Below, piece by piece: positions 1 to 64,000 of a stretch of 64,000 bases of DNA (position 1 is its first letter; each line of letters starts with the position of its first letter). Both the position numbers and the translations under genes were made by a program. The DNA comes from Desulfuromonas sp. CSMB_57. GTDB taxonomy: Bacteria; Desulfobacterota; Desulfuromonadia; Desulfuromonadales; Syntrophotaleaceae. The stretch covers positions 1 through 64,000 of the forward strand of contig NZ_JAFCIY020000030.1 in NCBI RefSeq assembly GCF_020194955.2, in the 5' to 3' direction. Below the pieces are notes generated by a model that did no database searches, was not told where the DNA came from, and worked only from the letters and a program-made list of their open reading frames with translations.

Positions 1-145
1 GTTCGCCAAGTTCACCGTGCCGGGTCCGCCCCTGAAGATCGCCGCCGGTCTGCTCATCGCCGGTTTCTTCGTCACCCTGATGTTCAAGCGCCCGCAGCAT
101 GTGTCCCATTACCGCGCCGCCAAGCCGGCCGTTTCGGGTCAGTAA
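1..145 (+). CDS. C-terminal end of a membrane protein, unidentified (partial)
   Basis: The frame reading from base 2 is open to a TAA at 143-145 and gives the last 47 residues of a protein that begins before the window. It has one clear hydrophobic segment (LKIAAGLLIAGFFVTLMF), followed by a basic, polar tail of about 18 residues, as at the cytoplasmic end of a multi-pass membrane protein. The fragment is too short to name the family. The next gene encodes a carbonic anhydrase, so an inorganic-anion or bicarbonate-related transporter is possible, but that is only a guess from context. Confidence 0.6.
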   Translation, partial: FAKFTVPGPPLKIAAGLLIAGFFVTLMFKRPQHVSHYRAAKPAVSGQ

Positions 146-188
146 GCGGGATTGTTTCAGGTAACCGGTTTTTAACGCAGCAACCTCA

Positions 189-214
189 GTGGGGCCTTCG
201 TCTGAAGGCCCCAC
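189..214. terminator. Perfect 11-bp hairpin between genes
   Basis: Bases 189-199 and 204-214 are exact reverse complements (GTGGGGCCTTC) around a 4-base loop. There is no T-tract after it, so it is either a weak terminator for the upstream gene or a structure in the leader of the carbonic anhydrase gene, whose ribosome binding site follows about 17 bases later. Confidence 0.5.
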
Positions 215-243
215 TGTCATAATGAGCATCTGGAGAGGCAGTC

Positions 244-861
244 ATGATCGAAAAAAACGTATTGGCTGATTTTTGCGGCAAGGTTTCCGAACCCGTCATC
301 GACCCGACGGCCTATGTGCATCCCCTGGCGGCCGTCATCGGCAACGTCATCCTGGGCAAGAACGTCATGGTTTCCCCCAGTGCCGCGGTGCGCGGTGACG
401 AGGGACAGCCCCTGTGCGTGGACGATGACGCCAACGTGCAGGACGGCGTGGTCATCCATGCCCTGGAAACGGAAATGAACGGCGAGCCCATCGAGAAGAA
501 CCTGATGGAAGTGGATGGGAAGAAGTATGCCGTCTACGTGGGCAAGCGCGTGTCCCTGGCTCATCAGGTCCAGATCCACGGGCCGTCCGTGGTCATGGAC
601 GACACCTTTGTCGGCATGAAGGTGCTGGTGTTCAAGTCCCGCGTCGGCAAGGGCTGCGTCCTCGAGCCGGGCGCCATCGTCATGGGCGTGACCGTGGCCG
701 ACGGCCGCTATGTGCCGGCCGGTTCCGTCATCCGCACCCAGCAGCAGGCCGATGAGCTGCCCGTGGTTACGGAAGACTATCCCTTCCGGACCCTGAACAA
801 GGGCGTGGTGCATGTCAACACCGCCCTCGCCAAGGGTTACCTGGCGGCGCAGAAGGGCTGA
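244..861 (+). CDS. Gamma-class carbonic anhydrase (Cam type)
   Basis: This 205-residue protein is predicted to interconvert CO2 and bicarbonate. It has the left-handed beta-helix pattern of the gamma class, with hexapeptide-like repeats from about residue 20 to 165. The three zinc or iron ligands are visible as H72, H107 and H112 (motifs VIHALETE and SLAHQVQIHGP), with spacing close to Methanosarcina Cam (36 and 5 residues there, 35 and 5 here). The Cam-like Glu after the first His (E75) is present, as is an acidic loop around residues 77-92. No signal peptide is seen, so it should be cytoplasmic, unlike archaeal Cam. The start is supported by TGGAGAGG just upstream. It appears to be transcribed alone, as a terminator follows at 873. 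Confidence 0.88.
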   Translation: MIEKNVLADFCGKVSEPVIDPTAYVHPLAAVIGNVILGKNVMVSPSAAVRGDEGQPLCVDDDANVQDGVVIHALETEMNGEPIEKNLMEVDGKKYAVYVGKRVSLAHQVQIHGPSVVMDDTFVGMKVLVFKSRVGKGCVLEPGAIVMGVTVADGRYVPAGSVIRTQQQADELPVVTEDYPFRTLNKGVVHVNTALAKGYLAAQKG

Positions 862-872
862 TGCGAATGCAT

Positions 873-920
873 GGGGGAGGGCGGTTCGCCTTGGCGGACG
901 CCTCCCCCGTTTTTCTTTTC
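873..920 (+). terminator. Intrinsic terminator after the carbonic anhydrase gene
   Basis: GGGGGAGG (873-880) pairs with CCTCCCCC (901-908), with extra CG pairs inside, and is followed by GTTTTTCTTTTC. It lies upstream of the chosen GTG start of the next gene, which argues against starting that gene at the earlier in-frame ATG at 861. Confidence 0.8.
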
Positions 921-932
921 AGGATTCCGGGC

Positions 933-2087
933 GTGAGTATTCCCATCTATCTCGACAGCCATGCCACCACCTTCGTGGAGCCCAGGGTGCTCGAGGAAAT
1001 GTTGCCCTATTTCGGCGAGCAGAGCGGCAACCCGTCCAGTCCCGAGCATTACCACGGCGCCGCGGCCCGCGCCGCCGTGGATCGGGCCCGGCAAACCATC
1101 GCCGACTGCCTCGGCTGTATCGAGGCACGGGACATCCTCTTCACCGCCGGGGCCACGGAAGCCAACAACCTGGCCCTGATCGGCAGTTGGCGGGCTTCAT
1201 CGGGGCAAAAGCAGCACTTCATTACCACCGCCATCGAGCATCCCTCGGTGCTGGCAACCCTCGATTACCTTGCCGCCCAGGGTGCGCAGGTCACCCGGGT
1301 CGGGGTGGATGCCTGGGGTCGGGTAAATCCCGACGCGCTTCGCCAGGCCCTGCGTCCTGACACCTTCATGGTTTCCGTCATGGCGGCCAACAACGAAATC
1401 GGCACGCTGCAGCCGTTGGCGGAGATCGGTCAGCTGTGCCGGGAGGCCGGGGTGCTGTTCCATTGCGATGCGGCCCAGGCCGTCGGCCATGAAGCCCTGG
1501 AGGTCGAGGCCCTGCAGGTCGATTTTCTGTCCTTCTCCGCTCACAAATTTTACGGTCCCAAGGGCGTCGGCGCGCTCTATCGACGCGGGACCGAACCGAC
1601 CATTCCTCTACAGCCCATCTTGTTCGGCGGCGGCCAGGAAATGGGCCTTCGCTCCGGCACCCTGAACGTGCCGGGCATCGTCGGCATGGCTGCCGCCCTG
1701 CGTATCGCCAGGGACGAAATGGAACAGGAAAATCGCCGACTGGACAAGCTGGCCGCGGCTATTTTCGCCAGGCTGCAACAAGCCTTTCCCGCCATTCGGC
1801 GCAACGGTTCTCCGCAGCACCGGTTGGCGCGCAACCTGAGCCTGACCCTGCCCGGCGTGGAGGCGGCCGCCCTGATCCAGTTGCTCAAGGATCGCGTGTC
1901 CTTTTCTGCCGGTTCCGCCTGTGCCACGGCCAAGCCCGAGCCGTCCCATGTGCTCAAGGCCATCGGCCTGAGCGACGAGGAGTGCTATCAGACCATCCGG
2001 CTCGGCCTGGGACGGGCCGTACAGGATGCCGGGGTAGCGGAAATGCTGTGCGCCGGCATTGCCGCAGCGCCGGTTTTTCTGGATTGA
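933..2087 (+). CDS. Cysteine desulfurase (NifS/IscS family)
   Basis: This is a PLP-dependent enzyme that takes sulfur from cysteine and passes it on as persulfide. From the GTG at 933 (AGGA 9 bases upstream) it is 384 residues and begins with the family-typical IYLDSHATT. The PLP-binding lysine is K205 in SFSAHKFYGPKG, the PLP-contacting histidine lies in TAIEHPSV (H103), and the active-site cysteine is C330 in SAGSACATA. An in-frame ATG at 861 would add 24 residues, but the terminator lies inside that extension. The next gene is fdhD, a sulfurtransferase that receives sulfur from a cysteine desulfurase. The pair plus mobA suggests a role in maturing formate dehydrogenase, although Fe-S or tRNA sulfur supply cannot be excluded. 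Confidence 0.9.
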   Translation: MSIPIYLDSHATTFVEPRVLEEMLPYFGEQSGNPSSPEHYHGAAARAAVDRARQTIADCLGCIEARDILFTAGATEANNLALIGSWRASSGQKQHFITTAIEHPSVLATLDYLAAQGAQVTRVGVDAWGRVNPDALRQALRPDTFMVSVMAANNEIGTLQPLAEIGQLCREAGVLFHCDAAQAVGHEALEVEALQVDFLSFSAHKFYGPKGVGALYRRGTEPTIPLQPILFGGGQEMGLRSGTLNVPGIVGMAAALRIARDEMEQENRRLDKLAAAIFARLQQAFPAIRRNGSPQHRLARNLSLTLPGVEAAALIQLLKDRVSFSAGSACATAKPEPSHVLKAIGLSDEECYQTIRLGLGRAVQDAGVAEMLCAGIAAAPVFLD

Positions 2088-2103
2088 AGCCGGTATAAGG
2101 AAA

Positions 2104-2919
2104 ATGTCTGCCATGGAAGAGAACAAGGAATTTCGTACCTGTTCCGTACTGCAATATCGCCATGGCGAGCTCGCCGAGGCGGACGATGTGGTGGCCACCG
2201 AGTACGATCTGACCATCCGCGTCAACGATAAGGAGTTCATCACCCTGCTCTGTACGCCGCGTTCCCTGGAGAACCTGGTGGTCGGCTTCCTGTTCTCGGA
2301 GGGGGTGCTGCGTTCCCTGGAGGACCTGGAGAGCGTAGCCGTGGATGTCGAGAACAAGCTGGCCCGGGTGCGGCTGCGCGGCGACGATGCCTATCTGCTG
2401 TCCGGCGATCGCCTGTATGCGCAACGCACCGTGACCACGGCCTGCGGCAAGGGTCGCTCCATGCTCTATGTGGCCGATTTCGGCGGCGGAGCGGGACCCA
2501 TCGAGGCGGTCCTGCCGATCCGGGCCGCGGATGTTCTGGAATTGATGAAACAGTTCAACCAGGAGTCGGAGCTGTTCCGTAACACCGGCGGCGTACACAG
2601 TTGCGCTCTGGCCCAGGAAGGGGATATCCTGATTTTCGAGGAGGATATCGGGCGGCACAATGCCCTGGATAAAATTCTCGGCCAGGCCATGCGTGCCGGA
2701 ATGCCGTTGCATGATAAGATGGTGCTGACCAGCGGGCGGATTTCCTCCGAGATTGTGGCCAAGGTTGCCCGACGGAGAATACCGGTCATCGTGTCCCGCT
2801 CGGCCCCGACCAGCGCGGCCATCGAGCAGGCCGGACAGTTGGGCATGACCCTCATCGGTTTCGCCCGGGGCGGGCGTTTCAACGTCTATACCAATTTTTC
2901 ATGCCTGCGGCAGGATTGA
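2104..2919 (+). CDS. fdhD: Formate dehydrogenase accessory sulfurtransferase FdhD
   Basis: FdhD transfers sulfur from a cysteine desulfurase to the molybdenum or tungsten cofactor of formate dehydrogenase. The protein is about 271 residues from the ATG at 2104 (TAAGGA just upstream; an ATG at 2113 is an alternative). Family landmarks are present: NLVVGFLFSEG, the cysteine motif TTACGKG (C114), FRNTGGVHSCAL, EEDIGRHNALDK and TSGRISSEIV. E. coli FdhD has two loop cysteines spaced C-x2-C; here only the first is present. The gene starts 16 bases after the cysteine desulfurase and 31 bases before mobA, so the three probably form an operon. No formate dehydrogenase gene is in the window. Confidence 0.93.
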   Translation: MSAMEENKEFRTCSVLQYRHGELAEADDVVATEYDLTIRVNDKEFITLLCTPRSLENLVVGFLFSEGVLRSLEDLESVAVDVENKLARVRLRGDDAYLLSGDRLYAQRTVTTACGKGRSMLYVADFGGGAGPIEAVLPIRAADVLELMKQFNQESELFRNTGGVHSCALAQEGDILIFEEDIGRHNALDKILGQAMRAGMPLHDKMVLTSGRISSEIVAKVARRRIPVIVSRSAPTSAAIEQAGQLGMTLIGFARGGRFNVYTNFSCLRQD

Positions 2920-2950
2920 AACGCGGGATTGATGGGAAAAAGGAGAGGGC

Positions 2951-3559
2951 ATGGAATTCGGCAGTGCAGTCATATTGGCCGGCGGCAAGAGCAGCCGCAT
3001 GGGATTCGACAAGCAGTTTCTGCGGCGTGCCAACTCCTATCTGCTCCACTCCCACGGCGAAACCCTGTCGTCGCTGTTCGACCAGGTCATCGTCGTGACC
3101 AACCGCCCGGAGTTTTACGCCGACAGCCGGTTTACCGTGGTCAGCGACGAAATCCCCGGACAGGGACCCCTGAGCGGGATTCATGTCGGCCTCAAGACGG
3201 CCCGCTCCCGCCATGTCTACCTGTTGGCCTGCGACATGCCCTATATCCACCTGGAATATGTCCGCTATATGCACCGGCGGATGAGCCTTACCAACGCGGA
3301 AATCTGCGTGACCCGTCGCGCTGATCGCCTCGAACCCTTCAATGCCTTCTACGCCCGCAGTCTGGTGTCCGACATCGAAACTTATCTAACCCAGGGCCGG
3401 CATTCTCTGTTCCGCTTCATTGCCGAGCACGATGCCTGCTATATCCCTGAAGAGGATGCATTGCGCTTCAGCGCCGATTGGGAAATGTTCCTCAATCTCA
3501 ATACCCGTCAGGATCTGGAGAAATGGCGGGATCAGGGCGTGCAGCAGGCCGGGGGCTGA
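2951..3559 (+). CDS. mobA: Molybdenum cofactor guanylyltransferase MobA
   Basis: This protein attaches GMP from GTP to molybdopterin to make the bis-guanine dinucleotide cofactor used by formate dehydrogenase and nitrate reductase. It has 202 residues, normal for the family. The N-terminal nucleotide-binding motif LAGGKSSRMGFDK (residues 10-22) is intact, and the metal-binding region LLACDMPY follows near residue 95. Start ATG 2951 is preceded by AAAAAGGAGAGG. It follows fdhD in the same direction, consistent with one unit for formate dehydrogenase maturation. Confidence 0.93.
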   Translation: MEFGSAVILAGGKSSRMGFDKQFLRRANSYLLHSHGETLSSLFDQVIVVTNRPEFYADSRFTVVSDEIPGQGPLSGIHVGLKTARSRHVYLLACDMPYIHLEYVRYMHRRMSLTNAEICVTRRADRLEPFNAFYARSLVSDIETYLTQGRHSLFRFIAEHDACYIPEEDALRFSADWEMFLNLNTRQDLEKWRDQGVQQAGG

Positions 3560-3855
3560 AGGAACGGCTTGGATGCGGCGCTCCGCCGGGCTTTCTCCCT
3601 ACCTTTTCCACCTTTTCCCTTCTGAAATTCGTTATATATTTTAAAAATAACGAAATTTTGCCCTTGCATTCCTTAAGTTCCTGAAAAGATTGATCTTTAT
3701 ATGGTGTCTAGTTTTTGGGCAGAATGGTAAAGTGACTGTTTACGGGCAGCCCCGGCGGTTCTTCAACAGGGTTGTCCACAGGCTTTGCACAGAAGATGTG
3801 GAAAAGGCCGCCATCTACCTGATGCACCGATGTTTTTGTTGTGGGTGCGGCGAGG
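3560..3855. other. Convergent intergenic region, AT-rich, with an inverted repeat and two DnaA-box-like sites
   Basis: No gene is seen in this gap between mobA and mazG. From about 3618 to 3720 it is much more AT-rich than its surroundings. It holds an 8-bp inverted repeat, TTCGTTAT (3628-3635) and ATAACGAA (3647-3654), with an 11-base spacer. It also has TTGTCCACA at 3772-3780 and the reverse complement of TTTTCCACA at 3797-3805, both close to DnaA boxes. No clear terminator with a T-tract was found for either gene. Confidence 0.5.
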
Positions 3856-4713
3856 TCATCCTTGTCGGGCGGGATGATCGGGACGGATCCCGGACCCTTC
3901 CAGGTCTGCAATGTGCCCTTCCGAGGATTTTTTGGCCGCCTGCCAGAGCAGCAGCAGTTCCTCCATATCCAGATCCTGCACCTCCCGCCCGTCTTGGCGC
4001 AGTTGCCCTTCCAGGTGCTGAAAGCGGCGCGTGAAACGGCGGCCGGTCTGACGCAGGGCATCCTCCGGATCGATCTGCAGATAGCGTCCCAGGTTCACCG
4101 CGGCGAACAGCAGATCGCCGATTTCGCCGGCCAGTTCATCCTGGTTGCCGCGCCGGAACGCTTCTTCGCATTCTTTCAGTTCTTCGTGTACCTTGGCGAA
4201 AGCCTGACCCGCCTCGGTCCAGTCGAATCCGGCCCGGCTGGCCCGCTCACCCAGTTTGCAGGCGGCCAACAGGGCCGGCAGATGATTGGGCAGTTCGCCG
4301 AGACGGGATGCGGGGCCCTTCGCCGCCGGCTTTTCACCGCGCTTGATGGCTTCCCACTGGCGCCACAGATCTCCCTCTCCCGTCACCGGCGTGGCCGCAA
4401 ATACATGGGGGTGGCGCCGGACCAGTTTATCGGCAATCCCGGTGATGACGTCGGTCAGGTCGAACTGCCCCCGTTCCTGGAAAATCCGTGCTTGAAACAC
4501 CACCTGCAACAACAGGTCGCCGAGTTCCTCGCAGATTTCCTGCGGCGAGCCGCGGTCGATGGCATCCAGTACTTCATAGGTTTCTTCCAACAGACAGGCC
4601 TTCAGGCTGTGGGGCGTCTGGCGGGCGTCCCAGGGGCAGCCCTCGGGCGAACGCAGGGTGGCCATGATCTGTACGAGACGTTTCAAGGCCGGATCGGCAT
4701 CGATTTTGGACAT
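3856..4713 (-). CDS. mazG: Nucleoside triphosphate pyrophosphohydrolase MazG
   Basis: MazG hydrolyses NTPs and dNTPs to monophosphates plus pyrophosphate, cleaning the nucleotide pool. The 285-residue protein has the usual tandem MazG domains. The metal-binding acidic pattern is visible in the first (LLEETYEVLDA and EELGDLLLQVVF) and repeated in the second (EELKECEEAFRRG and GEIGDLLFAAVN). The typical N-terminal LRSPEGCPWDARQTPHSL is present. Start ATG at 4713 has GGAGG eight bases upstream; an upstream in-frame ATG exists but lacks a ribosome binding site. It is the only minus-strand gene among the first 25 genes of the window. Confidence 0.93.
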   Translation of the reverse strand: MSKIDADPALKRLVQIMATLRSPEGCPWDARQTPHSLKACLLEETYEVLDAIDRGSPQEICEELGDLLLQVVFQARIFQERGQFDLTDVITGIADKLVRRHPHVFAATPVTGEGDLWRQWEAIKRGEKPAAKGPASRLGELPNHLPALLAACKLGERASRAGFDWTEAGQAFAKVHEELKECEEAFRRGNQDELAGEIGDLLFAAVNLGRYLQIDPEDALRQTGRRFTRRFQHLEGQLRQDGREVQDLDMEELLLLWQAAKKSSEGHIADLEGSGIRPDHPARQG

Positions 4714-4819
4714 GGATCCTCCAGTATGGTGTGCTGGTCTTCTTTTAGCCCGAAAGCGCCCAAAAGGCAATCTGTGGCAACCATTTATTCCTTGCATTGC
4801 ACCCCATAATGAGCTAGTA

Positions 4820-4857
4820 AAAAGCCTGGCCGGGCGCATTTTTCCCGGCCTGCTTTT
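4820..4857. terminator. Hairpin upstream of the yceD promoter
   Basis: AAAAGC plus GGCCGGG pairs with CCCGGCC plus GCTTTT across a short loop containing ATTTTT, with a small bulge. It sits just before the promoter at 4861 and may insulate the lipid operon from upstream transcription. Confidence 0.45.
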
Positions 4858-4860
4858 CAC

Positions 4861-4888
4861 TTGACAAAAGAAGGCCACTCTTTATACT
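4861..4888 (+). promoter_or_regulatory. Sigma-70-type promoter of the yceD-rpmF-plsX-fab cluster
   Basis: There is an exact TTGACA at 4861-4866 and TATACT at 4883-4888, separated by 16 bases. The predicted transcription start is near 4895, so the yceD leader would be only about 35 bases. It is one of the best promoter matches in the window and drives the long plus-strand run that follows. Confidence 0.75.
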
Positions 4889-4929
4889 ACCCGCTTACCT
4901 GTGGCGGAATGCCCAAAAGCGGATGGAGG

Positions 4930-5487
4930 ATGGAGTTGCGCGTTCGGGTCGAAGATATCAAAGCTGAAGGCCTGAGCCTCGAATTTGTCGAGCCCGTGGA
5001 GGACTTTCCGGTTCTCGCCGAGATGGTCGAGGAGGGGGAGGCAAGCTTTCTGCAGCCTCTGACCGTGTGTCTGAGAGCCCAGCGCACTTCCGGTGTGGTC
5101 GCCATCACCGGCACCCTGCGAACCCGGCTGCGACTGGCCTGCAGTCGCTGTCTGAAGGAATTCGACAGCGATCTGGAGGTGCCCTTCGAGCTGGCCTTCG
5201 TCGAGGAGATGCCCTCCCTGGAGGGTTTCGAGGACGAAGAGGGGGCGGAGGTCGAACCGGAGCGGGTGGGACTCATTCCCTTCGACGGCGAAGAGATCGA
5301 CCTGATCGAAGCGCTGCAGGAGCAGGTGGTCCTGGCCATGCCTTACAAGCCCTTGTGTCAGGAGGCCTGCCGGGGTTTCTGTCCGAATTGCGGTGCGGAT
5401 CTCAATGCAGGGCAATGCGAATGCGGTCCGCCCGAGCCCACAGGCAAATTTGCCGTTTTGAAGGATTTCAAGGTCCGAAAACCATAG
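4930..5487 (+). CDS. YceD/DUF177 family protein
   Basis: This 185-residue protein belongs to the YceD (DUF177) family, which is linked to 23S rRNA accumulation and is nearly always encoded directly before rpmF. The cysteine pairs of the family are present: CSRC in the middle and CQEACRGFCPNCG plus CECG near the C-terminus, suggesting metal binding. The region between them is very acidic. ATG 4930 gives the family-like start MELRVRVEDIKAEG; ATG 4909 is a possible alternative, but the transcript start near 4895 rules out anything longer. The gene leads into rpmF 84 bases later. Confidence 0.85.
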   Translation: MELRVRVEDIKAEGLSLEFVEPVEDFPVLAEMVEEGEASFLQPLTVCLRAQRTSGVVAITGTLRTRLRLACSRCLKEFDSDLEVPFELAFVEEMPSLEGFEDEEGAEVEPERVGLIPFDGEEIDLIEALQEQVVLAMPYKPLCQEACRGFCPNCGADLNAGQCECGPPEPTGKFAVLKDFKVRKP

Positions 5488-5571
5488 CCCGTTATCCGTT
5501 TGGCTTGTAACCCTGTAACGGATACAGACGAACATTGCGGCCGGGGGCCGCTTGTAAAAGGAGTTTGAATC

Positions 5572-5748
5572 ATGGCCGTACCCAAGAAAAAGACCTCCAA
5601 GTCCAAACGCGACATGCGCCGCGCCCATGATGCCCTGGCCGCGCCCGGCATCTCCGTCTGCCCGCAGTGCAAGGAGCCCAAGCAACCCCACCGCGTTTGC
5701 GCGAGTTGCGGCAGCTACAAGGGCAAGGACGTCGTTGAACCCAAATAA
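5572..5748 (+). CDS. rpmF: 50S ribosomal protein L32
   Basis: This short gene encodes 58 residues. It has the conserved start [19 protein letters not shown] and the two C-x2-C pairs (CPQC and CASC) of the zinc-binding form of L32, with the usual ending GxYKGKDV. AAAAGGAG lies nine bases before the ATG. The arrangement yceD-rpmF-plsX couples a ribosomal protein gene to phospholipid synthesis, as in many bacteria. Confidence 0.95.
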
Positions 5749-5766
5749 TTCGAAAAGGGCGTCCGA

Positions 5767-6807
5767 TTGAGCAAGCGTATTGTTGTTGCGGTTGATGCCA
5801 TGGGCGGGGATAATGCCCCGGACGTGGAGGTGGAAGGGGCGGTTGCCGCGGCCCGACGGTACCGGATACCCATTATTCTGGTCGGCGATCGTGAGCGGGT
5901 CGAACAGTGTTTGCAGCGCCATGACATCCGTGGGTTGGATATCGCCGTCCGCCATGCCAGTGAAGTCGTCGGCATGCACGACGCGCCCTCTGATGCCGTG
6001 CGCAAGAAGAAGGATTCGTCCCTGCGCGTTGCCTTCGAGCTGATCGGCAGCGGCGAGGCGCAAGCCGTGGTCAGCGCCGGCAATTCCGGCGCGACCATGG
6101 CGGTGGGCATGTTTCTTCTGAAACGCATTCCGGGTATCGACCGACCGGCCATCGCCACCATCATGCCCAATCTGCAAAGCCAGACCGTGGTGCTGGACAG
6201 CGGTGCCAATGTCGATTGCAAACCCCTCAACCTGGTGCAGTTCGCCACCATGGGTGCCATTTACGCCAAGTCCATCCTCGGCAAGGAAAGCCCGCGGGTC
6301 GGCGTGCTTTCCAATGGCGAAGAGGAGTGCAAGGGCAACGATCTGGTGCGCGCCGCCCACCAGGCCCTGAAAGGATCCGCCCTCAACTATATCGGGTTTG
6401 TCGAGGGGCGGGATGTTTTTAACGGCAAAGTCGATGTTGTGGTCTGTGACGGGTTTGTCGGCAACGTGGTGCTCAAGGTCGCCGAAGGACTCAGCGAGGC
6501 GTTGCGCAGCATGCTTCGGCAGGAAATCGGCCGCCGGTTTTGGGCCAAGCTCGGCTATCTGCTGGCCCGTCCGGCCTTTCGCAGCTTTGCCCGCAAGGTC
6601 GATTATGCCGAATACGGCGGCGCTCCGCTGCTGGGTATCCAGGGTACCGGCATGATCTGTCATGGCGGCTCCAATCCGAAGGCCATCATGAATGCCATCC
6701 GGTTGGCGCGGGAGTCGGTGGCCCGGGGGCTCAACGATCGCCTGGTCGCTCAGATGGCTGGTCCGGAGGATTGCGAACCTTCGGAATCGGCTTCCGGGCT
6801 GGGCTAG
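5767..6807 (+). CDS. plsX: Phosphate acyltransferase PlsX
   Basis: PlsX converts acyl-ACP to acyl-phosphate, the first committed step of phospholipid synthesis in PlsX/PlsY organisms. The protein is 346 residues with the family N-terminus [12 protein letters not shown], and further blocks [31 protein letters not shown] and [10 protein letters not shown]. The start appears to be TTG at 5767, 18 bases after rpmF, with AAAAGGG upstream; no in-frame ATG or GTG gives a better N-terminus. It lies immediately before fabH, the classic arrangement. Confidence 0.95.
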
Positions 6808-6823
6808 GAACGTATCCACAGTC

Positions 6824-7804
6824 ATGAAGCAGTCACGCATCATCGGGACCGGGTCCTGTCTGCCGGAGCGGATACTGACCAACGCCGAACTGGAGCAGAC
6901 CCTCGATACCAACGATGAATGGATCGTCACGCGGACCGGCATTCGCGAACGGCGCATCGCCGCGGAGGGGCAATATACCTCGGACCTCGCCGGCGGAGCC
7001 GCGCGCCAGGCCCTGGCCATGGCCGGTCTGGAGGCCGCCGATATCGATCTGATTCTGGTGGCGACGGTAACGGGGGATCTGAGCTGGCCGGCGACGGCCT
7101 GCCTGGTCCAGGATCAACTGCAGGCCACCCGGGCCGCAGCCTTCGATATTTCCGCGGCCTGCAGCGGTTTTCTCTACGCCTTGTCCACCGCCGACAGCTT
7201 TCTGCGGGCCGGCACCGCGCGCCGGGCCCTGGTCATCGGGGCGGAGATTTTCAGCCGCATCGTCGACTGGCAGGATCGCAGCACCTGCATCCTGTTCGGG
7301 GACGGCGCCGGCGCCGTGGTCCTGGAAATGGGGGAAGGTGCGGGCCAGTTGCTCGGCTGTCATCTGCACTCGGACGGCAGCCAGTGGCCGCTGCTGTACC
7401 AGTTGGGCTACGGATCGCGCAATCCCGCCGGCGACCAGAGCCGCAATCCGGAACATCCCTTTATCCGCATGCAGGGCAACGAGGTGTTCAAGGTCGCCGT
7501 GCGCAGCCTCTCGGAAGTGGCGCTGGAAGCCCTGGAGGCGCAGTCGTTGACGGTGGCGGATGTGGATCTGCTGGTGCCCCACCAGGCCAACCAGCGGATT
7601 CTCGAGGCGACCGCCAAACGTCTTGGGTTGCCGCCCGAAAAGGTGATGATCAATGTCGACCGTTACGGCAACACCTCGGCGGCATCCATTCCCATCGCTC
7701 TGGACGAAGCACATCGCAGCGGGCGGTTGCAGCCCGGGCACCTGGTGCTGCTTAACGCCTTCGGCGGCGGCTTTACCTGGGGAGCGGCTCTGGTGCGCTG
7801 GTAG
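6824..7804 (+). CDS. fabH: 3-oxoacyl-ACP synthase III (FabH)
   Basis: FabH condenses an acyl-CoA (usually acetyl-CoA) with malonyl-ACP to start fatty acid synthesis. From ATG 6824 it has 326 residues. The catalytic triad is visible: C113 in DISAACSGF, the histidine of PHQANQRI and the asparagine of YGNTSAASIP. The start is set by MKQSRIIGTGSCLPE; only a distant AGGA is seen upstream, so translation may be coupled to plsX, which ends 16 bases earlier. Confidence 0.95.
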   Translation: MKQSRIIGTGSCLPERILTNAELEQTLDTNDEWIVTRTGIRERRIAAEGQYTSDLAGGAARQALAMAGLEAADIDLILVATVTGDLSWPATACLVQDQLQATRAAAFDISAACSGFLYALSTADSFLRAGTARRALVIGAEIFSRIVDWQDRSTCILFGDGAGAVVLEMGEGAGQLLGCHLHSDGSQWPLLYQLGYGSRNPAGDQSRNPEHPFIRMQGNEVFKVAVRSLSEVALEALEAQSLTVADVDLLVPHQANQRILEATAKRLGLPPEKVMINVDRYGNTSAASIPIALDEAHRSGRLQPGHLVLLNAFGGGFTWGAALVRW

Positions 7805-7839
7805 CACGAGACCGCCTTCTGAACCGGAAAGGATCTATC

Positions 7840-8754
7840 ATGACGGCCTTCGTGTTTCCCGGTCAGGGTTCCCAATATCCGGGCATGGGCAAGGAATTGG
7901 CGGATAATTTCGCCGTCGCCCGGCAGACCTTCGAAGAAGCCAACGAAGCCCTCGGTTTCCATATTGCCCGACTGTGCTTCGAGGGCCCCGAACAGGAGCT
8001 GCAACTGACCGCCAATACCCAGCCGGCCATCGTCGCCACCAGCATCGCTGCGCTGCGCGTCGTGCAGGCTGAGACCGGTCTGCAACCGGCTTTTGTCGCC
8101 GGCCATTCCCTGGGCGAATATGCGGCCCTGGTATGTGCCGGCGGCCTGGCCTTCGGCGATGCGGTGCGCATCGTCCGGCAGCGCGGCACCTTCATGCAGC
8201 AGGCGGTTCCCGTCGGCGTCGGCGGCATGGCGGCCATCATGGGCCTTGACAATGCCGCTTTGACGGCGGTATGTGAAGAAGCAGCCCAGGATGAACTGGT
8301 GGCGCCGGCCAATTTCAACAGCCCCGGCCAGGTGGTCATCGCCGGCCATCTGACGGCGGTGGAACGGGCCATGGCCCTGGCTCGGGAACGCGGCGCCAAG
8401 CGCGCCCTGCCGCTGCCGGTCAGCGCCCCCTTTCATTGTCCGCTCATGCAGCCGGCGGCCGATGGTCTGGCCGAAGTGCTCGGCCGGGTGACCATCGGCG
8501 AGTTGCTGTGCCCGGTGGTGAGCAACGTCGAGGCCGTCCCCAACCGCGATGCCGGCAAGGTCCGCGAACTGCTGGTGCGGCAGGTCTGCGCTCCGGTGCG
8601 CTGGGACGAATCGGTTACCGTCATGGCGGCCCAGGGGGTCGAGCGGTTCATCGAGATCGGCCCCGGCAAGGTGCTGTCCGGTCTCATCAAACGAATTGTC
8701 AAAGGGGTCGAGGTGCAGAACGTCGAGGATTGCGCCGGCCTCAAGACATTGTGA
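7840..8754 (+). CDS. fabD: Malonyl-CoA:ACP transacylase
   Basis: FabD loads malonyl groups onto ACP. It is 304 residues, starting MTAFVFPGQGSQYPGMG. The nucleophile is S90 in GHSLGEYAAL, and the active-site histidine lies in PVSAPFHCPLM. GAAAGGA precedes the ATG by eight bases. Its end lies six bases before fabG, and fabH lies 35 bases upstream, so all are in one operon. Confidence 0.95.
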   Translation: MTAFVFPGQGSQYPGMGKELADNFAVARQTFEEANEALGFHIARLCFEGPEQELQLTANTQPAIVATSIAALRVVQAETGLQPAFVAGHSLGEYAALVCAGGLAFGDAVRIVRQRGTFMQQAVPVGVGGMAAIMGLDNAALTAVCEEAAQDELVAPANFNSPGQVVIAGHLTAVERAMALARERGAKRALPLPVSAPFHCPLMQPAADGLAEVLGRVTIGELLCPVVSNVEAVPNRDAGKVRELLVRQVCAPVRWDESVTVMAAQGVERFIEIGPGKVLSGLIKRIVKGVEVQNVEDCAGLKTL

Positions 8755-8760
8755 GGGAAC

Positions 8761-9516
8761 ATGTCCAACCAAACCGGTCTGCTCAAGGATAAAGTCGCCG
8801 TCGTGACCGGCGCATCGCGCGGCATCGGCCGCGCCATCGCCCTCAAGCTGGCTGCTTCCGGCGCCCGGGTGGTCCTGTCGGCCCGCAGCCAGTCCGCCTT
8901 GGACGACCTGGCGGCGGCAATCGCGGCGGCGGGGGGCGAGGCCCTGGCCGTGCCGACGGATATCGCCCGGACGGAGGACGTCGAAAACCTGTTCGAAACG
9001 GCCCTGGCGCGCTTCGGCCAGGTCGACATTTTGGTCAACAACGCCGGCATTACCCGGGACACCCTGCTGGTCCGCATGAAGGACGCGGATTGGGACGCGG
9101 TCCTGGAAACCAACCTCAAAGGACCCTTTCTCTGCAGCCGCGCGGCCGCCAAGATCATGACCAAGCAGCGCTGCGGCCGCATCATCAATATCTCCTCGGT
9201 GGTGGGCGAGATGGGCAATGCCGGGCAGGCCAACTACTGTGCCAGCAAGGCCGGTCTCATCGGTCTCACCAAGTCCATGGCACGGGAATTGGCACGACGC
9301 CATGTCACCGTCAACGCCGTGACGCCGGGGTTTATCGTTACCGACATGACCGAGGTGCTGTCCGACAAGGTCAAGGAAGAGTTGCTGGGCCAGATTCCCC
9401 TGGGGCGCTTCGGCGAAGCCGACGATATTGCCGCCGCCGTGGTTTTTCTGGCCTCCGACCAGGCCGCCTACATCACCGGGCAGGTGCTCGGGGTGAACGG
9501 CGGCATGTACATGTAA
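8761..9516 (+). CDS. fabG: 3-oxoacyl-ACP reductase
   Basis: FabG is the NADPH-dependent reductase of the fatty acid elongation cycle. The 251-residue protein has the short-chain dehydrogenase features in order: the nucleotide-binding GASRGIGRA near residue 19, NNAGITRD, catalytic Ser in NISSVVGEMGN, and YCASKAGL with catalytic Tyr and Lys. It ends with the typical VNGGMYM. TGAGGG overlaps the fabD stop and serves as its ribosome binding site. Confidence 0.94.
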   Translation: MSNQTGLLKDKVAVVTGASRGIGRAIALKLAASGARVVLSARSQSALDDLAAAIAAAGGEALAVPTDIARTEDVENLFETALARFGQVDILVNNAGITRDTLLVRMKDADWDAVLETNLKGPFLCSRAAAKIMTKQRCGRIINISSVVGEMGNAGQANYCASKAGLIGLTKSMARELARRHVTVNAVTPGFIVTDMTEVLSDKVKEELLGQIPLGRFGEADDIAAAVVFLASDQAAYITGQVLGVNGGMYM

Positions 9517-9582
9517 CCCGAGTGGTTGATTCATTCTGTCCGGTGCCGTCACCGGGCCGAACCAAACAAGGAGGTGAAGCAA

Positions 9583-9816
9583 ATGGCTTCTATCGAGGAA
9601 AAAGTCAAACAGATTATTGCTGAACAGCTGGGTGTTGACGAGGAACAGGTGACCGGTGACGCGTCCTTCATGGACGATCTGGGTGCCGACTCTCTGGACA
9701 CGGTAGAACTGGTCATGGCGCTGGAAGAGGAATTCGATATCGAAATTTCCGATGAAGACGCCGAGAAGATTCAGACGGTTCAGGACGCCATCGATTATAT
9801 CAGCGAAAATTCCTGA
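9583..9816 (+). CDS. acpP: Acyl carrier protein
   Basis: ACP carries growing acyl chains on a phosphopantetheine arm. The protein is 77 residues, very acidic, with the attachment serine S37 in the conserved [10 protein letters not shown]. The start at 9583 has AAGGAGGTGA upstream, close to the ideal ribosome binding site, in keeping with very high expression. It sits between fabG and fabF, as usual. Confidence 0.97.
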
Positions 9817-9830
9817 TCCATGCAGGCCCC

Positions 9831-9864
9831 GGGGAGGTGGACGCCGGCAGGGCGTTTCCTCCCC
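9831..9864 (+). terminator. Hairpin after acpP
   Basis: GGGGAGG (9831-9837 region) pairs with CCTCCCC (9858-9864), with an inner ACGCC/GGCGT helix. The following sequence has only short T runs, so it may attenuate rather than stop transcription, setting acpP above fabF. Confidence 0.45.
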
Positions 9865-10072
9865 AGAATTTGCAGCAAGATTAATGAGTTGATCCATAGC
9901 ATTTCCGGGACATATTTTAACCGGCGCGGTATGGCGTGCGGTTGACACCCGGGAGCTGGCAAACTGGCCGATGGCCGATGGCATGGGTCGCGCGGTGATG
10001 TGCGTCGGCCGATACGGTCCACCTACCACGACCCGTGCGTCCGGCCCGAAATCCGGAGGAGTAATCAGAATC
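9865..10072 (+). other. Spacer between acpP and fabF
   Basis: About 210 bases with no gene recognised. It holds a moderately AT-rich stretch (about 9865-9925) that could carry a promoter for fabF, but no clear -35/-10 pair was found. It ends in the fabF ribosome binding site GGAGGA. Confidence 0.4.
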
Positions 10073-11305
10073 ATGCGAAGAGTCGTTGTAACGGGTATTG
10101 GAGTGGTTTCCCCCCTCGGCACCGGGACGGGGAAGAACTGGCAGGCCCTGCTGCAGGGACAATCCGGAATAGGACCCATCACCCGGTTCGACGCCTCCGA
10201 CCTGCCGACCCGGATTGCCGGCGAAGTCAAGGACTTCAACGCCGAGGATTATATCGACAAAAAAGAGATCAAGAAAATGGATCTCTTCATTCAATTTGCC
10301 ATCGGTGCCGCCGACGAGGCGCTGAAGGATTCCGGCCTGCAGATCACCGACGCCAACGCCGAGCGCGTGGGCGTGCTGGTGGGAGCCGGGCTGGGCGGTC
10401 TGCCGACCATTGAAAAATACCATGAAGCCTATCTGGAGGGCGGCTACAAGAAGATCTCGCCGTTCTTCATCCCGATGCTCATCACCAACCTGGCGCCGGG
10501 CCACATCTCCATGCGCTGTGGTGCCAAGGGGCCCAACCTGTCTTCCGTCTCGGCCTGCGCCACCGGCACCCATTCCATCGGCGACGCCTACCAGATTATC
10601 CGACGGGGCGATGCCGACGCCATGATCGCCGGCGGTACCGAATCGACCATCACCCCCCTGGCCGTCGGCGGCTTTGCCGTCATGCGCGCCCTGTCGACCC
10701 GGAATGACGATCCCCGCGGCGCCAGCCGTCCCTTCGACAAGCAGCGCGACGGTTTCGTCATGTCCGAAGGTGCCGGCATCCTGGTGCTCGAGGAATTCGA
10801 AGCGGCCAAGGCGCGCGGCGCCCGCATCTATGCCGAGGTCTGCGGCTACGGCCTGACCGGCGATGCCTATCACCTGACGGCGCCCGCCCCGGGCGGCGAG
10901 GGTGCGGCCCGCTGCATGGCCATGGCCCTGCGCAATGCCGGCATCGCTCCCGAAGAGGTCGATTACATCAATGCCCACGGCACTTCGACGCCCTTCAACG
11001 ATCTCTATGAAACCATGGCCATCAAGACCGTGTTCGGTGATCATGCCCGCAAGCTCATGGTCAGTTCCACCAAGGGCATGACCGGCCACGCCTTGGGCGC
11101 CGCCGGTGGCCTGGAAGCCGCTTTCATGGCCTTGGCCATCCACCGGGATGAAGTGCCGCCGACTATCAACTACGAGGAACCGGATCCCGAATGCGATCTG
11201 GATTATGTGCCCAATGAAGCCCGGCAGGCCCCGGTGCGCGTGGCCCTGTCCAACTCCTTCGGTTTTGGCGGCACCAACGCCACCCTGCTGTTTCGCAAGG
11301 TTTGA
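10073..11305 (+). CDS. fabF: 3-oxoacyl-ACP synthase II
   Basis: FabF elongates acyl-ACP with malonyl-ACP. From ATG 10073 (GGAGGA 12 bases upstream) it is 410 residues, normal for the family. Catalytic residues are C162 in [10 protein letters not shown] and two histidines, in [11 protein letters not shown] and [13 protein letters not shown]; the ending [14 protein letters not shown] is typical. Upstream in-frame ATGs are not needed. The gene overlaps the region before rpiB with 11 bases to spare. Confidence 0.95.
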
Positions 11306-11316
11306 GAGGTCAGGTC

Positions 11317-11772
11317 ATGATTTTCATCGCCAGCGATCACGGCGGGTTGGATCTGAAGGAAGCCATCAAGGCCTGCCTGGCCGAGCGCGGCCTGGCCTGC
11401 CGGGATCTCGGCACGGACAACGGCAACTCGGTGGATTACCCCGATTTCGGCGAAAAGGTCGGCCGCGCGGTGTCGTGCGGCGAGGCCCAGCGCGGCATTC
11501 TGCTGTGCGGCACCGGCATCGGAATGTCCATCGTCGCCAACAAGTTCCCGGGCGTGCGGGCGGCTCTCGTCTGGGATGAATTTACCGCCCGCATGGCCAA
11601 GGAACACAACAATGCCAATGTGCTGGTCATGGGCGGGCGGGTCCAGAGTCCGGACACGGCCTGTCGCATGGTCGGCATCTGGCTGGATGCCGTCTTCGAG
11701 GGCGGGCGCCATCAGCAACGCCTGGACAAGATCAAGCAGATTGAAGAGGACGTCCAGGCCGGACGCCTCTGA
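11317..11772 (+). CDS. rpiB: Ribose 5-phosphate isomerase B
   Basis: RpiB interconverts ribose 5-phosphate and ribulose 5-phosphate. The 151-residue protein begins [14 protein letters not shown] and has the active-site cysteine in [13 protein letters not shown] and the phosphate-binding [19 protein letters not shown] precedes ATG 11317. Its product ribulose 5-phosphate is also a substrate of RibBA encoded 4 kb downstream, and ribose 5-phosphate feeds nucleotide synthesis. Confidence 0.94.
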
Positions 11773-11787
11773 TTCGCCGGAAACCCG

Positions 11788-11815
11788 GGGCAAGCCAGCG
11801 GCTTGCCCTTTGGCT
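11788..11815 (+). terminator. Hairpin after rpiB
   Basis: GGGCAAGCC (11788-11796) and GGCTTGCCC (11800-11808) form a perfect 9-bp stem with a 3-base loop, followed by TTTGGCTTTCCTTT. It separates the fab-rpiB group from glyA. Confidence 0.65.
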
Positions 11816-11930
11816 TTCCTTTCGGCTCGACCCTGCCGTCTCCGCTCTGGCCCGACTTCTCCGGGCGAGGGGACGGCCATCCATCAATTCACGACCCTTT
11901 TCATCCCATAAATACGGAGGCCCGTTGACC

Positions 11931-13181
<1,251 letters not shown>

Positions 13182-13649
13182 ATGGAACGCCCGTCCTGGG
13201 AAGAATATTTCATGGAAATCGCCCGCCTGGTGGCGCGTCGCGCCACCTGCCTGCGCCGCCAGGTGGGTGCGGTTCTGGTCAAGGATCGGAATATCCTGGC
13301 CACCGGTTACAACGGTTCGCCGTCCGGGCTGCGGCATTGCACCGAAACCGGCTGTCTGCGGAACCAACATAATATTCCTTCCGGACAGCGGCACGAACTG
13401 TGCCGCGGCCTGCACGCCGAGCAGAACGCCATCGTCCAGGCCGCCAAGCACGGCACCAACATCAGCGGCGCGACCCTGTTCTGCACCAATGCGCCCTGTG
13501 TCATCTGTGCCAAGATGATCATCAATGCCGGCATCCGGCAGGTGGTCTACCTCGAGGGCTATCCGGACGATCTGGCCCTGGAGATGTTGCAGGAAGCCGG
13601 CGTGGCGGTGCAGGCCTTGGCCCAGTTGCTGGCGGAAAGGGCCGGGTAA
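13182..13649 (+). CDS. dCMP deaminase (ComEB family)
   Basis: The protein deaminates dCMP to dUMP, the precursor for thymidylate. It is 155 residues with the zinc-dependent deaminase signature: H78-A-E80 in LHAEQNAI and C106, C109 in [11 protein letters not shown] further cysteine/histidine cluster at residues 53-78 ([15 protein letters not shown]) is typical of this family, which binds additional zinc. It begins directly after the glyA stop. GlyA supplies the methylene-folate needed by thymidylate synthase, so the pairing makes sense. Confidence 0.92.
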
Positions 13650-13653
13650 CGGC

Positions 13654-14127
13654 ATGAAATGTCCCTTTTGCGGCTATCCCGATACGCGGGTGGTCGATTC
13701 GCGTCTCAACAAGGAAGGCAACGCCATTCGGCGGCGGCGAGAGTGCTCCCGCTGCGAGCGGCGCTGTACCACCTTCGAGCGGGTCGAGGAAGCCCTGCCC
13801 CTGGTGGTCAAGAAGGACGGCCGCCGCCAACCCTTCGATCGTCTCAAGGTTATCGCCGGCATTCAACGGGCCTGCGAAAAGCGGCCGGTCTCCATCGCCA
13901 CCATCGAAAAAATCGTCGACCACATCGAGCGGCAACTGCAGGAAAGCGGCGAGCGCGAGGTCGAATCGAGCCGTATCGGCGAGGCCGTCATGGAGGCCCT
14001 GCACGGCCTCGATCAGGTGGCCTATGTGCGGTTTGCCTCGGTCTACCGGCAGTTCAAGGATATCAACGAATTCATGGCCGAGCTCAAGGATATTCTCGCC
14101 CAGGGCGGCGGCCAGGAAAAAGCCTGA
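13654..14127 (+). CDS. nrdR: Transcriptional repressor NrdR
   Basis: NrdR senses ATP/dATP and represses ribonucleotide reductase genes. The protein is 157 residues: an N-terminal zinc ribbon with C3, C6, C31 and C34 (MKCPFC and CSRC), then the basic DNA-binding segment [13 protein letters not shown], then an ATP-cone domain from about residue 49. It starts four bases after the dCMP deaminase stop and precedes ribD, the order often seen in Geobacter relatives. Upstream in-frame ATGs would add unrelated sequence. Confidence 0.96.
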
Positions 14128-14149
14128 GGTGGCGGGAGAAGGCGCCGGC

Positions 14150-15262
14150 ATGAGCCTGACAGCCGAACACTACATGGCCCGGGCCCTGGAACTGGCCCGG
14201 CGCGGCGAAGGCCGCACCCGGCCCAACCCGGCCGTTGGCGCAGTGCTGGTCCGGGACGGCCGCATCGTCGGCGAGGGTTTTCATCCCGCCGCCGGCCAGC
14301 CCCATGCGGAGATCTTCGCCCTGCGCGAAGCCGGCGAGGCGGCGCGCGGCGCCGACCTGTACGTCACCCTCGAGCCGTGCAATCACCAGGGCCGCACCGG
14401 TCCCTGCACCGAGGCCATCCTGGCCGCCGGCGTGGCCCGGGTGGTGGTGGGCACCGAGGATCCCAACCCGCGGGTGGCCGGCTGCGGCCTGCGGCGCCTG
14501 GCCGCCGCCGGCATCGCCGTGCAAAGCGGCGTGCTGGCCGCCGAATGCCGGCGGCTCATCGCCCCCTTCGCCAAGCATATCGTCAGCGGTCTGCCCTTCA
14601 TCACCCTGAAAAGCGCCGTCACCCTGGACGGCAAAACCGCCACCTCCAGGGGCGATTCCCAATGGATCAGCGGACCCGCCAGTCGCGAATGGGTGCACCG
14701 CCTGCGGGATCGGGTGGATGCCATCATGGTCGGCATCGGCACCGCCCTGCGGGACGATCCGCGACTGACCACCCGGCTGCCCGAGGGCGGCCGCGACCCG
14801 CTGCGGGTGGTGGTCGACTCCCGGTTGCGCCTGCCGGAACAGGCGGCCCTGCTGCAGCTGGATTCCGCGGCCCCGACCCTGGTTGCCACCACGGCACAGG
14901 CCGCGCCGGACCAGGTCGACCGTCTGCGTCGTGCCGGGGCCGAGATCCTGGTGGTAGCGGAGCGCGCCGGCCGGGTGGATCTGACCGCCCTGGCCCGCTT
15001 GCTGGGCGAACGCGGGTTGCAGCACATTCTGCTCGAAGGCGGCGCCGGGCTCAACGCCGGCTGCTGGGAAGCCGGCCTGGTGGATCGGCTGATGTTGTTC
15101 GTGGCGCCCAAGGTGGTGGGCGGCGCTGACGGCTTCGGCATCTTTGCCGGGCGCGGCGTCGAGCGCCTGGCCGAGGCGCGGGGGGTGCGAGAGATGCGGG
15201 TTCAGCAGGTCGGCGACGATCTGCTCATCGAAGCCGAGGTGCAGGTATGTTCACAGGACTGA
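14150..15262 (+). CDS. ribD: Bifunctional riboflavin deaminase/reductase RibD
   Basis: RibD catalyses the second and third steps of riboflavin synthesis: pyrimidine deamination, then side-chain reduction with NADPH. It is 370 residues. The N-terminal deaminase domain has zinc ligands H52 (PHAEIFALREAG), C77 and C86 (EPCNHQGRTGPC). The C-terminal reductase domain follows from about residue 148 (KSAVTLDGKTATSRGDSQWI). ATG 14150 has GCGGGAGAAGG upstream. The gene overlaps ribE by 16 bases. Confidence 0.96.
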   Translation: MSLTAEHYMARALELARRGEGRTRPNPAVGAVLVRDGRIVGEGFHPAAGQPHAEIFALREAGEAARGADLYVTLEPCNHQGRTGPCTEAILAAGVARVVVGTEDPNPRVAGCGLRRLAAAGIAVQSGVLAAECRRLIAPFAKHIVSGLPFITLKSAVTLDGKTATSRGDSQWISGPASREWVHRLRDRVDAIMVGIGTALRDDPRLTTRLPEGGRDPLRVVVDSRLRLPEQAALLQLDSAAPTLVATTAQAAPDQVDRLRRAGAEILVVAERAGRVDLTALARLLGERGLQHILLEGGAGLNAGCWEAGLVDRLMLFVAPKVVGGADGFGIFAGRGVERLAEARGVREMRVQQVGDDLLIEAEVQVCSQD

Positions 15263-15897
15263 TTCAGGATCTGGGCACGGTGCGCCGGCTGGAAAAGCAG
15301 GGTGCCGCGGGACGGCTCACCGTCGCCACCGCCCTGCCCATGGACGATTTGGAAATGGGCGAAAGCATTGCCGTCAACGGCGTCTGCCTGACCGTGGTCG
15401 GCTTCGGCGGCGGCCAGTTCAGTGCCGATGTGTCGCCGGAAAGCCTGCAGCGAACCAATCTGGGGTCCCTTACCGCCGGCCGGCGGGTCAACCTGGAGCG
15501 TGCCCTGCGGCTTTGCGATCGTCTCGGCGGGCACCTGGTCAGCGGTCACGTCGACGGTGTCGGCACCCTGGTCGAGCGGCGCAAGGACGAGAACGCCATC
15601 CGTTTCGCCATCGAGGTCGCCCCGGAACTGGTGCGCTACCTGGTGGAAAAGGGTTCCGTGGCGGTGGACGGCATCAGCCTGACGGTCAATACCGTCGGGG
15701 AAAACCGCCTGCATCTGGCCGTCATTCCCCACACTCTGGAGAAAACCACCCTGCAGGAGCGCCGGGTGGGGGATCGGGTTAACATCGAAACCGATCTGTT
15801 GGGCAAGTATGTGGAACGTCTGCTGCAGCCGGCCGGCGGCGCGGCCAGCGCCGGCGGCCTGAGCCTCGATTTCCTTGCCAAGCATGGCTTTCTGTGA
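15247..15897 (+). CDS. ribE: Riboflavin synthase alpha subunit
   Basis: It dismutates two lumazines to riboflavin and a pyrimidine. The 216-residue protein shows the usual internal duplication: first barrel beginning MFTGLIQDLGTV, second from about residue 98 (GGHLVSGHVDGVG) with SVAVDGISLTVN matching IAVNGVCLTV of the first half. It overlaps the end of ribD by 16 bases, implying coupled translation. Confidence 0.95.
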   Translation: MFTGLIQDLGTVRRLEKQGAAGRLTVATALPMDDLEMGESIAVNGVCLTVVGFGGGQFSADVSPESLQRTNLGSLTAGRRVNLERALRLCDRLGGHLVSGHVDGVGTLVERRKDENAIRFAIEVAPELVRYLVEKGSVAVDGISLTVNTVGENRLHLAVIPHTLEKTTLQERRVGDRVNIETDLLGKYVERLLQPAGGAASAGGLSLDFLAKHGFL

Positions 15898-15930
15898 CAT
15901 ATTACCAGGCTACCGCAAGGGGAGGAATGC

Positions 15931-17136
15931 ATGATCAAAGCCAATATCGAAGCCGCACTGGAAGATATCCGTCAGGGCAAAATGATCATCCTGGTGGATG
16001 ACGAGGACCGCGAAAACGAAGGCGATCTGGCCATGGCCGCCGAACTGGTCACGCCCGAGGCCATCAACTTCATGGCCCGCGAAGGGCGGGGGCTCATCTG
16101 CCTGTCCCTGACCGAGGAGCGCGCCGACTACCTGAATCTGCCGCTGATGGTGCAGGACAACACGTCCTCCTTCGGCACCGCCTTCACCGTCTCCATCGAG
16201 GCCCGGCGCGGAGTATCGACGGGCATTTCCGCCGCCGATCGGGCCACCACCATCAAGGTCGCCATCGCCGACGAATCCGGCGCCCGGGATCTGGCGCGGC
16301 CGGGACATGTCTTCCCCCTGCGGGCCAAAAAGGGCGGCGTGCTGGTGCGCGCCGGGCAGACCGAAGGCTCCGTCGATCTGGCCCGCCTGGCGGGTCTCAA
16401 GCCGGCCGGCGTGATCTGCGAGATCATGAACGACGACGGCACCATGGCGCGCCTGCCGCAACTCGAGGAGTTCGCCGCCCGCCACGACCTCAAGATCGTC
16501 ACCATCGCCGACCTGGTGCGTTACCGCATGAGCAACGAAACCCTGGTCCGGCGCGCCGCCGAAACCCTCATGCCCACCGCCTACGGCGGCGAGTTCATGG
16601 CCATCGGCTACGAAAACGAGGTGGACAAGGCCCAGCACCTGGCCCTGGTCAAGGGCACCATCGACCCGGCCAAACCGGTCCTGGTGCGGGTCCATTCCGA
16701 ATGTCTGACCGGGGACGTGTTCGGCTCCATGCGCTGCGATTGCGGGGATCAGCTGCACGCCGCCATGTGCCAGATCGCCGAGGAGGGCTGCGGCGTCATC
16801 ATCTACATGCGCCAGGAAGGGCGCGGCATCGGCCTCAACAACAAGCTGCGCGCCTACGCCCTGCAGGACCAGGGCTGCGACACGGTGGAGGCCAACGAAG
16901 CCCTCGGCTTCAAGGCCGATCTGCGCGATTACGGCATCGGCGCCCAGATCCTCCTTGATCTCGGCGTGCGCAAGATCCGGCTGATGACCAACAACCCGAA
17001 AAAGATTGTCGGCCTGGAAGGGTACGGCCTGGAAGTGGTGGAACGGGTGCCGGTGGAGATGCCGCCGACCTGCTCCAATATCCGGTATCTGCAGACCAAG
17101 CGGGAAAAGATGGGCCACCTGCTGGAAAATCTTTAG
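15931..17136 (+). CDS. ribBA: Bifunctional DHBP synthase / GTP cyclohydrolase II
   Basis: It makes both starting blocks for lumazine: 3,4-dihydroxy-2-butanone 4-phosphate from ribulose 5-phosphate (residues 1 to about 200) and the pyrimidine from GTP (about 205-401). The DHBP part has [11 protein letters not shown] and [14 protein letters not shown]. The cyclohydrolase part has the zinc cysteines in [18 protein letters not shown] and the RQEGRGIGL loop. Both active sites look intact. GGGGAGGA precedes the ATG at 15931. Confidence 0.96.
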
Positions 17137-17172
17137 CCGCTCACCGCGACGCGGCGCACCAGGAGATCAGAC

Positions 17173-17637
17173 ATGGGTACGACCTTTGAAGGAAAACTCG
17201 ATGCGAGCGGGCGCAAGTTCGCCATCGTCGTCAGCCGTTTCAACAGCTTCATCTGCGAGCGCCTGGTGGAAGGGGCCATGGATGCCCTGATCCGGCATGG
17301 CGCCGCCGCCGGGGACCTCGATTTGGTGCGGGTGCCGGGCGCCTACGAGATCCCCCTGGCCGCCCAGCGCCTGGCCGCCACCGGGCGCTACGACGCCATC
17401 GTGTGTCTCGGCGCGGTGATTCGAGGTTCCACCCCCCATTTCGACTACGTCTGCGCCGAGGTTTCCAAGGGCGTGGCGGCCGTGTCCCTCCACAGCGGCC
17501 TGCCCGTCGCCTTCGGCGTGCTGACCACCGATACCATCGAGCAGGCCATCGAACGCGCCGGCACCAAGGCCGGCAACAAGGGCGCCGAGGCCGCCGTCAC
17601 CGCCATCGAGATGGTCAATCTCCTGCAGCAGTTCTGA
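17173..17637 (+). CDS. ribH: Lumazine synthase (beta subunit)
   Basis: It condenses the two products of RibBA/RibD into 6,7-dimethyl-8-ribityllumazine. The protein has 154 residues, the normal size for a subunit that assembles into pentamers or 60-mers. Motifs: the substrate-binding [23 protein letters not shown] and [21 protein letters not shown] precedes the ATG. The stop is six bases before nusB, completing the common ribD-ribE-ribBA-ribH-nusB string. Confidence 0.96.
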
Positions 17638-17643
17638 GGGTCT

Positions 17644-18117
17644 ATGTCCATCGGTGTACGTCGCAGCGGCCGGGAACTGGCCGTGAAGATCATTTACAGC
17701 CTCGACCACGCCCCGGAGGGCAGTGTGGACGATGTCCTGGGCACCTTCTGGGGGCATTTCCGTTTCCAGGACAATGTGCTGGGGGAACCCCTCGAAGAAG
17801 AGTGGGACAATCTGCCCATCACCGTGGTGCGGTTTGCCGAGGAACTGGTGCGGGGCGTCGCCGCCCATCGGCCGCAACTGGACGAGGCCATCAAGGAATA
17901 TTCCACCAACTGGTCCCTGGAACGCATGTCCCGCGTCGATTTGGCCATCCTGCGCCTGGCGGCCTTCGAACTGCTGTTCCAGCCCGATGTCCCCGCCAGC
18001 GTGGCCATCAACGAAGCGGTGGAAATCGGCAAGCGCTACGGGACCAAGGACACGCCGGCCTTCGTCAACGGTATTCTGGACAAGATAGCTAAGTGCAGGC
18101 TGAAGGCTGAAGGCTGA
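17644..18117 (+). CDS. nusB: Transcription antitermination factor NusB, C-terminus inside a heptamer repeat
   Basis: NusB binds boxA RNA with NusE in rRNA antitermination. The protein is 157 residues with the family blocks RRSGRELAVKIIYSLD, NWSLERMSRVDLAILRLAAFELL and AINEAVEIGKRYG. The natural end is near residue 150 (LDKIAK). The last residues and the TGA stop at 18115-18117 come from the first three AGGCTGA units of a tandem repeat, which suggests the original stop has been replaced by the repeat. Function should be unaffected, as only the tail is altered. Confidence 0.94.
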   Translation: MSIGVRRSGRELAVKIIYSLDHAPEGSVDDVLGTFWGHFRFQDNVLGEPLEEEWDNLPITVVRFAEELVRGVAAHRPQLDEAIKEYSTNWSLERMSRVDLAILRLAAFELLFQPDVPASVAINEAVEIGKRYGTKDTPAFVNGILDKIAKCRLKAEG

Positions 18118-18278
18118 AGACTGAAGACTGAAGACTGAAGACTGAAGACTGAAGACTGAAGACTAAAAGCTAATGGCTGAACACTGAACACTGAATGCAA
18201 TGCGGGATGGACTGGGTTTAGAATTTACTTCAGCCTTCGGACTTCAGCCTTCAGCCTGAACATCAGCCTTCAGCCTGC
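18097..18278. repeat. Heptamer tandem array (AGGCTGA/AGACTGA) with inverted partner
   Basis: Fourteen head-to-tail 7-base units run from 18097 to 18194: three AGGCTGA, six AGACTGA, then degenerate units (AGACTAA, AAGCTAA, TGGCTGA, two ACACTGA). After 34 unrelated bases, the reverse-complement type TTCAGCC recurs about five times to 18278, so the RNA could fold back. Units shift the reading frame by one each time, so most frames meet a TGA quickly. The array provides the nusB stop and fills the nusB-hom gap. A related array lies at 61307. Confidence 0.9.
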
Positions 18279-18300
18279 CTTATCAAAACAAGGAGTGGCA

Positions 18301-19611
18301 ATGAAAGAGATCAACGTCGGTCTGCTCGGGTTCGGCACCATCGGTGCCGGTGTGGTCAAGGTCTTTCAGCGCAACAGCGCCCTGATGGAACGGCGCCTCG
18401 GCGCGCGTCTGCAATTGATGCGCATTGCCGACCGCGACACCACCACCGATCGCGGCGTGACCACCGCGCCGGGCCAATTGGTCAACGATGCCCAGCAGGT
18501 GCTCGCCGACCCGCAGATCGATGTGGTCATCGAACTCATCGGCGGCTATGAGCCGGCCCGCACCTTCGTGATGCAGGCCATCGCCAACGGCAAGCACGTG
18601 GTCACCGCCAACAAGGCGCTGCTGGCCAAGCATGGCGCCGAGATCTTCGCCGCCGCGGCCGCCAAGGGCGTCTCGGTCATGTTCGAAGCCTCCGTGGGCG
18701 GCGGCATCCCGGTCCTGTCGGCCATCAAGGAAAACCTCTGCGCCAACGAATTCCGCTGCGTGTTCGGCATCCTGAACGGCACCTGCAACTACATCCTGAC
18801 CCGTATGACCAACGAGGGCGCCGACTTCGCCACCGTGCTCAAGGATGCCCAGGCCCACGGTTTCGCCGAGGCCGATCCGACCTTCGACGTCGAGGGCATC
18901 GACACCGCCCACAAGCTGGCCATCCTCGTCTCCCTGTGCTTCGGCACCCGCATCGGCCTGGAGCAGATCTCCATCGAGGGCATCAGCCAGATCACCCCGC
19001 TGGATATCGAATATGCCCGCGAGTTCGGCTACAAGATCAAGCTGTTGGCCATCGGCAAAAAGCAGAACGGTGCCATCGAGGCCCGCGTGCATCCGACCAT
19101 GATTCCGACCCATTACCCCCTGGCCGATGTCGACGGCGTGTTCAACGCCGTGCGCCTGGTGGGGGATTTCGTCGGCCCGGTGATGCTCTACGGCCAGGGC
19201 GCCGGGCGGGACGCCACCGCCAGCGCCGTCATGGGCGACGTCATGGCCATCGCCCGCGACATGCTGGCCGGCAGCGGCGTGCGCACGCCATCCCTGGGCT
19301 ATCTGCCGGAAGCCATCGTCGATCTGCCCATCAAGCCCATGGACGAGATCGTCAGCCAGTATTACCTACGCTTCACGGTGGTTGACCAGCCCAACGTCAT
19401 GGCCAAGATTTCCGGCGTTCTCGGCCGCTGCCAGATCAGCATCGCCTCAATGATGCAGCCGGAACGCCACGCCAGCGGCTCGGTGCCCATCGTCATTATG
19501 ACCCACGAGGCCAAGGAGGCCGATATCCGGGCCGCCCTGGCGGAAATCGACCAACTCGAGGTGGTGCGGGAGCCGAGCCGGTTCATTCGCATCGAAAGCG
19601 AGATGGAATAA
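18301..19611 (+). CDS. hom: Homoserine dehydrogenase
   Basis: It reduces aspartate semialdehyde to homoserine, on the path to threonine and methionine. The 436-residue protein has the NAD(P)-binding GFGTIGAGVV near the start, the catalytic region (ASVGGGIPVL, GILNGTCNYILTRM and EADPTFDVEGIDTAHK), and a C-terminal ACT domain from about residue 355 that normally mediates threonine feedback. ATG 18301 has AAGGAG seven bases upstream; GTG 18295 is in frame but too close to that site. A repeat separates it from nusB. Confidence 0.95.
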   Translation: MKEINVGLLGFGTIGAGVVKVFQRNSALMERRLGARLQLMRIADRDTTTDRGVTTAPGQLVNDAQQVLADPQIDVVIELIGGYEPARTFVMQAIANGKHVVTANKALLAKHGAEIFAAAAAKGVSVMFEASVGGGIPVLSAIKENLCANEFRCVFGILNGTCNYILTRMTNEGADFATVLKDAQAHGFAEADPTFDVEGIDTAHKLAILVSLCFGTRIGLEQISIEGISQITPLDIEYAREFGYKIKLLAIGKKQNGAIEARVHPTMIPTHYPLADVDGVFNAVRLVGDFVGPVMLYGQGAGRDATASAVMGDVMAIARDMLAGSGVRTPSLGYLPEAIVDLPIKPMDEIVSQYYLRFTVVDQPNVMAKISGVLGRCQISIASMMQPERHASGSVPIVIMTHEAKEADIRAALAEIDQLEVVREPSRFIRIESEME

Positions 19612-19617
19612 GCAGTT

Positions 19618-19665
19618 GCACCAACAAAAACGGCGTCCCGAAGGGGGCGCCGTTTTTGTTGGTGC
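19618..19665. terminator. Strong bidirectional terminator after hom
   Basis: An 18-bp perfect stem (GCACCAACAAAAACGGCG and its complement) with a 12-base loop; the arms carry AAAAA and TTTTT runs, so it can work on both strands. Confidence 0.85.
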
Positions 19666-19785
19666 CGGCTGAACGCCGAAGGCCGTCAACTTGCCGTCAC
19701 CTCTAAAATCCATTTCGCCGCCAGGCTGCCGAGCAACCAAGAGCCTTTGCCGGCTGACTAGGCATTTCTTTTCCATGGAAAAACC

Positions 19786-21399
19786 ATGATCACTCCGGTA
19801 ATTCTCTCCGGCGGAACCGGTTCCCGGCTCTGGCCCTTGTCGCGGGAACTGTATCCGAAACAGCTGCTGCCCCTGGTGAGCGAAGCTACCATGCTGCAGG
19901 AAACCCAGCTGCGATTGAACGGCCTGGAAAATCTGCTGGCGCCCCTGGTGGTGTGCAACGAAAGCCACCGCTTCATGGTGGCCGAGCAGCTGCGCCAGGC
20001 CCAAGTCCCGGCCGGCGCCATCCTGCTGGAACCGGTGGGCCGCAACACCGCGCCGGCGGTGGCGGTGGCGGCGCTGCAGGCCCAAAAAACGGGGGACGAT
20101 CCGGTGCTGCTGGTGCTGCCGGCGGACCATGTGATTGTCGACGGCGAGACCTTCCGCAACGCCGTGCTGCACGGAGCGGAGTTCGCGCGGGCCGGGAAGC
20201 TGGTCACGTTTGGGATTGTGCCAACGAAACCTGAAACTGGGTATGGCTACATACGCGCGGATCGTGCGTGTCATTTGTTTGAAAACCGTCATTTGTCATT
20301 GGTCACTAGTCATTTGTCTGAAAACCGTCATTCGTCATTGGTCACTTGTCATTTGCCAAAAACCAAGGACCAAGGACCAATGACTAATGACTCGACGGCG
20401 CAAGCCGTCGTTACAAATGACCAAGGACCAATGACGAATGACGGTTTTACAACAAATGACCAAGGACCAATGACTAATGACGCCACTGCATTTCAAGTGG
20501 CCAAATTCGTTGAAAAACCGGATCTGCCTACTGCCGAGTCCTATCTCGCTTCCGGCGACTACTATTGGAACAGCGGCATGTTCATGTTCCGGGCTTCGCG
20601 GTATTTGGAGGAGTTGGCGACGTTCGCGCCGCAGATGTTGGCCTGCTGCCGGGAGGCTCTGGAGAAGGCGCAGCGGGATCTGGATTTCGTGCGGCTGGAT
20701 GCGGCGGCCTTTGCCGCCTGCCCGAAGGATTCCATCGACTACGCGGTGATGGAAAAGACCGCCGAGGCGGTGGTGATTCCCCTGGATGCGGGCTGGAGCG
20801 ATGTCGGGTCCTGGTCGGCCCTGTGGGAAGTGGGGACGACGGATTTGGACGGCAACGTGGTGCGCGGCGATGTGCTGACCCACGACAGCCGCAACTGCTA
20901 CCTGCATGCCACCGGGCGCATGGTGGCGGCGGTGGGGTTGGAGGATCATGTGGTGGTGGAGACCGCCGACGCGGTGCTGGTGGCGCGGCGCGACCGGGCC
21001 CAGGAGGTCAAGGCCATCGTCGACCGGCTCAAGGAGCAGGGGCGCGGCGAGGCCCTGCTGCACCGCAAGGTCAACCGCCCCTGGGGCGCCTATGAGTGTA
21101 TCGATGCGTCCGAGCGGTTCCAGGTCAAGCGCATCACCGTCAATCCCGGCGCCAGTTTGTCCCTGCAGATGCATCACCATCGCGCCGAGCACTGGATCGT
21201 GGTCAAGGGTACCGCCCGCATCACGCGCGGTGACGAGGTGCTGGTGCTGTCGGAAAACCAGTCCACCTACATTCCCCTCGGCGTACCGCACCGGCTGGAG
21301 AATCCCGGTCTGCTTCCGTTGGAACTCATCGAGGTGCAGTCGGGGTCGTATCTTGGGGAGGATGATATTGTGCGTTTTGAGGATCGCTACGGGCGTTAG
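19786..21399 (+). CDS. manC: Mannose-1-phosphate guanylyltransferase / mannose-6-phosphate isomerase with an in-frame repeat insertion
   Basis: It makes GDP-mannose for cell-surface polysaccharide. The 537-residue protein has the N-terminal nucleotidyltransferase (LSGGTGSRLWPLSRELYPKQ) and the C-terminal cupin isomerase domain (RPWGAYECID, LQMHHHRAEHWIVV). Relatives are about 465-480 residues. The excess is a stretch of about 71 residues (162-232), encoded by heptamer repeats at 20269-20481 and inserted between GYGYIRAD and VAKFVEKPD, a loop before a conserved block. The insert is a multiple of three and contains no stop, so the gene may still work. The stop falls at the natural end of the family (EDRYGR). 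It is followed by manB, interrupted by an element. Confidence 0.9.
   Translation: MITPVILSGGTGSRLWPLSRELYPKQLLPLVSEATMLQETQLRLNGLENLLAPLVVCNESHRFMVAEQLRQAQVPAGAILLEPVGRNTAPAVAVAALQAQKTGDDPVLLVLPADHVIVDGETFRNAVLHGAEFARAGKLVTFGIVPTKPETGYGYIRADRACHLFENRHLSLVTSHLSENRHSSLVTCHLPKTKDQGPMTNDSTAQAVVTNDQGPMTNDGFTTNDQGPMTNDATAFQVAKFVEKPDLPTAESYLASGDYYWNSGMFMFRASRYLEELATFAPQMLACCREALEKAQRDLDFVRLDAAAFAACPKDSIDYAVMEKTAEAVVIPLDAGWSDVGSWSALWEVGTTDLDGNVVRGDVLTHDSRNCYLHATGRMVAAVGLEDHVVVETADAVLVARRDRAQEVKAIVDRLKEQGRGEALLHRKVNRPWGAYECIDASERFQVKRITVNPGASLSLQMHHHRAEHWIVVKGTARITRGDEVLVLSENQSTYIPLGVPHRLENPGLLPLELIEVQSGSYLGEDDIVRFEDRYGR
20269..20481. repeat. Heptamer inverted-repeat insert (GTCATTN / NAATGAC) inside manC
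   Basis: About 213 bases made of GTCATTN-type heptamers in the left half (20269 to about 20355) and the complementary CCAATGAC/TAATGAC type in the right half (about 20362-20481), with a small CGACGGC-GCAA-GCCGTCG hairpin near the centre. The block GTCATTTGTCTGAAAACCGT (from 20309) has its inverted partner at 20436-20461. Both match the ends of the element at 21421-22004, so this looks like a shortened relative lacking the gene. Confidence 0.88.
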
Positions 21400-21420
21400 C
21401 CCGTAGCGATCCTCAAAACG
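21373..21420. repeat. Perfect 22-bp palindrome formed from the manC 3' end
   Basis: Bases 21373-21394 (the last codons of manC) and 21399-21420 are exact reverse complements around the loop GTTA, which includes the start of the stop codon. The second arm is non-coding and ends where the heptamer element begins. It could act as a transcription terminator hairpin without a T-tract. Confidence 0.8.
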
Positions 21421-22004
21421 GGTCATTTGTATAAAAACCGTCATTGGTCATTAGTCATTAGTCATTGGTTTTTGGGAGCCGATGGAGCGAAGGTAGGCGT
21501 TGAGTTTGGGCATGAGTTCCTGCAACAGAGGCTTGGTAGTGTGGATATTATCTTCGGAAAGCAGGCCACGGTTATAGGCGCGGCGCAACCAATGTCGGAC
21601 TTCGTAAAGGGAACCTCTGGCAATGCGTACGAATCTTCGGTTGTCCTGATAAGTTCCCCGGCCGCTGCCTTCAGCAATGTTGGCCCCTACACTGTCCACG
21701 GCACGAACCAGTTGCTTTCCAACAGTATCTCTGGCCAGACCATCCCATTCTGAAACAATCTGCCAGATCTCATCCGCCAATTTTTCCGATAGCTGATAAA
21801 CCCGTAGCCCCTCAAACCCTCGAATCGACACGATGCCCCCATGATGGATTTTAATTTTCCAAATCTAACACCCATCAAAACAAGATCCAAGCGCAAAGGA
21901 CACCCCGGCATTAATAAGAAGGGACCAAAATTCCTAAAATGGATAGGTGTAAACAACAAATGACAAAGGACAAGTGACCAATGACGGTTTCTATACAAAT
22001 GACC
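21421..22004. mobile_element. Candidate small mobile unit: four-helix-bundle gene between 30-bp inverted repeats
   Basis: Bases 21421-21450 and 21975-22004 are inverted repeats with 29 of 30 positions matching. Both consist of heptamers around a TAAAAACCG-like core and extend inward (left) and outward (right) as GTCATTN/NAATGAC arrays. Between them lies one gene on the minus strand encoding an S23-type four-helix-bundle protein and an AT-richer stretch (21832-21960). No transposase is present. A gene-less relative occurs in manC. Calling it mobile is inference from the structure and the second copy. Confidence 0.6.
21451..21831 (-). CDS. Four-helix-bundle protein, S23/23S-rRNA-intervening-sequence family
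   Basis: The 126-residue protein matches the family first found in intervening sequences of 23S rRNA genes (TIGR02436-type). Typical features are the start FEGLRVYQLSEKLADEIW, the block LVRAVDSVGANIAEGSGRG and the following helix RFVRIARGSLYEVRHWLRRA. The family is also related to the accessory protein Avd of diversity-generating retroelements; the molecular function of S23 proteins is not known. The start is GTG at 21831 with GGGGG upstream. The last residues (PMTND) and the TAA stop are encoded by the flanking heptamer repeat. Unlike the classic copies, it lies outside an rRNA gene, between manC and manB. Confidence 0.85.
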   Translation of the reverse strand: MSIRGFEGLRVYQLSEKLADEIWQIVSEWDGLARDTVGKQLVRAVDSVGANIAEGSGRGTYQDNRRFVRIARGSLYEVRHWLRRAYNRGLLSEDNIHTTKPLLQELMPKLNAYLRSIGSQKPMTND

Positions 22005-22019
22005 AATGACGAGTGACCA

Positions 22020-23372
22020 ATGACGATTTTACCTTGCTTTAAAGCCTACGACATTCGCGGCCGGTTGCCGGACGAGCTGAACGAGGACATCGCCTGGCGC
22101 ATCGGCCGGGCCTATGCCGCGTACCTGCGCCCGGAGCGGGTCGTGGTGGGACGCGATGTGCGGCTCAGCAGCGCGGCGTTGTGTGATGCTCTGTCGGCCG
22201 GGCTCATGGCGGGCGGGGCGGAGGTGTTCGATATCGGCCTGTGCGGTACGGAGGAGATCTATTTCGCCACCTTTGCCGCCGGGATGGACGGCGGCATCAT
22301 GGTGACGGCCAGCCACAATCCCATGGATTACAACGGCATGAAACTGGTGCGGCAGGGGGCGCGGCCCATCAGCGGCGACAGCGGTCTGCATGCCATCCGG
22401 GAGTTGGTGGCCCAAAACATTTTTGCTCCGGCGGCGAAATCTGGCTCCCGCTCGGTTATGGAGGTGCGGGCGGATTACGTGGCCCATCTGCTGGGGTACG
22501 TCGAGGTCGGGCAGCTGCGGCCTCTGAAGATCGTGGTCAACGCCGGCAACGGGTGCGCCGGCCCGGTGCTGGATGCGCTGGAGGAACGGCTGCCCTTCGA
22601 GTTCATCAAAATCCACCACCAGCCGGACGGCACTTTTCCCCACGGCATTCCCAATCCCCTGCTGCCGGAGAACCGCGCGGCCACGGCCGAGGCGGTGCTG
22701 GCCCACGGCGCGGATCTGGGCATCGCCTGGGACGGCGATTTCGATCGCTGTTTCCTCTTTGACGAGCAGGGTGCCTTCATCGAAGGCTATTACGTGGTGG
22801 GTCTGCTGGCGGCGGCGTTTCTGCAACACCATCCCGGCGCCCGCATCATCCACGATCCGCGCCTGACCTGGAACACGGTGGACCTGGTCCGGGGCCTGGG
22901 CGGCACGCCGGTCATGAGCAAGACCGGCCATGCCTTCATCAAGGAGCGCATGCGGGCCGAGGACGCGGTGTACGGCGGCGAGATGAGCGCCCACCATTAT
23001 TTTCGCGATTTCGCCTACTGCGACAGCGGCATGATCCCCTGGCTGCTGGTGACGGAGCTGATGAGCCGCCGCGGCCAGCCCCTGTCCCGGCTGGTCGGCG
23101 AGCGCATCGCCCGCTACCCGGCCAGCGGCGAAATCAATCGCCGCCTGAGGGATCCGGCGGCCACCCTGGCCCGCATCGAGGCCCATTACCTCGGCGCGGC
23201 CCGGGGTGCGGATTTTACCGACGGCCTGAGCATGGAATTCGACCGCTGGCGCTTCAACCTGCGCAGTTCCAACACCGAACCGGTGGTGCGGCTGAATGTG
23301 GAGAGTCGCGGCGACCAGGCCTTGATGGAGGACAAGACGCGGGAGATTCTGGGGCTGATGGCGGGGGACTGA
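22020..23372 (+). CDS. manB: Phosphomannomutase/phosphohexomutase
   Basis: It interconverts mannose 6-phosphate and mannose 1-phosphate, supplying ManC. The 450-residue protein has the phosphoserine loop S98 in [13 protein letters not shown], the metal-binding [11 protein letters not shown] near residue 240, the sugar-binding [12 protein letters not shown] and the phosphate-binding [14 protein letters not shown] at the end. The ATG at 22020 lies inside a CCAATGAC heptamer of the neighbouring repeat, and the family-typical [14 protein letters not shown] follows. The ribosome binding site is weak, so the repeat may have replaced the original leader. Confidence 0.93.
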
Positions 23373-23755
23373 GGGAGGCAGCCGGGCCCTGCTTGACTCT
23401 ATACCTTCATGCCCACCTGCTACAATCTGCGCAATCTGCGTCGAGAGACTTTGAATTCAAGGTCAAAGGCAATTTAGCCGCAGATACACGCAGATGAACG
23501 CGGATCAGGGCAAGGTCAAGGGCAAGTTTTACCACCCGCTTCGCTCGAGCCGCAGAGAACACAGAGTAAAGGCGGGAGAAAATCTTAAGAACCTGGTCTT
23601 GGGTTAAAACCTAGAAAAAGGTTCTTTGTTTAAGGTGTTATCGGTGTCCATCTGCGTGCATCTGTGGCAAAAAAGGTTTTAGAATTTTGGTTTTCTCAGA
23701 TTGGACTCCGTGTCCTCTGTGCCTCGAGCGTAGCGGGTGGTGAAACAGGTTTTGC
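23373..23755. repeat. Gene-free gap with composite CGCAGAT / CCACCCGCT repeat
   Basis: No gene is seen. Segment A (23476-23505, CGCAGAT-type) has an inverted partner at 23640-23668, and segment B (23527-23566, ACCACCCGCTTCGCTCGAG) has one at 23715-23746. The order A-B-A'-B' is interleaved rather than nested. A smaller AGAACCT/AGGTTCT hairpin lies at 23588-23624. The right end of B' lies 10 bases short of the stop codon of the propeller lipoprotein gene. Confidence 0.75.
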
Positions 23756-24964
23756 CTATTGCGGGTCGGGCCCAATAAATTCCACCTGAATGATCTGCTG
23801 GGCGCCGTAGGGGATGCCGTAGAATTTGTTGTTGATCCGATCGCCCGTGACCCACTTGCCGGTGCTTGTGGGCACGATGCCCTCGAGGGGGATGCGGGTG
23901 GCGGTGCCGGCCTCGGGATCGATGACCAGCAGGTCCGAAGCGGTGTAGGGGACGGCGTAGATGTTGCCGTCGGGGCCCAGGACGGCTTCCGACCAGCCGG
24001 CGCCGGAAAAATTGGCCCTCAGGTTGTGCAGGGCGGCCGTATTGGTCATGGGGTCGATGATCAGGATGTCCGGGGATTGGCTGTAGGGAATGGCGTAAAT
24101 CTTGCCGTCGGGAGCGAGAATCCCCTCGGCGTACTTGTGCTGTCGCGTCAGCTTGGCGCCGAGGTCGTCACGAAAGGCTATCCCCGACGCCGGATCGATG
24201 ATGAGGATGTCCCGGGCATGGCGGGGCATGCCGTAAATGCGGCCGTTGCCGGCACGGATTCCTCCGGACCACTTGTGGGAACCGTGCAACCTGGCCCCCA
24301 TGTCGCTGCGCACGGCGGTGCCGGCCATGGCATCGATGATCAGGATGTCTCGGGCATTTCTAGGGATGCAGTAGATTTTGTTATCCAGGCCGAGCACGGC
24401 GCCGGCCCACTTGGCCCGGTCGGACAGGTCCAGACCGAAGTCGGTCTGCGTCGCGGTGCCGGCGATGGGGTCGATGATCAGCACGGTCGAGGCATGGTAG
24501 GGTACCCCATAAATTTTCCCGTCCGGGCCAAGGCATCCGCTGGCCCATTTTGACCCGCCTTGCAGTGTTTCTCCCAAGGTGCTGCGGGTGGCGCTGTTGG
24601 TGCGCGGGTCGATGATGAGGATGTCCTCTGCGCTGTAGGGAATGCCGTAGATTCTGCCGTCCGGGCCTTTGACGCCGCCCCACCATTTGGATTTCGTTTC
24701 GAATGGTTTCGCGCCGAATTTGCCGATGGTGACAACGAGGGTGAATTCGGCTCCCGGCAGGCGTACGGACTGTACTCGCTGGCCGTTGAGCTTGCTGGAC
24801 CGCAGGGCACCCGTCTTGGCTCCGTTTGCGCCCATGGGACCTGGCTCGGAGTGCATCACGCGGGAAGCAGGTGTTTTGGAATGGAGTTCGGGGCCTTCTT
24901 CGTTGCTGCAGGCCATCACACAGAACACCGCCAGCCACCACAACACAATTGCAGGAATTTTCAT
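23756..24964 (-). CDS. Seven-bladed beta-propeller lipoprotein, function unknown
   Basis: The 402-residue protein begins with a lipoprotein signal (MKIPAIVLWWLAVFCVMAC, lipidated at C19) and a short linker. It then has about seven repeats of roughly 46 residues with the pattern W-x2-G-x5-DG-x-IYG-x-PY-x4-ILIIDP-x6-T, which fits a seven-bladed propeller. The last blade is shorter. ATG 24964 has AAGGGG upstream; earlier in-frame starts would precede the signal peptide. No catalytic residues can be named; repeats of this type are seen in surface and extracellular proteins. It is divergent from the exported zinc-finger-like gene at 25261. Confidence 0.8.
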   Translation of the reverse strand: MKIPAIVLWWLAVFCVMACSNEEGPELHSKTPASRVMHSEPGPMGANGAKTGALRSSKLNGQRVQSVRLPGAEFTLVVTIGKFGAKPFETKSKWWGGVKGPDGRIYGIPYSAEDILIIDPRTNSATRSTLGETLQGGSKWASGCLGPDGKIYGVPYHASTVLIIDPIAGTATQTDFGLDLSDRAKWAGAVLGLDNKIYCIPRNARDILIIDAMAGTAVRSDMGARLHGSHKWSGGIRAGNGRIYGMPRHARDILIIDPASGIAFRDDLGAKLTRQHKYAEGILAPDGKIYAIPYSQSPDILIIDPMTNTAALHNLRANFSGAGWSEAVLGPDGNIYAVPYTASDLLVIDPEAGTATRIPLEGIVPTSTGKWVTGDRINNKFYGIPYGAQQIIQVEFIGPDPQ

Positions 24965-25260
24965 GCTCGGCCCCTTGGGGAGAGGGCCATGGGCGCAGGG
25001 CAAGAAGGGGGAGGCGGTCCATGGCGGGTCCCTGTCCAAAAGCATACAACCCGAAAGGCGCGATGCCAGGGACACGTCGAATTTTGCCGGTGGCGGACCG
25101 CCCTTCTTTGAAAAACCTTGACGATCCAATCCCGGGTGGCGCAATAATACCCATATACAGGTTGCTAGAAAATTTTCCTGCATCGCCAACTGTTTGAGTA
25201 CGCAGCAGAAATGGTTTTCGTGGCAGCATTGGCAGGGCTCACCTTGCGGAGATTTTCGAC
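24965..25260. promoter_or_regulatory. Divergent intergenic region with a possible promoter for the C2H2-like gene
   Basis: About 296 bases between the two divergent genes of exported proteins. TTGACG at 25118-25123 and CAATAA/AATAAT at 25142-25148, spaced 18-19 bases, could be a promoter for the plus-strand gene. No clear promoter for the minus-strand gene was found. Confidence 0.4.
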
Positions 25261-25806
25261 ATGAACAGGTTCGTCGCTGCAATCCTATTCGTCATGGCGG
25301 TTTTCCTGCATGGTCCGTCGGTAAGCGGGACGGCAGGGCATGAATCGGGGGCGGGCCGGACCGCACCCCTGGTCGATTGCTCGAACTGCAGTCTTGATCT
25401 TATGAATCCCGGGCGTTGGAAGGAACGACTCGTCGCCCCGTCCAAGCCGGTTGCCGCGCCCATTTGGTGCGCCGCCTGCGGCCTGGAGTTCCCCTCCGCC
25501 GACGCCTTGCAGCAGCATCTGCGGGAGCATCCGGAACACCGGACCGCGCCCTTGGTGGATTGCATGAACTGCAGTCTGGATTTGATCAATCCGGGGCGTT
25601 GGAAGGAACAGCTCACCAGTCCGGCCCAACCGGTGGCCGCGCCGATTCGATGCACGGCCTGCGGATTGGAATTTTCATCCGGCGAAGGGTTGCAGCAACA
25701 TTTGCGGGAACATCCGGAACATCGGACCGCTCCTCTTATCGATTGTTCGAACTGTGGGCTGGACTACACCCGACCGGATCGCTGGAAAGAGAAACTCCGG
25801 AAATAG
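25261..25806 (+). CDS. Exported protein with two C2H2 zinc-finger-like motifs in a tandem repeat
   Basis: The 181-residue protein has a signal peptide (residues 1 to about 23) followed by 2.3 copies of a 61-residue module. Each module has a DCxNCxLD knuckle (C40/C43, C101/C104, C162/C165), a GRWKE segment, then a finger with exact classical C2H2 spacing, C-x2-C-x12-H-x3-H: C70, C73, H86, H90 and C131, C134, H147, H151. The linker PEHRTAP joins the copies. The repeats are also alike at the DNA level, so the duplication is fairly recent. Export would place the fingers in the periplasm, so metal binding or protein contact is likelier than DNA binding. Function unknown. GGAG precedes the ATG. Confidence 0.78.
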   Translation: MNRFVAAILFVMAVFLHGPSVSGTAGHESGAGRTAPLVDCSNCSLDLMNPGRWKERLVAPSKPVAAPIWCAACGLEFPSADALQQHLREHPEHRTAPLVDCMNCSLDLINPGRWKEQLTSPAQPVAAPIRCTACGLEFSSGEGLQQHLREHPEHRTAPLIDCSNCGLDYTRPDRWKEKLRK

Positions 25807-25826
25807 CCCCGGGCAAAGGGGCGGGG

Positions 25827-26279
25827 TTAGTCCCGGACCGAGATGACGAACCGGGCACCGATGTAGACGATGTGCTCCGACACGAACAGGCGGTAAAACC
25901 GGTCGGGCCGGTTGAGGTAGTCGCTGACCCGGCTGCGGTCCTGGGGCAGGTCCACAAAGATGTCGCCTTCGACGGTTTTGCCGTGCAGGGTGGTGACCTG
26001 TACCCGGTACTTTTTGCCCAGCATCATCAGTTCATCGCCTTCATCCACGGCCGGCGTGGCGGCCATGACGATGTTGGCGGTGTTGATGTGCACCGTGCCG
26101 CCGGCGGTTTTTACCGGCACAAAGGCGTCCTCGCTGTCGTTGAGCAGGTTGCCGACCCGTTGCGGCTTCTGACCGCGAACGTCGTATAGGCTGAGAAAAA
26201 CCTCGCCCGCCACATCGCTGCCATCGGCCAGGGTAAGCCGGACCTCTTGCCGGGTTTTGGTGATTTTCTGGTCGCTCAT
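25827..26279 (-). CDS. Small conserved protein next to pilT (DUF6812-like), function unknown
   Basis: This soluble 150-residue protein has no signal peptide or membrane segment. It has two related halves rich in beta-strand pattern: RLTLADGSDVAGEVFLSLYD and VTTLHGKTVEGDIFVDLPQ, each followed by a stretch ending in a hydrophobic strand. That suggests a duplicated small barrel. GAAAAGGAGGA precedes the ATG. It lies 20 bases downstream of the pilT-like gene on the same strand, so it is probably co-transcribed and may act with type IV pili; this is inferred only from position. Confidence 0.7.
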   Translation of the reverse strand: MSDQKITKTRQEVRLTLADGSDVAGEVFLSLYDVRGQKPQRVGNLLNDSEDAFVPVKTAGGTVHINTANIVMAATPAVDEGDELMMLGKKYRVQVTTLHGKTVEGDIFVDLPQDRSRVSDYLNRPDRFYRLFVSEHIVYIGARFVISVRD

Positions 26280-26299
26280 TCCAACTCCTCCTTTTCCTG

Positions 26300-27343
26300 C
26301 TACTGAAACTGACTCTTGTTGGCCGCGAACTTGTAAGCTTCCTCACGGGTGATTTTGCCGGCGGTGAGCAGGTCCTGGATGGCCTGATCCATGAGCATCA
26401 TGCCCTGGGCCCGGCCGGTCTGGATGACCGAGGGGATCTGGAAGGTCTTGCCTTCGCGAATCAGGTTGGAAACCGCCGGGGTCACGGCCAGGATTTCCAG
26501 GGCGGCGCAGCGCTTGCCCTCGACGGTACGCAGCAGTTGCTGGGCGATGACGCCTTTGAGGGATTCGCCGAGCATGGTGCGTACCTGCTCCTGCTGGTTG
26601 GTGGGGAAGACGTTGATGATGCGGTCGACGGTTTTGGCGGCACTGCTGGTGTGCAGGGTGCCGAACACCAGATGGCCGGTTTCCGCCGCGGTGATGGCCA
26701 GTTCGATGGTTTCCAGATCGCGCATTTCGCCGACCAGGATGAGATCCGGATCCTCCCGCAGGGCCGCCTTGAGGGCCGAGGCGAAGGAGCGGGTATGGCG
26801 CCCGACTTCCCGCTGGTTGATGAGGCTCTGTTGGCTGACGTGCACGAATTCGATGGGATCCTCGACGGTGAGGATGTGGTCCTTGCGGGTCCGGTTGACG
26901 TGGTCGATCATGGCCGCCAGGGTGGTGGATTTGCCGCTGCCCGTGGGACCGGTGACCAGCACCAGGCCTTTTTTGAACTGGGTGAAATTGAGTACCGCCG
27001 GGGGCAGGCCGAGTTGCTCGGCGCTGAGGATTTCGGCGGGAATCAGGCGGAACACGGCACTCATGCCGAGGCGGCCGGAGAAGATGTTGGCCCGGAAGCG
27101 GGATTGCAGTTCCGGGACCTCGTAGGCATAGTCGAGATCGCGCGTGGTTTCGAAGGTCTTGCGCTGGGTCTCGGTCATGATCTCGTAGAGCAGGGCCTTG
27201 TTTTGCTCATGGCTGAGCACCTGGTTCATGGCCGCTTCCAGTTCGCCGGAGCGACGGATCAGGGGCGGATTGCCGGGGGACAGATGCAGGTCGGAGCCGC
27301 CCTTGTCCTTCAAAATTTTGAACAGTGCGTCAATTTTGGCCAT
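26300..27343 (-). CDS. PilT/PilU-family type IV pilus retraction ATPase
   Basis: This cytoplasmic hexameric ATPase is predicted to depolymerise type IV pili. The 347-residue protein has the N-terminal PAS-like part (SDLHLSPGNPPLIRRSGEL), Walker A GPTGSGKST (132-140), the Asp box, Walker B DPDLILVGEMRD and the His box GHLVFGTLHTSSA. It lacks the C-terminal AIRNLIRE of canonical PilT; the tail is TAGKITREEAYKFAANKSQF, closer to PilU-type paralogues. Geobacter relatives carry several pilT copies, so the exact paralogue cannot be assigned. Start 27343 fits the family, although the ribosome binding site is weak. Confidence 0.88.
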   Translation of the reverse strand: MAKIDALFKILKDKGGSDLHLSPGNPPLIRRSGELEAAMNQVLSHEQNKALLYEIMTETQRKTFETTRDLDYAYEVPELQSRFRANIFSGRLGMSAVFRLIPAEILSAEQLGLPPAVLNFTQFKKGLVLVTGPTGSGKSTTLAAMIDHVNRTRKDHILTVEDPIEFVHVSQQSLINQREVGRHTRSFASALKAALREDPDLILVGEMRDLETIELAITAAETGHLVFGTLHTSSAAKTVDRIINVFPTNQQEQVRTMLGESLKGVIAQQLLRTVEGKRCAALEILAVTPAVSNLIREGKTFQIPSVIQTGRAQGMMLMDQAIQDLLTAGKITREEAYKFAANKSQFQ

Positions 27344-27554
27344 GGGTGTGGTCTCGTGGAATGGGGAAAACGCAGGGTTGCCGTCCTGGTCGCGGCTTCG
27401 GTGAAATCCTTCCTCCATGGCAAGCATATTCCATGCCGGCTGAAACCGGGCCGGGAGGGTGGCTGCTGGTGGTGGGGATTTTTAGAAAAATACAAAAGCC
27501 AGGAGTTGCGCAAAGGCCGCTCCTGGCTTTTTTTCATCCGTCCTGCAGTCAGGC

Positions 27555-28817
27555 TCAGCTTTTTACGGCCTGACCGGCCGTTGCCGACCGCGGCCGACGG
27601 TGGCTGGAGGTCCGCCCGCCGGGAGGGTTTTGCCGCGAGGCGGGACGCTGCTGCCGGGGGGCCCGGGCATTTTCCCGGGGTTCCGCCGGGGCGGTCGCCT
27701 GGTAGTCGAAATCGGCCAGGGTGCGTCGCTCGATGGCGCTGCCCAGGGTCTTTTCGATGGCTCGGACCATGGCGGTATCTTCGCCGCTCACCAGGGTAAA
27801 GGCATCGCCGGTACGGGCGGCGCGGCCGGTGCGGCCGATGCGGTGAATATAGGCCTCTGGGGTGTCGGGGATATCGTAGTTGATGACGTGGGACACCTGT
27901 GAGACGTCGATGCCGCGCGCTGCGATGTCCGTGGCCACCAGGGTCTGATAGCGGCCTTCACGAAAGCCGTTGAGGGCTTCCTGGCGACGGTTCTGGGACA
28001 GATTGCCCTGCAGGGAGGCGGCTTTGTAACCGGCTTTTTCCAGTTGCAGACCCAGGCGCTTGGCGCGGTGTTTGGTGCGGGTGAAGATCAGCACCGACTC
28101 GGTATCCGTGTGCTGCAGCAGTTCCAGCAGCAGGGCGGTTTTCAGGTGCGACGCCACGGGATACAGGGCATGGCTGACGGTGGTCGCCGGGGCGACGGTG
28201 CTGACCTGCACGGTGGCCGGGTTGACCAGCAGATCGCGGGCCAGTTTGCGGATGGCGTCGGGCATGGTGGCCGAAAACAGCAGGGTCTGGCGCTGCTGGG
28301 GCAGATGGCCCAGAATGCGCCGGATGTCGGGGAAAAAGCCCATGTCGAACATCTGGTCGGCTTCGTCCAGGACCAGGACCTCCAGGGCGCCAAGGGCGAT
28401 GGTTCCCTGGCGGATGTGGTCGAGCAGGCGCCCCGGGCAGGCGACGACGATCTCGGCGCCGCGCTTGAGTTTCTGCACCTGCGGGTTGGCGCTGACGCCG
28501 CCGTAGATGGTCATGCTGCGCAGGCCGGTCTGTCCGGCGAGGCTGCCGATGGCTTCGTGGATCTGCTCCGCCAGTTCGCGGGTCGGGGCGATGATCAGGG
28601 CCCGAACCCGGCCGCGCGGACCGTCCATGAGGCGGTGCAGGATGGGTAGCGCGAAAGCGGCCGTTTTGCCGGTACCGGTCTGCGCCAGGCCCATGACATC
28701 GCGGCCCGCCATCACCGTGGGGATGGCCTGCTGCTGAATCGGGGTTGGGACGGAAAAGCCCGCGGCGACCACTCCGGCGGCGACCTTGGGGTGAAAATTG
28801 AACTCTTGAAACTCCAT
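27555..28817 (-). CDS. DEAD-box RNA helicase (RhlE-like)
   Basis: This ATP-dependent RNA helicase has 420 residues. All core motifs are present in order: Q motif (FSVPTPIQQQAIP), AQTGTGKT, PTRELAEQ, DEAD in VLDEADQMFDMGF, SAT, and HRIGRTGRAAR in the second RecA domain. The C-terminal tail of about 50 residues is basic and rich in Arg, Gln and Pro, as in RhlE. ATG 28817 has GAAGGA seven bases upstream; an ATG eight codons earlier lacks a site and overlaps the leader. A terminator-like hairpin lies in the 5' leader. Confidence 0.92.
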   Translation of the reverse strand: MEFQEFNFHPKVAAGVVAAGFSVPTPIQQQAIPTVMAGRDVMGLAQTGTGKTAAFALPILHRLMDGPRGRVRALIIAPTRELAEQIHEAIGSLAGQTGLRSMTIYGGVSANPQVQKLKRGAEIVVACPGRLLDHIRQGTIALGALEVLVLDEADQMFDMGFFPDIRRILGHLPQQRQTLLFSATMPDAIRKLARDLLVNPATVQVSTVAPATTVSHALYPVASHLKTALLLELLQHTDTESVLIFTRTKHRAKRLGLQLEKAGYKAASLQGNLSQNRRQEALNGFREGRYQTLVATDIAARGIDVSQVSHVINYDIPDTPEAYIHRIGRTGRAARTGDAFTLVSGEDTAMVRAIEKTLGSAIERRTLADFDYQATAPAEPRENARAPRQQRPASRQNPPGGRTSSHRRPRSATAGQAVKS

Positions 28818-28840
28818 CAAATCCTTCTCTCTGCGTTCCA

Positions 28841-28871
28841 TATAAAAAAACCCCGGAGGGATTCCGGGGTT
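28841..28871 (-). terminator. Intrinsic terminator hairpin in the leader of the RNA helicase gene
   Basis: Read on the minus strand, AACCCCGGA and TCCGGGGTT form a 9-bp stem with a 5-base loop, directly followed by seven T. It ends about 24 bases before the helicase start codon and lies downstream of its promoter, so it would stop transcription before the gene unless overridden. Confidence 0.75.
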
Positions 28872-28927
28872 GACGATGACGACGTTTTGACTTCGTTTTT
28901 TTCCTGGAACGGCTTATTCTTGGGCCA

Positions 28928-28957
28928 AGCCTAACAGTGCGCTACGGGTCCTGTCAA
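28928..28957 (-). promoter_or_regulatory. Probable promoter of the RNA helicase gene
   Basis: On the minus strand TTGACA (28957-28952) and TAGGCT (28933-28928) are separated by 18 bases. The transcript would begin near 28920, giving a leader of about 100 bases that includes the terminator hairpin. Confidence 0.55.
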
Positions 28958-29050
28958 GGGAATTCCCGGCCGGACCTCCACCGCTACAGGTCTTAAATGG
29001 GCGGAAATTCAGGCGGGAGCCCAATCATCAGTCCGCTGAAAGTGTTTTCT

Positions 29051-29695
29051 ATGATATCTGAACCAAGCTGTCCGCTGTGCCGCCGGCCCGACATCTACGG
29101 CATTGATTGCGCCGAAAAAATCTATTACCGATGCCGTCGCTGTCGACTGGTGTTTCTGGATGCGCGTTTTTATCTCGAGCCCGCCGCGGAAAAGGCGGTC
29201 TATGACTGGCATGAAAACCGGGCCGATGATGCCGGCTACCGGAGCTTTTTGTCGCGCAGCTTGCAGGAAATAGTCCAACGTCGGCCGCCGCCGGCGGCGG
29301 GGCTGGATTTCGGCTGCGGTCCCGGTCCGGTTCTAATGGCCATGGCGCGGGAGGAGGGTTACGAGATGGCCGCCTACGACAAGTTTTATGCCGACGACCC
29401 GGGTGTTTTCCTGCGAAAATATGATTTCATTACCTGTACCGAGGTGGTGGAGCACCTGCGTGACCCGGTCGGGGAACTCGACCGCCTGTGGACCCTGCTC
29501 AAACCCCGGGGGCTGCTGGTGGTGCAGACCAAGCGGGTGCTGGACGATGTACGGTTCAAGAGCTGGTTCTATCGGCGGGATCCGACTCACATCTCCTTTT
29601 TTGCCCCGGACTCCTTCGAATGGCTGGCGGAGCGGTGGGGGGCGAAGCTGGCCTTCCCCCAGGGCGATGTGGCGGTTCTGGTCAAGGGGGCCTGA
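29051..29695 (+). CDS. Class I SAM-dependent methyltransferase with N-terminal zinc ribbon
   Basis: The 214-residue protein begins with a small cysteine module (CPLCRR, CRRCRLVF), then a methyltransferase domain. The SAM-binding motif I is LDFGCGPGP (near residue 85), an acidic residue follows motif II (AAYDKFY), and the post-motif TCTEVVEHLRDP and LKPRGLLVVQT are typical of the Methyltransf_23/11 groups. The substrate cannot be told from the sequence. ATG 29051 is preceded only by a weak site. It stands 42 bases before the oxidoreductase gene in the same direction. Confidence 0.75.
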   Translation: MISEPSCPLCRRPDIYGIDCAEKIYYRCRRCRLVFLDARFYLEPAAEKAVYDWHENRADDAGYRSFLSRSLQEIVQRRPPPAAGLDFGCGPGPVLMAMAREEGYEMAAYDKFYADDPGVFLRKYDFITCTEVVEHLRDPVGELDRLWTLLKPRGLLVVQTKRVLDDVRFKSWFYRRDPTHISFFAPDSFEWLAERWGAKLAFPQGDVAVLVKGA

Positions 29696-29737
29696 TGCGC
29701 CGGGCGGCGTGGCGGCAGATACTGATGGAGGTTGCGG

Positions 29738-31159
29738 ATGCGTAAAGAGGTGGATGTGGTGGTCATCGGCGCGGGCAGCGCCGGGCTGGCGGCGGTGCGG
29801 CAGATCCGGCAGGTCACCGACAATTTCCTGCTGGTCAATCAGGGCGCCCTGGGCACCACCTGCGCCCGGGTCGGGTGCATGCCGTCCAAGGCCCTGATCC
29901 AGGTGGCGAAGGATTATCATCGGCGGGAATGGCTGGCTGAAGCGGGCATCCGCGGCAGCCTGGACCTCCAATGCGACCTGCCGGCGGTGATGGAGCATGT
30001 GCGCCGGCTGCGCGATCGCTTCGCCTCGGGCATGGTGCGGGTGACCCGGGATCTGGCCGGGGAGCGGCTGGTGGCAGGGACGGCCCGCCTGCTGGGGCCG
30101 GATCGCATTCTCCTCAACGGCGAGGAGATCGCCTGCCGCCGCCTGGTGCTGGCCGTCGGAGCCCGACCGACCGTGCCCGAGGCCTGGCAGCGCTTCGGGG
30201 AGCGCCTGATGACCAGCGATACGGTATTCGAGCAGCGGGACTTTCCAAAACGGCTGGCCGTGGTCGGCATGGGCCTCATCGGTCTGGAACTCGGCCAGGC
30301 CCTGGCCCGGCTGGGGGTGGAGGTGGTCGGTTTCGGCCGCAACCCCAAGGTCGGCGGCATCTCCGATGCGACCATCAGCAGGGTAGCCCGGGATCAGTTC
30401 GCGCGCGACTTGCCGCTGCACCTGGGCTCGGCCGTCGAGGTGGCGGAGCAGGGCGCGGAGTTGCTGGTCGGCAACGCGACGACGGAGTTGCGCGTCGACG
30501 CCGTGCTGGTGGCGGTGGGGGTCACCCCGAATGTCGAGGGCCTGGGACTGGAAAACCTCGGCGTCGAACTGGACCAGCGGGGCCTGCCGCAGTTCGACCC
30601 GCACACCATGCAGGTGGCCGATCTGCCGGTGTTTTTGGTCGGCGATGCCAACGGCTGCCGGCCCATCCTGCATGAGGCTTTGGACGAGGGGCTGATTGCC
30701 GGTCACAACGCCGTCGCCGCCGAGGCGGGGCGGTTTTGCCGCCGCCCGGCCCTGCGTATCGGCTTTTGCGATCCGCAGATTGCCGCCGTCGGAAAACTGC
30801 CGGTCCCGGATGGGGAGGAAACCATCCTGACCGGTCTCGCCGATTTTTCGGAACAGTCCCGCGCCGCCCTCGAAGGGCGCAACGCCGGCCGCCTGCATGT
30901 CTATGCGGACCGGGACAGCGGCCGGCTGCTGGGCGGGGAAATGGCCGTCCCCGAGGCGGAGCATCTGGCCCACCTGCTGGCCCTGGCCGTGCAGCAGCAG
31001 ATGACTGTCCACGAGGCGCTGCTGATGCCCTTTTATCACCCCGCCGTTGAGGAGGGACTGCGCGCCGCCCTGCGGGATGCCGCGCGGCAAATGAAAGACG
31101 CCCATCCGGCCCCGGAACTGTCCCTGTGTGGTGCCGCGCCGGAACGGCCCCTGTGCTGA
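29738..31159 (+). CDS. Pyridine nucleotide-disulfide oxidoreductase, dihydrolipoamide dehydrogenase-like
   Basis: The 473-residue flavoenzyme has an N-terminal FAD-binding GAGSAGLAA and the redox-active pair C42 and C47 in TCARVGCMPSK. The NAD-binding glycines are in VVGMGLIGLELGQALARLG, and the dimerisation domain has the catalytic His-Pro and Glu of FYHPAVEEGLR. It differs from true lipoamide dehydrogenases around the disulfide (TTCARVGC rather than TCLNVGC), and no lipoate-dependent complex genes are nearby, so the substrate may be another disulfide. GGAGG lies six bases before ATG 29738. Confidence 0.85.
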   Translation: MRKEVDVVVIGAGSAGLAAVRQIRQVTDNFLLVNQGALGTTCARVGCMPSKALIQVAKDYHRREWLAEAGIRGSLDLQCDLPAVMEHVRRLRDRFASGMVRVTRDLAGERLVAGTARLLGPDRILLNGEEIACRRLVLAVGARPTVPEAWQRFGERLMTSDTVFEQRDFPKRLAVVGMGLIGLELGQALARLGVEVVGFGRNPKVGGISDATISRVARDQFARDLPLHLGSAVEVAEQGAELLVGNATTELRVDAVLVAVGVTPNVEGLGLENLGVELDQRGLPQFDPHTMQVADLPVFLVGDANGCRPILHEALDEGLIAGHNAVAAEAGRFCRRPALRIGFCDPQIAAVGKLPVPDGEETILTGLADFSEQSRAALEGRNAGRLHVYADRDSGRLLGGEMAVPEAEHLAHLLALAVQQQMTVHEALLMPFYHPAVEEGLRAALRDAARQMKDAHPAPELSLCGAAPERPLC

Positions 31160-31187
31160 CCCGGCCGCTGCAGCCGAGAAATAAGGT

Positions 31188-32210
<1,023 letters not shown>

Positions 32211-32270
32211 GGCATACTCCTTTGGGTTGAAAGGCAGGTCGATGCAGGGTTGAATGAACTGTTCGTTAAT

Positions 32271-32373
32271 GGGGCTCGGGCCCGCCACGCCAAGGGTGTC
32301 TGGCGCCTGGATGGCGCCGGTCAAGCCCCAGGGATGGGTTCATGCGTCCCTTGGCGTGGCGGGTGCGAGCCCC
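32271..32373. repeat. Long imperfect hairpin between gap and the sbcD-like gene
   Basis: Bases 32271-32296 and 32348-32373 are reverse complements at 24 of 26 positions, with a loop of 51 bases that itself contains GGCGCC twice. It lies in the gap between two divergent genes and has no T-tract on either side. Confidence 0.75.
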
Positions 32374-32569
32374 TTCTGCGCAGTTTCCGAAGAGTCACGG
32401 GCTCGCGTCTATTCTGGAAAGGCCCGAACTCTCTGTCAACCGTCTTCCAAAATTTTCATGGCCGGGGCGACCTGCTCCAGGCTGAAGACCTTGCAACTTC
32501 CCCCTCCCTTCGGTAGAGTGCGGATCGGGTTCAGCGATTCTTTTCTACCGGTCCGGGAATGATCCATCC

Positions 32570-33832
32570 ATGTCCACATTCCGCTTTCTGCATGCCGCCG
32601 ACCTGCATCTCGACAGCCCCCTGCGGGGTCTCGAAGCCTATCCCGATGCACCCCTGGACCAGATCCGGGGTGCCACGCGGCGGGCCCTGGAGAACCTGGT
32701 CGACCGGGCCATCGAGGAGCAAGTGGCGTTTCTGCTGTTGGCCGGGGACATCTATGACGGGGAATGGAAAGATTACCACAGCGCGCTGTTTTTTGCCCGC
32801 TGCATGGGGCGCCTGCGGGAAGCGGGGATCCGGGTCTTTCTGATATCCGGCAACCACGACGCCGCCAGCGTCATCGCCCGCGCCCTGCGTCCTCCGGACA
32901 ACGTTCATGTCTTTGCCACCCGCCACCCGGAAACGGTGCGTCTGGATGCATTGGGGGTGGCGATTCACGGCCAGGGCTACGCCCGTCGCGACAATCGCGA
33001 GGATATGGCGGCGGCCTACCCGGCGGCCCTGCCGGGGCTGTTCAACATCGGCTTGTTGCACACGGCCCTCAACGGCCGTGCCGGCCATGAACCCTATGCG
33101 CCCACCTCCCTCGCCATTTTGGCCGGCAAGGGCTACGATTATTGGGCCCTGGGCCACGTTCACCAGCGCGAGGTGGTTTCCCAGACGCCCTGGGTGGTGT
33201 TTCCGGGGTGTCTGCAGGGCCGGCACATTCGCGAAGCCGGCAGCAAGGGCGCTGTTTTGGTCAGCGTCGAGGAAGGGCGGGTCCAGGATGTGGCGGAATG
33301 CCAGCTGGATGTCCTGCGCTGGCAGGAATGCCGCCTCGATGTGACCGGCTGCGACAGCCTCGACACCCTCTTGCAAAAGGTTCAGGGGCATTTCGAGGCG
33401 GCCCTCAGCCAGGCCGACGGCCGCGTCGTGGCCCTGCGCCTGCGGCTGGCCGGCGCCACCTGTCTGCACCATGAACTGCACCGCAACCTGGCCCGCTGGA
33501 CGGAGGAATGCCGCGCGCTGGCCGCCGGCTTGGGCTCGGTCTGGCTGGAGAAGTTGATGCTGGATACCCGCCCGGTGGCGACGCCGTGGACCGGGCTGGA
33601 GGAGGATTCGCCCCTGGCCGGCCTGATCCGGGCGGTGCAGGACCTGACTCTGAGCGGACCGGCGGCCATGGGCGTCGGGGAACTGGCCGAATTGCGCAGC
33701 CGGCTGCCGGTCGAATTGACCGGTGACGGCGATCCGTTCGATTGCCGCGATCCGGAGCGCCTCGGCGAGCTGCAGGAGGAGGTGCGCGAACTGCTCCTGG
33801 GACGGCTGCTGGGGCAGGGCAGGGTGGCATGA
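32570..33832 (+). CDS. Exonuclease of the SbcD/Mre11 type (YhaO-like)
   Basis: This metallophosphoesterase nuclease is predicted to act with the following ATPase on DNA ends or hairpins. The 420-residue protein has the phosphoesterase motifs in order: HAADLHLDSP (9-18), LAGDIYDG, ISGNHDAAS, IGLLHT and ALGHVHQRE, so all metal ligands are present. The remaining half is a capping and partner-binding region. The architecture fits the YhaO/SbcD group. It overlaps the next gene by 4 bases (ATGA), which indicates stoichiometric expression. Confidence 0.9.
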   Translation: MSTFRFLHAADLHLDSPLRGLEAYPDAPLDQIRGATRRALENLVDRAIEEQVAFLLLAGDIYDGEWKDYHSALFFARCMGRLREAGIRVFLISGNHDAASVIARALRPPDNVHVFATRHPETVRLDALGVAIHGQGYARRDNREDMAAAYPAALPGLFNIGLLHTALNGRAGHEPYAPTSLAILAGKGYDYWALGHVHQREVVSQTPWVVFPGCLQGRHIREAGSKGAVLVSVEEGRVQDVAECQLDVLRWQECRLDVTGCDSLDTLLQKVQGHFEAALSQADGRVVALRLRLAGATCLHHELHRNLARWTEECRALAAGLGSVWLEKLMLDTRPVATPWTGLEEDSPLAGLIRAVQDLTLSGPAAMGVGELAELRSRLPVELTGDGDPFDCRDPERLGELQEEVRELLLGRLLGQGRVA

Positions 33833-36800
33833 GAATCCGGCGCTTGGAGCTGAGGGCGTTTGGCCCCTTTACCGGCAAGGTGCTGGATTTTTCCGGCGAC
33901 GGACCGGGCCTGCACCTGGTGTACGGCCCCAACGAGGCCGGCAAGAGCAGTACCTTGCGCGCCCTGAAGGCCTGGCTGTACGGTTTTGAGGAGCGCACCC
34001 GCGACAACTTCCTCCACCCCAACGACCAGTTGCTGGTGGCCGGTCTGGTGGAAGAGGCGGGGCGGCAGCTGTATTTCGCCCGGCGCAAACGCCGCAAGGC
34101 CGATCTCCTCGATGCCGCGGGCCATCCTCTGGACCCGGCCCTGCCGGCGGCCCTGCTGCACGGCATCGACCTGGCGACCTTCGAAAAGCTGTTCGGACTC
34201 AATCATGAAAGCCTGGTCCAGGGGGCGACGGATATCCTGCTGGAAAAAGGCGGCGCCGGCACCACCCTGTTTGCCGCCGGCACCGGCTTTGCCGCCCTGC
34301 GCGAGGTACTGGCCGGGCTGCAGACGGACAGCGATGAGATCTACAAGGCGCGTGCGGCCAAGCCGCTGCTGAACAGCGAACTGCGGCAATTCGCCGCCCT
34401 CAAGGAGGATATCAAGGGACTGTCCCTGTCCGGACGCCAGTGGCAGGAGCACGATCAGGCGTTGCGGCAGGCCCTGCAGGAGTTGGAGCGGGCACGTCTG
34501 CGACGCGGCGAACTCGATGGCGAGCGACGGCGCCTGGAGCGCCTGCTGCAGGCCCTGCCGGTGTTCGGTGCGCGCCGGGAACTGCGGCGGCGACTGGCGG
34601 ACCTGCAGCGGGTTCGCCCCCTGCCGGCGGATTTTGCCGACCGCCGGCGCGACGTGGAGGAACGCTTCACCGTCGCGCGGCAGAAGCTGGCCGCGGCGGA
34701 GGAGCGGTGCCAGGAATTGCGTCAGCAGGCCGCCGGCATTCAGCTCGATGCCCCCTTGTTGGACCAGGCGGAAACCATCGGCCGGCTTCATCAGCGCCTC
34801 GGCGAATACCGCAAGGGATTGCGCGACCTGCCGTTGCTGGAGGGTAAACGGGTCCAGGAAAAGACCGCCGCCGGACAGCTGTTGCGAAAACTGCGCCCGG
34901 ATCTCGATCTGGCAGGGGCGGAGGCCCTGCGGCCCTTGCTGCGACGTCGGCGGGGCATCCAGGAATTGGGCTCGCGCCTGCCCCTGCTGCAACAGCGGGC
35001 CGATGAGGCCGATCGCGAGTTGCGGCGCCTGGAACGGGAGCGGGAGGCATTGCAGAACTCCTTGCAGAGTCTTGCCGAACCCGTCGATGTGCAGCCCTTG
35101 AAAGCCGCCTTGGCGGCGGCGCAGCAATTGGGCGAGGTGGACCGGGAGCTGGCCGAACGCGGCCGGGAAACGCAGGCGGAGCGCGAAGGACTGCGGGTGG
35201 CGGTGCGTCGCTTGGGGCTATGGCAGGGGACGGCTGAGGAATTGGCGGCCTTGCCGCTGCCCCTGGAGGAATCCGTCGCCCGGTTCCTGGCCGACCGGCG
35301 GACCGGCCGGGAAGCGCAGCTGGAACTGGACCGCCGGCGGCAGGAACTGGAGCAGGAGCAGGCTCGTCTCGGGTTGGAGATCGCCGCCATCGAGAATGCC
35401 GGCGAGGTACCCACGGAAAGGGAGCTGGAGCGGCTGCGGCGGTTGCGGGACCAGGGTTGGCAGCTACTGCGCCGGCAATGGCTGGACGGGGAGGAGATCG
35501 GTGCGGAAGCCAGCGCCTACCATCCCGAGCTGCCGTTGCCCGAGGCCTTCGAGCAGAACCTGGTGCAGGCCGACGCGACGGCCGATCGGCTGCGCCGCGA
35601 GGCGGCCCGGGTGCATAAATACGCCCATCTGTTGGCACAACAGGAGGCGACCCGCGCGGCCCTGGAAGACCTGGCGACGGCACGACCGGTGCTGGCAGAG
35701 CAGGCTGCGGCCCAGGAGCGGCAATGGCAGGAGCTCTGGCGGCCCTGCGGGGTGCGGCCCCTGTCGCCGGAGGAAATGGCGCCCTGGCTGGCCCGCATGG
35801 ACAAGCTGCGCGGGCAGGCGGAGCAACTCCTGTGTCAGGAACAGAAACTGGCGGGTCTGGCGGCGCGCCGCGAGGCGGCCAGAGGGAACTTGGCGGGGGC
35901 ATTGGCGCAGCGGGGCGTGGCGGCGCCGGCCGGCCCCGACCTGGCTCCGATCCTCCATCTGGCGCAGCAGGAACGGGATCGCAGTGAGGCGCAAGCCCGG
36001 GAACAGCAGACCCTGCAGCGCCAATGGACGGCTCTGACGGCCGCCTTGCCGGCGGCGGCCGAGGCGGTACGGGAGGCCCATGACGGTCTGGACCGTGCAC
36101 GACGGAACTGGACCGAGGCTCTGCAGGAGCTGGGCTTGCCGCCCCAGGCCGCTCCCGGCGATGTGGACGATTTTTTCGAAAGTCTGTCCGCCTGCCTGGA
36201 ACATTTGGACAAAGCCGCTGAATTCGCCAAACGCGCCGCCGGCATTCAGCGCGACAACGACCGGTTGCAGGAAGAGGTGCGACTGCTGCTGGGGCATGTG
36301 GCCCCCGACCTTGCGACACTGCCCATCGAGCCGGCCATGGAGCAGCTCAACGGCTTGCTGGAACGGGCCCGCGCCCAGCAGGTGATGCTGGAGGGGTGCC
36401 GGGAAAGCCTGCGCAGGGTCGAGACCGAACTCAGCCGCCAGCGCGGCGTGCTGGCCGCGGTCAGGACCGAGTTGGCCGATCTCTGCACCCTGGCCGGATG
36501 CGAATCCGCGGACGGACTGGAGACGGCCCTGCGCGATTGGCAGGAACGGCAGGCCCTCGAGGCCCGCCTCGCCGAGGAAGATCGGCGCCTGCTGCAACTG
36601 GCCGGCGGCATGCCCCTCGCCGAGTTCGAGGGTTTGGCCGGCCAGGTGGACGCCGATGCCCTGCCGGGCCAGGTGCAGGCCTTGGGCGAAGAGTTGGAAG
36701 AGGTTAATCGGCGGATCAGTGAACTGGATCAGCAGGTCGGTGAAGAACGCACCGAGTTGCAGCGCATGGACGGCAACGCCGCCGCCGCTCTGAAGGCCGA

Positions 36801-37311
36801 AGAAGCCCAAACCTGCCTGGCGCGCATGCGCCGTCTGGCCGAGCGTTTTGTACGCCTGCGCATTGCGGCCCGGGTCCTGGAGGAGGAGATCGAACGGTAC
36901 CGGACCGAGCATCAGGATCCGGTGCTGGCCCTGGCCGGAGCCTACTTCGCCGAATTGACCCTGCATTCCTTTGCCGGACTGCGCACCGATGTGGGTGACA
37001 AGGGGGAGCCGGTCATCGTCGGCATGCGTGGCAACGGCCATCGGGTGGCCGTGGAAGGCATGAGTTCCGGCACCCGGGATCAGCTGTTCCTTGCCCTGCG
37101 CCTGGCCTCCCTCGAACATCGCCTGGATCGGCACCCGGCCATCCCCTTCATCGTCGATGATATCCTGGTCAATTTCGACGATGACCGCACCCTGGCAACC
37201 TTGAAGGCGCTGAACCGCCTGGCGCAAAAAAACCAGGTCATCCTGTTCACCCACCACCGCCAGGCGGTCCGGGCCGGTACGGCCTTGGATTGCCAGATTC
37301 TGGAACTGTAA
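33829..37311 (+). CDS. SMC-like ATPase of the SbcC/Rad50 type (YhaN-like)
   Basis: The 1160-residue protein has the split ATPase layout. Walker A GPNEAGKS is at 33-40. Long coiled-coil regions rich in Glu, Arg, Leu and Gln run from about 190 to 1050. The signature motif EGMSSGTRDQLFLALRLA and Walker B PFIVDDILVNFDD are near the C-terminus, ending with a His switch region (LFTHHRQ). The N-terminus MRIRRLELRAFGPFTGKVL matches YhaN rather than classic SbcC. The start at 33829 overlaps the stop of the nuclease gene. Together they probably form a Mre11-Rad50-like complex for DNA end processing. Confidence 0.9.
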   Translation: MRIRRLELRAFGPFTGKVLDFSGDGPGLHLVYGPNEAGKSSTLRALKAWLYGFEERTRDNFLHPNDQLLVAGLVEEAGRQLYFARRKRRKADLLDAAGHPLDPALPAALLHGIDLATFEKLFGLNHESLVQGATDILLEKGGAGTTLFAAGTGFAALREVLAGLQTDSDEIYKARAAKPLLNSELRQFAALKEDIKGLSLSGRQWQEHDQALRQALQELERARLRRGELDGERRRLERLLQALPVFGARRELRRRLADLQRVRPLPADFADRRRDVEERFTVARQKLAAAEERCQELRQQAAGIQLDAPLLDQAETIGRLHQRLGEYRKGLRDLPLLEGKRVQEKTAAGQLLRKLRPDLDLAGAEALRPLLRRRRGIQELGSRLPLLQQRADEADRELRRLEREREALQNSLQSLAEPVDVQPLKAALAAAQQLGEVDRELAERGRETQAEREGLRVAVRRLGLWQGTAEELAALPLPLEESVARFLADRRTGREAQLELDRRRQELEQEQARLGLEIAAIENAGEVPTERELERLRRLRDQGWQLLRRQWLDGEEIGAEASAYHPELPLPEAFEQNLVQADATADRLRREAARVHKYAHLLAQQEATRAALEDLATARPVLAEQAAAQERQWQELWRPCGVRPLSPEEMAPWLARMDKLRGQAEQLLCQEQKLAGLAARREAARGNLAGALAQRGVAAPAGPDLAPILHLAQQERDRSEAQAREQQTLQRQWTALTAALPAAAEAVREAHDGLDRARRNWTEALQELGLPPQAAPGDVDDFFESLSACLEHLDKAAEFAKRAAGIQRDNDRLQEEVRLLLGHVAPDLATLPIEPAMEQLNGLLERARAQQVMLEGCRESLRRVETELSRQRGVLAAVRTELADLCTLAGCESADGLETALRDWQERQALEARLAEEDRRLLQLAGGMPLAEFEGLAGQVDADALPGQVQALGEELEEVNRRISELDQQVGEERTELQRMDGNAAAALKAEEAQTCLARMRRLAERFVRLRIAARVLEEEIERYRTEHQDPVLALAGAYFAELTLHSFAGLRTDVGDKGEPVIVGMRGNGHRVAVEGMSSGTRDQLFLALRLASLEHRLDRHPAIPFIVDDILVNFDDDRTLATLKALNRLAQKNQVILFTHHRQAVRAGTALDCQILEL

Positions 37312-37656
37312 CAGCAGGGCGGCGGTCGGCCGCGGTTCGTAACTATTATTTGTTTATGCCCCCGGCTCCAGCCGAGGCAGTACTTTCTCCTTCTCGTACT
37401 CGTAATCGTACTCGTACTCGTAATCGATTCATGGACCGGCTACGATTACCATGACGACAACGACAACCGTTCGCTACCTCTTCACTGACCATAAGGCGAG
37501 CTTCTGCGCCCAAGGTCGGTCTCCGACAACACATAACATGAGAAAAGTGTCTAACCAGGTCATATTTTTAGAATTGACAAATCTTCCCCTCTGTGAAACC
37601 ATGAGCGCTGCTTCATTCGTTTTTTCTTGTACCGAACATCCTCCGGTTGTCTGCCC
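37312..37656. repeat. Gene-free gap with a TCGTAC/TCGTAA hexamer array
   Basis: No gene is seen in this 345-base gap. Five tandem hexamers (TCGTAC, TCGTAA, TCGTAC, TCGTAC, TCGTAA) occupy 37394-37423, with related bases (TACGATTA) in inverted orientation at about 37440. A TTGACA at 37574-37579 could be a -35 element for the next gene, but the -10 is unclear. Confidence 0.6.
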
Positions 37657-39060
37657 ATGTCTTTCCAAATTTTGCATCATGGCGCCGTGGACGGCGTCAC
37701 CGGGTCCTGTCACGAGCTGCGACTGGCCTCCGGCGCCGGCCTGCTGGTGGATTGCGGGCTTTTTCAGGGCGAAGAGGAGTCGGGGCAGGGGGCCGGCGCC
37801 CAGCGCCTGGCCATCGAATTTCCCGTCCAACACCTGCGCGCCCTGGTGGTGACCCATGTGCATATCGACCATGTGGGGCGTATTCCCTACCTGCTGGCGG
37901 CCGGTTTCGAAGGGCCGATCTATTGCAGTCAACCCTCCGCCGAGTTGCTGCCCCTGGTGCTGGAAGACTCCCTGCGGGTCGGGGTCACCCGGGATCGGCA
38001 GCTGCTTGACAAGTTTTTGACTCGGTTGCAACGGCAGATCAAGCCTTTAGCCTACGGTGCCTGGCAGAATATTGACACCGGGACTGCCGAGACTCTGGCG
38101 ATTCGGCTGCAGCCGGCGGGTCATATCCTCGGTTCCGCCTACGTCATGGTCCGGTTGGGCGGCCAGCGACCGGGGCCGGATACTCTGGTGATGTTTTCCG
38201 GCGATCTGGGGCCGCCGCACACGCCGTTGTTGGCGGCTCCCCGACCTCCCTGGCGGGCCGATGTGGTAGTGCTCGAAAGCACCTATGGCGACCGGTTGCA
38301 TGCAGGACGGCGGCTGCGGCGCCGACAATTGCAACAGGTCCTGGAAACCGCACTGGCCGACAACGGCGTGGTGTTGGTGCCGGCCTTCAGCATCGGTCGC
38401 ACCCAGGAACTGCTGTATGAACTCGAAGGGATCCTTCACGCCCACCGCAAGCCGTCGGATAATTCCGGCCTCACTTGGCAAAATTTGGAAATCATTGTGG
38501 ATTCGCCCCTGGCCAACCGGTTCTCGGCGGTCTACCGGAACATGAGCCGGTTCTGGGACGCCGAGGCCCACCGGCGTCTGCAGGGCGGTCGCAAGCCCCT
38601 GTCTTTTCCACAGCTGACCACCATCGACGACCACGCCGAGCACCAGCGCAAGGTCGCACATCTGACCGCCCATGGCGGCCCCTGCGTGGTCATCGCCGCC
38701 GGCGGCATGTGCCAGGGCGGCAGAATCGTCAATTATCTCAAGGCGCTGCTCGGTGACCCGCGCACCGATGTGCTGCTGGTCGGCTATCAGGCGCGGGGTA
38801 CCCCGGGCCGGGATATCCAGGTGTACGGGCCGCGCGGCGGCTATGTTCTGCTCGACGGCGAGCGCTATCCCATTCGCGCCAAGGTGCATACGCTGGCGGG
38901 CTATTCGGCCCACGGGGACCAGTTCAATCTGGTCAATTTCGTGGGGCGCATGCGCCATTGGCCGCAACGGGTACGCCTCGTGCATGGAGAGTTCGCGGCC
39001 CGGCAGGCCCTGAAGGCGGCCCTCGAAGAAATTCTGGGTGAGGGCAGGGTGGAATGTTGA
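37657..39060 (+). CDS. Metallo-beta-lactamase/beta-CASP RNA-processing exonuclease family protein
   Basis: The 467-residue protein has the metal-binding H67-x-H69-x-D71-H72 (THVHIDHVGR), then GHILGSAYV, FSGDLG and ESTYGDR, then the beta-CASP region with VVIAAGGMCQGGRI and the final AGYSAHGDQ and LVHGE. The set matches the CPSF73-like bacterial group (YsiA/Ysh1-type) that cuts RNA. ATG 37657 fits the family start MSFQILHHGAVDGVTGSCHE. It stands alone between the SbcCD-like pair and the WecA-like gene. Confidence 0.88.
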   Translation: MSFQILHHGAVDGVTGSCHELRLASGAGLLVDCGLFQGEEESGQGAGAQRLAIEFPVQHLRALVVTHVHIDHVGRIPYLLAAGFEGPIYCSQPSAELLPLVLEDSLRVGVTRDRQLLDKFLTRLQRQIKPLAYGAWQNIDTGTAETLAIRLQPAGHILGSAYVMVRLGGQRPGPDTLVMFSGDLGPPHTPLLAAPRPPWRADVVVLESTYGDRLHAGRRLRRRQLQQVLETALADNGVVLVPAFSIGRTQELLYELEGILHAHRKPSDNSGLTWQNLEIIVDSPLANRFSAVYRNMSRFWDAEAHRRLQGGRKPLSFPQLTTIDDHAEHQRKVAHLTAHGGPCVVIAAGGMCQGGRIVNYLKALLGDPRTDVLLVGYQARGTPGRDIQVYGPRGGYVLLDGERYPIRAKVHTLAGYSAHGDQFNLVNFVGRMRHWPQRVRLVHGEFAARQALKAALEEILGEGRVEC

Positions 39061-39198
39061 AAAAAACCGGTTCCAGGCCGGAGTGCGGCGCCGCCATCTG
39101 TTTGGATAGAAAATTATATTAAAATTATTGCAATTTGTTTTTTGCAGGAATATTGTTGCGGGCAAGAGCAATGAACCCTGCGCGCAGGAGGTTCTTCC

Positions 39199-40860
39199 AT
39201 GGAGATGCTCAAGCTGTTCTACGTGTTCATGACCGCCCTGTTCGTCAGCCTGGTCATGGTGCCGGGGTTGCGGCGGTGGGCCATCGAAAAGCGTCAGTTC
39301 GATGTTCCGGACCGGCGCAAGGTGCATGTCCGGCCCAAGCCGCGTCTGGGCGGGGTGGCCATCTTCCTGGCGTTCCTGTTCTCCGTCCTGCTGTTCGACG
39401 GCATCGGCCGCGAGGTGCGGGGGATCCTGGCCGGTGCCCTGATCCTGTTCATGACCGGGCTCATCGACGATCTTTACGGCCTCTCCGCCAAGCGTAAATT
39501 TATTGGGGAGATCCTGGGTTGCCTGGTCACCATGGCCGTGGGCGGCCTCTATATCGCCCATCTCGGCAACCTGTTCGGCACCGGATACATCGTGTTGCCG
39601 GTCTGGATCGGCGTGCCCTTCACCCTGTTCGCCATGGTCGGCGTGGTCAACGCCATCAACCTGCTGGATGGCCTGGATGGACTGGCCGGCGGTTTTTCGA
39701 CCTTTGCCCTGGGTGCCTTTCTGGTGCTGGCCATGGAAGGCGGCAACGACCCGGTGATGCTCATGTGCGCCGGACTCATGGGCGGCCTGTTCGGGTTTCT
39801 GCGCTACAATGCCTATCCGGCCCGCATCTTCATGGGCGACGCGGGCAGTCTGACGGTGGGTTTTCTGCTCGGTTTTCTGGCCATCTACCTCACCCAGGGG
39901 CCCGCTGCCGAAGTCAAACCCGTCATCCCCTTCATCATCCTGGGCCTGCCGATTGTCGATACGGTGCGGGTCATGTCCGAGCGGGTCCTCAAAGGGGGCA
40001 ACCCCTTTCAACCGGATCGCATTCATGTCCACCACCGGTTTCTGGATCTCGGTTTCAACCACCGTTTCACGGTGATCATCATTCACGGCATGACCCTGTT
40101 CTGGGTCATGGTGGCCCTGCTGCTGCACCATCTGCCGTCCCACGTCCTGTTGTTTCTGTACCTGTCCCTGTCTCTGCTGTTTTACCTGGGATTGCGGGTT
40201 TCCCTGCATTATCGCGACCGATTGAGCCTGTTCCGGCGCGACTCGGAGCGCAGCCTGCGCGAAACGGCCGTTTATCAGGCCTTGAGTCATTGGATTGCCC
40301 AGACCGATCTGTTGCTGGCGGCGGCCCTGGCCCTGTTTTTGATGTACACCATCGCCAATCCGGGCCATGTGGACGGGCAGATCACCCTGTTGTCCTCCCT
40401 GTTGCTGGCCGTCAGCGGTCTGACCTATTTGATGACCCGCAATTACCGCCACCCCTTCCTGTTGGCTCTGATTTTCAGCGCCGGCATGCTCATCGCCTTC
40501 CAGACCGAACAGTTTAACTCCTCGCGGATGGCATCCGCCATGCTGCCCGAGTCCTTCGTCAATCTGCTGTTCGTGTTCAGCGCCGCGCTCATCGGCCTGC
40601 GCATCCTGTTTCGGCAGGCGGAGCCCTTCAGTTTTCGGGCTTCCTTCGACATTCTGTTGCTGGCCATGTGCCTGTCCCTGGCGGTGCTCGCTCCGGACCT
40701 GCAGCTGGCCATCCGCCTGCCCGAGGTGCTGTTCAAGGGACTGGTGCTGTTTGCCGCCTGCAAGCTCTTGGCCTTTAAGGCCCAACCCGTGTTTCGCTGG
40801 GTCTTCCTCGGTTTGCACGGGGTGCTGCTGACCTTCGTGTTGCGCGGCATGTTGGGGTGA
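39199..40860 (+). CDS. Undecaprenyl-phosphate sugar-1-phosphate transferase (WecA/MraY family) with extended C-terminus
   Basis: This integral membrane enzyme starts surface-glycan assembly by linking a sugar phosphate to the lipid carrier. The 553-residue protein has the family motifs VHVRPKPRLGGVAIF, the DD motif in FMTGLIDDLYGLS, NAINLLDGLDGLAGG, FMGDAGSL and the cytoplasmic histidines in RIHVHHRFLDLG. WecA/TagO proteins are usually about 320-370 residues; here about 190 more residues with five or six hydrophobic segments follow. AGGAGG lies eight bases before the ATG. The sugar is probably an N-acetylhexosamine, not proven by sequence. Confidence 0.88.
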   Translation: MEMLKLFYVFMTALFVSLVMVPGLRRWAIEKRQFDVPDRRKVHVRPKPRLGGVAIFLAFLFSVLLFDGIGREVRGILAGALILFMTGLIDDLYGLSAKRKFIGEILGCLVTMAVGGLYIAHLGNLFGTGYIVLPVWIGVPFTLFAMVGVVNAINLLDGLDGLAGGFSTFALGAFLVLAMEGGNDPVMLMCAGLMGGLFGFLRYNAYPARIFMGDAGSLTVGFLLGFLAIYLTQGPAAEVKPVIPFIILGLPIVDTVRVMSERVLKGGNPFQPDRIHVHHRFLDLGFNHRFTVIIIHGMTLFWVMVALLLHHLPSHVLLFLYLSLSLLFYLGLRVSLHYRDRLSLFRRDSERSLRETAVYQALSHWIAQTDLLLAAALALFLMYTIANPGHVDGQITLLSSLLLAVSGLTYLMTRNYRHPFLLALIFSAGMLIAFQTEQFNSSRMASAMLPESFVNLLFVFSAALIGLRILFRQAEPFSFRASFDILLLAMCLSLAVLAPDLQLAIRLPEVLFKGLVLFAACKLLAFKAQPVFRWVFLGLHGVLLTFVLRGMLG

Positions 40861-40924
40861 CCCCGGATCTTGCCGGCACCGCCGGCAACCTCTGACAATC
40901 TTTCGCGATGCCCGAATTTTTTTG

Positions 40925-40953
40925 TTGCATCGGAATCGGCCATTTGTTATAAG
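40925..40953 (+). promoter_or_regulatory. Promoter of the tRNA-Leu gene
   Basis: TTGCAT (40925-40930) and TATAAG (40948-40953) are separated by exactly 17 bases. The predicted start is about eight bases before the mature tRNA end. Confidence 0.65.
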
Positions 40954-40967
40954 TTGTCTCGCTTCAA

Positions 40968-41054
40968 GCCGAAGTGGTGGAATTGGTAGACACGCTAGGT
41001 TCAGGGTCTAGTGACCGTAGGGTCGTGGGAGTTCGAGTCTCCCCTTCGGCACCA
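40968..41054 (+). tRNA. tRNA-Leu (anticodon CAG)
   Basis: It is an 87-base class II tRNA. The acceptor stem GCCGAAG pairs with CTTCGGC, followed by an encoded ACCA end. The D-arm GGTGGAATTGGTAGACAC is typical of tRNA-Leu. The anticodon loop TTCAGGG gives CAG at 41002-41004, closed by CTAGG/TCTAG. A long variable arm (GTGACCGTAGGGTCGTG) and the T-arm GGGAGTTCGAGTCTCCC follow. It decodes CTG, the common leucine codon here. Confidence 0.96.
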
Positions 41055-41062
41055 CAAAACAA

Positions 41063-41103
41063 AAAGCCCGTAATCGTGATGATTACGGGCTTTATTGTTT
41101 TGG
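41063..41103 (+). terminator. Terminator of the tRNA-Leu gene
   Basis: AAAGCCCGTAATC (41063-41075) pairs with GATTACGGGCTTT (41081-41093) around GTGAT and is followed by ATTGTTTTG. Confidence 0.88.
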
Positions 41104-41169
41104 GGCCGGCCTGATAAACTGTGCAGAGCAGGGTACACCGGAAGCAACTGGTCACCGTGGAGAGCCATT

Positions 41170-42273
41170 GTGCGCATCCTGATCGTCATTCCCCGTCAAC
41201 CCCGCACAACAGGCAACTGGGTGGCTGCATGCCGCCAGCAAACAGGCCTGCAAGCCCTTGGCCATACCGTTCGCATTGTCGAAGTGGCGGAACCGGGGGA
41301 GGGCCTGGAAAAGACCGTGGCAGGCTTTGCGCCGGACGTGGTCAACCTGCTGCACGCCTACCGCAGCGGCAAACCTTGGCTGGCCTGCCACTCTGCGTAC
41401 CATATCCCTTTGGCGGTCACCCTGACCGGCACCGATGTCAACCACGACCTGAACAGTCCCCAAGAGCGGACCATCATTCTGCAGGTTTTGGCAGCTGCCG
41501 GGGCCATCATCACCATCCATCCCGTAACCTGTCAGGCTTTGGCCCTGGAGTTTCCGGACTGGTCGGCCAAACTGCATCATGTGCCGCCGGCGGTGACCTT
41601 CGAGGGCGAGTATTTCGACCTTCGAGGGCGGTTGAAAATCCCTCGGGAAGCGGTGCTGTTTCTGCATCCGGCCGGCGTGCGACCGGTCAAAGGCAATCTG
41701 GAGTTGCTGTTGATGTTCGACCGGGTCGTCCGCGCCAAGCGCTGCCGCCTGGTTTTCTGCGGTCCGATACTGGATGCGGATTACAGCATGAGTTTTTTTC
41801 GCGCTCTGCGCGGCCGTCCGTGGGCCTTGTATGCGGGAGAGGTTCCGGTAGCGGCCATGCCGAGCGTCATGCAGGCGGCGGACGTGGTCCTCAACAATTC
41901 CTGCAGCGAAGGGTTCTCCAGCGTTTTGCAGGAAGCCGCCGGTCTTGGCGTGCCGGTGCTGGCTCGGGACATCCCCGGCAATCGGGGGGCCTTCGAGCCG
42001 GGATGCCAGGGATGGCTTTACGGTTCCGCCCAGGATTTCGTTCGGCAGGCCGTAGGCTTGGCAAAACATCCCGGTTGGCGCCGCCGATTGTCCCGGCCCA
42101 CGCCGACTGTCCGTTCCCGGCTGGAAGAAGCTCTTCAATTGGAGCACATCTACCGTCGTCTTCTGGCCGCTCCAGCCAGGCCCTGTCTCCCTTCGACCTT
42201 CAGTGACCGGGACGACAACCGGTTTTCGCCCTGTGGGGTCGGACACGGCCGGGAATGGGGGGCCACCTCCTGA
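41170..42273 (+). CDS. Glycosyltransferase of the GT4/GT-B type
   Basis: The 367-residue protein starts with GTG at 41170 (GGAGAG six bases upstream). The first strand is ILIVIPRQP, the N-terminal domain contains VNLLHAYRSGK and VTLTGTDVNHDL, and the C-terminal nucleotide-sugar domain has LHPAGVRPVKGNLELL and the EX7E-like CSEGFSSVLQEAAGLGVPVLA. The LTGTD block recalls the SenB/TIGR04348 group of glycosyltransferases, but the similarity is partial and no senA gene is adjacent. The donor and acceptor sugars are unknown. The last 30 residues look poorly conserved. Confidence 0.75.
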   Translation: MRILIVIPRQPRTTGNWVAACRQQTGLQALGHTVRIVEVAEPGEGLEKTVAGFAPDVVNLLHAYRSGKPWLACHSAYHIPLAVTLTGTDVNHDLNSPQERTIILQVLAAAGAIITIHPVTCQALALEFPDWSAKLHHVPPAVTFEGEYFDLRGRLKIPREAVLFLHPAGVRPVKGNLELLLMFDRVVRAKRCRLVFCGPILDADYSMSFFRALRGRPWALYAGEVPVAAMPSVMQAADVVLNNSCSEGFSSVLQEAAGLGVPVLARDIPGNRGAFEPGCQGWLYGSAQDFVRQAVGLAKHPGWRRRLSRPTPTVRSRLEEALQLEHIYRRLLAAPARPCLPSTFSDRDDNRFSPCGVGHGREWGATS

Positions 42274-42359
42274 TCCGTACCCGAGACCTTGGGAGTGGCG
42301 GCGCAGAAGATGGCAGGGAAACTTACGCGTGGATTTTTGGCGTGGGAAGGTAAGGACTC

Positions 42360-42800
42360 ATGGTGAAAATATTCTTTTCCGGATCCATTCGCGGTGGCGG
42401 AAAGTATCGGGCAAGTTATCTGCGGGTGCTCGACTTTCTGCAGAGCTACGGCGAGGTCATTTCAGAGCATTTCGAGCCAGGCAACGCACCCGCAAGCGGA
42501 GAAGGCGTCGATGACGCGGCCATTTATGCCAGGGATGTGCGATGGATCGGGGAGGCGGATCTGCTGATTGCCGACGTTTCGCAACCGTCCATCGGCGTGG
42601 GGTATGAAATCGCCTTGGCGGAAAGTCTCGGCATCCCGGTGCTGGCGCTGTATGACTCGCGGGCGGAAAATCCCTTATCCGCCATGATTGCCGGCAATCC
42701 CCGGATCCCTGTCCTGCGGTATGCTTCCCATGCCGAGCTGTGGCCGATGCTGGACGCCGCCCTAGTGTCTCATGCGGTCAGTCGTGTCAAGAAATTCTGA
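42360..42800 (+). CDS. 2'-deoxynucleoside 5'-phosphate N-hydrolase (DNPH1/Rcl-like)
   Basis: The 146-residue protein resembles human DNPH1 and the nucleoside deoxyribosyltransferase fold. It has FFSGSIRGG at the N-terminus (residues 5-13), ISEHFEPG, and the block ADLLIADVSQPSIGVGYEIALAESLG, where D72 and the catalytic glutamate E83 are found, then LSAMIAGN. Enzymes of this group split deoxynucleoside monophosphates into base and deoxyribose 5-phosphate and so remove modified nucleotides. GGTAAGGA lies upstream of the ATG at 42360. A separate role in making a modified base or sugar with the adjacent glycosyltransferase is possible but unproven. Confidence 0.82.
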   Translation: MVKIFFSGSIRGGGKYRASYLRVLDFLQSYGEVISEHFEPGNAPASGEGVDDAAIYARDVRWIGEADLLIADVSQPSIGVGYEIALAESLGIPVLALYDSRAENPLSAMIAGNPRIPVLRYASHAELWPMLDAALVSHAVSRVKKF

Positions 42801-42834
42801 GAGATTTTGGTTGTCGGCAAGGCGCGCCGCCGCG

Positions 42835-42862
42835 GGCCTGGCCAGAGTTAAGCCGCCAGGCC
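42835..42862. terminator. Hairpin between convergent genes
   Basis: GGCCTGGC (42835-42842) pairs with GCCAGGCC (42855-42862) around 12 bases. There is no T-tract, so a terminator role is only tentative. Confidence 0.35.
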
Positions 42863-42897
42863 ATACCCCATAGCCCTGGGCCTTGCAATGACTCGTC

Positions 42898-44574
42898 TCA
42901 CCGGGCTTCAAATGCCAGCGCCTCGTAGAGATTGACGGTATGGTTCTTGATGCGGCGCAGGGCGATGGCCATGTCGCTGAAGATGAGCGCCGACAAGGCA
43001 CCGCAGGAGCCGGTCTTCATGCGGTCCAGGTGGGCATCGCGCATGGTGTCGGCCATCTCGTTGAGCCGGTTGGCGGCCTCCCGCACGGCGCTCTTGCTGC
43101 CGCTGTCCTCGCCGTGGAGAGTTTTTGCCACCAGAATAAAGAATGCAAAAACCCTGGCGTGGAAATTCTCCAAATCCTTCCAGGCCTCTTTGCTGAAATC
43201 GAGGTCGTTCTTTTCCAGTCGCTTCAAGTAGGCGACCAGAGAGGCCGCGTAGTCGGTAATCGATTCCAGTTCGTCGGCGGCGCGAATGTAGGCATAGGCC
43301 CGATCCGCCTGCTCCAGGCCGGCCTGGCCGGCTTGCATCAGGGAGACGGTGAAGGTGGTGATTTCCTTCTGCATGATATCCGTCTCTTCCTCGATGGCTT
43401 TTACTTTCTGGCAAAACCGCTCCCGGCCCTTCAAATCCGGCTGCAGCAGGCTGCCGACATGGCGCAGGGCCTTGTGGACGCGCTTCTGCATCCCTTTGAG
43501 TTCCTCATGAACCATTGAAACGCCCATGGCCACCGGCATGCTGCCGGGGGGACCGAAGTATTTGAACGGTCCTTTTCCCTTCTCGCCGGTCTCCGGTACG
43601 ATTTTAACGACCACCTTTTCCAAGTATTGAAGAAAGGGCAACATGATGAGGGTTGCCGTAATATTGAACAGCGAGTGGCCGAAGGCGATATGGGCGGCGA
43701 TGTAAGGCCGGCTTCCTTCCTGATTCACGTAATCGGCCGCTCCGGGGACAACCGTCTCGATCAGGCCGATGAAGGGGGCAAAAACCGCGAGGACGATAAG
43801 GACTCCCAAAAGATTGAACATGGTGTGGGCCATGGCGGCCCGCCGGGCGGTGAAGGTGCTGCCGAGGGCGGCAAGTTGGGCGGTAATGGTCGTACCGATA
43901 TTCTCACCCAGAACCAGGGCCACGGCGGTCTGCATGGGGATGGCGCCGGTGGCGGCGAGGGCGATGGTGATGCCGAGCATGGCCGAACTGCTCTGAATGA
44001 CCATGGTCATCAGGCAACCGATGGCGACGCAGCCAAGCAGGCTCGGCAGCGAGCGGGCATCGAGGAGGAGCATCAGGTTTTTGAACCCCTCCGCATCGCG
44101 CAGTGGCTTGAACGCCCCGCTCATGATTTCCAGACCGAAAAAGATCATGCCCAGGGCGACCACAACCTTGGCGATGCCCGAGATGCGTTCATTTTTTACA
44201 AAGAGCATGGGGAAGATGGCCAGGCCGACCAGCAGCAGGCCGTATTTGCCGATATTGACCGCTAGAATCCAGCCGGTGATGGTGGTGCCGATGTTGGCAC
44301 CCAGAATCACACCGATGGCCTGGCTGAGTTGCATCAGGCCGGCGTTGGTGAGGCCGACGACCATGACCGTGGTGATGGAGGAGGATTGGACGAAGGCGGT
44401 GACGCTCAAGCCGACCAGCACCGCTAAAATGCGATTGGTGGTAACGGAAGCGATGGCTTTGCGGATCAGCCCTCCGGACAGCATCTGCAGGCTTTCCGAC
44501 AGGAATTTCATCCCGAGGATGAAAATGCCGAGGCCGCCCAGGACCGTATAGCCCATCTTGAATGGTTCAATCAT
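42898..44574 (-). CDS. Na+/phosphate cotransporter family protein with PhoU-like tail
   Basis: This 558-residue membrane protein has two inverted-repeat transport halves, each with the QSSS motif: FVQSSSITTVMVVGL near residue 62 and VIQSSSAMLGITIA near 205, and matching GANIGTTITG and GENIGTTITAQ blocks. From about residue 340 the protein is soluble and helical, with a PhoU-like domain. It is of the YjbB/NptA-type family. No phosphate operon is nearby. A GGGAG site lies upstream of the ATG at 44574. Confidence 0.9.
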   Translation of the reverse strand: MIEPFKMGYTVLGGLGIFILGMKFLSESLQMLSGGLIRKAIASVTTNRILAVLVGLSVTAFVQSSSITTVMVVGLTNAGLMQLSQAIGVILGANIGTTITGWILAVNIGKYGLLLVGLAIFPMLFVKNERISGIAKVVVALGMIFFGLEIMSGAFKPLRDAEGFKNLMLLLDARSLPSLLGCVAIGCLMTMVIQSSSAMLGITIALAATGAIPMQTAVALVLGENIGTTITAQLAALGSTFTARRAAMAHTMFNLLGVLIVLAVFAPFIGLIETVVPGAADYVNQEGSRPYIAAHIAFGHSLFNITATLIMLPFLQYLEKVVVKIVPETGEKGKGPFKYFGPPGSMPVAMGVSMVHEELKGMQKRVHKALRHVGSLLQPDLKGRERFCQKVKAIEEETDIMQKEITTFTVSLMQAGQAGLEQADRAYAYIRAADELESITDYAASLVAYLKRLEKNDLDFSKEAWKDLENFHARVFAFFILVAKTLHGEDSGSKSAVREAANRLNEMADTMRDAHLDRMKTGSCGALSALIFSDMAIALRRIKNHTVNLYEALAFEAR

Positions 44575-44700
44575 GGTGTCGATCTCCCACGGAGGAGGGT
44601 ATCAAGGTGCCATCGCCACGGCGAATTTGCGCGCATAGTAATACGCTTGATGACTTTTGAGCGCAAGTATTTTTAGACGGAGTTTGCAGCGCCGGCAAGG

Positions 44701-45333
44701 TTAGTGTCCCGTTTCCGGCCCGTGAAAGTTGCCATGGCCCTTGTCGGTGGTCAAACCGCCGGTAACGACGAAGCCCATGGCCCGGTGGGTGGACATGTCG
44801 ATGGGGGTGATGCGGGAGCGCGGCACGATGACCGTGTAGCCGCCGATCTGGTAGCTGAGGGGCAGGTAGACGGCTACCTCGCCGTCGCTGCCGATGCCTT
44901 GCGGCAAGCCATGAAAATCACTGCGGGTCACGAACCCGATCATGCGCATGGGCAGGCCGCCGAATTCCAGATCGAGTGCCACCACCTGGTTGAATTGGGT
45001 TTCCCGCTTGGTGGCGAAAAAGCCGACAAAATCCTTCAGGGAACCGTACAGGGTTTTCACCAGGGGGATGCGGTTCATGAGGGATTCGCTCAAATCGAAC
45101 ATTCTGCGGACCAAAAAAGCGTTGAGCAGGATGCCGAGCACCAAGGTGCCGGCCAGTCCCACCAGCAATCCCATGCCGGGCAGATACCAGCCTTCCGGCA
45201 GCAGGATTTCCAGAAACGACCCCAGGACCATTTCCGCCGAACGCACCAGCCAGTAAAGAATATAGATGGTCAATAGGGCCGGCAGCATGGCTACCAGGCC
45301 TTGAAACATGATCTTGCCGATACCTTTGAACAT
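44701..45333 (-). CDS. DUF502 family membrane protein
   Basis: The 210-residue protein has two long hydrophobic segments (about 8-30 and 53-75) separated by a short periplasmic loop, followed by a soluble domain with NRIPLVKTLYGSLKDFVGFF and the conserved VTRSDFHGLPQG. This matches the DUF502 family, whose function is not established. It lies 30 bases downstream of the copA-like gene on the same strand and may be co-transcribed. Confidence 0.85.
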   Translation of the reverse strand: MFKGIGKIMFQGLVAMLPALLTIYILYWLVRSAEMVLGSFLEILLPEGWYLPGMGLLVGLAGTLVLGILLNAFLVRRMFDLSESLMNRIPLVKTLYGSLKDFVGFFATKRETQFNQVVALDLEFGGLPMRMIGFVTRSDFHGLPQGIGSDGEVAVYLPLSYQIGGYTVIVPRSRITPIDMSTHRAMGFVVTGGLTTDKGHGNFHGPETGH

Positions 45334-45363
45334 GATGGGCGGACTCCGAAATGGGGAAATGGG

Positions 45364-47859
45364 TCACTTTTTTGACAGACGATAAGCCGGACGGATGGAA
45401 ACCCGGCGCAGCAGGTTGGCGTTGGCCACCACGGACACGGAACTGGTCGCCATGGCAATTTCCGCCAGGACCGGATGCAGCATGCCGGCAATGGCCAGGG
45501 GGATCATGACGATATTGTAGAAAAAGGCCCAAAACAGGCCCTGGACCACCTTGCGGTAGGTGGCGCGGGAGAGCTTGAAGGCGCCGATAACGCCGTCCAG
45601 GTCGCCTCGCACCAGGGTGATGTCCGCCGCTTCGATGGCGATGTCCGTGCCGGTGCCGATGGCGATGCCGACATCGGCCTGGGTCAGGGCCGGGGCGTCG
45701 TTGATGCCGTCGCCGACCATGGCCACCAGGCCGCTGCCACGGGCCTGCAACTGCTTGATCTGATTCAGCTTGTCTTCGGGAAGGACTTCGGCCAGCACCT
45801 GATCGATGCCGACCTGGGCGGCGATGGTACGGGCCGTGCGGCGATTATCCCCGGTCAGCATGATGGTTTCCAGCCCCAGTTCCTTCAGTTCGCGCACGGC
45901 CGCCACCGCTTCCGGCTTCAGGGTGTCGGCCAGAGCGACGAGGCCCAGGAGGTCGCCGTCGACGGCCACCAGCATGGCGGTTTTGCCGTCGTTTTCAAGG
46001 CGCTGCATGCGGTCTTCGGCCTGGTCCGTGGCGATGCCGTTTTGGTTCAGGAAGGCGCGCCGTCCCACCAGCACGGTTCGGGATTCCACCCGGCCGCGTA
46101 CGCCCTGGCCGCGCACGGCGGCAAACTCCGCCACTGCGGCCAAGGTCAGGTTCCGCTCCCGGGCGCCGCGCACCAGGGCCTTGCCGAGGGGGTGCTCGCT
46201 GCCCTGTTCGACGGCGGCGGCCCAGCGCAGCAGGGCGGTTTCGCCATCCGGTTCCTGTGCCAGGTCGCCGATGGGCAGCAGGTCGGTGACTTCCGGCAGG
46301 CCGCGGGTCAGAGTGCCGGTTTTGTCGAACACCACCATGCGGACGTCGCGCATGGCCTGGATGGCTTCGCCGGAGCGTATCAGAATGCCGTTTTCGGCGC
46401 CGATGCCGCTGCCGACCATGAGGGCCGTGGGCGTGGCCAGACCCAGGGCGCAGGGGCAGGCGATGACCAGCACGGAGACGGCGGCGATGAGAGCCAGGGT
46501 GAAGCTGTTCAGGTGCAGGTTGACCCAGGGCAGAAAGGCGCCGCTCCAGGCCAGCAGGGGCTGCAGGAAGCCGGGGAAAATGAGCCAGGCGGCAAAGGTC
46601 AGTACGGCCAGCACCACGATGATGGGTACGAAGACGGCGGTGACGCGGTCCGCGAAAGCCTGGATGGGAACTTTGGTGGTCTGGGCCTGTTCCACCAGGC
46701 GGATGACCTGGGCCAGAAAGGTGTCCTTGCCGACCCGGGTTGCTTCCACCACCAGCAGGCCGTCCTGGTTGATGGTGGCGCCGATGACGTTGTCGCCGGG
46801 CCCGCGATTCACCGGCATGGATTCCCCCGTGGCCATGGATTCGTCCACGGCGCTCTGGCCCTCGAGGACGCGGCCGTCCGTCGGAATCTGTTCCCCGGGC
46901 CGGACCACCATCTGGTCGCCGGGCACAACTTCGGCCACGGGAATTTCCAGTTCTTCGCCGTCCCGACGGACCCGGGCGGATTTGGCCCCCAGTTCCAGCA
47001 GCTTGCGGATGGCTTGGGAGGCCCGCCCCTTGGCACGGGCTTCGACATAGCGGCCGGTCAGGTGAAAGGCCATGATCATGGCGGCGATGCCGGCGTAGTT
47101 GGGCACGTGCAGGAGGAAATGGGCCGGTCCGGTGATGAAGGACGCGCCGGCACCCAGGGCGATGAGGGTGTCCATGTTGGGGGCGCCGTGGCGGGCGGAA
47201 CGCCAGGCCGCCATAAAGGTCTTGCGACCGGCCCAGAACAGCACCGGGACCGCCAACAGGATCATGCCCAGATGCATGACCGTCATGCTCGGCCAGACGA
47301 TGCCGAACACCATGTCGGGAATCATCCAGAGGATCAAAGGCAGGGTGAAGGCCCAGGCCAGCAGCATGGCGTGAAGCGCCTGGCGGTGAGCCAGGGCCTC
47401 CCGCGTTTCGGCCTCCTGGTCGATGGTCGGGGAGTCATCCAGAGCCCGGTACTGGAAGCCGATCTCCCGCAGCGCCCGGCGGAAATCGTCCACCTGCGCC
47501 AATCCCGGAACATGGCGCACGCCGGCCCGGGCGGTGGCGAGATTGACCTGGGCTTCCAGCACCCCGGGCAGTTGGCGCAGGGCTTTTTCGACCCGCGCCA
47601 CGCAACTGGCGCAGTGCATGCCGTTGACCTCGAACTGCAGGCGTTGCTCCGGCACGTGGTAGCCGGCCGCCCGTACCGCGGCGATGAGATCGTTCAAAGT
47701 GGCCTGCTCGCCATCAAAACGGATGGCGGCGCGCTCTCCGGCCAGGTTGACTGCGGCGTCCGACACACCGGGAACCTTGAGCAGGGCCTGGCGAACATGA
47801 TGGACACATGAGGCGCAGGTCATGCCGCCGATGGGTAGCTGGATCTGTTCCACACTCAT
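45364..47859 (-). CDS. copA: Copper-exporting P1B-type ATPase (CopA-like)
   Basis: This 831-residue membrane pump moves Cu(I) out of the cytoplasm using ATP. It has two N-terminal metal-binding domains (GMTCASC, C15 and C18; GMHCASC, C84 and C87), eight predicted membrane helices, the actuator TGES, the channel CPC in VIACPCALG, phosphorylation loop DKTGTLT, the SEHPLG histidine-proline and the hinge [11 protein letters not shown]. The C-terminal helix pair has YN and MATSS residues typical of the copper group. The start overlaps the stop of the DUF305 gene by four bases, which supports a metal-handling pair. Confidence 0.93.
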
Positions 47860-48428
47860 GGAGCCACCCCGAACCAGTCGCGCAACCATTGACGCATGGT
47901 GGCGATTTCATCCTTTTGGGCACGGATGATCTCCGCCGCCAGGTCCTTCAGGTCGGCATTTTTGGCCAACTGCAGAGCTTCCCCGGCCATGGCGATGGCC
48001 CCTTCATGGTGGGAGATCATGGCTTCGAGGAAGCGTTGCTCATAGGGGCGCCCGTCCTCGGGGGCAACGGCCATGGCGCCCATGTCCATGGCCAGTCCCG
48101 AGGTCATCGGCAGATCCGGGAACAGCTGCCGACGCAGTTCGGTCATGAACTCGATTTCGGATTGTTGGGTATCGATGATCGCCCCGGCCATGGTCAGCAG
48201 TTCAGGGCGTCGGGTTTGATTCTGCAGAGCCCTGGCCATCTCGACGGCGCCCTGATGATGCCCAATCATGCTGTCGATGAAGAGGGCATCGTAGGGCAAT
48301 CCGCTTTGCACCCGGGGCGGATGGTGGGCGTGATCGTTTTGGGCGAAGGCCGTGTTGGAGAGGGACAGGGCGGTCAGAAATGCCAGCAGGCAGCCGGCCA
48401 GCAGGGGCGGCAGGGGCATCGGGCGCAT
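47856..48428 (-). CDS. DUF305 exported histidine/methionine-rich protein
   Basis: The 190-residue protein has a signal peptide ending near AFA-QND (about residue 28), then two copies of the DUF305 motif: [13 protein letters not shown] and [13 protein letters not shown], each with paired histidines and methionines, as in ferritin-like copper-binding proteins. ATG 48428 has AAGGA eight bases upstream. It overlaps the start of copA by four bases (ATGA), so it probably binds copper in the periplasm or helps hand it over. Confidence 0.87.
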
Positions 48429-48712
48429 GGACGAATCCTTTCGGCAGGGAAGGGAGAACTCGGCACGCTTGGGGCCGGACCGGTTCAATTGAAACGCGAT
48501 GTGCGAACTATGATAATACTACCGGATTTTTTCCAAAACCAGCAATTAGATGCCACGTGCCGGCTGGGGACTTGGTTGAAGGTACAGGATCAGGCGTCCT
48601 AAGCGATACGTTGTCATGCAGGGGATGCAAGGGAGCGATTGGGGGAAAGACCGGATTGGAAATCCGCCGGGCCGGGCGGCTGCAACAGCTGGCGGCACAA
48701 TATTTGGTGGCC

Positions 48713-48738
48713 AAGGGGCACGGCATGCCGTGCCCCTT
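48713..48738 (-). terminator. Perfect 26-base palindrome downstream of the chemoreceptor gene
   Basis: AAGGGGCACGGCATGCCGTGCCCCTT is self-complementary across its whole length (arms of 13 bases meeting at GCATGC). It lies 23 bases after the chemoreceptor stop and probably ends its transcript, although no T-tract follows. Confidence 0.55.
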
Positions 48739-48760
48739 CAAACTCAATCCTTTAAAACTT

Positions 48761-50872
48761 TCAGTACCTGCCGAACTCCCCATCATCCAGGGCGATCAGT
48801 TCGGCCGGATCCGGCAGTGCTGCAAGGCGGGCCGGTTGGCCGGCCGCGCCGTTGGCGGTGGCCAAGGTCGGCAGGGCGTCGAATTGCCGGCTGCCTGTTA
48901 CGGCCGAAGACCGGTGTTGCCGGCCGGACTTGACCTGAAAACGGCGCAGCATCTGCCGCAGATGTTCGGCCTGGCCGGACAGTTCTTCCGCCGCCGCGGC
49001 GCTTTCCTCGGCATTGGCGGTGGTCTGCTGGGTCACCGATTCAATTTGCCCCAGCCCCTTGCTGACTTCTTCCAGACCCGCCGCCTGTTCCTTGGACGCT
49101 GCGGCAATATCGGCCACCAGGTCGGAAACCTTGGCGGCGCCGGTCACGATATCCTTCAGGGCCGCGGCGGTCTTGTCGGCAATTTCCGCGCCCCGTGCCG
49201 TGCGGCGCCCCGACTCTTCGATCAACTCTTCCGTTTCCTTGGCCGCCTTGGCGCTCCGGGCGGCCAGGTTGCGCACCTCCTCGGCCACCACGGCGAAACC
49301 TTTGCCGTGCTGCCCGGCCCGCGCCGCCTCCACGGCGGCATTCAGGGCCAGCAGGTTAGTCTGAAACGCGATTTCATCGATAACCTTGATGATCTTGGTA
49401 ATGCTGTCCGCCGATTGATTGATGTCCGCCATGGCTTCGACCATGCCGGACATCAGCCGGTTGCCCTCGGACGCGTTCTGTTGGGCGCTGCCGGAAAGGG
49501 CATTGGCCTGCAGGGCGTTATCCGCGTTGTGCTTGGTCTGGGAAGCCAGTTCCGCCATGGCGGCGGAAATTTCCTCCAGGGAAGCGGCCGATTCCGTCGC
49601 CCCCTGGGAAAGGGTCTGGCTGCCGTCGGCCACCTGGGTGCTGCCGGCGGCAATCTGTTCACCGGCAAGTTGCAGTTGGGTGACCAGGTCGCTCAGGCCG
49701 GCGACCATCTGCCGCAGAGCCTTGCCCAGGACATCCCGCTCGGAAGCCAGTTGGACCTCGATGGTCAGATCGCCTGCGGCAATTTTCTGGGCCGCCTGGA
49801 CCTTTTCCTCCAGGCCGTCGGCCATGCGGTCCAGGGCCTTGGCCAGGGTGCCGATTTCGTCATCGCGGTTCAGGCGCAGGCGGCGGCTGACATCGCCGGC
49901 CATGATGTCTTCGGCCAGGGCGACGCCCTGCCTCAGGGCCTTGACGATGGAATCGGACACCAGGTACAGGCCGATGCCGACGCCGGCCAGGGTGAACAGG
50001 CCGGCCAGCAGGCTGATCCAGCGGATACCGGCCAGGGGCGCGAAGATATCGTCGAAATCGGCTCCGGCCGCGACGATCCAGCCGGTATTGGACACTTCCT
50101 TGAAGACCACCTGTTTGGGCACCCCCTGCCAGGCGTAGGTCAGCATGCCGCTTTTGGTGCGCAGCATTTCCTGGCCCCAATCCGTGTCGCCGATGGACTT
50201 GGTGAAAATGTTTTCCTGCTGGGGGTGGGCCAGGAAGCGGCCGCCGGAATCCACCAGGTAGGCGTAGCCGTGGTCGCCGATGCGGGCCGGGGCGATGAAG
50301 TGGCTGGCGATGTAGGTCAACTTTACGGCCCCCAAGCTGACCCCGACCGTTTGTCCATCGCGCTGGATGGGCTGGGCGATGATGAGGGCCGGCTGGCCCG
50401 TAGCCCGGCTCTGCACCAGTTCCCTGGCGGCGGAGCCCTGCATGGCGGTCTGGAAGTATTGCCGGTCGTGGATGCGCAGTGTTCCGATCTGGGCGGGGTC
50501 CGTGGCGGCAATGGCGGTGCCGGTGGCGTCGGTGATGGCGAGGAACTCAAACTGCTCGGGATAATCGGCCAGCATCTGCAGCAGGGCATCGTTGGCGGCA
50601 TCCACCTGCCTGCCCGAGGCGCCTGTCCCTGCCTCCAGCAGGTCGCGGACCACATTGCGGCCGGACAGGGTTTTGAAGGTTCGCTGCAGATCCCCGAGGT
50701 AGCTGTCGATTTGTGTGGCGATGCCGGTGGCGCTGATGTTCATCTGGCCGCGCAGGGCCGTCTGCAGGGCATTGCGGGCGCTGCGATAGGACACCAGGCC
50801 GGATGCGGACAGGCACACCAGGATGATCAAGGCTGTAGGCAATAACAATTTCTGGCGCAGGTTGAGTTTCAC
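48761..50872 (-). CDS. Methyl-accepting chemotaxis protein with double-Cache sensor
   Basis: The 703-residue receptor has a membrane helix at about 8-29, a periplasmic Cache-type sensor (about 40-280, including [14 protein letters not shown] and HDRQYF), a second helix at about 285-305, a HAMP domain and a long cytoplasmic signalling domain with the highly conserved tip [20 protein letters not shown] and [15 protein letters not shown]. It lacks a C-terminal CheR-tethering pentapeptide. The start is GTG at 50872 with AGGAGG ten bases upstream. Expression is probably under a GEMM-I riboswitch in its leader. Confidence 0.92.
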
Positions 50873-50918
50873 GAAGTTTCCTCCTAGCAGGGGTGAGGGA
50901 AAAGAACCTTGGCAGCGA

Positions 50919-50963
50919 AAAAATAAAATAAAAAAACACCCATTCCGAGGATCGGAAGGGTGC
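50919..50963 (-). terminator. Riboswitch-controlled terminator upstream of the chemoreceptor gene
   Basis: On the minus strand CACCC plus TTCCGA pairs with TCGGAA plus GGGTG, followed by a long T-rich run (TTTTTTTATTTTATTTTTT). It lies 40 bases after the aptamer and about 47 bases before the start codon, the expected place for an expression platform. Confidence 0.85.
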
Positions 50964-50999
50964 TGCAGGGAACGAAAATAGGTCGGTAGTGGTGGTTCG

Positions 51000-51085
51000 G
51001 CATCATTCGGTAACCCGGCCATCGCTTTACAGGATCCGTGGCTTTGCGTCCCCGGGTCACCCCGGGTTTGCTCTTGTCGTGATTG
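51000..51085 (-). promoter_or_regulatory. GEMM-I riboswitch aptamer, A20 (cyclic AMP-GMP) variant
   Basis: The minus strand shows the family core in order: AGAGCAAACC, a P2 stem CCCGGG/CCCGGG capped by a GTGA (GNRA) loop, GGGACGCAAAGCCACGG, a tetraloop-receptor arm ending in ATGGC, and GGGTTACCGAA. In Vc2 numbering the base at position 20, which contacts the ligand, is G for cyclic di-GMP; here the sequence A-G-A-G-C puts A at that place (forward coordinate 51072). The A20 class from Geobacter is known to sense cyclic AMP-GMP. It precedes a chemoreceptor gene. Confidence 0.88.
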
Positions 51086-51093
51086 TCAAGGAT

Positions 51094-51122
51094 ATGCTTA
51101 TAGAAAAAAAATTATTTGTCAA
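51094..51122 (-). promoter_or_regulatory. Probable promoter of the riboswitch-chemoreceptor transcript
   Basis: On the minus strand TTGACA (51122-51117) is followed after 16 bases by TAAGCA, or after 14 by TATAAG. The T-rich spacer is unusual. The predicted start lies just before the aptamer. Confidence 0.45.
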
Positions 51123-51274
51123 CAATTCTAATTTTTCAACCGCACTTTTTTTTGGCGCCGGGCGACAGGAGAATGTTGCCACGGAAAAGACAGGTAGTTT
51201 ATCCGCTTGGGCGGATGGCTTGGGGACAGGCAGGATTTGCTGAAGGGCGGTTCGGCAGGCGGTCCGAGCCGCCA

Positions 51275-52186
51275 TCAGTCGCGCGGAAAGTGCTCCAGGC
51301 CGAGATTGAGGTAGATCTGGCGGGTGGCGTCGGAATGATTGAGGGTATAGAAATGGATGCCGCGCACCTGGTTGTCCAGGAGGTCCCGGCACTGTTCCGT
51401 GGCCCAGTGGATGCCGATGCGGCGGATGGCTTCGGGATCCTTCTGGCAGCGCTGGACGGCGCGCAGCAGGGAGGCGGGAAAACGGGCGCCGGCGGCCAGT
51501 TCCGCCATGCGTTGCATGCCTTCGAAGGTGGCGATGGGCATGATGCCGGCAATGATGGGAATGCGAATTCCGGCCAGTTCGCAGCGCTCGCGGAAGTCGT
51601 AGAAATCCCGGTTGTCGAAAAACAGCTGGGTGCAGATGTAATCGGCGCCTTCGTCCACCTTGGCTTTCAGGTGATCCATTTCCAGCAACCGGTTGGGGGT
51701 GCCGGGGTGTCCTTCGGGAAAGCCGGCGACGCCGATGCCGAAGCCGCGCCGGTCGGGATGCATGCCGCCTTCATTGAAGCGGCGGATGAAGCGGACCAGG
51801 TCGGCGGCATGGGGAAAGGCATCCCGGGAGCGATCGTAAATGCCTGCCTCCGGGGGCGGATCGCCGGCCAGAGCGAGAATGTTGCTGATGCCCGCGGCGG
51901 CATAGCGCTCCAGGATGCGCTGGATTTCCGCTTCACTGCTGCAGACGCAGGTCAGATGGGGAATGGGATCGAGGCTGGTCTGGTCGTGAATGCGCATGAC
52001 CAGGTCGTGGGTGCGTTCCCGGGTCGAACCGCCGGCCCCGTAGGTGACGGAGGTGAAATGGGGCTGCAGGGCTTCCAGTTGCCGGATGGACTCGTAGAGG
52101 TGCGAGGCCGCCTTGTCCGTTTTGGGCGGAAAGAACTCAAAGGAGAAGGTGGTGGCGTGGCGGGCGAAGATATCTTGGATATGCAT
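51275..52186 (-). CDS. metF: 5,10-Methylenetetrahydrofolate reductase
   Basis: MetF reduces methylene-THF to methyl-THF for methionine synthesis. The 303-residue flavoprotein has FSFEFFPPKT at the start, SVTYGAGGSTR, HLTCVCSS, NILALAGDPP, KVDEGADYICTQLFFD and IPIIAGIMP, all typical. It lies downstream of the glucan phosphorylase gene on the same strand, with a 75-base gap holding a GCGAAAG/CTTTCGC hairpin. The N-terminal catalytic glutamate in FEFFPPK is present. Confidence 0.94.
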   Translation of the reverse strand: MHIQDIFARHATTFSFEFFPPKTDKAASHLYESIRQLEALQPHFTSVTYGAGGSTRERTHDLVMRIHDQTSLDPIPHLTCVCSSEAEIQRILERYAAAGISNILALAGDPPPEAGIYDRSRDAFPHAADLVRFIRRFNEGGMHPDRRGFGIGVAGFPEGHPGTPNRLLEMDHLKAKVDEGADYICTQLFFDNRDFYDFRERCELAGIRIPIIAGIMPIATFEGMQRMAELAAGARFPASLLRAVQRCQKDPEAIRRIGIHWATEQCRDLLDNQVRGIHFYTLNHSDATRQIYLNLGLEHFPRD

Positions 52187-52261
52187 GCTGAAAATCCGTG
52201 GTCAGAGCCAAAGCTTGTTTTGTGAACGACGTTGCCGGTTGCGAAAGCGGCTTTCGCCGCC

Positions 52262-53974
52262 TCAGCGGAAATAGGCTTCCGTCACGTAGCGTCGCATCAT
52301 GAAATGGGTGTTGAAATAATAGGCGTTCTTGCCGATGGCGTTTTTCATGACGCGGATCCAGCCCGGGCGATCCTGATAATACAGGGGCAGGATGACCTTT
52401 TCCAGTTTCTGGTACAGATCGTGGGCATCTTGTTCCGAATGGTTCTGGGTGATGGAAGGTCCGTCGGGCGGCGGGCCGATGGACCAGCCGGTCACGCCTT
52501 CGATGTGGCCTTCGATCCACCAGCCATCCAGCACGCTGAAGTTCGGCACTCCGTTGAGGGCCGCTTTCATGCCGCTGGTGCCGGAGGCTTCGAGGGGGCG
52601 CAGGGGATTGTTGAGCCACAGGTCGACGCCGGGAATCAGGCGGCCGGCCACATCCATGTTGTAGTCGCTCAGGTAGACCATGGGAATCTGGTCGCTGTAG
52701 CGCTGGATGTGCTGGACGATGTTGTGGATCAGTTCCTTGCCTTCCTGGTCTCGAGGATGGGCCTTGCCGCCGAAGACGATCTGGAGGCGGCCCTTGGCGA
52801 TGGCCAGGAGCCGATCCATGTCCCGGAAGATGAGATCGCCGCGCTTGTAGGTTGCGGCCCGGCGCGCAAAGCCGATGGTCAACAGGTCCGGATTCAGGGC
52901 GGTGCCGGTGGTTTCCTCGATGTACTGGAACAGGTAGGCCTTGGCGCCACAGTGGGCTTCCCAGATTTCTTCGTCCGGGATGCTGTCCACCCGCACCAGC
53001 ATTTCCGGCTCGGTGCCCCAACTTGGGAGGTAGTGGTTGAACAGGTTGACGAAATAGGGGGACGCCCAGGTAAAAGGGTGGATGCCGTTGGTGATGGCGT
53101 GGATCTCGAAGCCGGGAAACAGGGCCTGGGAGACTTCGCCATGTTTTTTGGCCACCCCGTTGGTGAAACTGCTGAGATTCATGGCCAGTCGGGTCATGTT
53201 GAGATGGTCCTGGCCGCCCAGTTCCTTGAGCAGTGAGATGGGTGTTTCATGGCCCAGGATGCGCTCCACCAGGTCGTAGGAGAACTGGTCGTGCCCGGCT
53301 TCCACCGGCGTATGGGTGGTGAACACGCATTGCACCGTCACTTTGCGCACATCCCAGGAGGCGCGCTCATCCCAGGTGTCCTCCACCGGACGCCGGGTGC
53401 GATTCAACAGTTCCAGGGTCAGCAGGCTGGCATGACCTTCGTTCATGTGGTATTTGCGCACCCGGAAGCCGAGTTGGGAGAGCAGGCGGGCGCCACCCAT
53501 GCCGAGGACGATTTCCTGTTTCAGGCGATAGGCCTGATCGCCGCCGTACAGGACATCCGTGATGCGGCGGTCTTCGGGGGCGTTGCCGGGGATGTCCGTA
53601 TCCAAAAACAGCACCGGGATCTCGCCGCCGGTCGGGCTTTTGACCCGGTACAGCCAGGCCTGAACCTTGACGTCGCGGCCTTCGATGCTGACCAGCGCCT
53701 TGTTCGGCAGGCATTCCAGAACGGTTTCCGGGCTCCAGGTGCTGGGTTCTTCCTGCTGCCAGCCTTCCCGGTCGAGGCGTTGGTTGAAATACCCCTGTCG
53801 ATGTACCAGGGTCACGGCGACCATGGGCAGCTTCAGGTCGGCGGCGGTCTTGATGGTGTCGCCGGCCAGCACGCCGAGACCGCCGCTGTAGGTGGGAATG
53901 TCCGCCGTCAGGCCGATCTCCATGGAAAAATAGGCAATGCGCGGCTCGGTTAGGTAGGACTTCCAGTCGCTCAT
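52262..53974 (-). CDS. Alpha-glucan phosphorylase (short form)
   Basis: It releases glucose 1-phosphate from glycogen or maltodextrin. The 570-residue protein begins near IAYFSMEIGLTADIPTYSGGLG and has HMNEGHASLL, FTTHTPVEAGHDQF, ITNGIHPFTW, the PLP region EASGTSGMKAALNG and the active-site WWIEGH. It fits the family of TIGR02094-like phosphorylases that lack the N-terminal extension, and is much shorter than E. coli GlgP (about 815 residues). The upstream spacing contains a TTGACC with a TAAGCT 16 bases later. No glg genes are adjacent. Confidence 0.88.
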   Translation of the reverse strand: MSDWKSYLTEPRIAYFSMEIGLTADIPTYSGGLGVLAGDTIKTAADLKLPMVAVTLVHRQGYFNQRLDREGWQQEEPSTWSPETVLECLPNKALVSIEGRDVKVQAWLYRVKSPTGGEIPVLFLDTDIPGNAPEDRRITDVLYGGDQAYRLKQEIVLGMGGARLLSQLGFRVRKYHMNEGHASLLTLELLNRTRRPVEDTWDERASWDVRKVTVQCVFTTHTPVEAGHDQFSYDLVERILGHETPISLLKELGGQDHLNMTRLAMNLSSFTNGVAKKHGEVSQALFPGFEIHAITNGIHPFTWASPYFVNLFNHYLPSWGTEPEMLVRVDSIPDEEIWEAHCGAKAYLFQYIEETTGTALNPDLLTIGFARRAATYKRGDLIFRDMDRLLAIAKGRLQIVFGGKAHPRDQEGKELIHNIVQHIQRYSDQIPMVYLSDYNMDVAGRLIPGVDLWLNNPLRPLEASGTSGMKAALNGVPNFSVLDGWWIEGHIEGVTGWSIGPPPDGPSITQNHSEQDAHDLYQKLEKVILPLYYQDRPGWIRVMKNAIGKNAYYFNTHFMMRRYVTEAYFR

Positions 53975-54164
53975 GACGGCCAGTTCTCGCTTGAAAGGTG
54001 TTGTTTTTCCCGGGCAAAAGGCCTTGCGCCCCCATCCCGAGGGCGCCCCGGGACCCCTTGGCGGCAGTTAGCATTGCCAAGCCGGATCCGGTCGGAGCAC
54101 GACGGAAACAGGTGTGGCTCCTAGCTTATACGAAAACCGTCGGGGGTCAATGGGGATGTTGGTC

Positions 54165-54632
54165 TCAGATGTAATACATCAGGTGTTCATCGGACTCGCG
54201 CTTGAAACCCATGTCATCGGCCCGGTTGCAGAGGGTCTGCAGGGTGATGGAGCTATAGTAATCGCCCAGAATCTCCGCCGCTTCCTGCCAGACGGTCTGG
54301 GTGACGCATTGACCGGCCAGGTTGCAGCCTTTACCGCTTTTGGGTTTCGGCGCCGTGCAACTGACCAGCAGCGTATCCCCTTCGGCAGCGGCAACGATAT
54401 CCTTGACGGTAATCTGATCCGGCTTGCGAGCCAGGAAATAACCGCCTTGAGGGCCTTTTTTGCTTTTCAGGATGCCGGCCTTCTTAAAGGATTGGAAAAT
54501 CTGTTCCAGGTAGCGGGGGGAAATATCCTGCCGACGGGAAATATCCTTGACCTGAGTCGGCTGAGTCCCGGCATTGTAGGCCATGTCGAACAATGCGCGC
54601 AGGCCGTAACGGCTTTTGGTTGACAGTCGCAC
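54165..54632 (-). CDS. Rrf2-family transcriptional regulator with Fe-S cysteines (IscR-like)
   Basis: The 155-residue DNA-binding protein begins with GTG at 54632 (GGGAGG six bases upstream) and MRLSTKSRYGLRALFDMAY. The helix-turn-helix and wing follow (ISRRQDISPRYLEQIF, SKKGPQGGYFLARKP). Three cysteines, C92, C103 and C109, lie in the region that carries the [2Fe-2S] cluster in IscR (C92, C98, C104 in E. coli), although the spacing of the first pair is wider. It probably senses iron-sulfur, NO or redox state. No isc operon follows in the window; a cysteine desulfurase is encoded about 53 kb away at 933. Confidence 0.87.
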   Translation of the reverse strand: MRLSTKSRYGLRALFDMAYNAGTQPTQVKDISRRQDISPRYLEQIFQSFKKAGILKSKKGPQGGYFLARKPDQITVKDIVAAAEGDTLLVSCTAPKPKSGKGCNLAGQCVTQTVWQEAAEILGDYYSSITLQTLCNRADDMGFKRESDEHLMYYI

Positions 54633-54836
54633 AGCGGACCTCCCGGTGGTGCAAGAGTGAAACCTGATGGAAAAAGTCGATAAAATCCTGACCCTGATTG
54701 TGTTATATCCGCACTGATAAGTCAAGCTTCTGCAGCGCGGCGAAACCTGAGGGTGTCTTGTCCCCGCGCATTCCCCACGAGCCGCGGTCACGAATCGGGG
54801 TTTTATTCGTCGCCCAAATAACGTATTCTAACCCGG
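54633..54836. promoter_or_regulatory. Divergent intergenic region between rrf2 and vanZ-like genes
   Basis: About 200 bases, AT-rich around 54660-54730. A TTGACT and a TATAAC occur on the minus strand but only 12 bases apart, so a normal promoter pair is not clear. A repressor site for the Rrf2 protein is likely here but was not recognised. Confidence 0.35.
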
Positions 54837-55265
54837 ATGTCACAGCCCCTGCTGTCAGATGCAGAACCGGAAAGGTTTTTTCCCCTCATGTCACACCGCA
54901 GCGGCATCCGCGTTGCCATCTATCTGTTGACCGCCCTGACCATCATGCTGCTATCCCTCATGGATCGTCCGCCGGTGCCGCAGAGCGGTCTGCTCGGCTG
55001 GGACAAACTCCAACACGCGCTGGCCTACGCCTTTCTGACCCTGCTGGGCGGCTGGGCTTTTACCCCTGGCTTGGGAGCGCGGCGCGCATGGCGCTGGGCG
55101 CTGCTTTTGGCGGTGACCTATGGGGGGTTGATGGAGGTGGCGCAATTTCTGCTGTCCGGCCGCCGCAGCGGCCATCCGGCCGATGCCCTGGCCAATGCCC
55201 TGGGCGCAGCGGCGGTATTCGGTGTCGCGCGCCTGCTGCGCGGTAGTCAGGAGGAGCGGCAGTGA
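54837..55265 (+). CDS. VanZ-like membrane protein
   Basis: This small membrane protein of 142 residues (or 125 if the ATG at 54888 is the start) has four hydrophobic segments. The VanZ-type motif GWDKLQHALAYAFLTLLGGWAF and the following YGGLMEVAQFLLSGRRSGHPADALANALGA are typical of the family. VanZ proteins are linked to lipoglycopeptide resistance, but their activity is not known for most members. The stop overlaps the GTG start of the AddB-like gene (GTGA), so the three genes form one unit. Confidence 0.78.
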   Translation: MSQPLLSDAEPERFFPLMSHRSGIRVAIYLLTALTIMLLSLMDRPPVPQSGLLGWDKLQHALAYAFLTLLGGWAFTPGLGARRAWRWALLLAVTYGGLMEVAQFLLSGRRSGHPADALANALGAAAVFGVARLLRGSQEERQ

Positions 55266-57949
55266 CGGAGAGCCGGTTTCCTCTCGCCCAATTGCTGCAG
55301 GCGGCCCGGGACGGCGCCTTGGTGCTGACCGTCAACCAGCGCCTGGAACGATATCTGCGACGGCTGTTTGATGACGAGTGCCGCGCGGCGGGCGAGCAGG
55401 CCTGGGCGGCACCGGCCATTCGTTCCCTGGGCCGTTGGCAGAAAGAGTTATGCGACCAGCTTGGGCTGGCCCACGCCTGCCTGACTCCCGCCCAGGCTCT
55501 GCGCCTCTGGGAGGAGATCATCGAGCAGGACCTGACGCAGTGCGGCGCCGGGTTGTTGCGCGTCGGCGAGACCGCGAAGCTGGCCGGCGAAGCCCATGCC
55601 CTGCTGTGCGAATACGGGGTTTCCTTCAACGCTGTCGAAGGTGGCGAGGATCACCAGGTGTTCCTGCGTTGGCAGGGGGCGTTTGAAGCGGCCCTGGAGC
55701 GCGGCGGCTGGCAGGATCCGGCCCGCCTGCCGGAGCGGTTGGCGGCGGCCCTCGCGTGGGGCGAGGCGATCTGTCCCAAGCGGGTCTGGCTGGCCGGGTT
55801 CGACGACTTGCGGCCCGCCGTCCTCAGGCTGACCGCGGCCCTGGCGGCAGGCGGAGCTGCCGTCGGCAGCTGGCGAGGGGCGCCGGGGGCACCCTCCCGG
55901 GCCGGCCAGGTGACGGGCCTGGATCCGGAAGACGAAGTGCGTCGCTGCGCCCGCTGGGCCCGCAACCTGCTGGCTCAAAGCGATGCGACCATCGGCATCA
56001 TCGCTGTCGATTTGGCAGCCTACCAGAAAACCCTGCAGCGCATCTTTCGGGAAGAGCTGGCACCGTCCTCCCTGCTGCCGGGTGCCGCGCAGGAAAAAGC
56101 CTTCAATCTCTCCCTGGGCACACCCCTGGCTGCGACGGGGATGGTGGTCGCCGCCCTGGAACTGCTGTCCCTCGGCCGGCAGGTTGCCCTGGACCGGATC
56201 AGTTACCTGCTGCGTTCCCCCTTCGTCTGGGGGTACCTCGCCGAGTCCTCGGCACGGGCCCTGTTCGACCGTGAACTGCGGCAGCTGCGCCAGACTGCCT
56301 GGCCCCTCCCGCAACTGGTCAAGCGCGCCCGCAGCGGCTTTAAAAAGGGACTGGGGCGCTGCGATATTTTTGCCCGGATGCTGGAAAACGTCCACTCCGC
56401 CCTGGAGGATCGAAGCCGGCGCCGGCCGGGAGCCTGGGCCGAATCTTTCGCCCGTCTGCTCGATGATTGCCACTGGCCGGGGGATCGCAGACTGGACAGC
56501 CGCGACTACCAGCTGTTCGTTGCCTGGAAGGAAGTCTTGGCCGGGCTGGCTGCCTATGACGAGGTCTGCTCTCCCATGGGGCGCGCCGAAGCCTTGACCT
56601 TGCTGAAACGGGCGGCCGGGGAGACCCTCTTCCAGCCTCAGGGCTCCGAAGAGCGCCTGCAGATTCTCGGTACCCTGGAAGCGGCCGGGTTGCAGTTCGA
56701 TCACGTCTGGATTCTCGGCCTGCACGAGCAGGCCCTGCCGGCCCCGGCCCGCCCCAACCCGTTTTTGCCGCTGGACCTGCAACGCCGCCACGGCATGCCC
56801 CATGCCGATGCGGCCCGCGAACTTGATTTCGCCGGCCGCGTCCTTGACCGCCTGTTGACGGCGGCGCCCCAAGTGGTGGTGAGCTGGCCGGCCCGGCAGG
56901 ACGGGCAGCCGTGCCGCATCAGTCCCCTGGTCCGACACCTGCCGGAGTGGAACCCGGAGTTGGCCGACAGTCAGGCTCCGGCCCGGATCGTCCGTCGGGA
57001 ATCCGGCCCCCTGGAGGCTTGGGTCGATGACTTGGGCGCGCCTTTGCCGGCCGGGGTGCGCGTGAGCGGCGGTACCGCCATCCTCAAGGACCAGGCGCTC
57101 TGTCCTTTCCGTGCCTACGCGCGCCATCGTCTGGCGGCCGACGGCTTGGCCGTCGGCAGTCTCGGTCTGGACGGACTGGATCGCGGCGTGCTGGTGCACG
57201 ATGCCCTGGAGCATTTTTGGCGCCAGACCGGCGATTGGCACCAGCTTCAGGCGTTGTCGGAGTCGGCGCGACGATCCCGGCTGGCGACCTGCGTGAACCG
57301 GGCTTTGCAGCGTCTGGAAAAGGATCGACAGCTCCACCTGCCGGCGGCGCTGCGCGCCATCGAGGCCCGGCGCCTGACGGAACTGCTGGCGGAATGGCTG
57401 CTGGTGGAAGGGGCGCGGGCGCCTTTTGTGGTGGAAGAACTGGAGCGGTGGCACCAGGAAAGTCTGGCGCAACTCACCATTCAGACCCGCATTGATCGCA
57501 TCGATCGCCTGGCGGATGGCAGCCGCCTCATCATCGATTACAAAACCGGCCGTCCCGCCCTAGGCGACCTTCTTGGCCGACGTCCGGTGGAACCGCAATT
57601 GCCCCTCTATGGAGTCGGGCGACAGCAGGAGGAACTGGCGGCCGTGGCCTTCGGCCGGGTGCGGCGTGGTGACTGCGGCTTTGTCGGCCTGGCCTGCCGG
57701 GACGAGATCCTGCCCCGGGTGGCGGCAGTGACCGATGGGGGTTTGCCGGTGCCGGCAGGCGGCAGCGCCTGGCAGTCCCTGCTGGAATTCTGGCGAGAGG
57801 CGTTGCTGGACCTGGCCCGGGCCTTTGCCGCAGGGCGGGCGGAGGTCGATCCCATCAGTGCCCGCCAGGCCTGTGACCGATGCGACCTCCAGGCCCTGTG
57901 CCGCATCGGCGGCACGGCCGATTTCGAGGCTGCGGAGGAGACGCCATGA
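55262..57949 (+). CDS. AddB-like recombination nuclease with C-terminal PD-(D/E)XK domain and Fe-S cluster motif
   Basis: The 895-residue protein resembles the TIGR03623 'probable DNA repair' group and AddB. It has a helicase-like N-terminal region without a working Walker A, a central IWILGLHEQALP-type motif (HVWILGLHEQALP), and a C-terminal nuclease with IDRIDRLADGS and D759-Y-K761. Four cysteines, C614 (ALCPFRAYA), C871, C874 and C880 (CDRCDLQALC), match the AddB [4Fe-4S] staple. GTG 55262 overlaps the vanZ stop, and its own stop overlaps the next start (ATGA). With the AddA-like partner it should process double-strand breaks. Confidence 0.87.
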   Translation: MTESRFPLAQLLQAARDGALVLTVNQRLERYLRRLFDDECRAAGEQAWAAPAIRSLGRWQKELCDQLGLAHACLTPAQALRLWEEIIEQDLTQCGAGLLRVGETAKLAGEAHALLCEYGVSFNAVEGGEDHQVFLRWQGAFEAALERGGWQDPARLPERLAAALAWGEAICPKRVWLAGFDDLRPAVLRLTAALAAGGAAVGSWRGAPGAPSRAGQVTGLDPEDEVRRCARWARNLLAQSDATIGIIAVDLAAYQKTLQRIFREELAPSSLLPGAAQEKAFNLSLGTPLAATGMVVAALELLSLGRQVALDRISYLLRSPFVWGYLAESSARALFDRELRQLRQTAWPLPQLVKRARSGFKKGLGRCDIFARMLENVHSALEDRSRRRPGAWAESFARLLDDCHWPGDRRLDSRDYQLFVAWKEVLAGLAAYDEVCSPMGRAEALTLLKRAAGETLFQPQGSEERLQILGTLEAAGLQFDHVWILGLHEQALPAPARPNPFLPLDLQRRHGMPHADAARELDFAGRVLDRLLTAAPQVVVSWPARQDGQPCRISPLVRHLPEWNPELADSQAPARIVRRESGPLEAWVDDLGAPLPAGVRVSGGTAILKDQALCPFRAYARHRLAADGLAVGSLGLDGLDRGVLVHDALEHFWRQTGDWHQLQALSESARRSRLATCVNRALQRLEKDRQLHLPAALRAIEARRLTELLAEWLLVEGARAPFVVEELERWHQESLAQLTIQTRIDRIDRLADGSRLIIDYKTGRPALGDLLGRRPVEPQLPLYGVGRQQEELAAVAFGRVRRGDCGFVGLACRDEILPRVAAVTDGGLPVPAGGSAWQSLLEFWREALLDLARAFAAGRAEVDPISARQACDRCDLQALCRIGGTADFEAAEETP

Positions 57950-60900
57950 CCGATTCCACTTCCCGGCCTCCCGACTACCAGGCGCGGCAGCAGGCCCTCG
58001 ACGTCCGGCGCTCCTTCATCGTTCAGGCGCCGGCCGGCAGCGGTAAGACCGAACTGCTCATCCAGCGGATTCTGGCCCTGCTGGCGACCGTCGAGGCCCC
58101 GGAAGAGATTTTGGCCGTCACTTTTACCCGCAAGGCCGCCGGCGAGATGCGCGAGCGCCTCGGCCGGGCCCTGGTGGAGGCCCGGGGGCCGGAACCGCAA
58201 ACGGAGCATGCCCGCCAGACCTGGCAGTTGGCGCGGGCTGCCCTGGCCAACGACGAGCGGCGCCAGTGGCGGCTGCTCGAGCATCCGGCCCGCCTGACGG
58301 TGCAGACCATCGACGGCCTGTGCGCGTCCCTGGTGCGGCGCATGCCCTGGCTGTCCCGGTTCGGCGCCCAGGCGACGGTGACGGAGGAGGCCGCCGAGCT
58401 GTATCGGGCAGCGGCCGAGCGGGTGCTGGACCTGGCCGAACAGGAAGCCCCGGAAAGTGCCGCCGTGCAGGAGCTGTTGGCCCACCTCGACAACCGGCTG
58501 GAGCGGCTGCGGGATCTGCTGGTGGCCATGCTGGCCCGCCGCGATCAGTGGCTGCGGCATTTGGCCGGGCAGAACGCCGAAGGGCAGCGTCGCGTCCTGG
58601 AGGACAGCCTGCGCACCCTGGTTACAGAGCATCTGCAGGGGTTGCAGGCGTTGCTGCCATCCTCCGTTACCTCGGCTTTGCCGGCCCTGGCCGCGTTTGC
58701 CGCCGCCCACCTGCCGGAGAGGGGCACAGGCGGGCGCATCGGCCGCCTGCATGATCTGGCTGCTTTTCCTCTTCCCCAAGCCGAGGATCTGGATGATTGG
58801 CAGGCCCTGGCGGATCTGCTGTTGACGGCCGGCGACACTCTGCGCAAAAAGCTGGACAAGAACTGCGGCTTCCCGGCCCACAAAAGCGGGGCCTTCCCGG
58901 CCATGAAGCAGGCCATGGCCGGGGTCTTGGAAGAACTGGCCGCCATTCCGGCCCTGGCCGAAGCCTGGGCGGCGGTACGCCAACTGCCGCCGGTGGTCTA
59001 TGAAGCCGGACAATGGCGCATTCTGCAGGCCCTGGTGGCCCTGTTGCCACGGGCGGTGGCGGAACTGTGGCTGGTGTTTCGGGAGCGCGGCCTGACGGAT
59101 TTCGTCGAGGTGGCCCAAGCCGCCGGCCGGGCTCTCGGGGACTGCGACGCGCCCACGGATCTGATGTTGCATCTGGATCGCCGCATTCAGCATATCCTGG
59201 TGGATGAATTCCAGGATACCTCCTGGGGACAATACCTGCTGCTGGCCAAGCTCACCGCCGGCTGGCAGCCCGGCGACGGCCGCAGCCTGTTCCTGGTCGG
59301 CGATCCCATGCAGTCCATCTACCGGTTTCGGGAGGCGGAGGTCGGCCTCTATCTGCGCAGCCGGCGGCACGGTATCGGTGCTCTGCCCCTGGAAACCCTG
59401 ACCCTGTGCGCCAATTTCCGTTCCCAGGCCGGCATCGTCGAGTGGGTCAACCGGACCTTTCCGGATCTGTTCCCGGCACGGGAAAACGAGGCTCTGGGCG
59501 GCGTCTGTTATGCTTCCTCCGTGGCCGTGCGGCCGGTCCGGGCCGGAGCGGCGGTGCAGGTGCATCCCTTTGCCGGGCGGGACGACGGCGCCGAAGCGGG
59601 CCGGGTGCTGGAACTGGTGCGGGAGGCACGGCGCCTGGATCCGCAGGGCAGCGTCGCGGTGCTGGTCCGCGCCCGCAGTCACCTGCAGGCGATTGTCGCG
59701 GCGCTGCGCGCTGCCGGTCTGCGGTTCGCCGCCCAGGAGATCGATCCCCTGGCCGATCGGGAGGTGGCGCGGGACCTGTTGTGCCTGACCCGTGCCCTGC
59801 TGCACCCCGCCGATCGCATCGCTCTGCTGGCGGTGCTGCGGGCGCCCTGGTGCGGCCTCGCCCTGGCGGAACTGGACAGCCTGTGCCGCGACGGCGCCGG
59901 GCGCACCCTGGCGGACCTGCTGCGTGAGCCGCAACGTTTGGCCGGGTTGTCGGCGGAGGGCCGGCGCCGGTTGGAACGCACCTGGCGGATTCTCGGCGAA
60001 GCCGCCGCCCAGCGCGGCCGGCAATCCCTGCGTTCCCTGGTGGAAGGGGCCTGGCTGGCCTTGGGCGGACCCGCCTGCACCGATGAAGCCGGGCTGGCGG
60101 ATGCCGCCGCGGTGCTGAGTCTGCTGGAAGACTGCGATCACGGCGGCGACCTGCTGCCCTACGAAGAGCTGGAAGCCAGGCTGGCGCAACTGTACGCCGC
60201 CCCCGATCCCCTGGCCGACGGCGGCCTGCAGGTCATGACCATCCACAAGGCCAAGGGACTGGAGTTCGATACGGTGATATTGCCCGGTCTGGGCCGGCGG
60301 CCGCGGGGTGATGATCCGCCCCTGATGCGCTGGCTGGAACTGCCGGAGGCCGGTCTGCTGCTGGCGCCCATCGCCCCCCTGGACGGCCGGACCCGTGACC
60401 CCATTTACGATGCCATTGCCCGCATCGAACAGCAAAAGCACGACCTGGAGGCGACGCGCCTGTTGTACGTGGCGGCGACGCGAGCCCGGCACCGGTTGCA
60501 TCTGCTGGGCCATGCCCGGGCGGACAACAGCGGCGGGTGGCGACCGGAAAACGGTTCCTTCCTGGCCCGGCTCTGGCCGCAGGTTGCCGATGGCTTTCAG
60601 GCCTTGGCCCCAGACGCCGACGCTGCGGACGGTCAGGCTCCGGCGGTCGCCGCGCCTTTGTGCCGGCTACCCGTCGGTTGGCAACGGCCGTCCCTGGCGG
60701 ACGCCCTGATTGCCGCAGGTCCGCCCGTCCTGCAGCCATCGGCCCTGGCGGCCGGCCAGGACCAGCTTTGTCTGGCGCCCCAAACCGAAGACGGGCGGCA
60801 TATCGGCACCGTCACCCATGCCTGGCTGGCGCGCATGGGCGCGGAGGGGCTTGCCGGTTGGTCGGAGGGCAGACTGCAGCGGGAGTTGCCCGTTATGCGG

Positions 60901-61320
60901 CGTCGCCTCGGGCAGCTTGGCATTGCAGCCGACCGCCTGGAGCAGGCCGCCGGCCTGGTATTGCGTGCCCTGTGCCGGACTCTGGCCGATGCACGGGGAT
61001 GCTGGCTGCTCGCGGACCATGCCGAAGCCTTTTGTGAACTGGCCCTGTGCGGGACCCTGGACGATCGCCTGGTGCATGCCATACTGGATCGAACCTTTGT
61101 CGACGGTGATGGGGTACGCTGGATCGTCGACTATAAGACGGTGGAGCCCGGCACGGAAGATCCGGCGCAGTTCATGGCCAGGGAAGGAGAGCGCTATCGC
61201 CCGCAACTGGAGGTCTATGCAGCCCTGATGACCCGTTGGCGACCCGGAACAGCGGTTCGCACCGCTCTGTATTTTCCCCTGTTCGGGGGGTGGTGGGTTT
61301 ATGATCAGGCTGAAGGCTGA
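57946..61320 (+). CDS. AddA-like UvrD-family helicase-nuclease, C-terminus inside a heptamer repeat
   Basis: The 1124-residue protein has Walker A APAGSGKTELL (28-38), AVTFTRKAAGEMRERL, VDEFQDTSW (419-427), VGDPMQSIYRFREAEV, LCANFRSQ, the late helicase motif VMTIHKAKGLEFDTVILPGL and VAATRARHRL, then a C-terminal nuclease with D1062-Y-K1064. It is the strand-loading partner of the AddB-like protein encoded just upstream. The natural end is near WWVYDQ; the last residues and the stop (61318-61320) are supplied by AGGCTGA heptamers. Confidence 0.9.
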   Translation: MTDSTSRPPDYQARQQALDVRRSFIVQAPAGSGKTELLIQRILALLATVEAPEEILAVTFTRKAAGEMRERLGRALVEARGPEPQTEHARQTWQLARAALANDERRQWRLLEHPARLTVQTIDGLCASLVRRMPWLSRFGAQATVTEEAAELYRAAAERVLDLAEQEAPESAAVQELLAHLDNRLERLRDLLVAMLARRDQWLRHLAGQNAEGQRRVLEDSLRTLVTEHLQGLQALLPSSVTSALPALAAFAAAHLPERGTGGRIGRLHDLAAFPLPQAEDLDDWQALADLLLTAGDTLRKKLDKNCGFPAHKSGAFPAMKQAMAGVLEELAAIPALAEAWAAVRQLPPVVYEAGQWRILQALVALLPRAVAELWLVFRERGLTDFVEVAQAAGRALGDCDAPTDLMLHLDRRIQHILVDEFQDTSWGQYLLLAKLTAGWQPGDGRSLFLVGDPMQSIYRFREAEVGLYLRSRRHGIGALPLETLTLCANFRSQAGIVEWVNRTFPDLFPARENEALGGVCYASSVAVRPVRAGAAVQVHPFAGRDDGAEAGRVLELVREARRLDPQGSVAVLVRARSHLQAIVAALRAAGLRFAAQEIDPLADREVARDLLCLTRALLHPADRIALLAVLRAPWCGLALAELDSLCRDGAGRTLADLLREPQRLAGLSAEGRRRLERTWRILGEAAAQRGRQSLRSLVEGAWLALGGPACTDEAGLADAAAVLSLLEDCDHGGDLLPYEELEARLAQLYAAPDPLADGGLQVMTIHKAKGLEFDTVILPGLGRRPRGDDPPLMRWLELPEAGLLLAPIAPLDGRTRDPIYDAIARIEQQKHDLEATRLLYVAATRARHRLHLLGHARADNSGGWRPENGSFLARLWPQVADGFQALAPDADAADGQAPAVAAPLCRLPVGWQRPSLADALIAAGPPVLQPSALAAGQDQLCLAPQTEDGRHIGTVTHAWLARMGAEGLAGWSEGRLQRELPVMRRRLGQLGIAADRLEQAAGLVLRALCRTLADARGCWLLADHAEAFCELALCGTLDDRLVHAILDRTFVDGDGVRWIVDYKTVEPGTEDPAQFMAREGERYRPQLEVYAALMTRWRPGTAVRTALYFPLFGGWWVYDQAEG

Positions 61321-61397
61321 AGGCTGAAGGCTGAAGGCTGAAGGCTGAAGGCTGAAGGCTGAAGGCGGAAGGCGGAAGGCGGAAGGCGGAAGGCGGG
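61307..61397. repeat. Heptamer tandem array (AGGCTGA/AGGCGGA)
   Basis: Thirteen head-to-tail 7-base units: eight AGGCTGA, four AGGCGGA and one AGGCGGG. The first two units encode the end and the stop of the AddA-like gene; the rest fill the gap before the lipoprotein gene. The unit matches the array at nusB (18097), but there is no inverted partner here. Confidence 0.93.
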
Positions 61398-61421
61398 AAA
61401 ACTCAAACCAGGAGGAGGAAG

Positions 61422-61937
61422 ATGCGCAAACTGATCGGTTCGGCCATGGTGGCGGCGTTGTTGATGGGCGTCGGATGCGGCAAGAAGGAGGAGCAGCAGG
61501 TGGTGAAGACCCCGGAAGGCGACGTTACCGTGACCCGCAAGGACGGCGAAGTCAGCAGCGTGACGGTGACCGGCAAGGATGGGACCACTACCTTTACCCA
61601 AAGTGGCGGCGAACTGCCCAAGGATATGAAGGTGCCCGTGTATCCCGGGGCCGGCGCTGCGGAAAGCGGCAGTTTCAGAGCCTCGCAGCAGGGCAACGAG
61701 GGTGTGGAACACGTTTCCTCCGTTATGCTGCATACCAAGGATGGCTTGGACAAGGTGAAGGATTTCTACCAGGGTCAGCTCAAGGAAAAGAATCCGCATA
61801 TTTTCGAAATGAGTGTTCCGGACGGCAAAATGGTGACCTTTGCCATGGAGGGCGAGAAACGATCAACCACGGTGGTGCTGACGGAAAACCGGCAGCAGGG
61901 CGGTACCGATATCCAGATTGTTTCGGTCAAGAATTAA
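61422..61937 (+). CDS. Lipoprotein of unknown function
   Basis: The 171-residue protein has a lipoprotein signal (MRKLIGSAMVAALLMGVGC, lipidated at C19), a charged linker, a repeat-like stretch (VTVTRKDGEVSSVTVTGKDG) and a C-terminal domain with YPGAGAAESGS, TKDGLDKVKDFYQGQLKEK and TTVVLTENRQQGGTDIQIV. The latter resembles domains of unknown function in bacterial surface lipoproteins. AGGAGGAGGAAG precedes the ATG. The gene begins 25 bases after the heptamer array, which may have moved it away from, or made part of, its leader. Confidence 0.72.
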   Translation: MRKLIGSAMVAALLMGVGCGKKEEQQVVKTPEGDVTVTRKDGEVSSVTVTGKDGTTTFTQSGGELPKDMKVPVYPGAGAAESGSFRASQQGNEGVEHVSSVMLHTKDGLDKVKDFYQGQLKEKNPHIFEMSVPDGKMVTFAMEGEKRSTTVVLTENRQQGGTDIQIVSVKN

Positions 61938-62109
61938 TGCTTTGCAACATGTTGTTTTTGCATTAATCTGCCGGTTTTGCCTGGTGTCTTCAGGCGTCGC
62001 CCAGCTTTCAAAACAGTGTTGCATTTGGAACCGGTTTGCAGGCAATATGTAGGGAATGGTGCGGCCAGGTCGGCCGTACCTCAACCTGTTACGAAAGGGG
62101 ATATGGCAC

Positions 62110-62385
62110 ATGCCGAAATTTGTGATCGAGCGTGAACTGCCCGGCGCAGGCAAGCTTTCCGGACCGGAATTGCAGGGAATTTCCCAACATTCCTGCGGTG
62201 TTCTGCAATCCATGGGGCCCACCATCCAGTGGGTGGAAAGTTATGTGACGGACGACAAGATCTACTGCATCTACATTGCGCCCAGTGAAGATGCGGTACG
62301 CGAGCATGCCGAAAAAGGCGGTTTCCCCGCCAATCGCGTCAGCGAAATTCGTACCGTTATCGATCCGACCACGGCTGAAGGCTAA
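62110..62385 (+). CDS. DUF4242 (SCO4226-like) small protein
   Basis: The 91-residue protein begins MPKFVIERELPGAGKLS and contains the conserved SCGVLQSMGPTIQWVESYV and KGGFPANRVSEIRTVIDP. These match the DUF4242 family, in which SCO4226 of Streptomyces binds nickel. AAAGGGG lies nine bases before the ATG. It has no signal peptide and is a compact ferredoxin-like fold by family. It appears to be monocistronic, with a strong terminator at 62410. Confidence 0.87.
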   Translation: MPKFVIERELPGAGKLSGPELQGISQHSCGVLQSMGPTIQWVESYVTDDKIYCIYIAPSEDAVREHAEKGGFPANRVSEIRTVIDPTTAEG

Positions 62386-62409
62386 TCCGGCCGGAATGGA
62401 TCCATGGTA

Positions 62410-62455
62410 AAACCGAAACGCCCCCGTCACCACGCTGACGGGGGCGTTTCGGTTT
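62410..62455. terminator. Strong bidirectional terminator between convergent genes
   Basis: A 20-bp perfect stem (AAACCGAAACGCCCCCGTCA with its complement) and a 6-base loop. The A and T ends serve the DUF4242 gene on the plus strand and the thioredoxin-domain gene on the minus strand. Confidence 0.88.
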
Positions 62456-62463
62456 AAACGCGG

Positions 62464-64000
62464 TCAGACTTCCGACTGATCCAACAACGCCGCCAGTTCT
62501 TCCGGGCTGCGCGCCGGTTCCAGGCAGGCCTGCTCCCGGCACAGGTAAGCCGTGACGCCGTCGTCCAGAGGCCGTTTGCCCCGAACTACCGGTGCCAGTT
62601 CGTCCAGGGCGGCGTCTTGAGGCCGGCGCCAAAGCACCAGGGTACGCGGCCGGAAGCGTTGCCGCAGGGTTCGCAGCATGGCCTTGGCCCGGGGGGTTGT
62701 CGGATCGCCGGCCAGTACCAATACCTGGCGGGGACCGAGGGCGAAATCCAGGGCGAGGAGCAACTGTGCGCTGCCGGTGGGATACTTGTTCATCTGTTGG
62801 GCTGAAGCCCGCAACACCGCTTCACCGGCCTCTTCCAGGGAGCGATCGCCGGTCATGACGGCGAGTTGCAACAGCACCAGGGCCGCCACGGAATTGCCGG
62901 CCGGGACGGCCGCATCGACCAGGGTCCGTTTGCGCCCCAAGACCTCCTCCGCATCCGTGCCGGAATCAAAATAAACCCCATCCTCGTTGCCGAACAGGGC
63001 TTGCATGGCTTTGGTCAGGCACAGCGCTTCGCCCAGGTAGCGATGATCGAAGGTGGCCTGATAGAGTTCCAGCAGCCCTTGGATGAAGAACGCGTAGTCC
63101 TCCAGAAAGCCCGGAATGGCGGCTTCGCCGTCGCGATAGCGTCGCAACAGGCGGCCTGATGTGTCGCGCATGGTGTTCAGAATAAAGTCCGCCGCGCGGG
63201 CGGCGGCCTGAACATATTCATCGTATCCCAAAATCGCCCCGCCGCGGGCCATGGCGGCAATCATCAGGCCGTTCCAGGCCGTCAGGATCTTGTCGTCCCG
63301 GTAGGGACGCACGCGCTGCTGCCGGGCTTCCTGGAGCTTTTGGAGACCCAGGGCGAGCACCGCGCCCAACTCCTGGGCGGGAACGCCGAACCATTTGGCC
63401 CATTCCGTCAGATCCATTTCCAGCCGCGGTATGTTCTTTCCTTCGAAGTTGCCCTCGGGAGAAATTTCGTAGCAATGGCAGAAAATGGTGCCATGTTCAT
63501 GCCCCAGGACCTCCTCGACCTGTTCCGGGGTCCACAGATAGAAGGTGCCTTCGGCGCCTTCCGAATCGGCATCCTCCCCGCAACAGAAAGCTCCGCCGTG
63601 GTGGGTCAGATCCCGTATGACGTAACGCAGAATCTCATCGGCGGTATTGCTGAAAAAGCCATCGCCGCTGGCCTGGAAGGCATCCAACGCCGCCGTTGCC
63701 AGCAACGCCTGGTCGTAAAGCATCTTTTCGAAATGGGGCACCCGCCAGAAGGTATCCACGGAATAACGGTGCACGCCAAAACCGACATGGTCATAGATGC
63801 CGCCCAGGCGAATGTGCTGCAGGGTACGCAGGGCCATGGTCCGGGCGTTGTCCAAGCCAAAGCGGGCATGAATGCGCAGCAGCAGGGACAGGTTGTGGGG
63901 CGTGGGGAATTTGGGCGCGTCGCTGAAGCCGCCGCGCTTGTCGTCGAAGTTTTCCAGGTATTTCTCGTAGGCCCTCTGCAGCGGGACATCCTTTAGGGCG
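62464..64000 (-). CDS. Thioredoxin-domain protein of the YyaL/DUF255 family (partial; N-terminus outside the window)
   Basis: The frame is open to the right edge and gives about 511 residues of the C-terminal part. It has the glycosidase-like alpha/alpha-barrel blocks DKRGGFSDAPKFPTPHNL, LGGIYDHVGFGVHRYSVD, WRVPHFEKMLYDQA, AFCCGEDADSEGAEG and TAWNGLMIAAMARGG, then VPAGNSVAAL. In this family an N-terminal thioredoxin-like domain (DUF255) precedes it; that part lies beyond base 64000. The activity is not established. The stop is at 62464-62466. Confidence 0.9.
   Translation of the reverse strand, partial: ALKDVPLQRAYEKYLENFDDKRGGFSDAPKFPTPHNLSLLLRIHARFGLDNARTMALRTLQHIRLGGIYDHVGFGVHRYSVDTFWRVPHFEKMLYDQALLATAALDAFQASGDGFFSNTADEILRYVIRDLTHHGGAFCCGEDADSEGAEGTFYLWTPEQVEEVLGHEHGTIFCHCYEISPEGNFEGKNIPRLEMDLTEWAKWFGVPAQELGAVLALGLQKLQEARQQRVRPYRDDKILTAWNGLMIAAMARGGAILGYDEYVQAAARAADFILNTMRDTSGRLLRRYRDGEAAIPGFLEDYAFFIQGLLELYQATFDHRYLGEALCLTKAMQALFGNEDGVYFDSGTDAEEVLGRKRTLVDAAVPAGNSVAALVLLQLAVMTGDRSLEEAGEAVLRASAQQMNKYPTGSAQLLLALDFALGPRQVLVLAGDPTTPRAKAMLRTLRQRFRPRTLVLWRRPQDAALDELAPVVRGKRPLDDGVTAYLCREQACLEPARSPEELAALLDQSEV

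Follow-up and report, generated by a model that had tools for sequence, protein, structure and literature searches.

Dispersed arrays of heptamers have so far been reported piecemeal, as possible regulators or as G-quadruplexes; the GGGGA(C/T)T heptamers of Nostoc form dispersed arrays of about 7 bp units. In Xanthomonas, 186 and 183 GGGAATC arrays were counted in two genomes, with 70 and 75 convergent pairs, and the arrays lie nearer to the 5' neighbouring ORF, at 28 nt on average (PMC4692102). Regulatory roles have been proposed for the TAACTGA heptamers of Beggiatoaceae, and a protein binding TAACTGA has been suggested as the possible mobile element (PMC4679880). In the parts of these two papers covered here, the arrays are not linked to any S23 gene, and the terms S23 and four helix are absent from the second. 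In Coxiella, the intervening sequence (IVS) of 23S rRNA has a terminal stem of 28 bp, and S23p is preceded by tandem GACAGAT heptamers; the authors, referring to earlier work, mention a role of the IVS ORF in mobility (PMC4990558). In the REPIN/RAYT system, a single-copy, distinctive protein gene is located beside its own repeat type, and its nearest protein relatives are found in other genomes (PMC3116915). Homology between PF05635, the S23 family, and Avd of diversity-generating retroelements (DGR) has also been noted (PMC10053308). Among the open-licence PMC papers listed by our searches, we found none tying S23 genes to heptamer arrays.

The window (the whole stretch of 64,000 nucleotides of Desulfuromonas sp. 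CSMB_57 DNA analysed here) exhibits an S23 element between manC and manB, outside the 23S rRNA gene. The upstream gene manC (19786-21399, + strand) encodes mannose-1-P guanylyltransferase/mannose-6-P isomerase, and the right neighbour is a manB-type phosphomannomutase gene (22020-23372, + strand). The left arm of the element (21421-21473, + strand) consists of inward GTCATTN heptamers and an AAAACC block; the right arm (21952-22004, - strand) is its reverse complement. The two arms, 53 nt each and 87% complementary (E-value = 4 × 10-11 for left versus right arm when the unit was compared by BLAST with its own genome), enclose one S23/PF05635 gene of 126 aa (S23/IVP four-helix-bundle type; 21451-21831, - strand), the 3' end of which overlaps the left arm. 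Sequences matching GTCATTNGTCATT with at most two mismatches occur 27 times in the window, 26 of them within 20288-22024, against 2.7 expected from shuffling. The first-pass annotation had described 30-nt inverted ends with 29 of 30 positions matching, and this count is correct for the outer 30 nt. These repeats are real, but they are not fixed ends: they are arrays, and extra inward heptamers past the right arm (22005-22030, - strand) carry them to about 22030. Heptamers contain the codons for the final S23 residues (PMTND) as well as the listed start codon of manB (22020). As also proposed in that annotation, the enclosed stretch is richer in A+T (G+C content 0.52 for the S23 domain versus 0.61 for the locus), and the unit shows no sign of a transposase: two further frames over it (103 and 108 aa) have no Pfam match, S23 being the sole Pfam-matching frame between the arms. 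The gene-less relative reported within manC is likewise present (about 20267-20489). It is itself an inverted pair of GTCATTN heptamer arrays, with 69-nt arms that are 86% complementary, and the 537-aa manC frame runs uninterrupted across it. Three 23S motifs were absent from the S23 loci examined for them.

A distinct feature covers the manC stop codon and abuts the S23 element: a 22-bp perfect stem with a 4-nt loop (21373-21420). Near-perfect stems of 20-22 bp are found at this place here and in two relatives, G009 (L143, about 2940-2985) and G001 (L141, - strand, about 2650-2700). Their sequence varies among the three genomes and the pairing is nearly retained; the stem is absent at loci carrying the GTGATTN element described below. 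It can be read either as the product of fold-back copying or as a retained terminator.

The assignment of the enclosed gene to the S23/IVS type is borne out by matches to PF05635 (97 bits, cut-off 33.8) and TIGR02436 (94 bits, cut-off 24). The AF2 model of the protein (pLDDT 92) has its best structure matches in 2gsc and 2rld, followed by Avd/DGR complexes, and predicts a four-helix bundle as in 2GSC and 2RLD. The pI of the window protein is 9.6. The median for S23 proteins is 8.9, with 92 of 143 above 8.5 and 27 of 143 below 7; Avd is basic. We know of no enzymatic activity of S23, and we found no function for it in print, the structures 2GSC and 2RLD having been solved.

The repeat arrays around S23 genes are made of degenerate units, usually of 7 bp, that read inward from both ends, and they occur in very many bacteria. 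The genes surveyed were selected by protein family and taxon, never by repeats. They come from 58 relatives, where all above-cut-off matches were taken except one at 34 bits (G001:C1:813310), and from a scan of public genomes that contributed 80 named loci, the best 80 of 566. In a set of 14 control genomes, PF05635 had no match. With duplicate loci (L149, L226) and loci having flanks <150 bp dropped before counting, the main set comprises 147 distinct S23 genes, 140 of them with usable flanks. As S23 frames extend into the arms, flanks were measured from the ends of the domain. An inverted pair (score ≥12) was found at 120 of the 140 genes, versus 6 of 258 displaced controls from the same loci. 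When flanks were swapped between genes, 163 of 2800 pairs reached this score, and 92 of the 140 genes scored above all 20 of their own swaps. The same test from ORF ends, which was used first, gave 102 of 136 genes against 4 of 136 displaced controls. A lag-7 periodicity was detected in 175 of 280 flanks within 200 bp, versus 4 of 269 at 400-600 bp and 24 of 268 at 700-900 bp, the last of which we take to be neighbouring arrays. With the Xanthomonadales and plasmid loci added and repeats (L232, L268, L269) left out, inverted arrays are present at 173 of 198 S23 genes (126 of 148 clusters at 75% identity), the other 25 genes being below the inverted-pair threshold. By subset, 58 of 73 named public loci (from the best 80 of 566) and 12 of 12 plasmid loci (fetched from 30 plasmid records with a match) exhibit the pair. 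The steady pairing of S23 genes with repeats that the first-pass annotation anticipated is thus a property of the class. It is seen for GTCATTN itself, arrays of which flank the S23 gene left and right in G001, G009, G023 and G026. In the home genome of the window, a second S23 gene (C34) has an inverted-pair score of 14.0, and a third lies at a contig end. As for phages as carriers, a search of 50,697 phage records with the S23 protein of L008 yielded nothing.

2GSC, one of the solved S23 structures, is that of a Xanthomonas protein. The expectation of GGGAATC-type arms at its relatives held, GGGATTC/GGGAATC arms being found there; this expectation was not blind, one Xanthomonadales locus (L225) having earlier shown GGGATTC arms. 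Of 50 Xanthomonadales loci (30 from the search and 20 hand-picked, partly for a Xanthomonas-like size of genome; three of the 50 repeat other loci), 49 have flanks and 44 exhibit the inverted pair. Among 250 Xanthomonadales genomes, at least 100 GGGAWTC hits are found in 18 of 91 genomes with S23 versus 0 of 159 without it, and at least 10 hits in 31 of 91 versus 8 of 159, both comparisons being uncorrected for phylogeny. The S23 site is largely common to these genomes. One S23 (L030) exhibits TAACTGA-type arms. Known orphan repeats agree with the S23 pattern in these cases; the heptamers of Xanthomonas, Beggiatoaceae and Nostoc are, like S23 elements, dispersed arrays of about 7-bp units.

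Related S23s keep a like unit, and S23s within one genome differ. The 30-bp ends seen in the window are accordingly one lineage's version and not a general hallmark, the unit differing among S23 lineages. Between genomes, array similarity rises with S23 identity (Mantel r = 0.284, a value reached in none of 2000 permutations; 142 of the 147 genes had usable arrays, with L176 and L193, from one MAG, treated as different genomes), and the rise is mostly above 65% identity. When one array is read outward, r drops to 0.033, so the orientation is fixed. For 51 genes, the mean array cosine is 0.41 with the nearest S23 elsewhere versus 0.06 with genome-mates (P = 3 × 10-9). Much of this tracking probably reflects co-inheritance of gene and arms, and the shared units of close S23s could simply be due to it; the correlation reveals the unit of inheritance, not binding.

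Gene-less hairpins are dispersed in genomes with a matching S23, as examined for GTCATTN and, by counts, for GGGAWTC. G023 exhibits 63 GTCATTN hits in 25 clusters; 17 clusters are two-stranded, all 17 are convergent, and one of these holds the S23 gene. Nineteen of 20 places fetched from this genome are two-armed, with folds of -17.8 to -51.5 kcal/mol, and the remaining one is a single arm. The two-armed gene-less copies are 59-140 bp long and four gene-less copies overlap an open frame of at least 100 aa. Their loops are unlike each other, which sets them apart from ordinary copies of one element. An outer AAA..C tendency is visible in 39 GTCATTN ends (A at three positions: 27, 29 and 23 of 39). 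The five genomes with a matching S23 and arrays contain 24-115 GTCATTN hits each, versus at most 35 in any of the other 53 (P = 10-5). G004 has 19 such hits and no S23 match; with the eight S23-less Xanthomonadales genomes noted above, it indicates that arrays can exist without S23. Between G026 and G042, which belong to the same genus, slots of gene-less copies hold other arrays or decayed copies, and one slot has a CAACTGA array in the place of GTCATTN.

The manC-manB junction, a much-used slot in genomes of the same family, allows the window element to be followed in relatives. A GTCATTN element with closely related S23s occupies this slot in the window, in G009 and in one G001 copy, and a GTCATTN element is also found there in the other-family genomes G023 and G026. 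In G007 and the other G001 copy, the slot holds a GTGATTN element with a different S23 and with leftover GTCATTN units at its edge. Being common to G001, G009, G023 and G026, S23 at manC-manB is an old resident and not a recent arrival. The S23 gene segment is flipped in the window relative to these four genomes, as arm-arm recombination would produce. G020 is the one candidate for the gene at the same site without the repeats: no GTCATTN array accompanies its related S23 (74-75%), and of the two flanks one is homologous to the manC-manB site and the other is cut short. The empty sites that the first-pass annotation called for were found in part. Related elements are missing from one and the same junction in relatives, but no clean empty site for the window's own S23 copy was found among the relatives examined; these carry the same element, have a different unit there (G007, one G001 copy) or can be compared on a single flank.

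A second slot lies within manC itself. Residues from about 165 to 222 or 232 of the manC query are unmatched in G002, G005, G007, G008, G009 and G011, and one G001 copy matches to residue 208. Near codon 160, GTCATTN hairpins are present in the window and in one G001 copy, and other units in G007, G009 and G005; G002 and the third G001 copy have no obvious array, and G008 has a remnant at most (G011 was left out of this comparison). In one manC copy of G001, an insert of about 1.1 kb (L141, 4890-5980) interrupts the heptamer arrays; a frame in it reads, by eye, like a transposase or integrase.

The same host slots are, in relatives, filled, S23-empty or holding another unit. Of the 123 S23 pairs whose proteins are at least 75% identical, 77 share a site, 4 share it in flipped orientation and 25 stand at different sites (not independent, 8 being within one group of five loci); 10 have one flank alike and 7 are too short. 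Inside type I-D CRISPR operons on plasmids (L345, L350), S23 elements stand between cas6 and cas4. In two of seven cyanobacterial plasmid operons, an S23 element lies directly after the cas6 stop codon and before cas4, with GTGACAG-type units in Anabaena sp. 90 and TTAGCTT-type units in Pseudanabaena galeata. Five related operons have no S23 between cas6 and cas4, so that S23-filled and S23-less versions of one site are on record. One of these junctions, in Dolichospermum, has flanks 98.0 and 99.5% identical to those of Anabaena sp. 90 and holds a different, MITE-like insert; it is thus not a clean empty site. Two elements with different units at one cas6-cas4 junction provide the best evidence for gain.

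Finer comparisons reveal replacement and length change. In 400 kb of the sister genomes G233 and G301, there was no clean gain or loss of a hairpin. Array lengths are not the same, with gaps of 29, 42 and 14 bases; one hairpin has been replaced in full, its flanks being conserved, and the place of another is taken in the sister genome by about 0.9 kb of different sequence. A further hairpin-like family (CGTAGGAGCGC... type) also varies between these genomes (L282-L321). In G028, S23 elements with TCGAAATCG units occupy three sites (L094, L099, L101); since integrase-like fragments (frames by eye) lie downstream of all three and two share one flank, part of this may be segmental duplication. 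No movement was seen, and no target duplication, another mark sought for the proposed mobile unit, was established in any comparison. The idea of a mobile unit is partly upheld, by the pairing, the gene-less derivatives and the filled and unfilled sites; the old residence of the gene at manC-manB and the 77 of 123 close pairs that share a site speak against a freely jumping one.

The S23 element corresponds in full to no known family considered: it works most like REPIN/RAYT and looks most like an rRNA IVS. It shares with the 23S rRNA IVS an S23 ORF between complementary ends. The IVS lies inside 23S rRNA and is excised from it, whereas the window element is found between or in protein genes, with dispersed gene-less hairpins and a unit varying with the protein. 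Like REPIN/RAYT, it exhibits inverted short-repeat pairs as dispersed hairpins together with a resident protein gene, as seen in G023. However, RAYT is an IS200-like tyrosine transposase, while S23 is a four-helix protein whose arms are tandem arrays of about 7 bp, in a unit lacking any transposase match. Avd resembles S23 in its fold and its mostly basic pI, but DGRs have a reverse transcriptase with a TR/VR pair, and the S23 unit has no reverse transcriptase. MITEs are also small, with inverted ends and gene-less copies; for S23 elements neither a parent transposase nor fixed ends were found, the loops differ, and the ends have only the outer AAA..C tendency.

We consider it probable, on balance, that S23 elements are a bacteria-wide class, an S23 gene between inverted arrays, in which the Avd-like S23 promotes hairpin copying or replacement. 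The basic protein would recognise its own unit in the hairpin arms, as DNA or as RNA; since many S23 genomes yielded no reverse transcriptase, DNA seems to us the likelier form. The protein would then promote hairpin copying or replacement at slots, several of which lie directly behind stop codons, and the chemistry would be left to replication or repair enzymes of the host. The S23 gene itself would mostly stay put, as RAYTs do, the gene-less hairpins forming the population, and the arms may also recombine, as with the inverted gene segment of the window. In such a scheme S23 may either move the repeats or maintain them. The broader proposition seems to us evenly poised: these would be selfish or half-domesticated repeats, free of transposase and reverse transcriptase, in which an Avd-like protein, probably a pentamer, reads a protein-specific heptamer address in the hairpin arms and sustains a population of gene-less hairpins, uniting the orphan heptamers of cyanobacteria, Xanthomonas and Beggiatoaceae with the S23-bearing rRNA IVSs.

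S23 might instead be a resident RNA- or DNA-binding host regulator, the arrays being its sites in 3'-UTR hairpins, an autoregulatory pair included, and spreading by slippage, recombination and selection. The residence of the gene at the same site in most close pairs fits this explanation, as do the elements close behind the manC and cas6 stop codons, the position of the Xanthomonas arrays 28 nt on average from the nearer, 5' ORF (PMC4692102) and the regulatory roles proposed for TAACTGA repeats (PMC4679880). Yet a gene-less hairpin also lies within manC, unrelated units occupy the same slot in relatives, S23 lineages with different units coexist in one genome, and 25 of the 123 close pairs are at different sites; we regard a regulator as unlikely. 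More doubtful still is a scheme in which hairpin mobility is due to another enzyme (e.g. Y1/RAYT, or a trans-acting IS transposase) and S23 is cargo or a protector of the arms. The hairpins do resemble REPINs, which are tied to RAYTs (PMC3116915), and both the insert with a transposase-like frame and a MITE-like insert, read by eye, share slots with the arrays. The unit is nevertheless without a transposase match, and the heptamer type varies with the S23 protein, a link not expected if a foreign enzyme were at work.

That S23, like Avd, works with a reverse transcriptase on hairpin RNA is suggested by a fold like that of Avd and of DGR ribonucleoprotein chains, and by the rRNA IVSs, which are S23 genes between complementary ends (PMC4990558). 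RVT_1 exhibits no association with S23, however (18 of 34 relatives with S23 versus 9 of 24 without, P = 0.29). It is unmatched in 16 of the 34 relatives with S23, some of them incomplete genomes, and G023, a 100% complete genome in which eight S23 matches exceed the cut-off (two fragments on C7 included) and which has 25 GTCATTN clusters, has no RVT_1 match; a reverse transcriptase thus seems not to be required. The window's own genome has RVT_1 matches on C56 and C57 and none on the window's contig, C93. Retro-copying accordingly appears very improbable to us. Chance, or simple slippage repeats beside a small gene, would agree with the array lengths that vary between sister genomes, but is already contradicted by the displaced and swapped controls, by the inward orientation in 17 of 17 clusters and by the unit following the protein; its probability is negligible.

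If S23 proteins and orphan heptamer arrays are two halves of one system, as in the preferred reading, one protein and one synthetic array would be enough to put both puzzles to the test. This would be a repeat-spreading system whose protein is no known transposase, integrase or reverse transcriptase, and a likely source of rRNA intervening sequences. S23-linked arrays may explain heptamer repeats that have been puzzling for decades.

Two minor observations concern the same genome. Two of its contigs end in long GTCACTG arrays (L064, 1-180; L065, 3280-3351), so the assembly probably breaks at such repeats. Downstream of manB in the window, a 181-aa frame (25261-25806) exhibits C2H2 zinc-finger-like matches, with three repeats discernible by eye; C2H2 zinc-finger-like proteins are unusual in bacteria.
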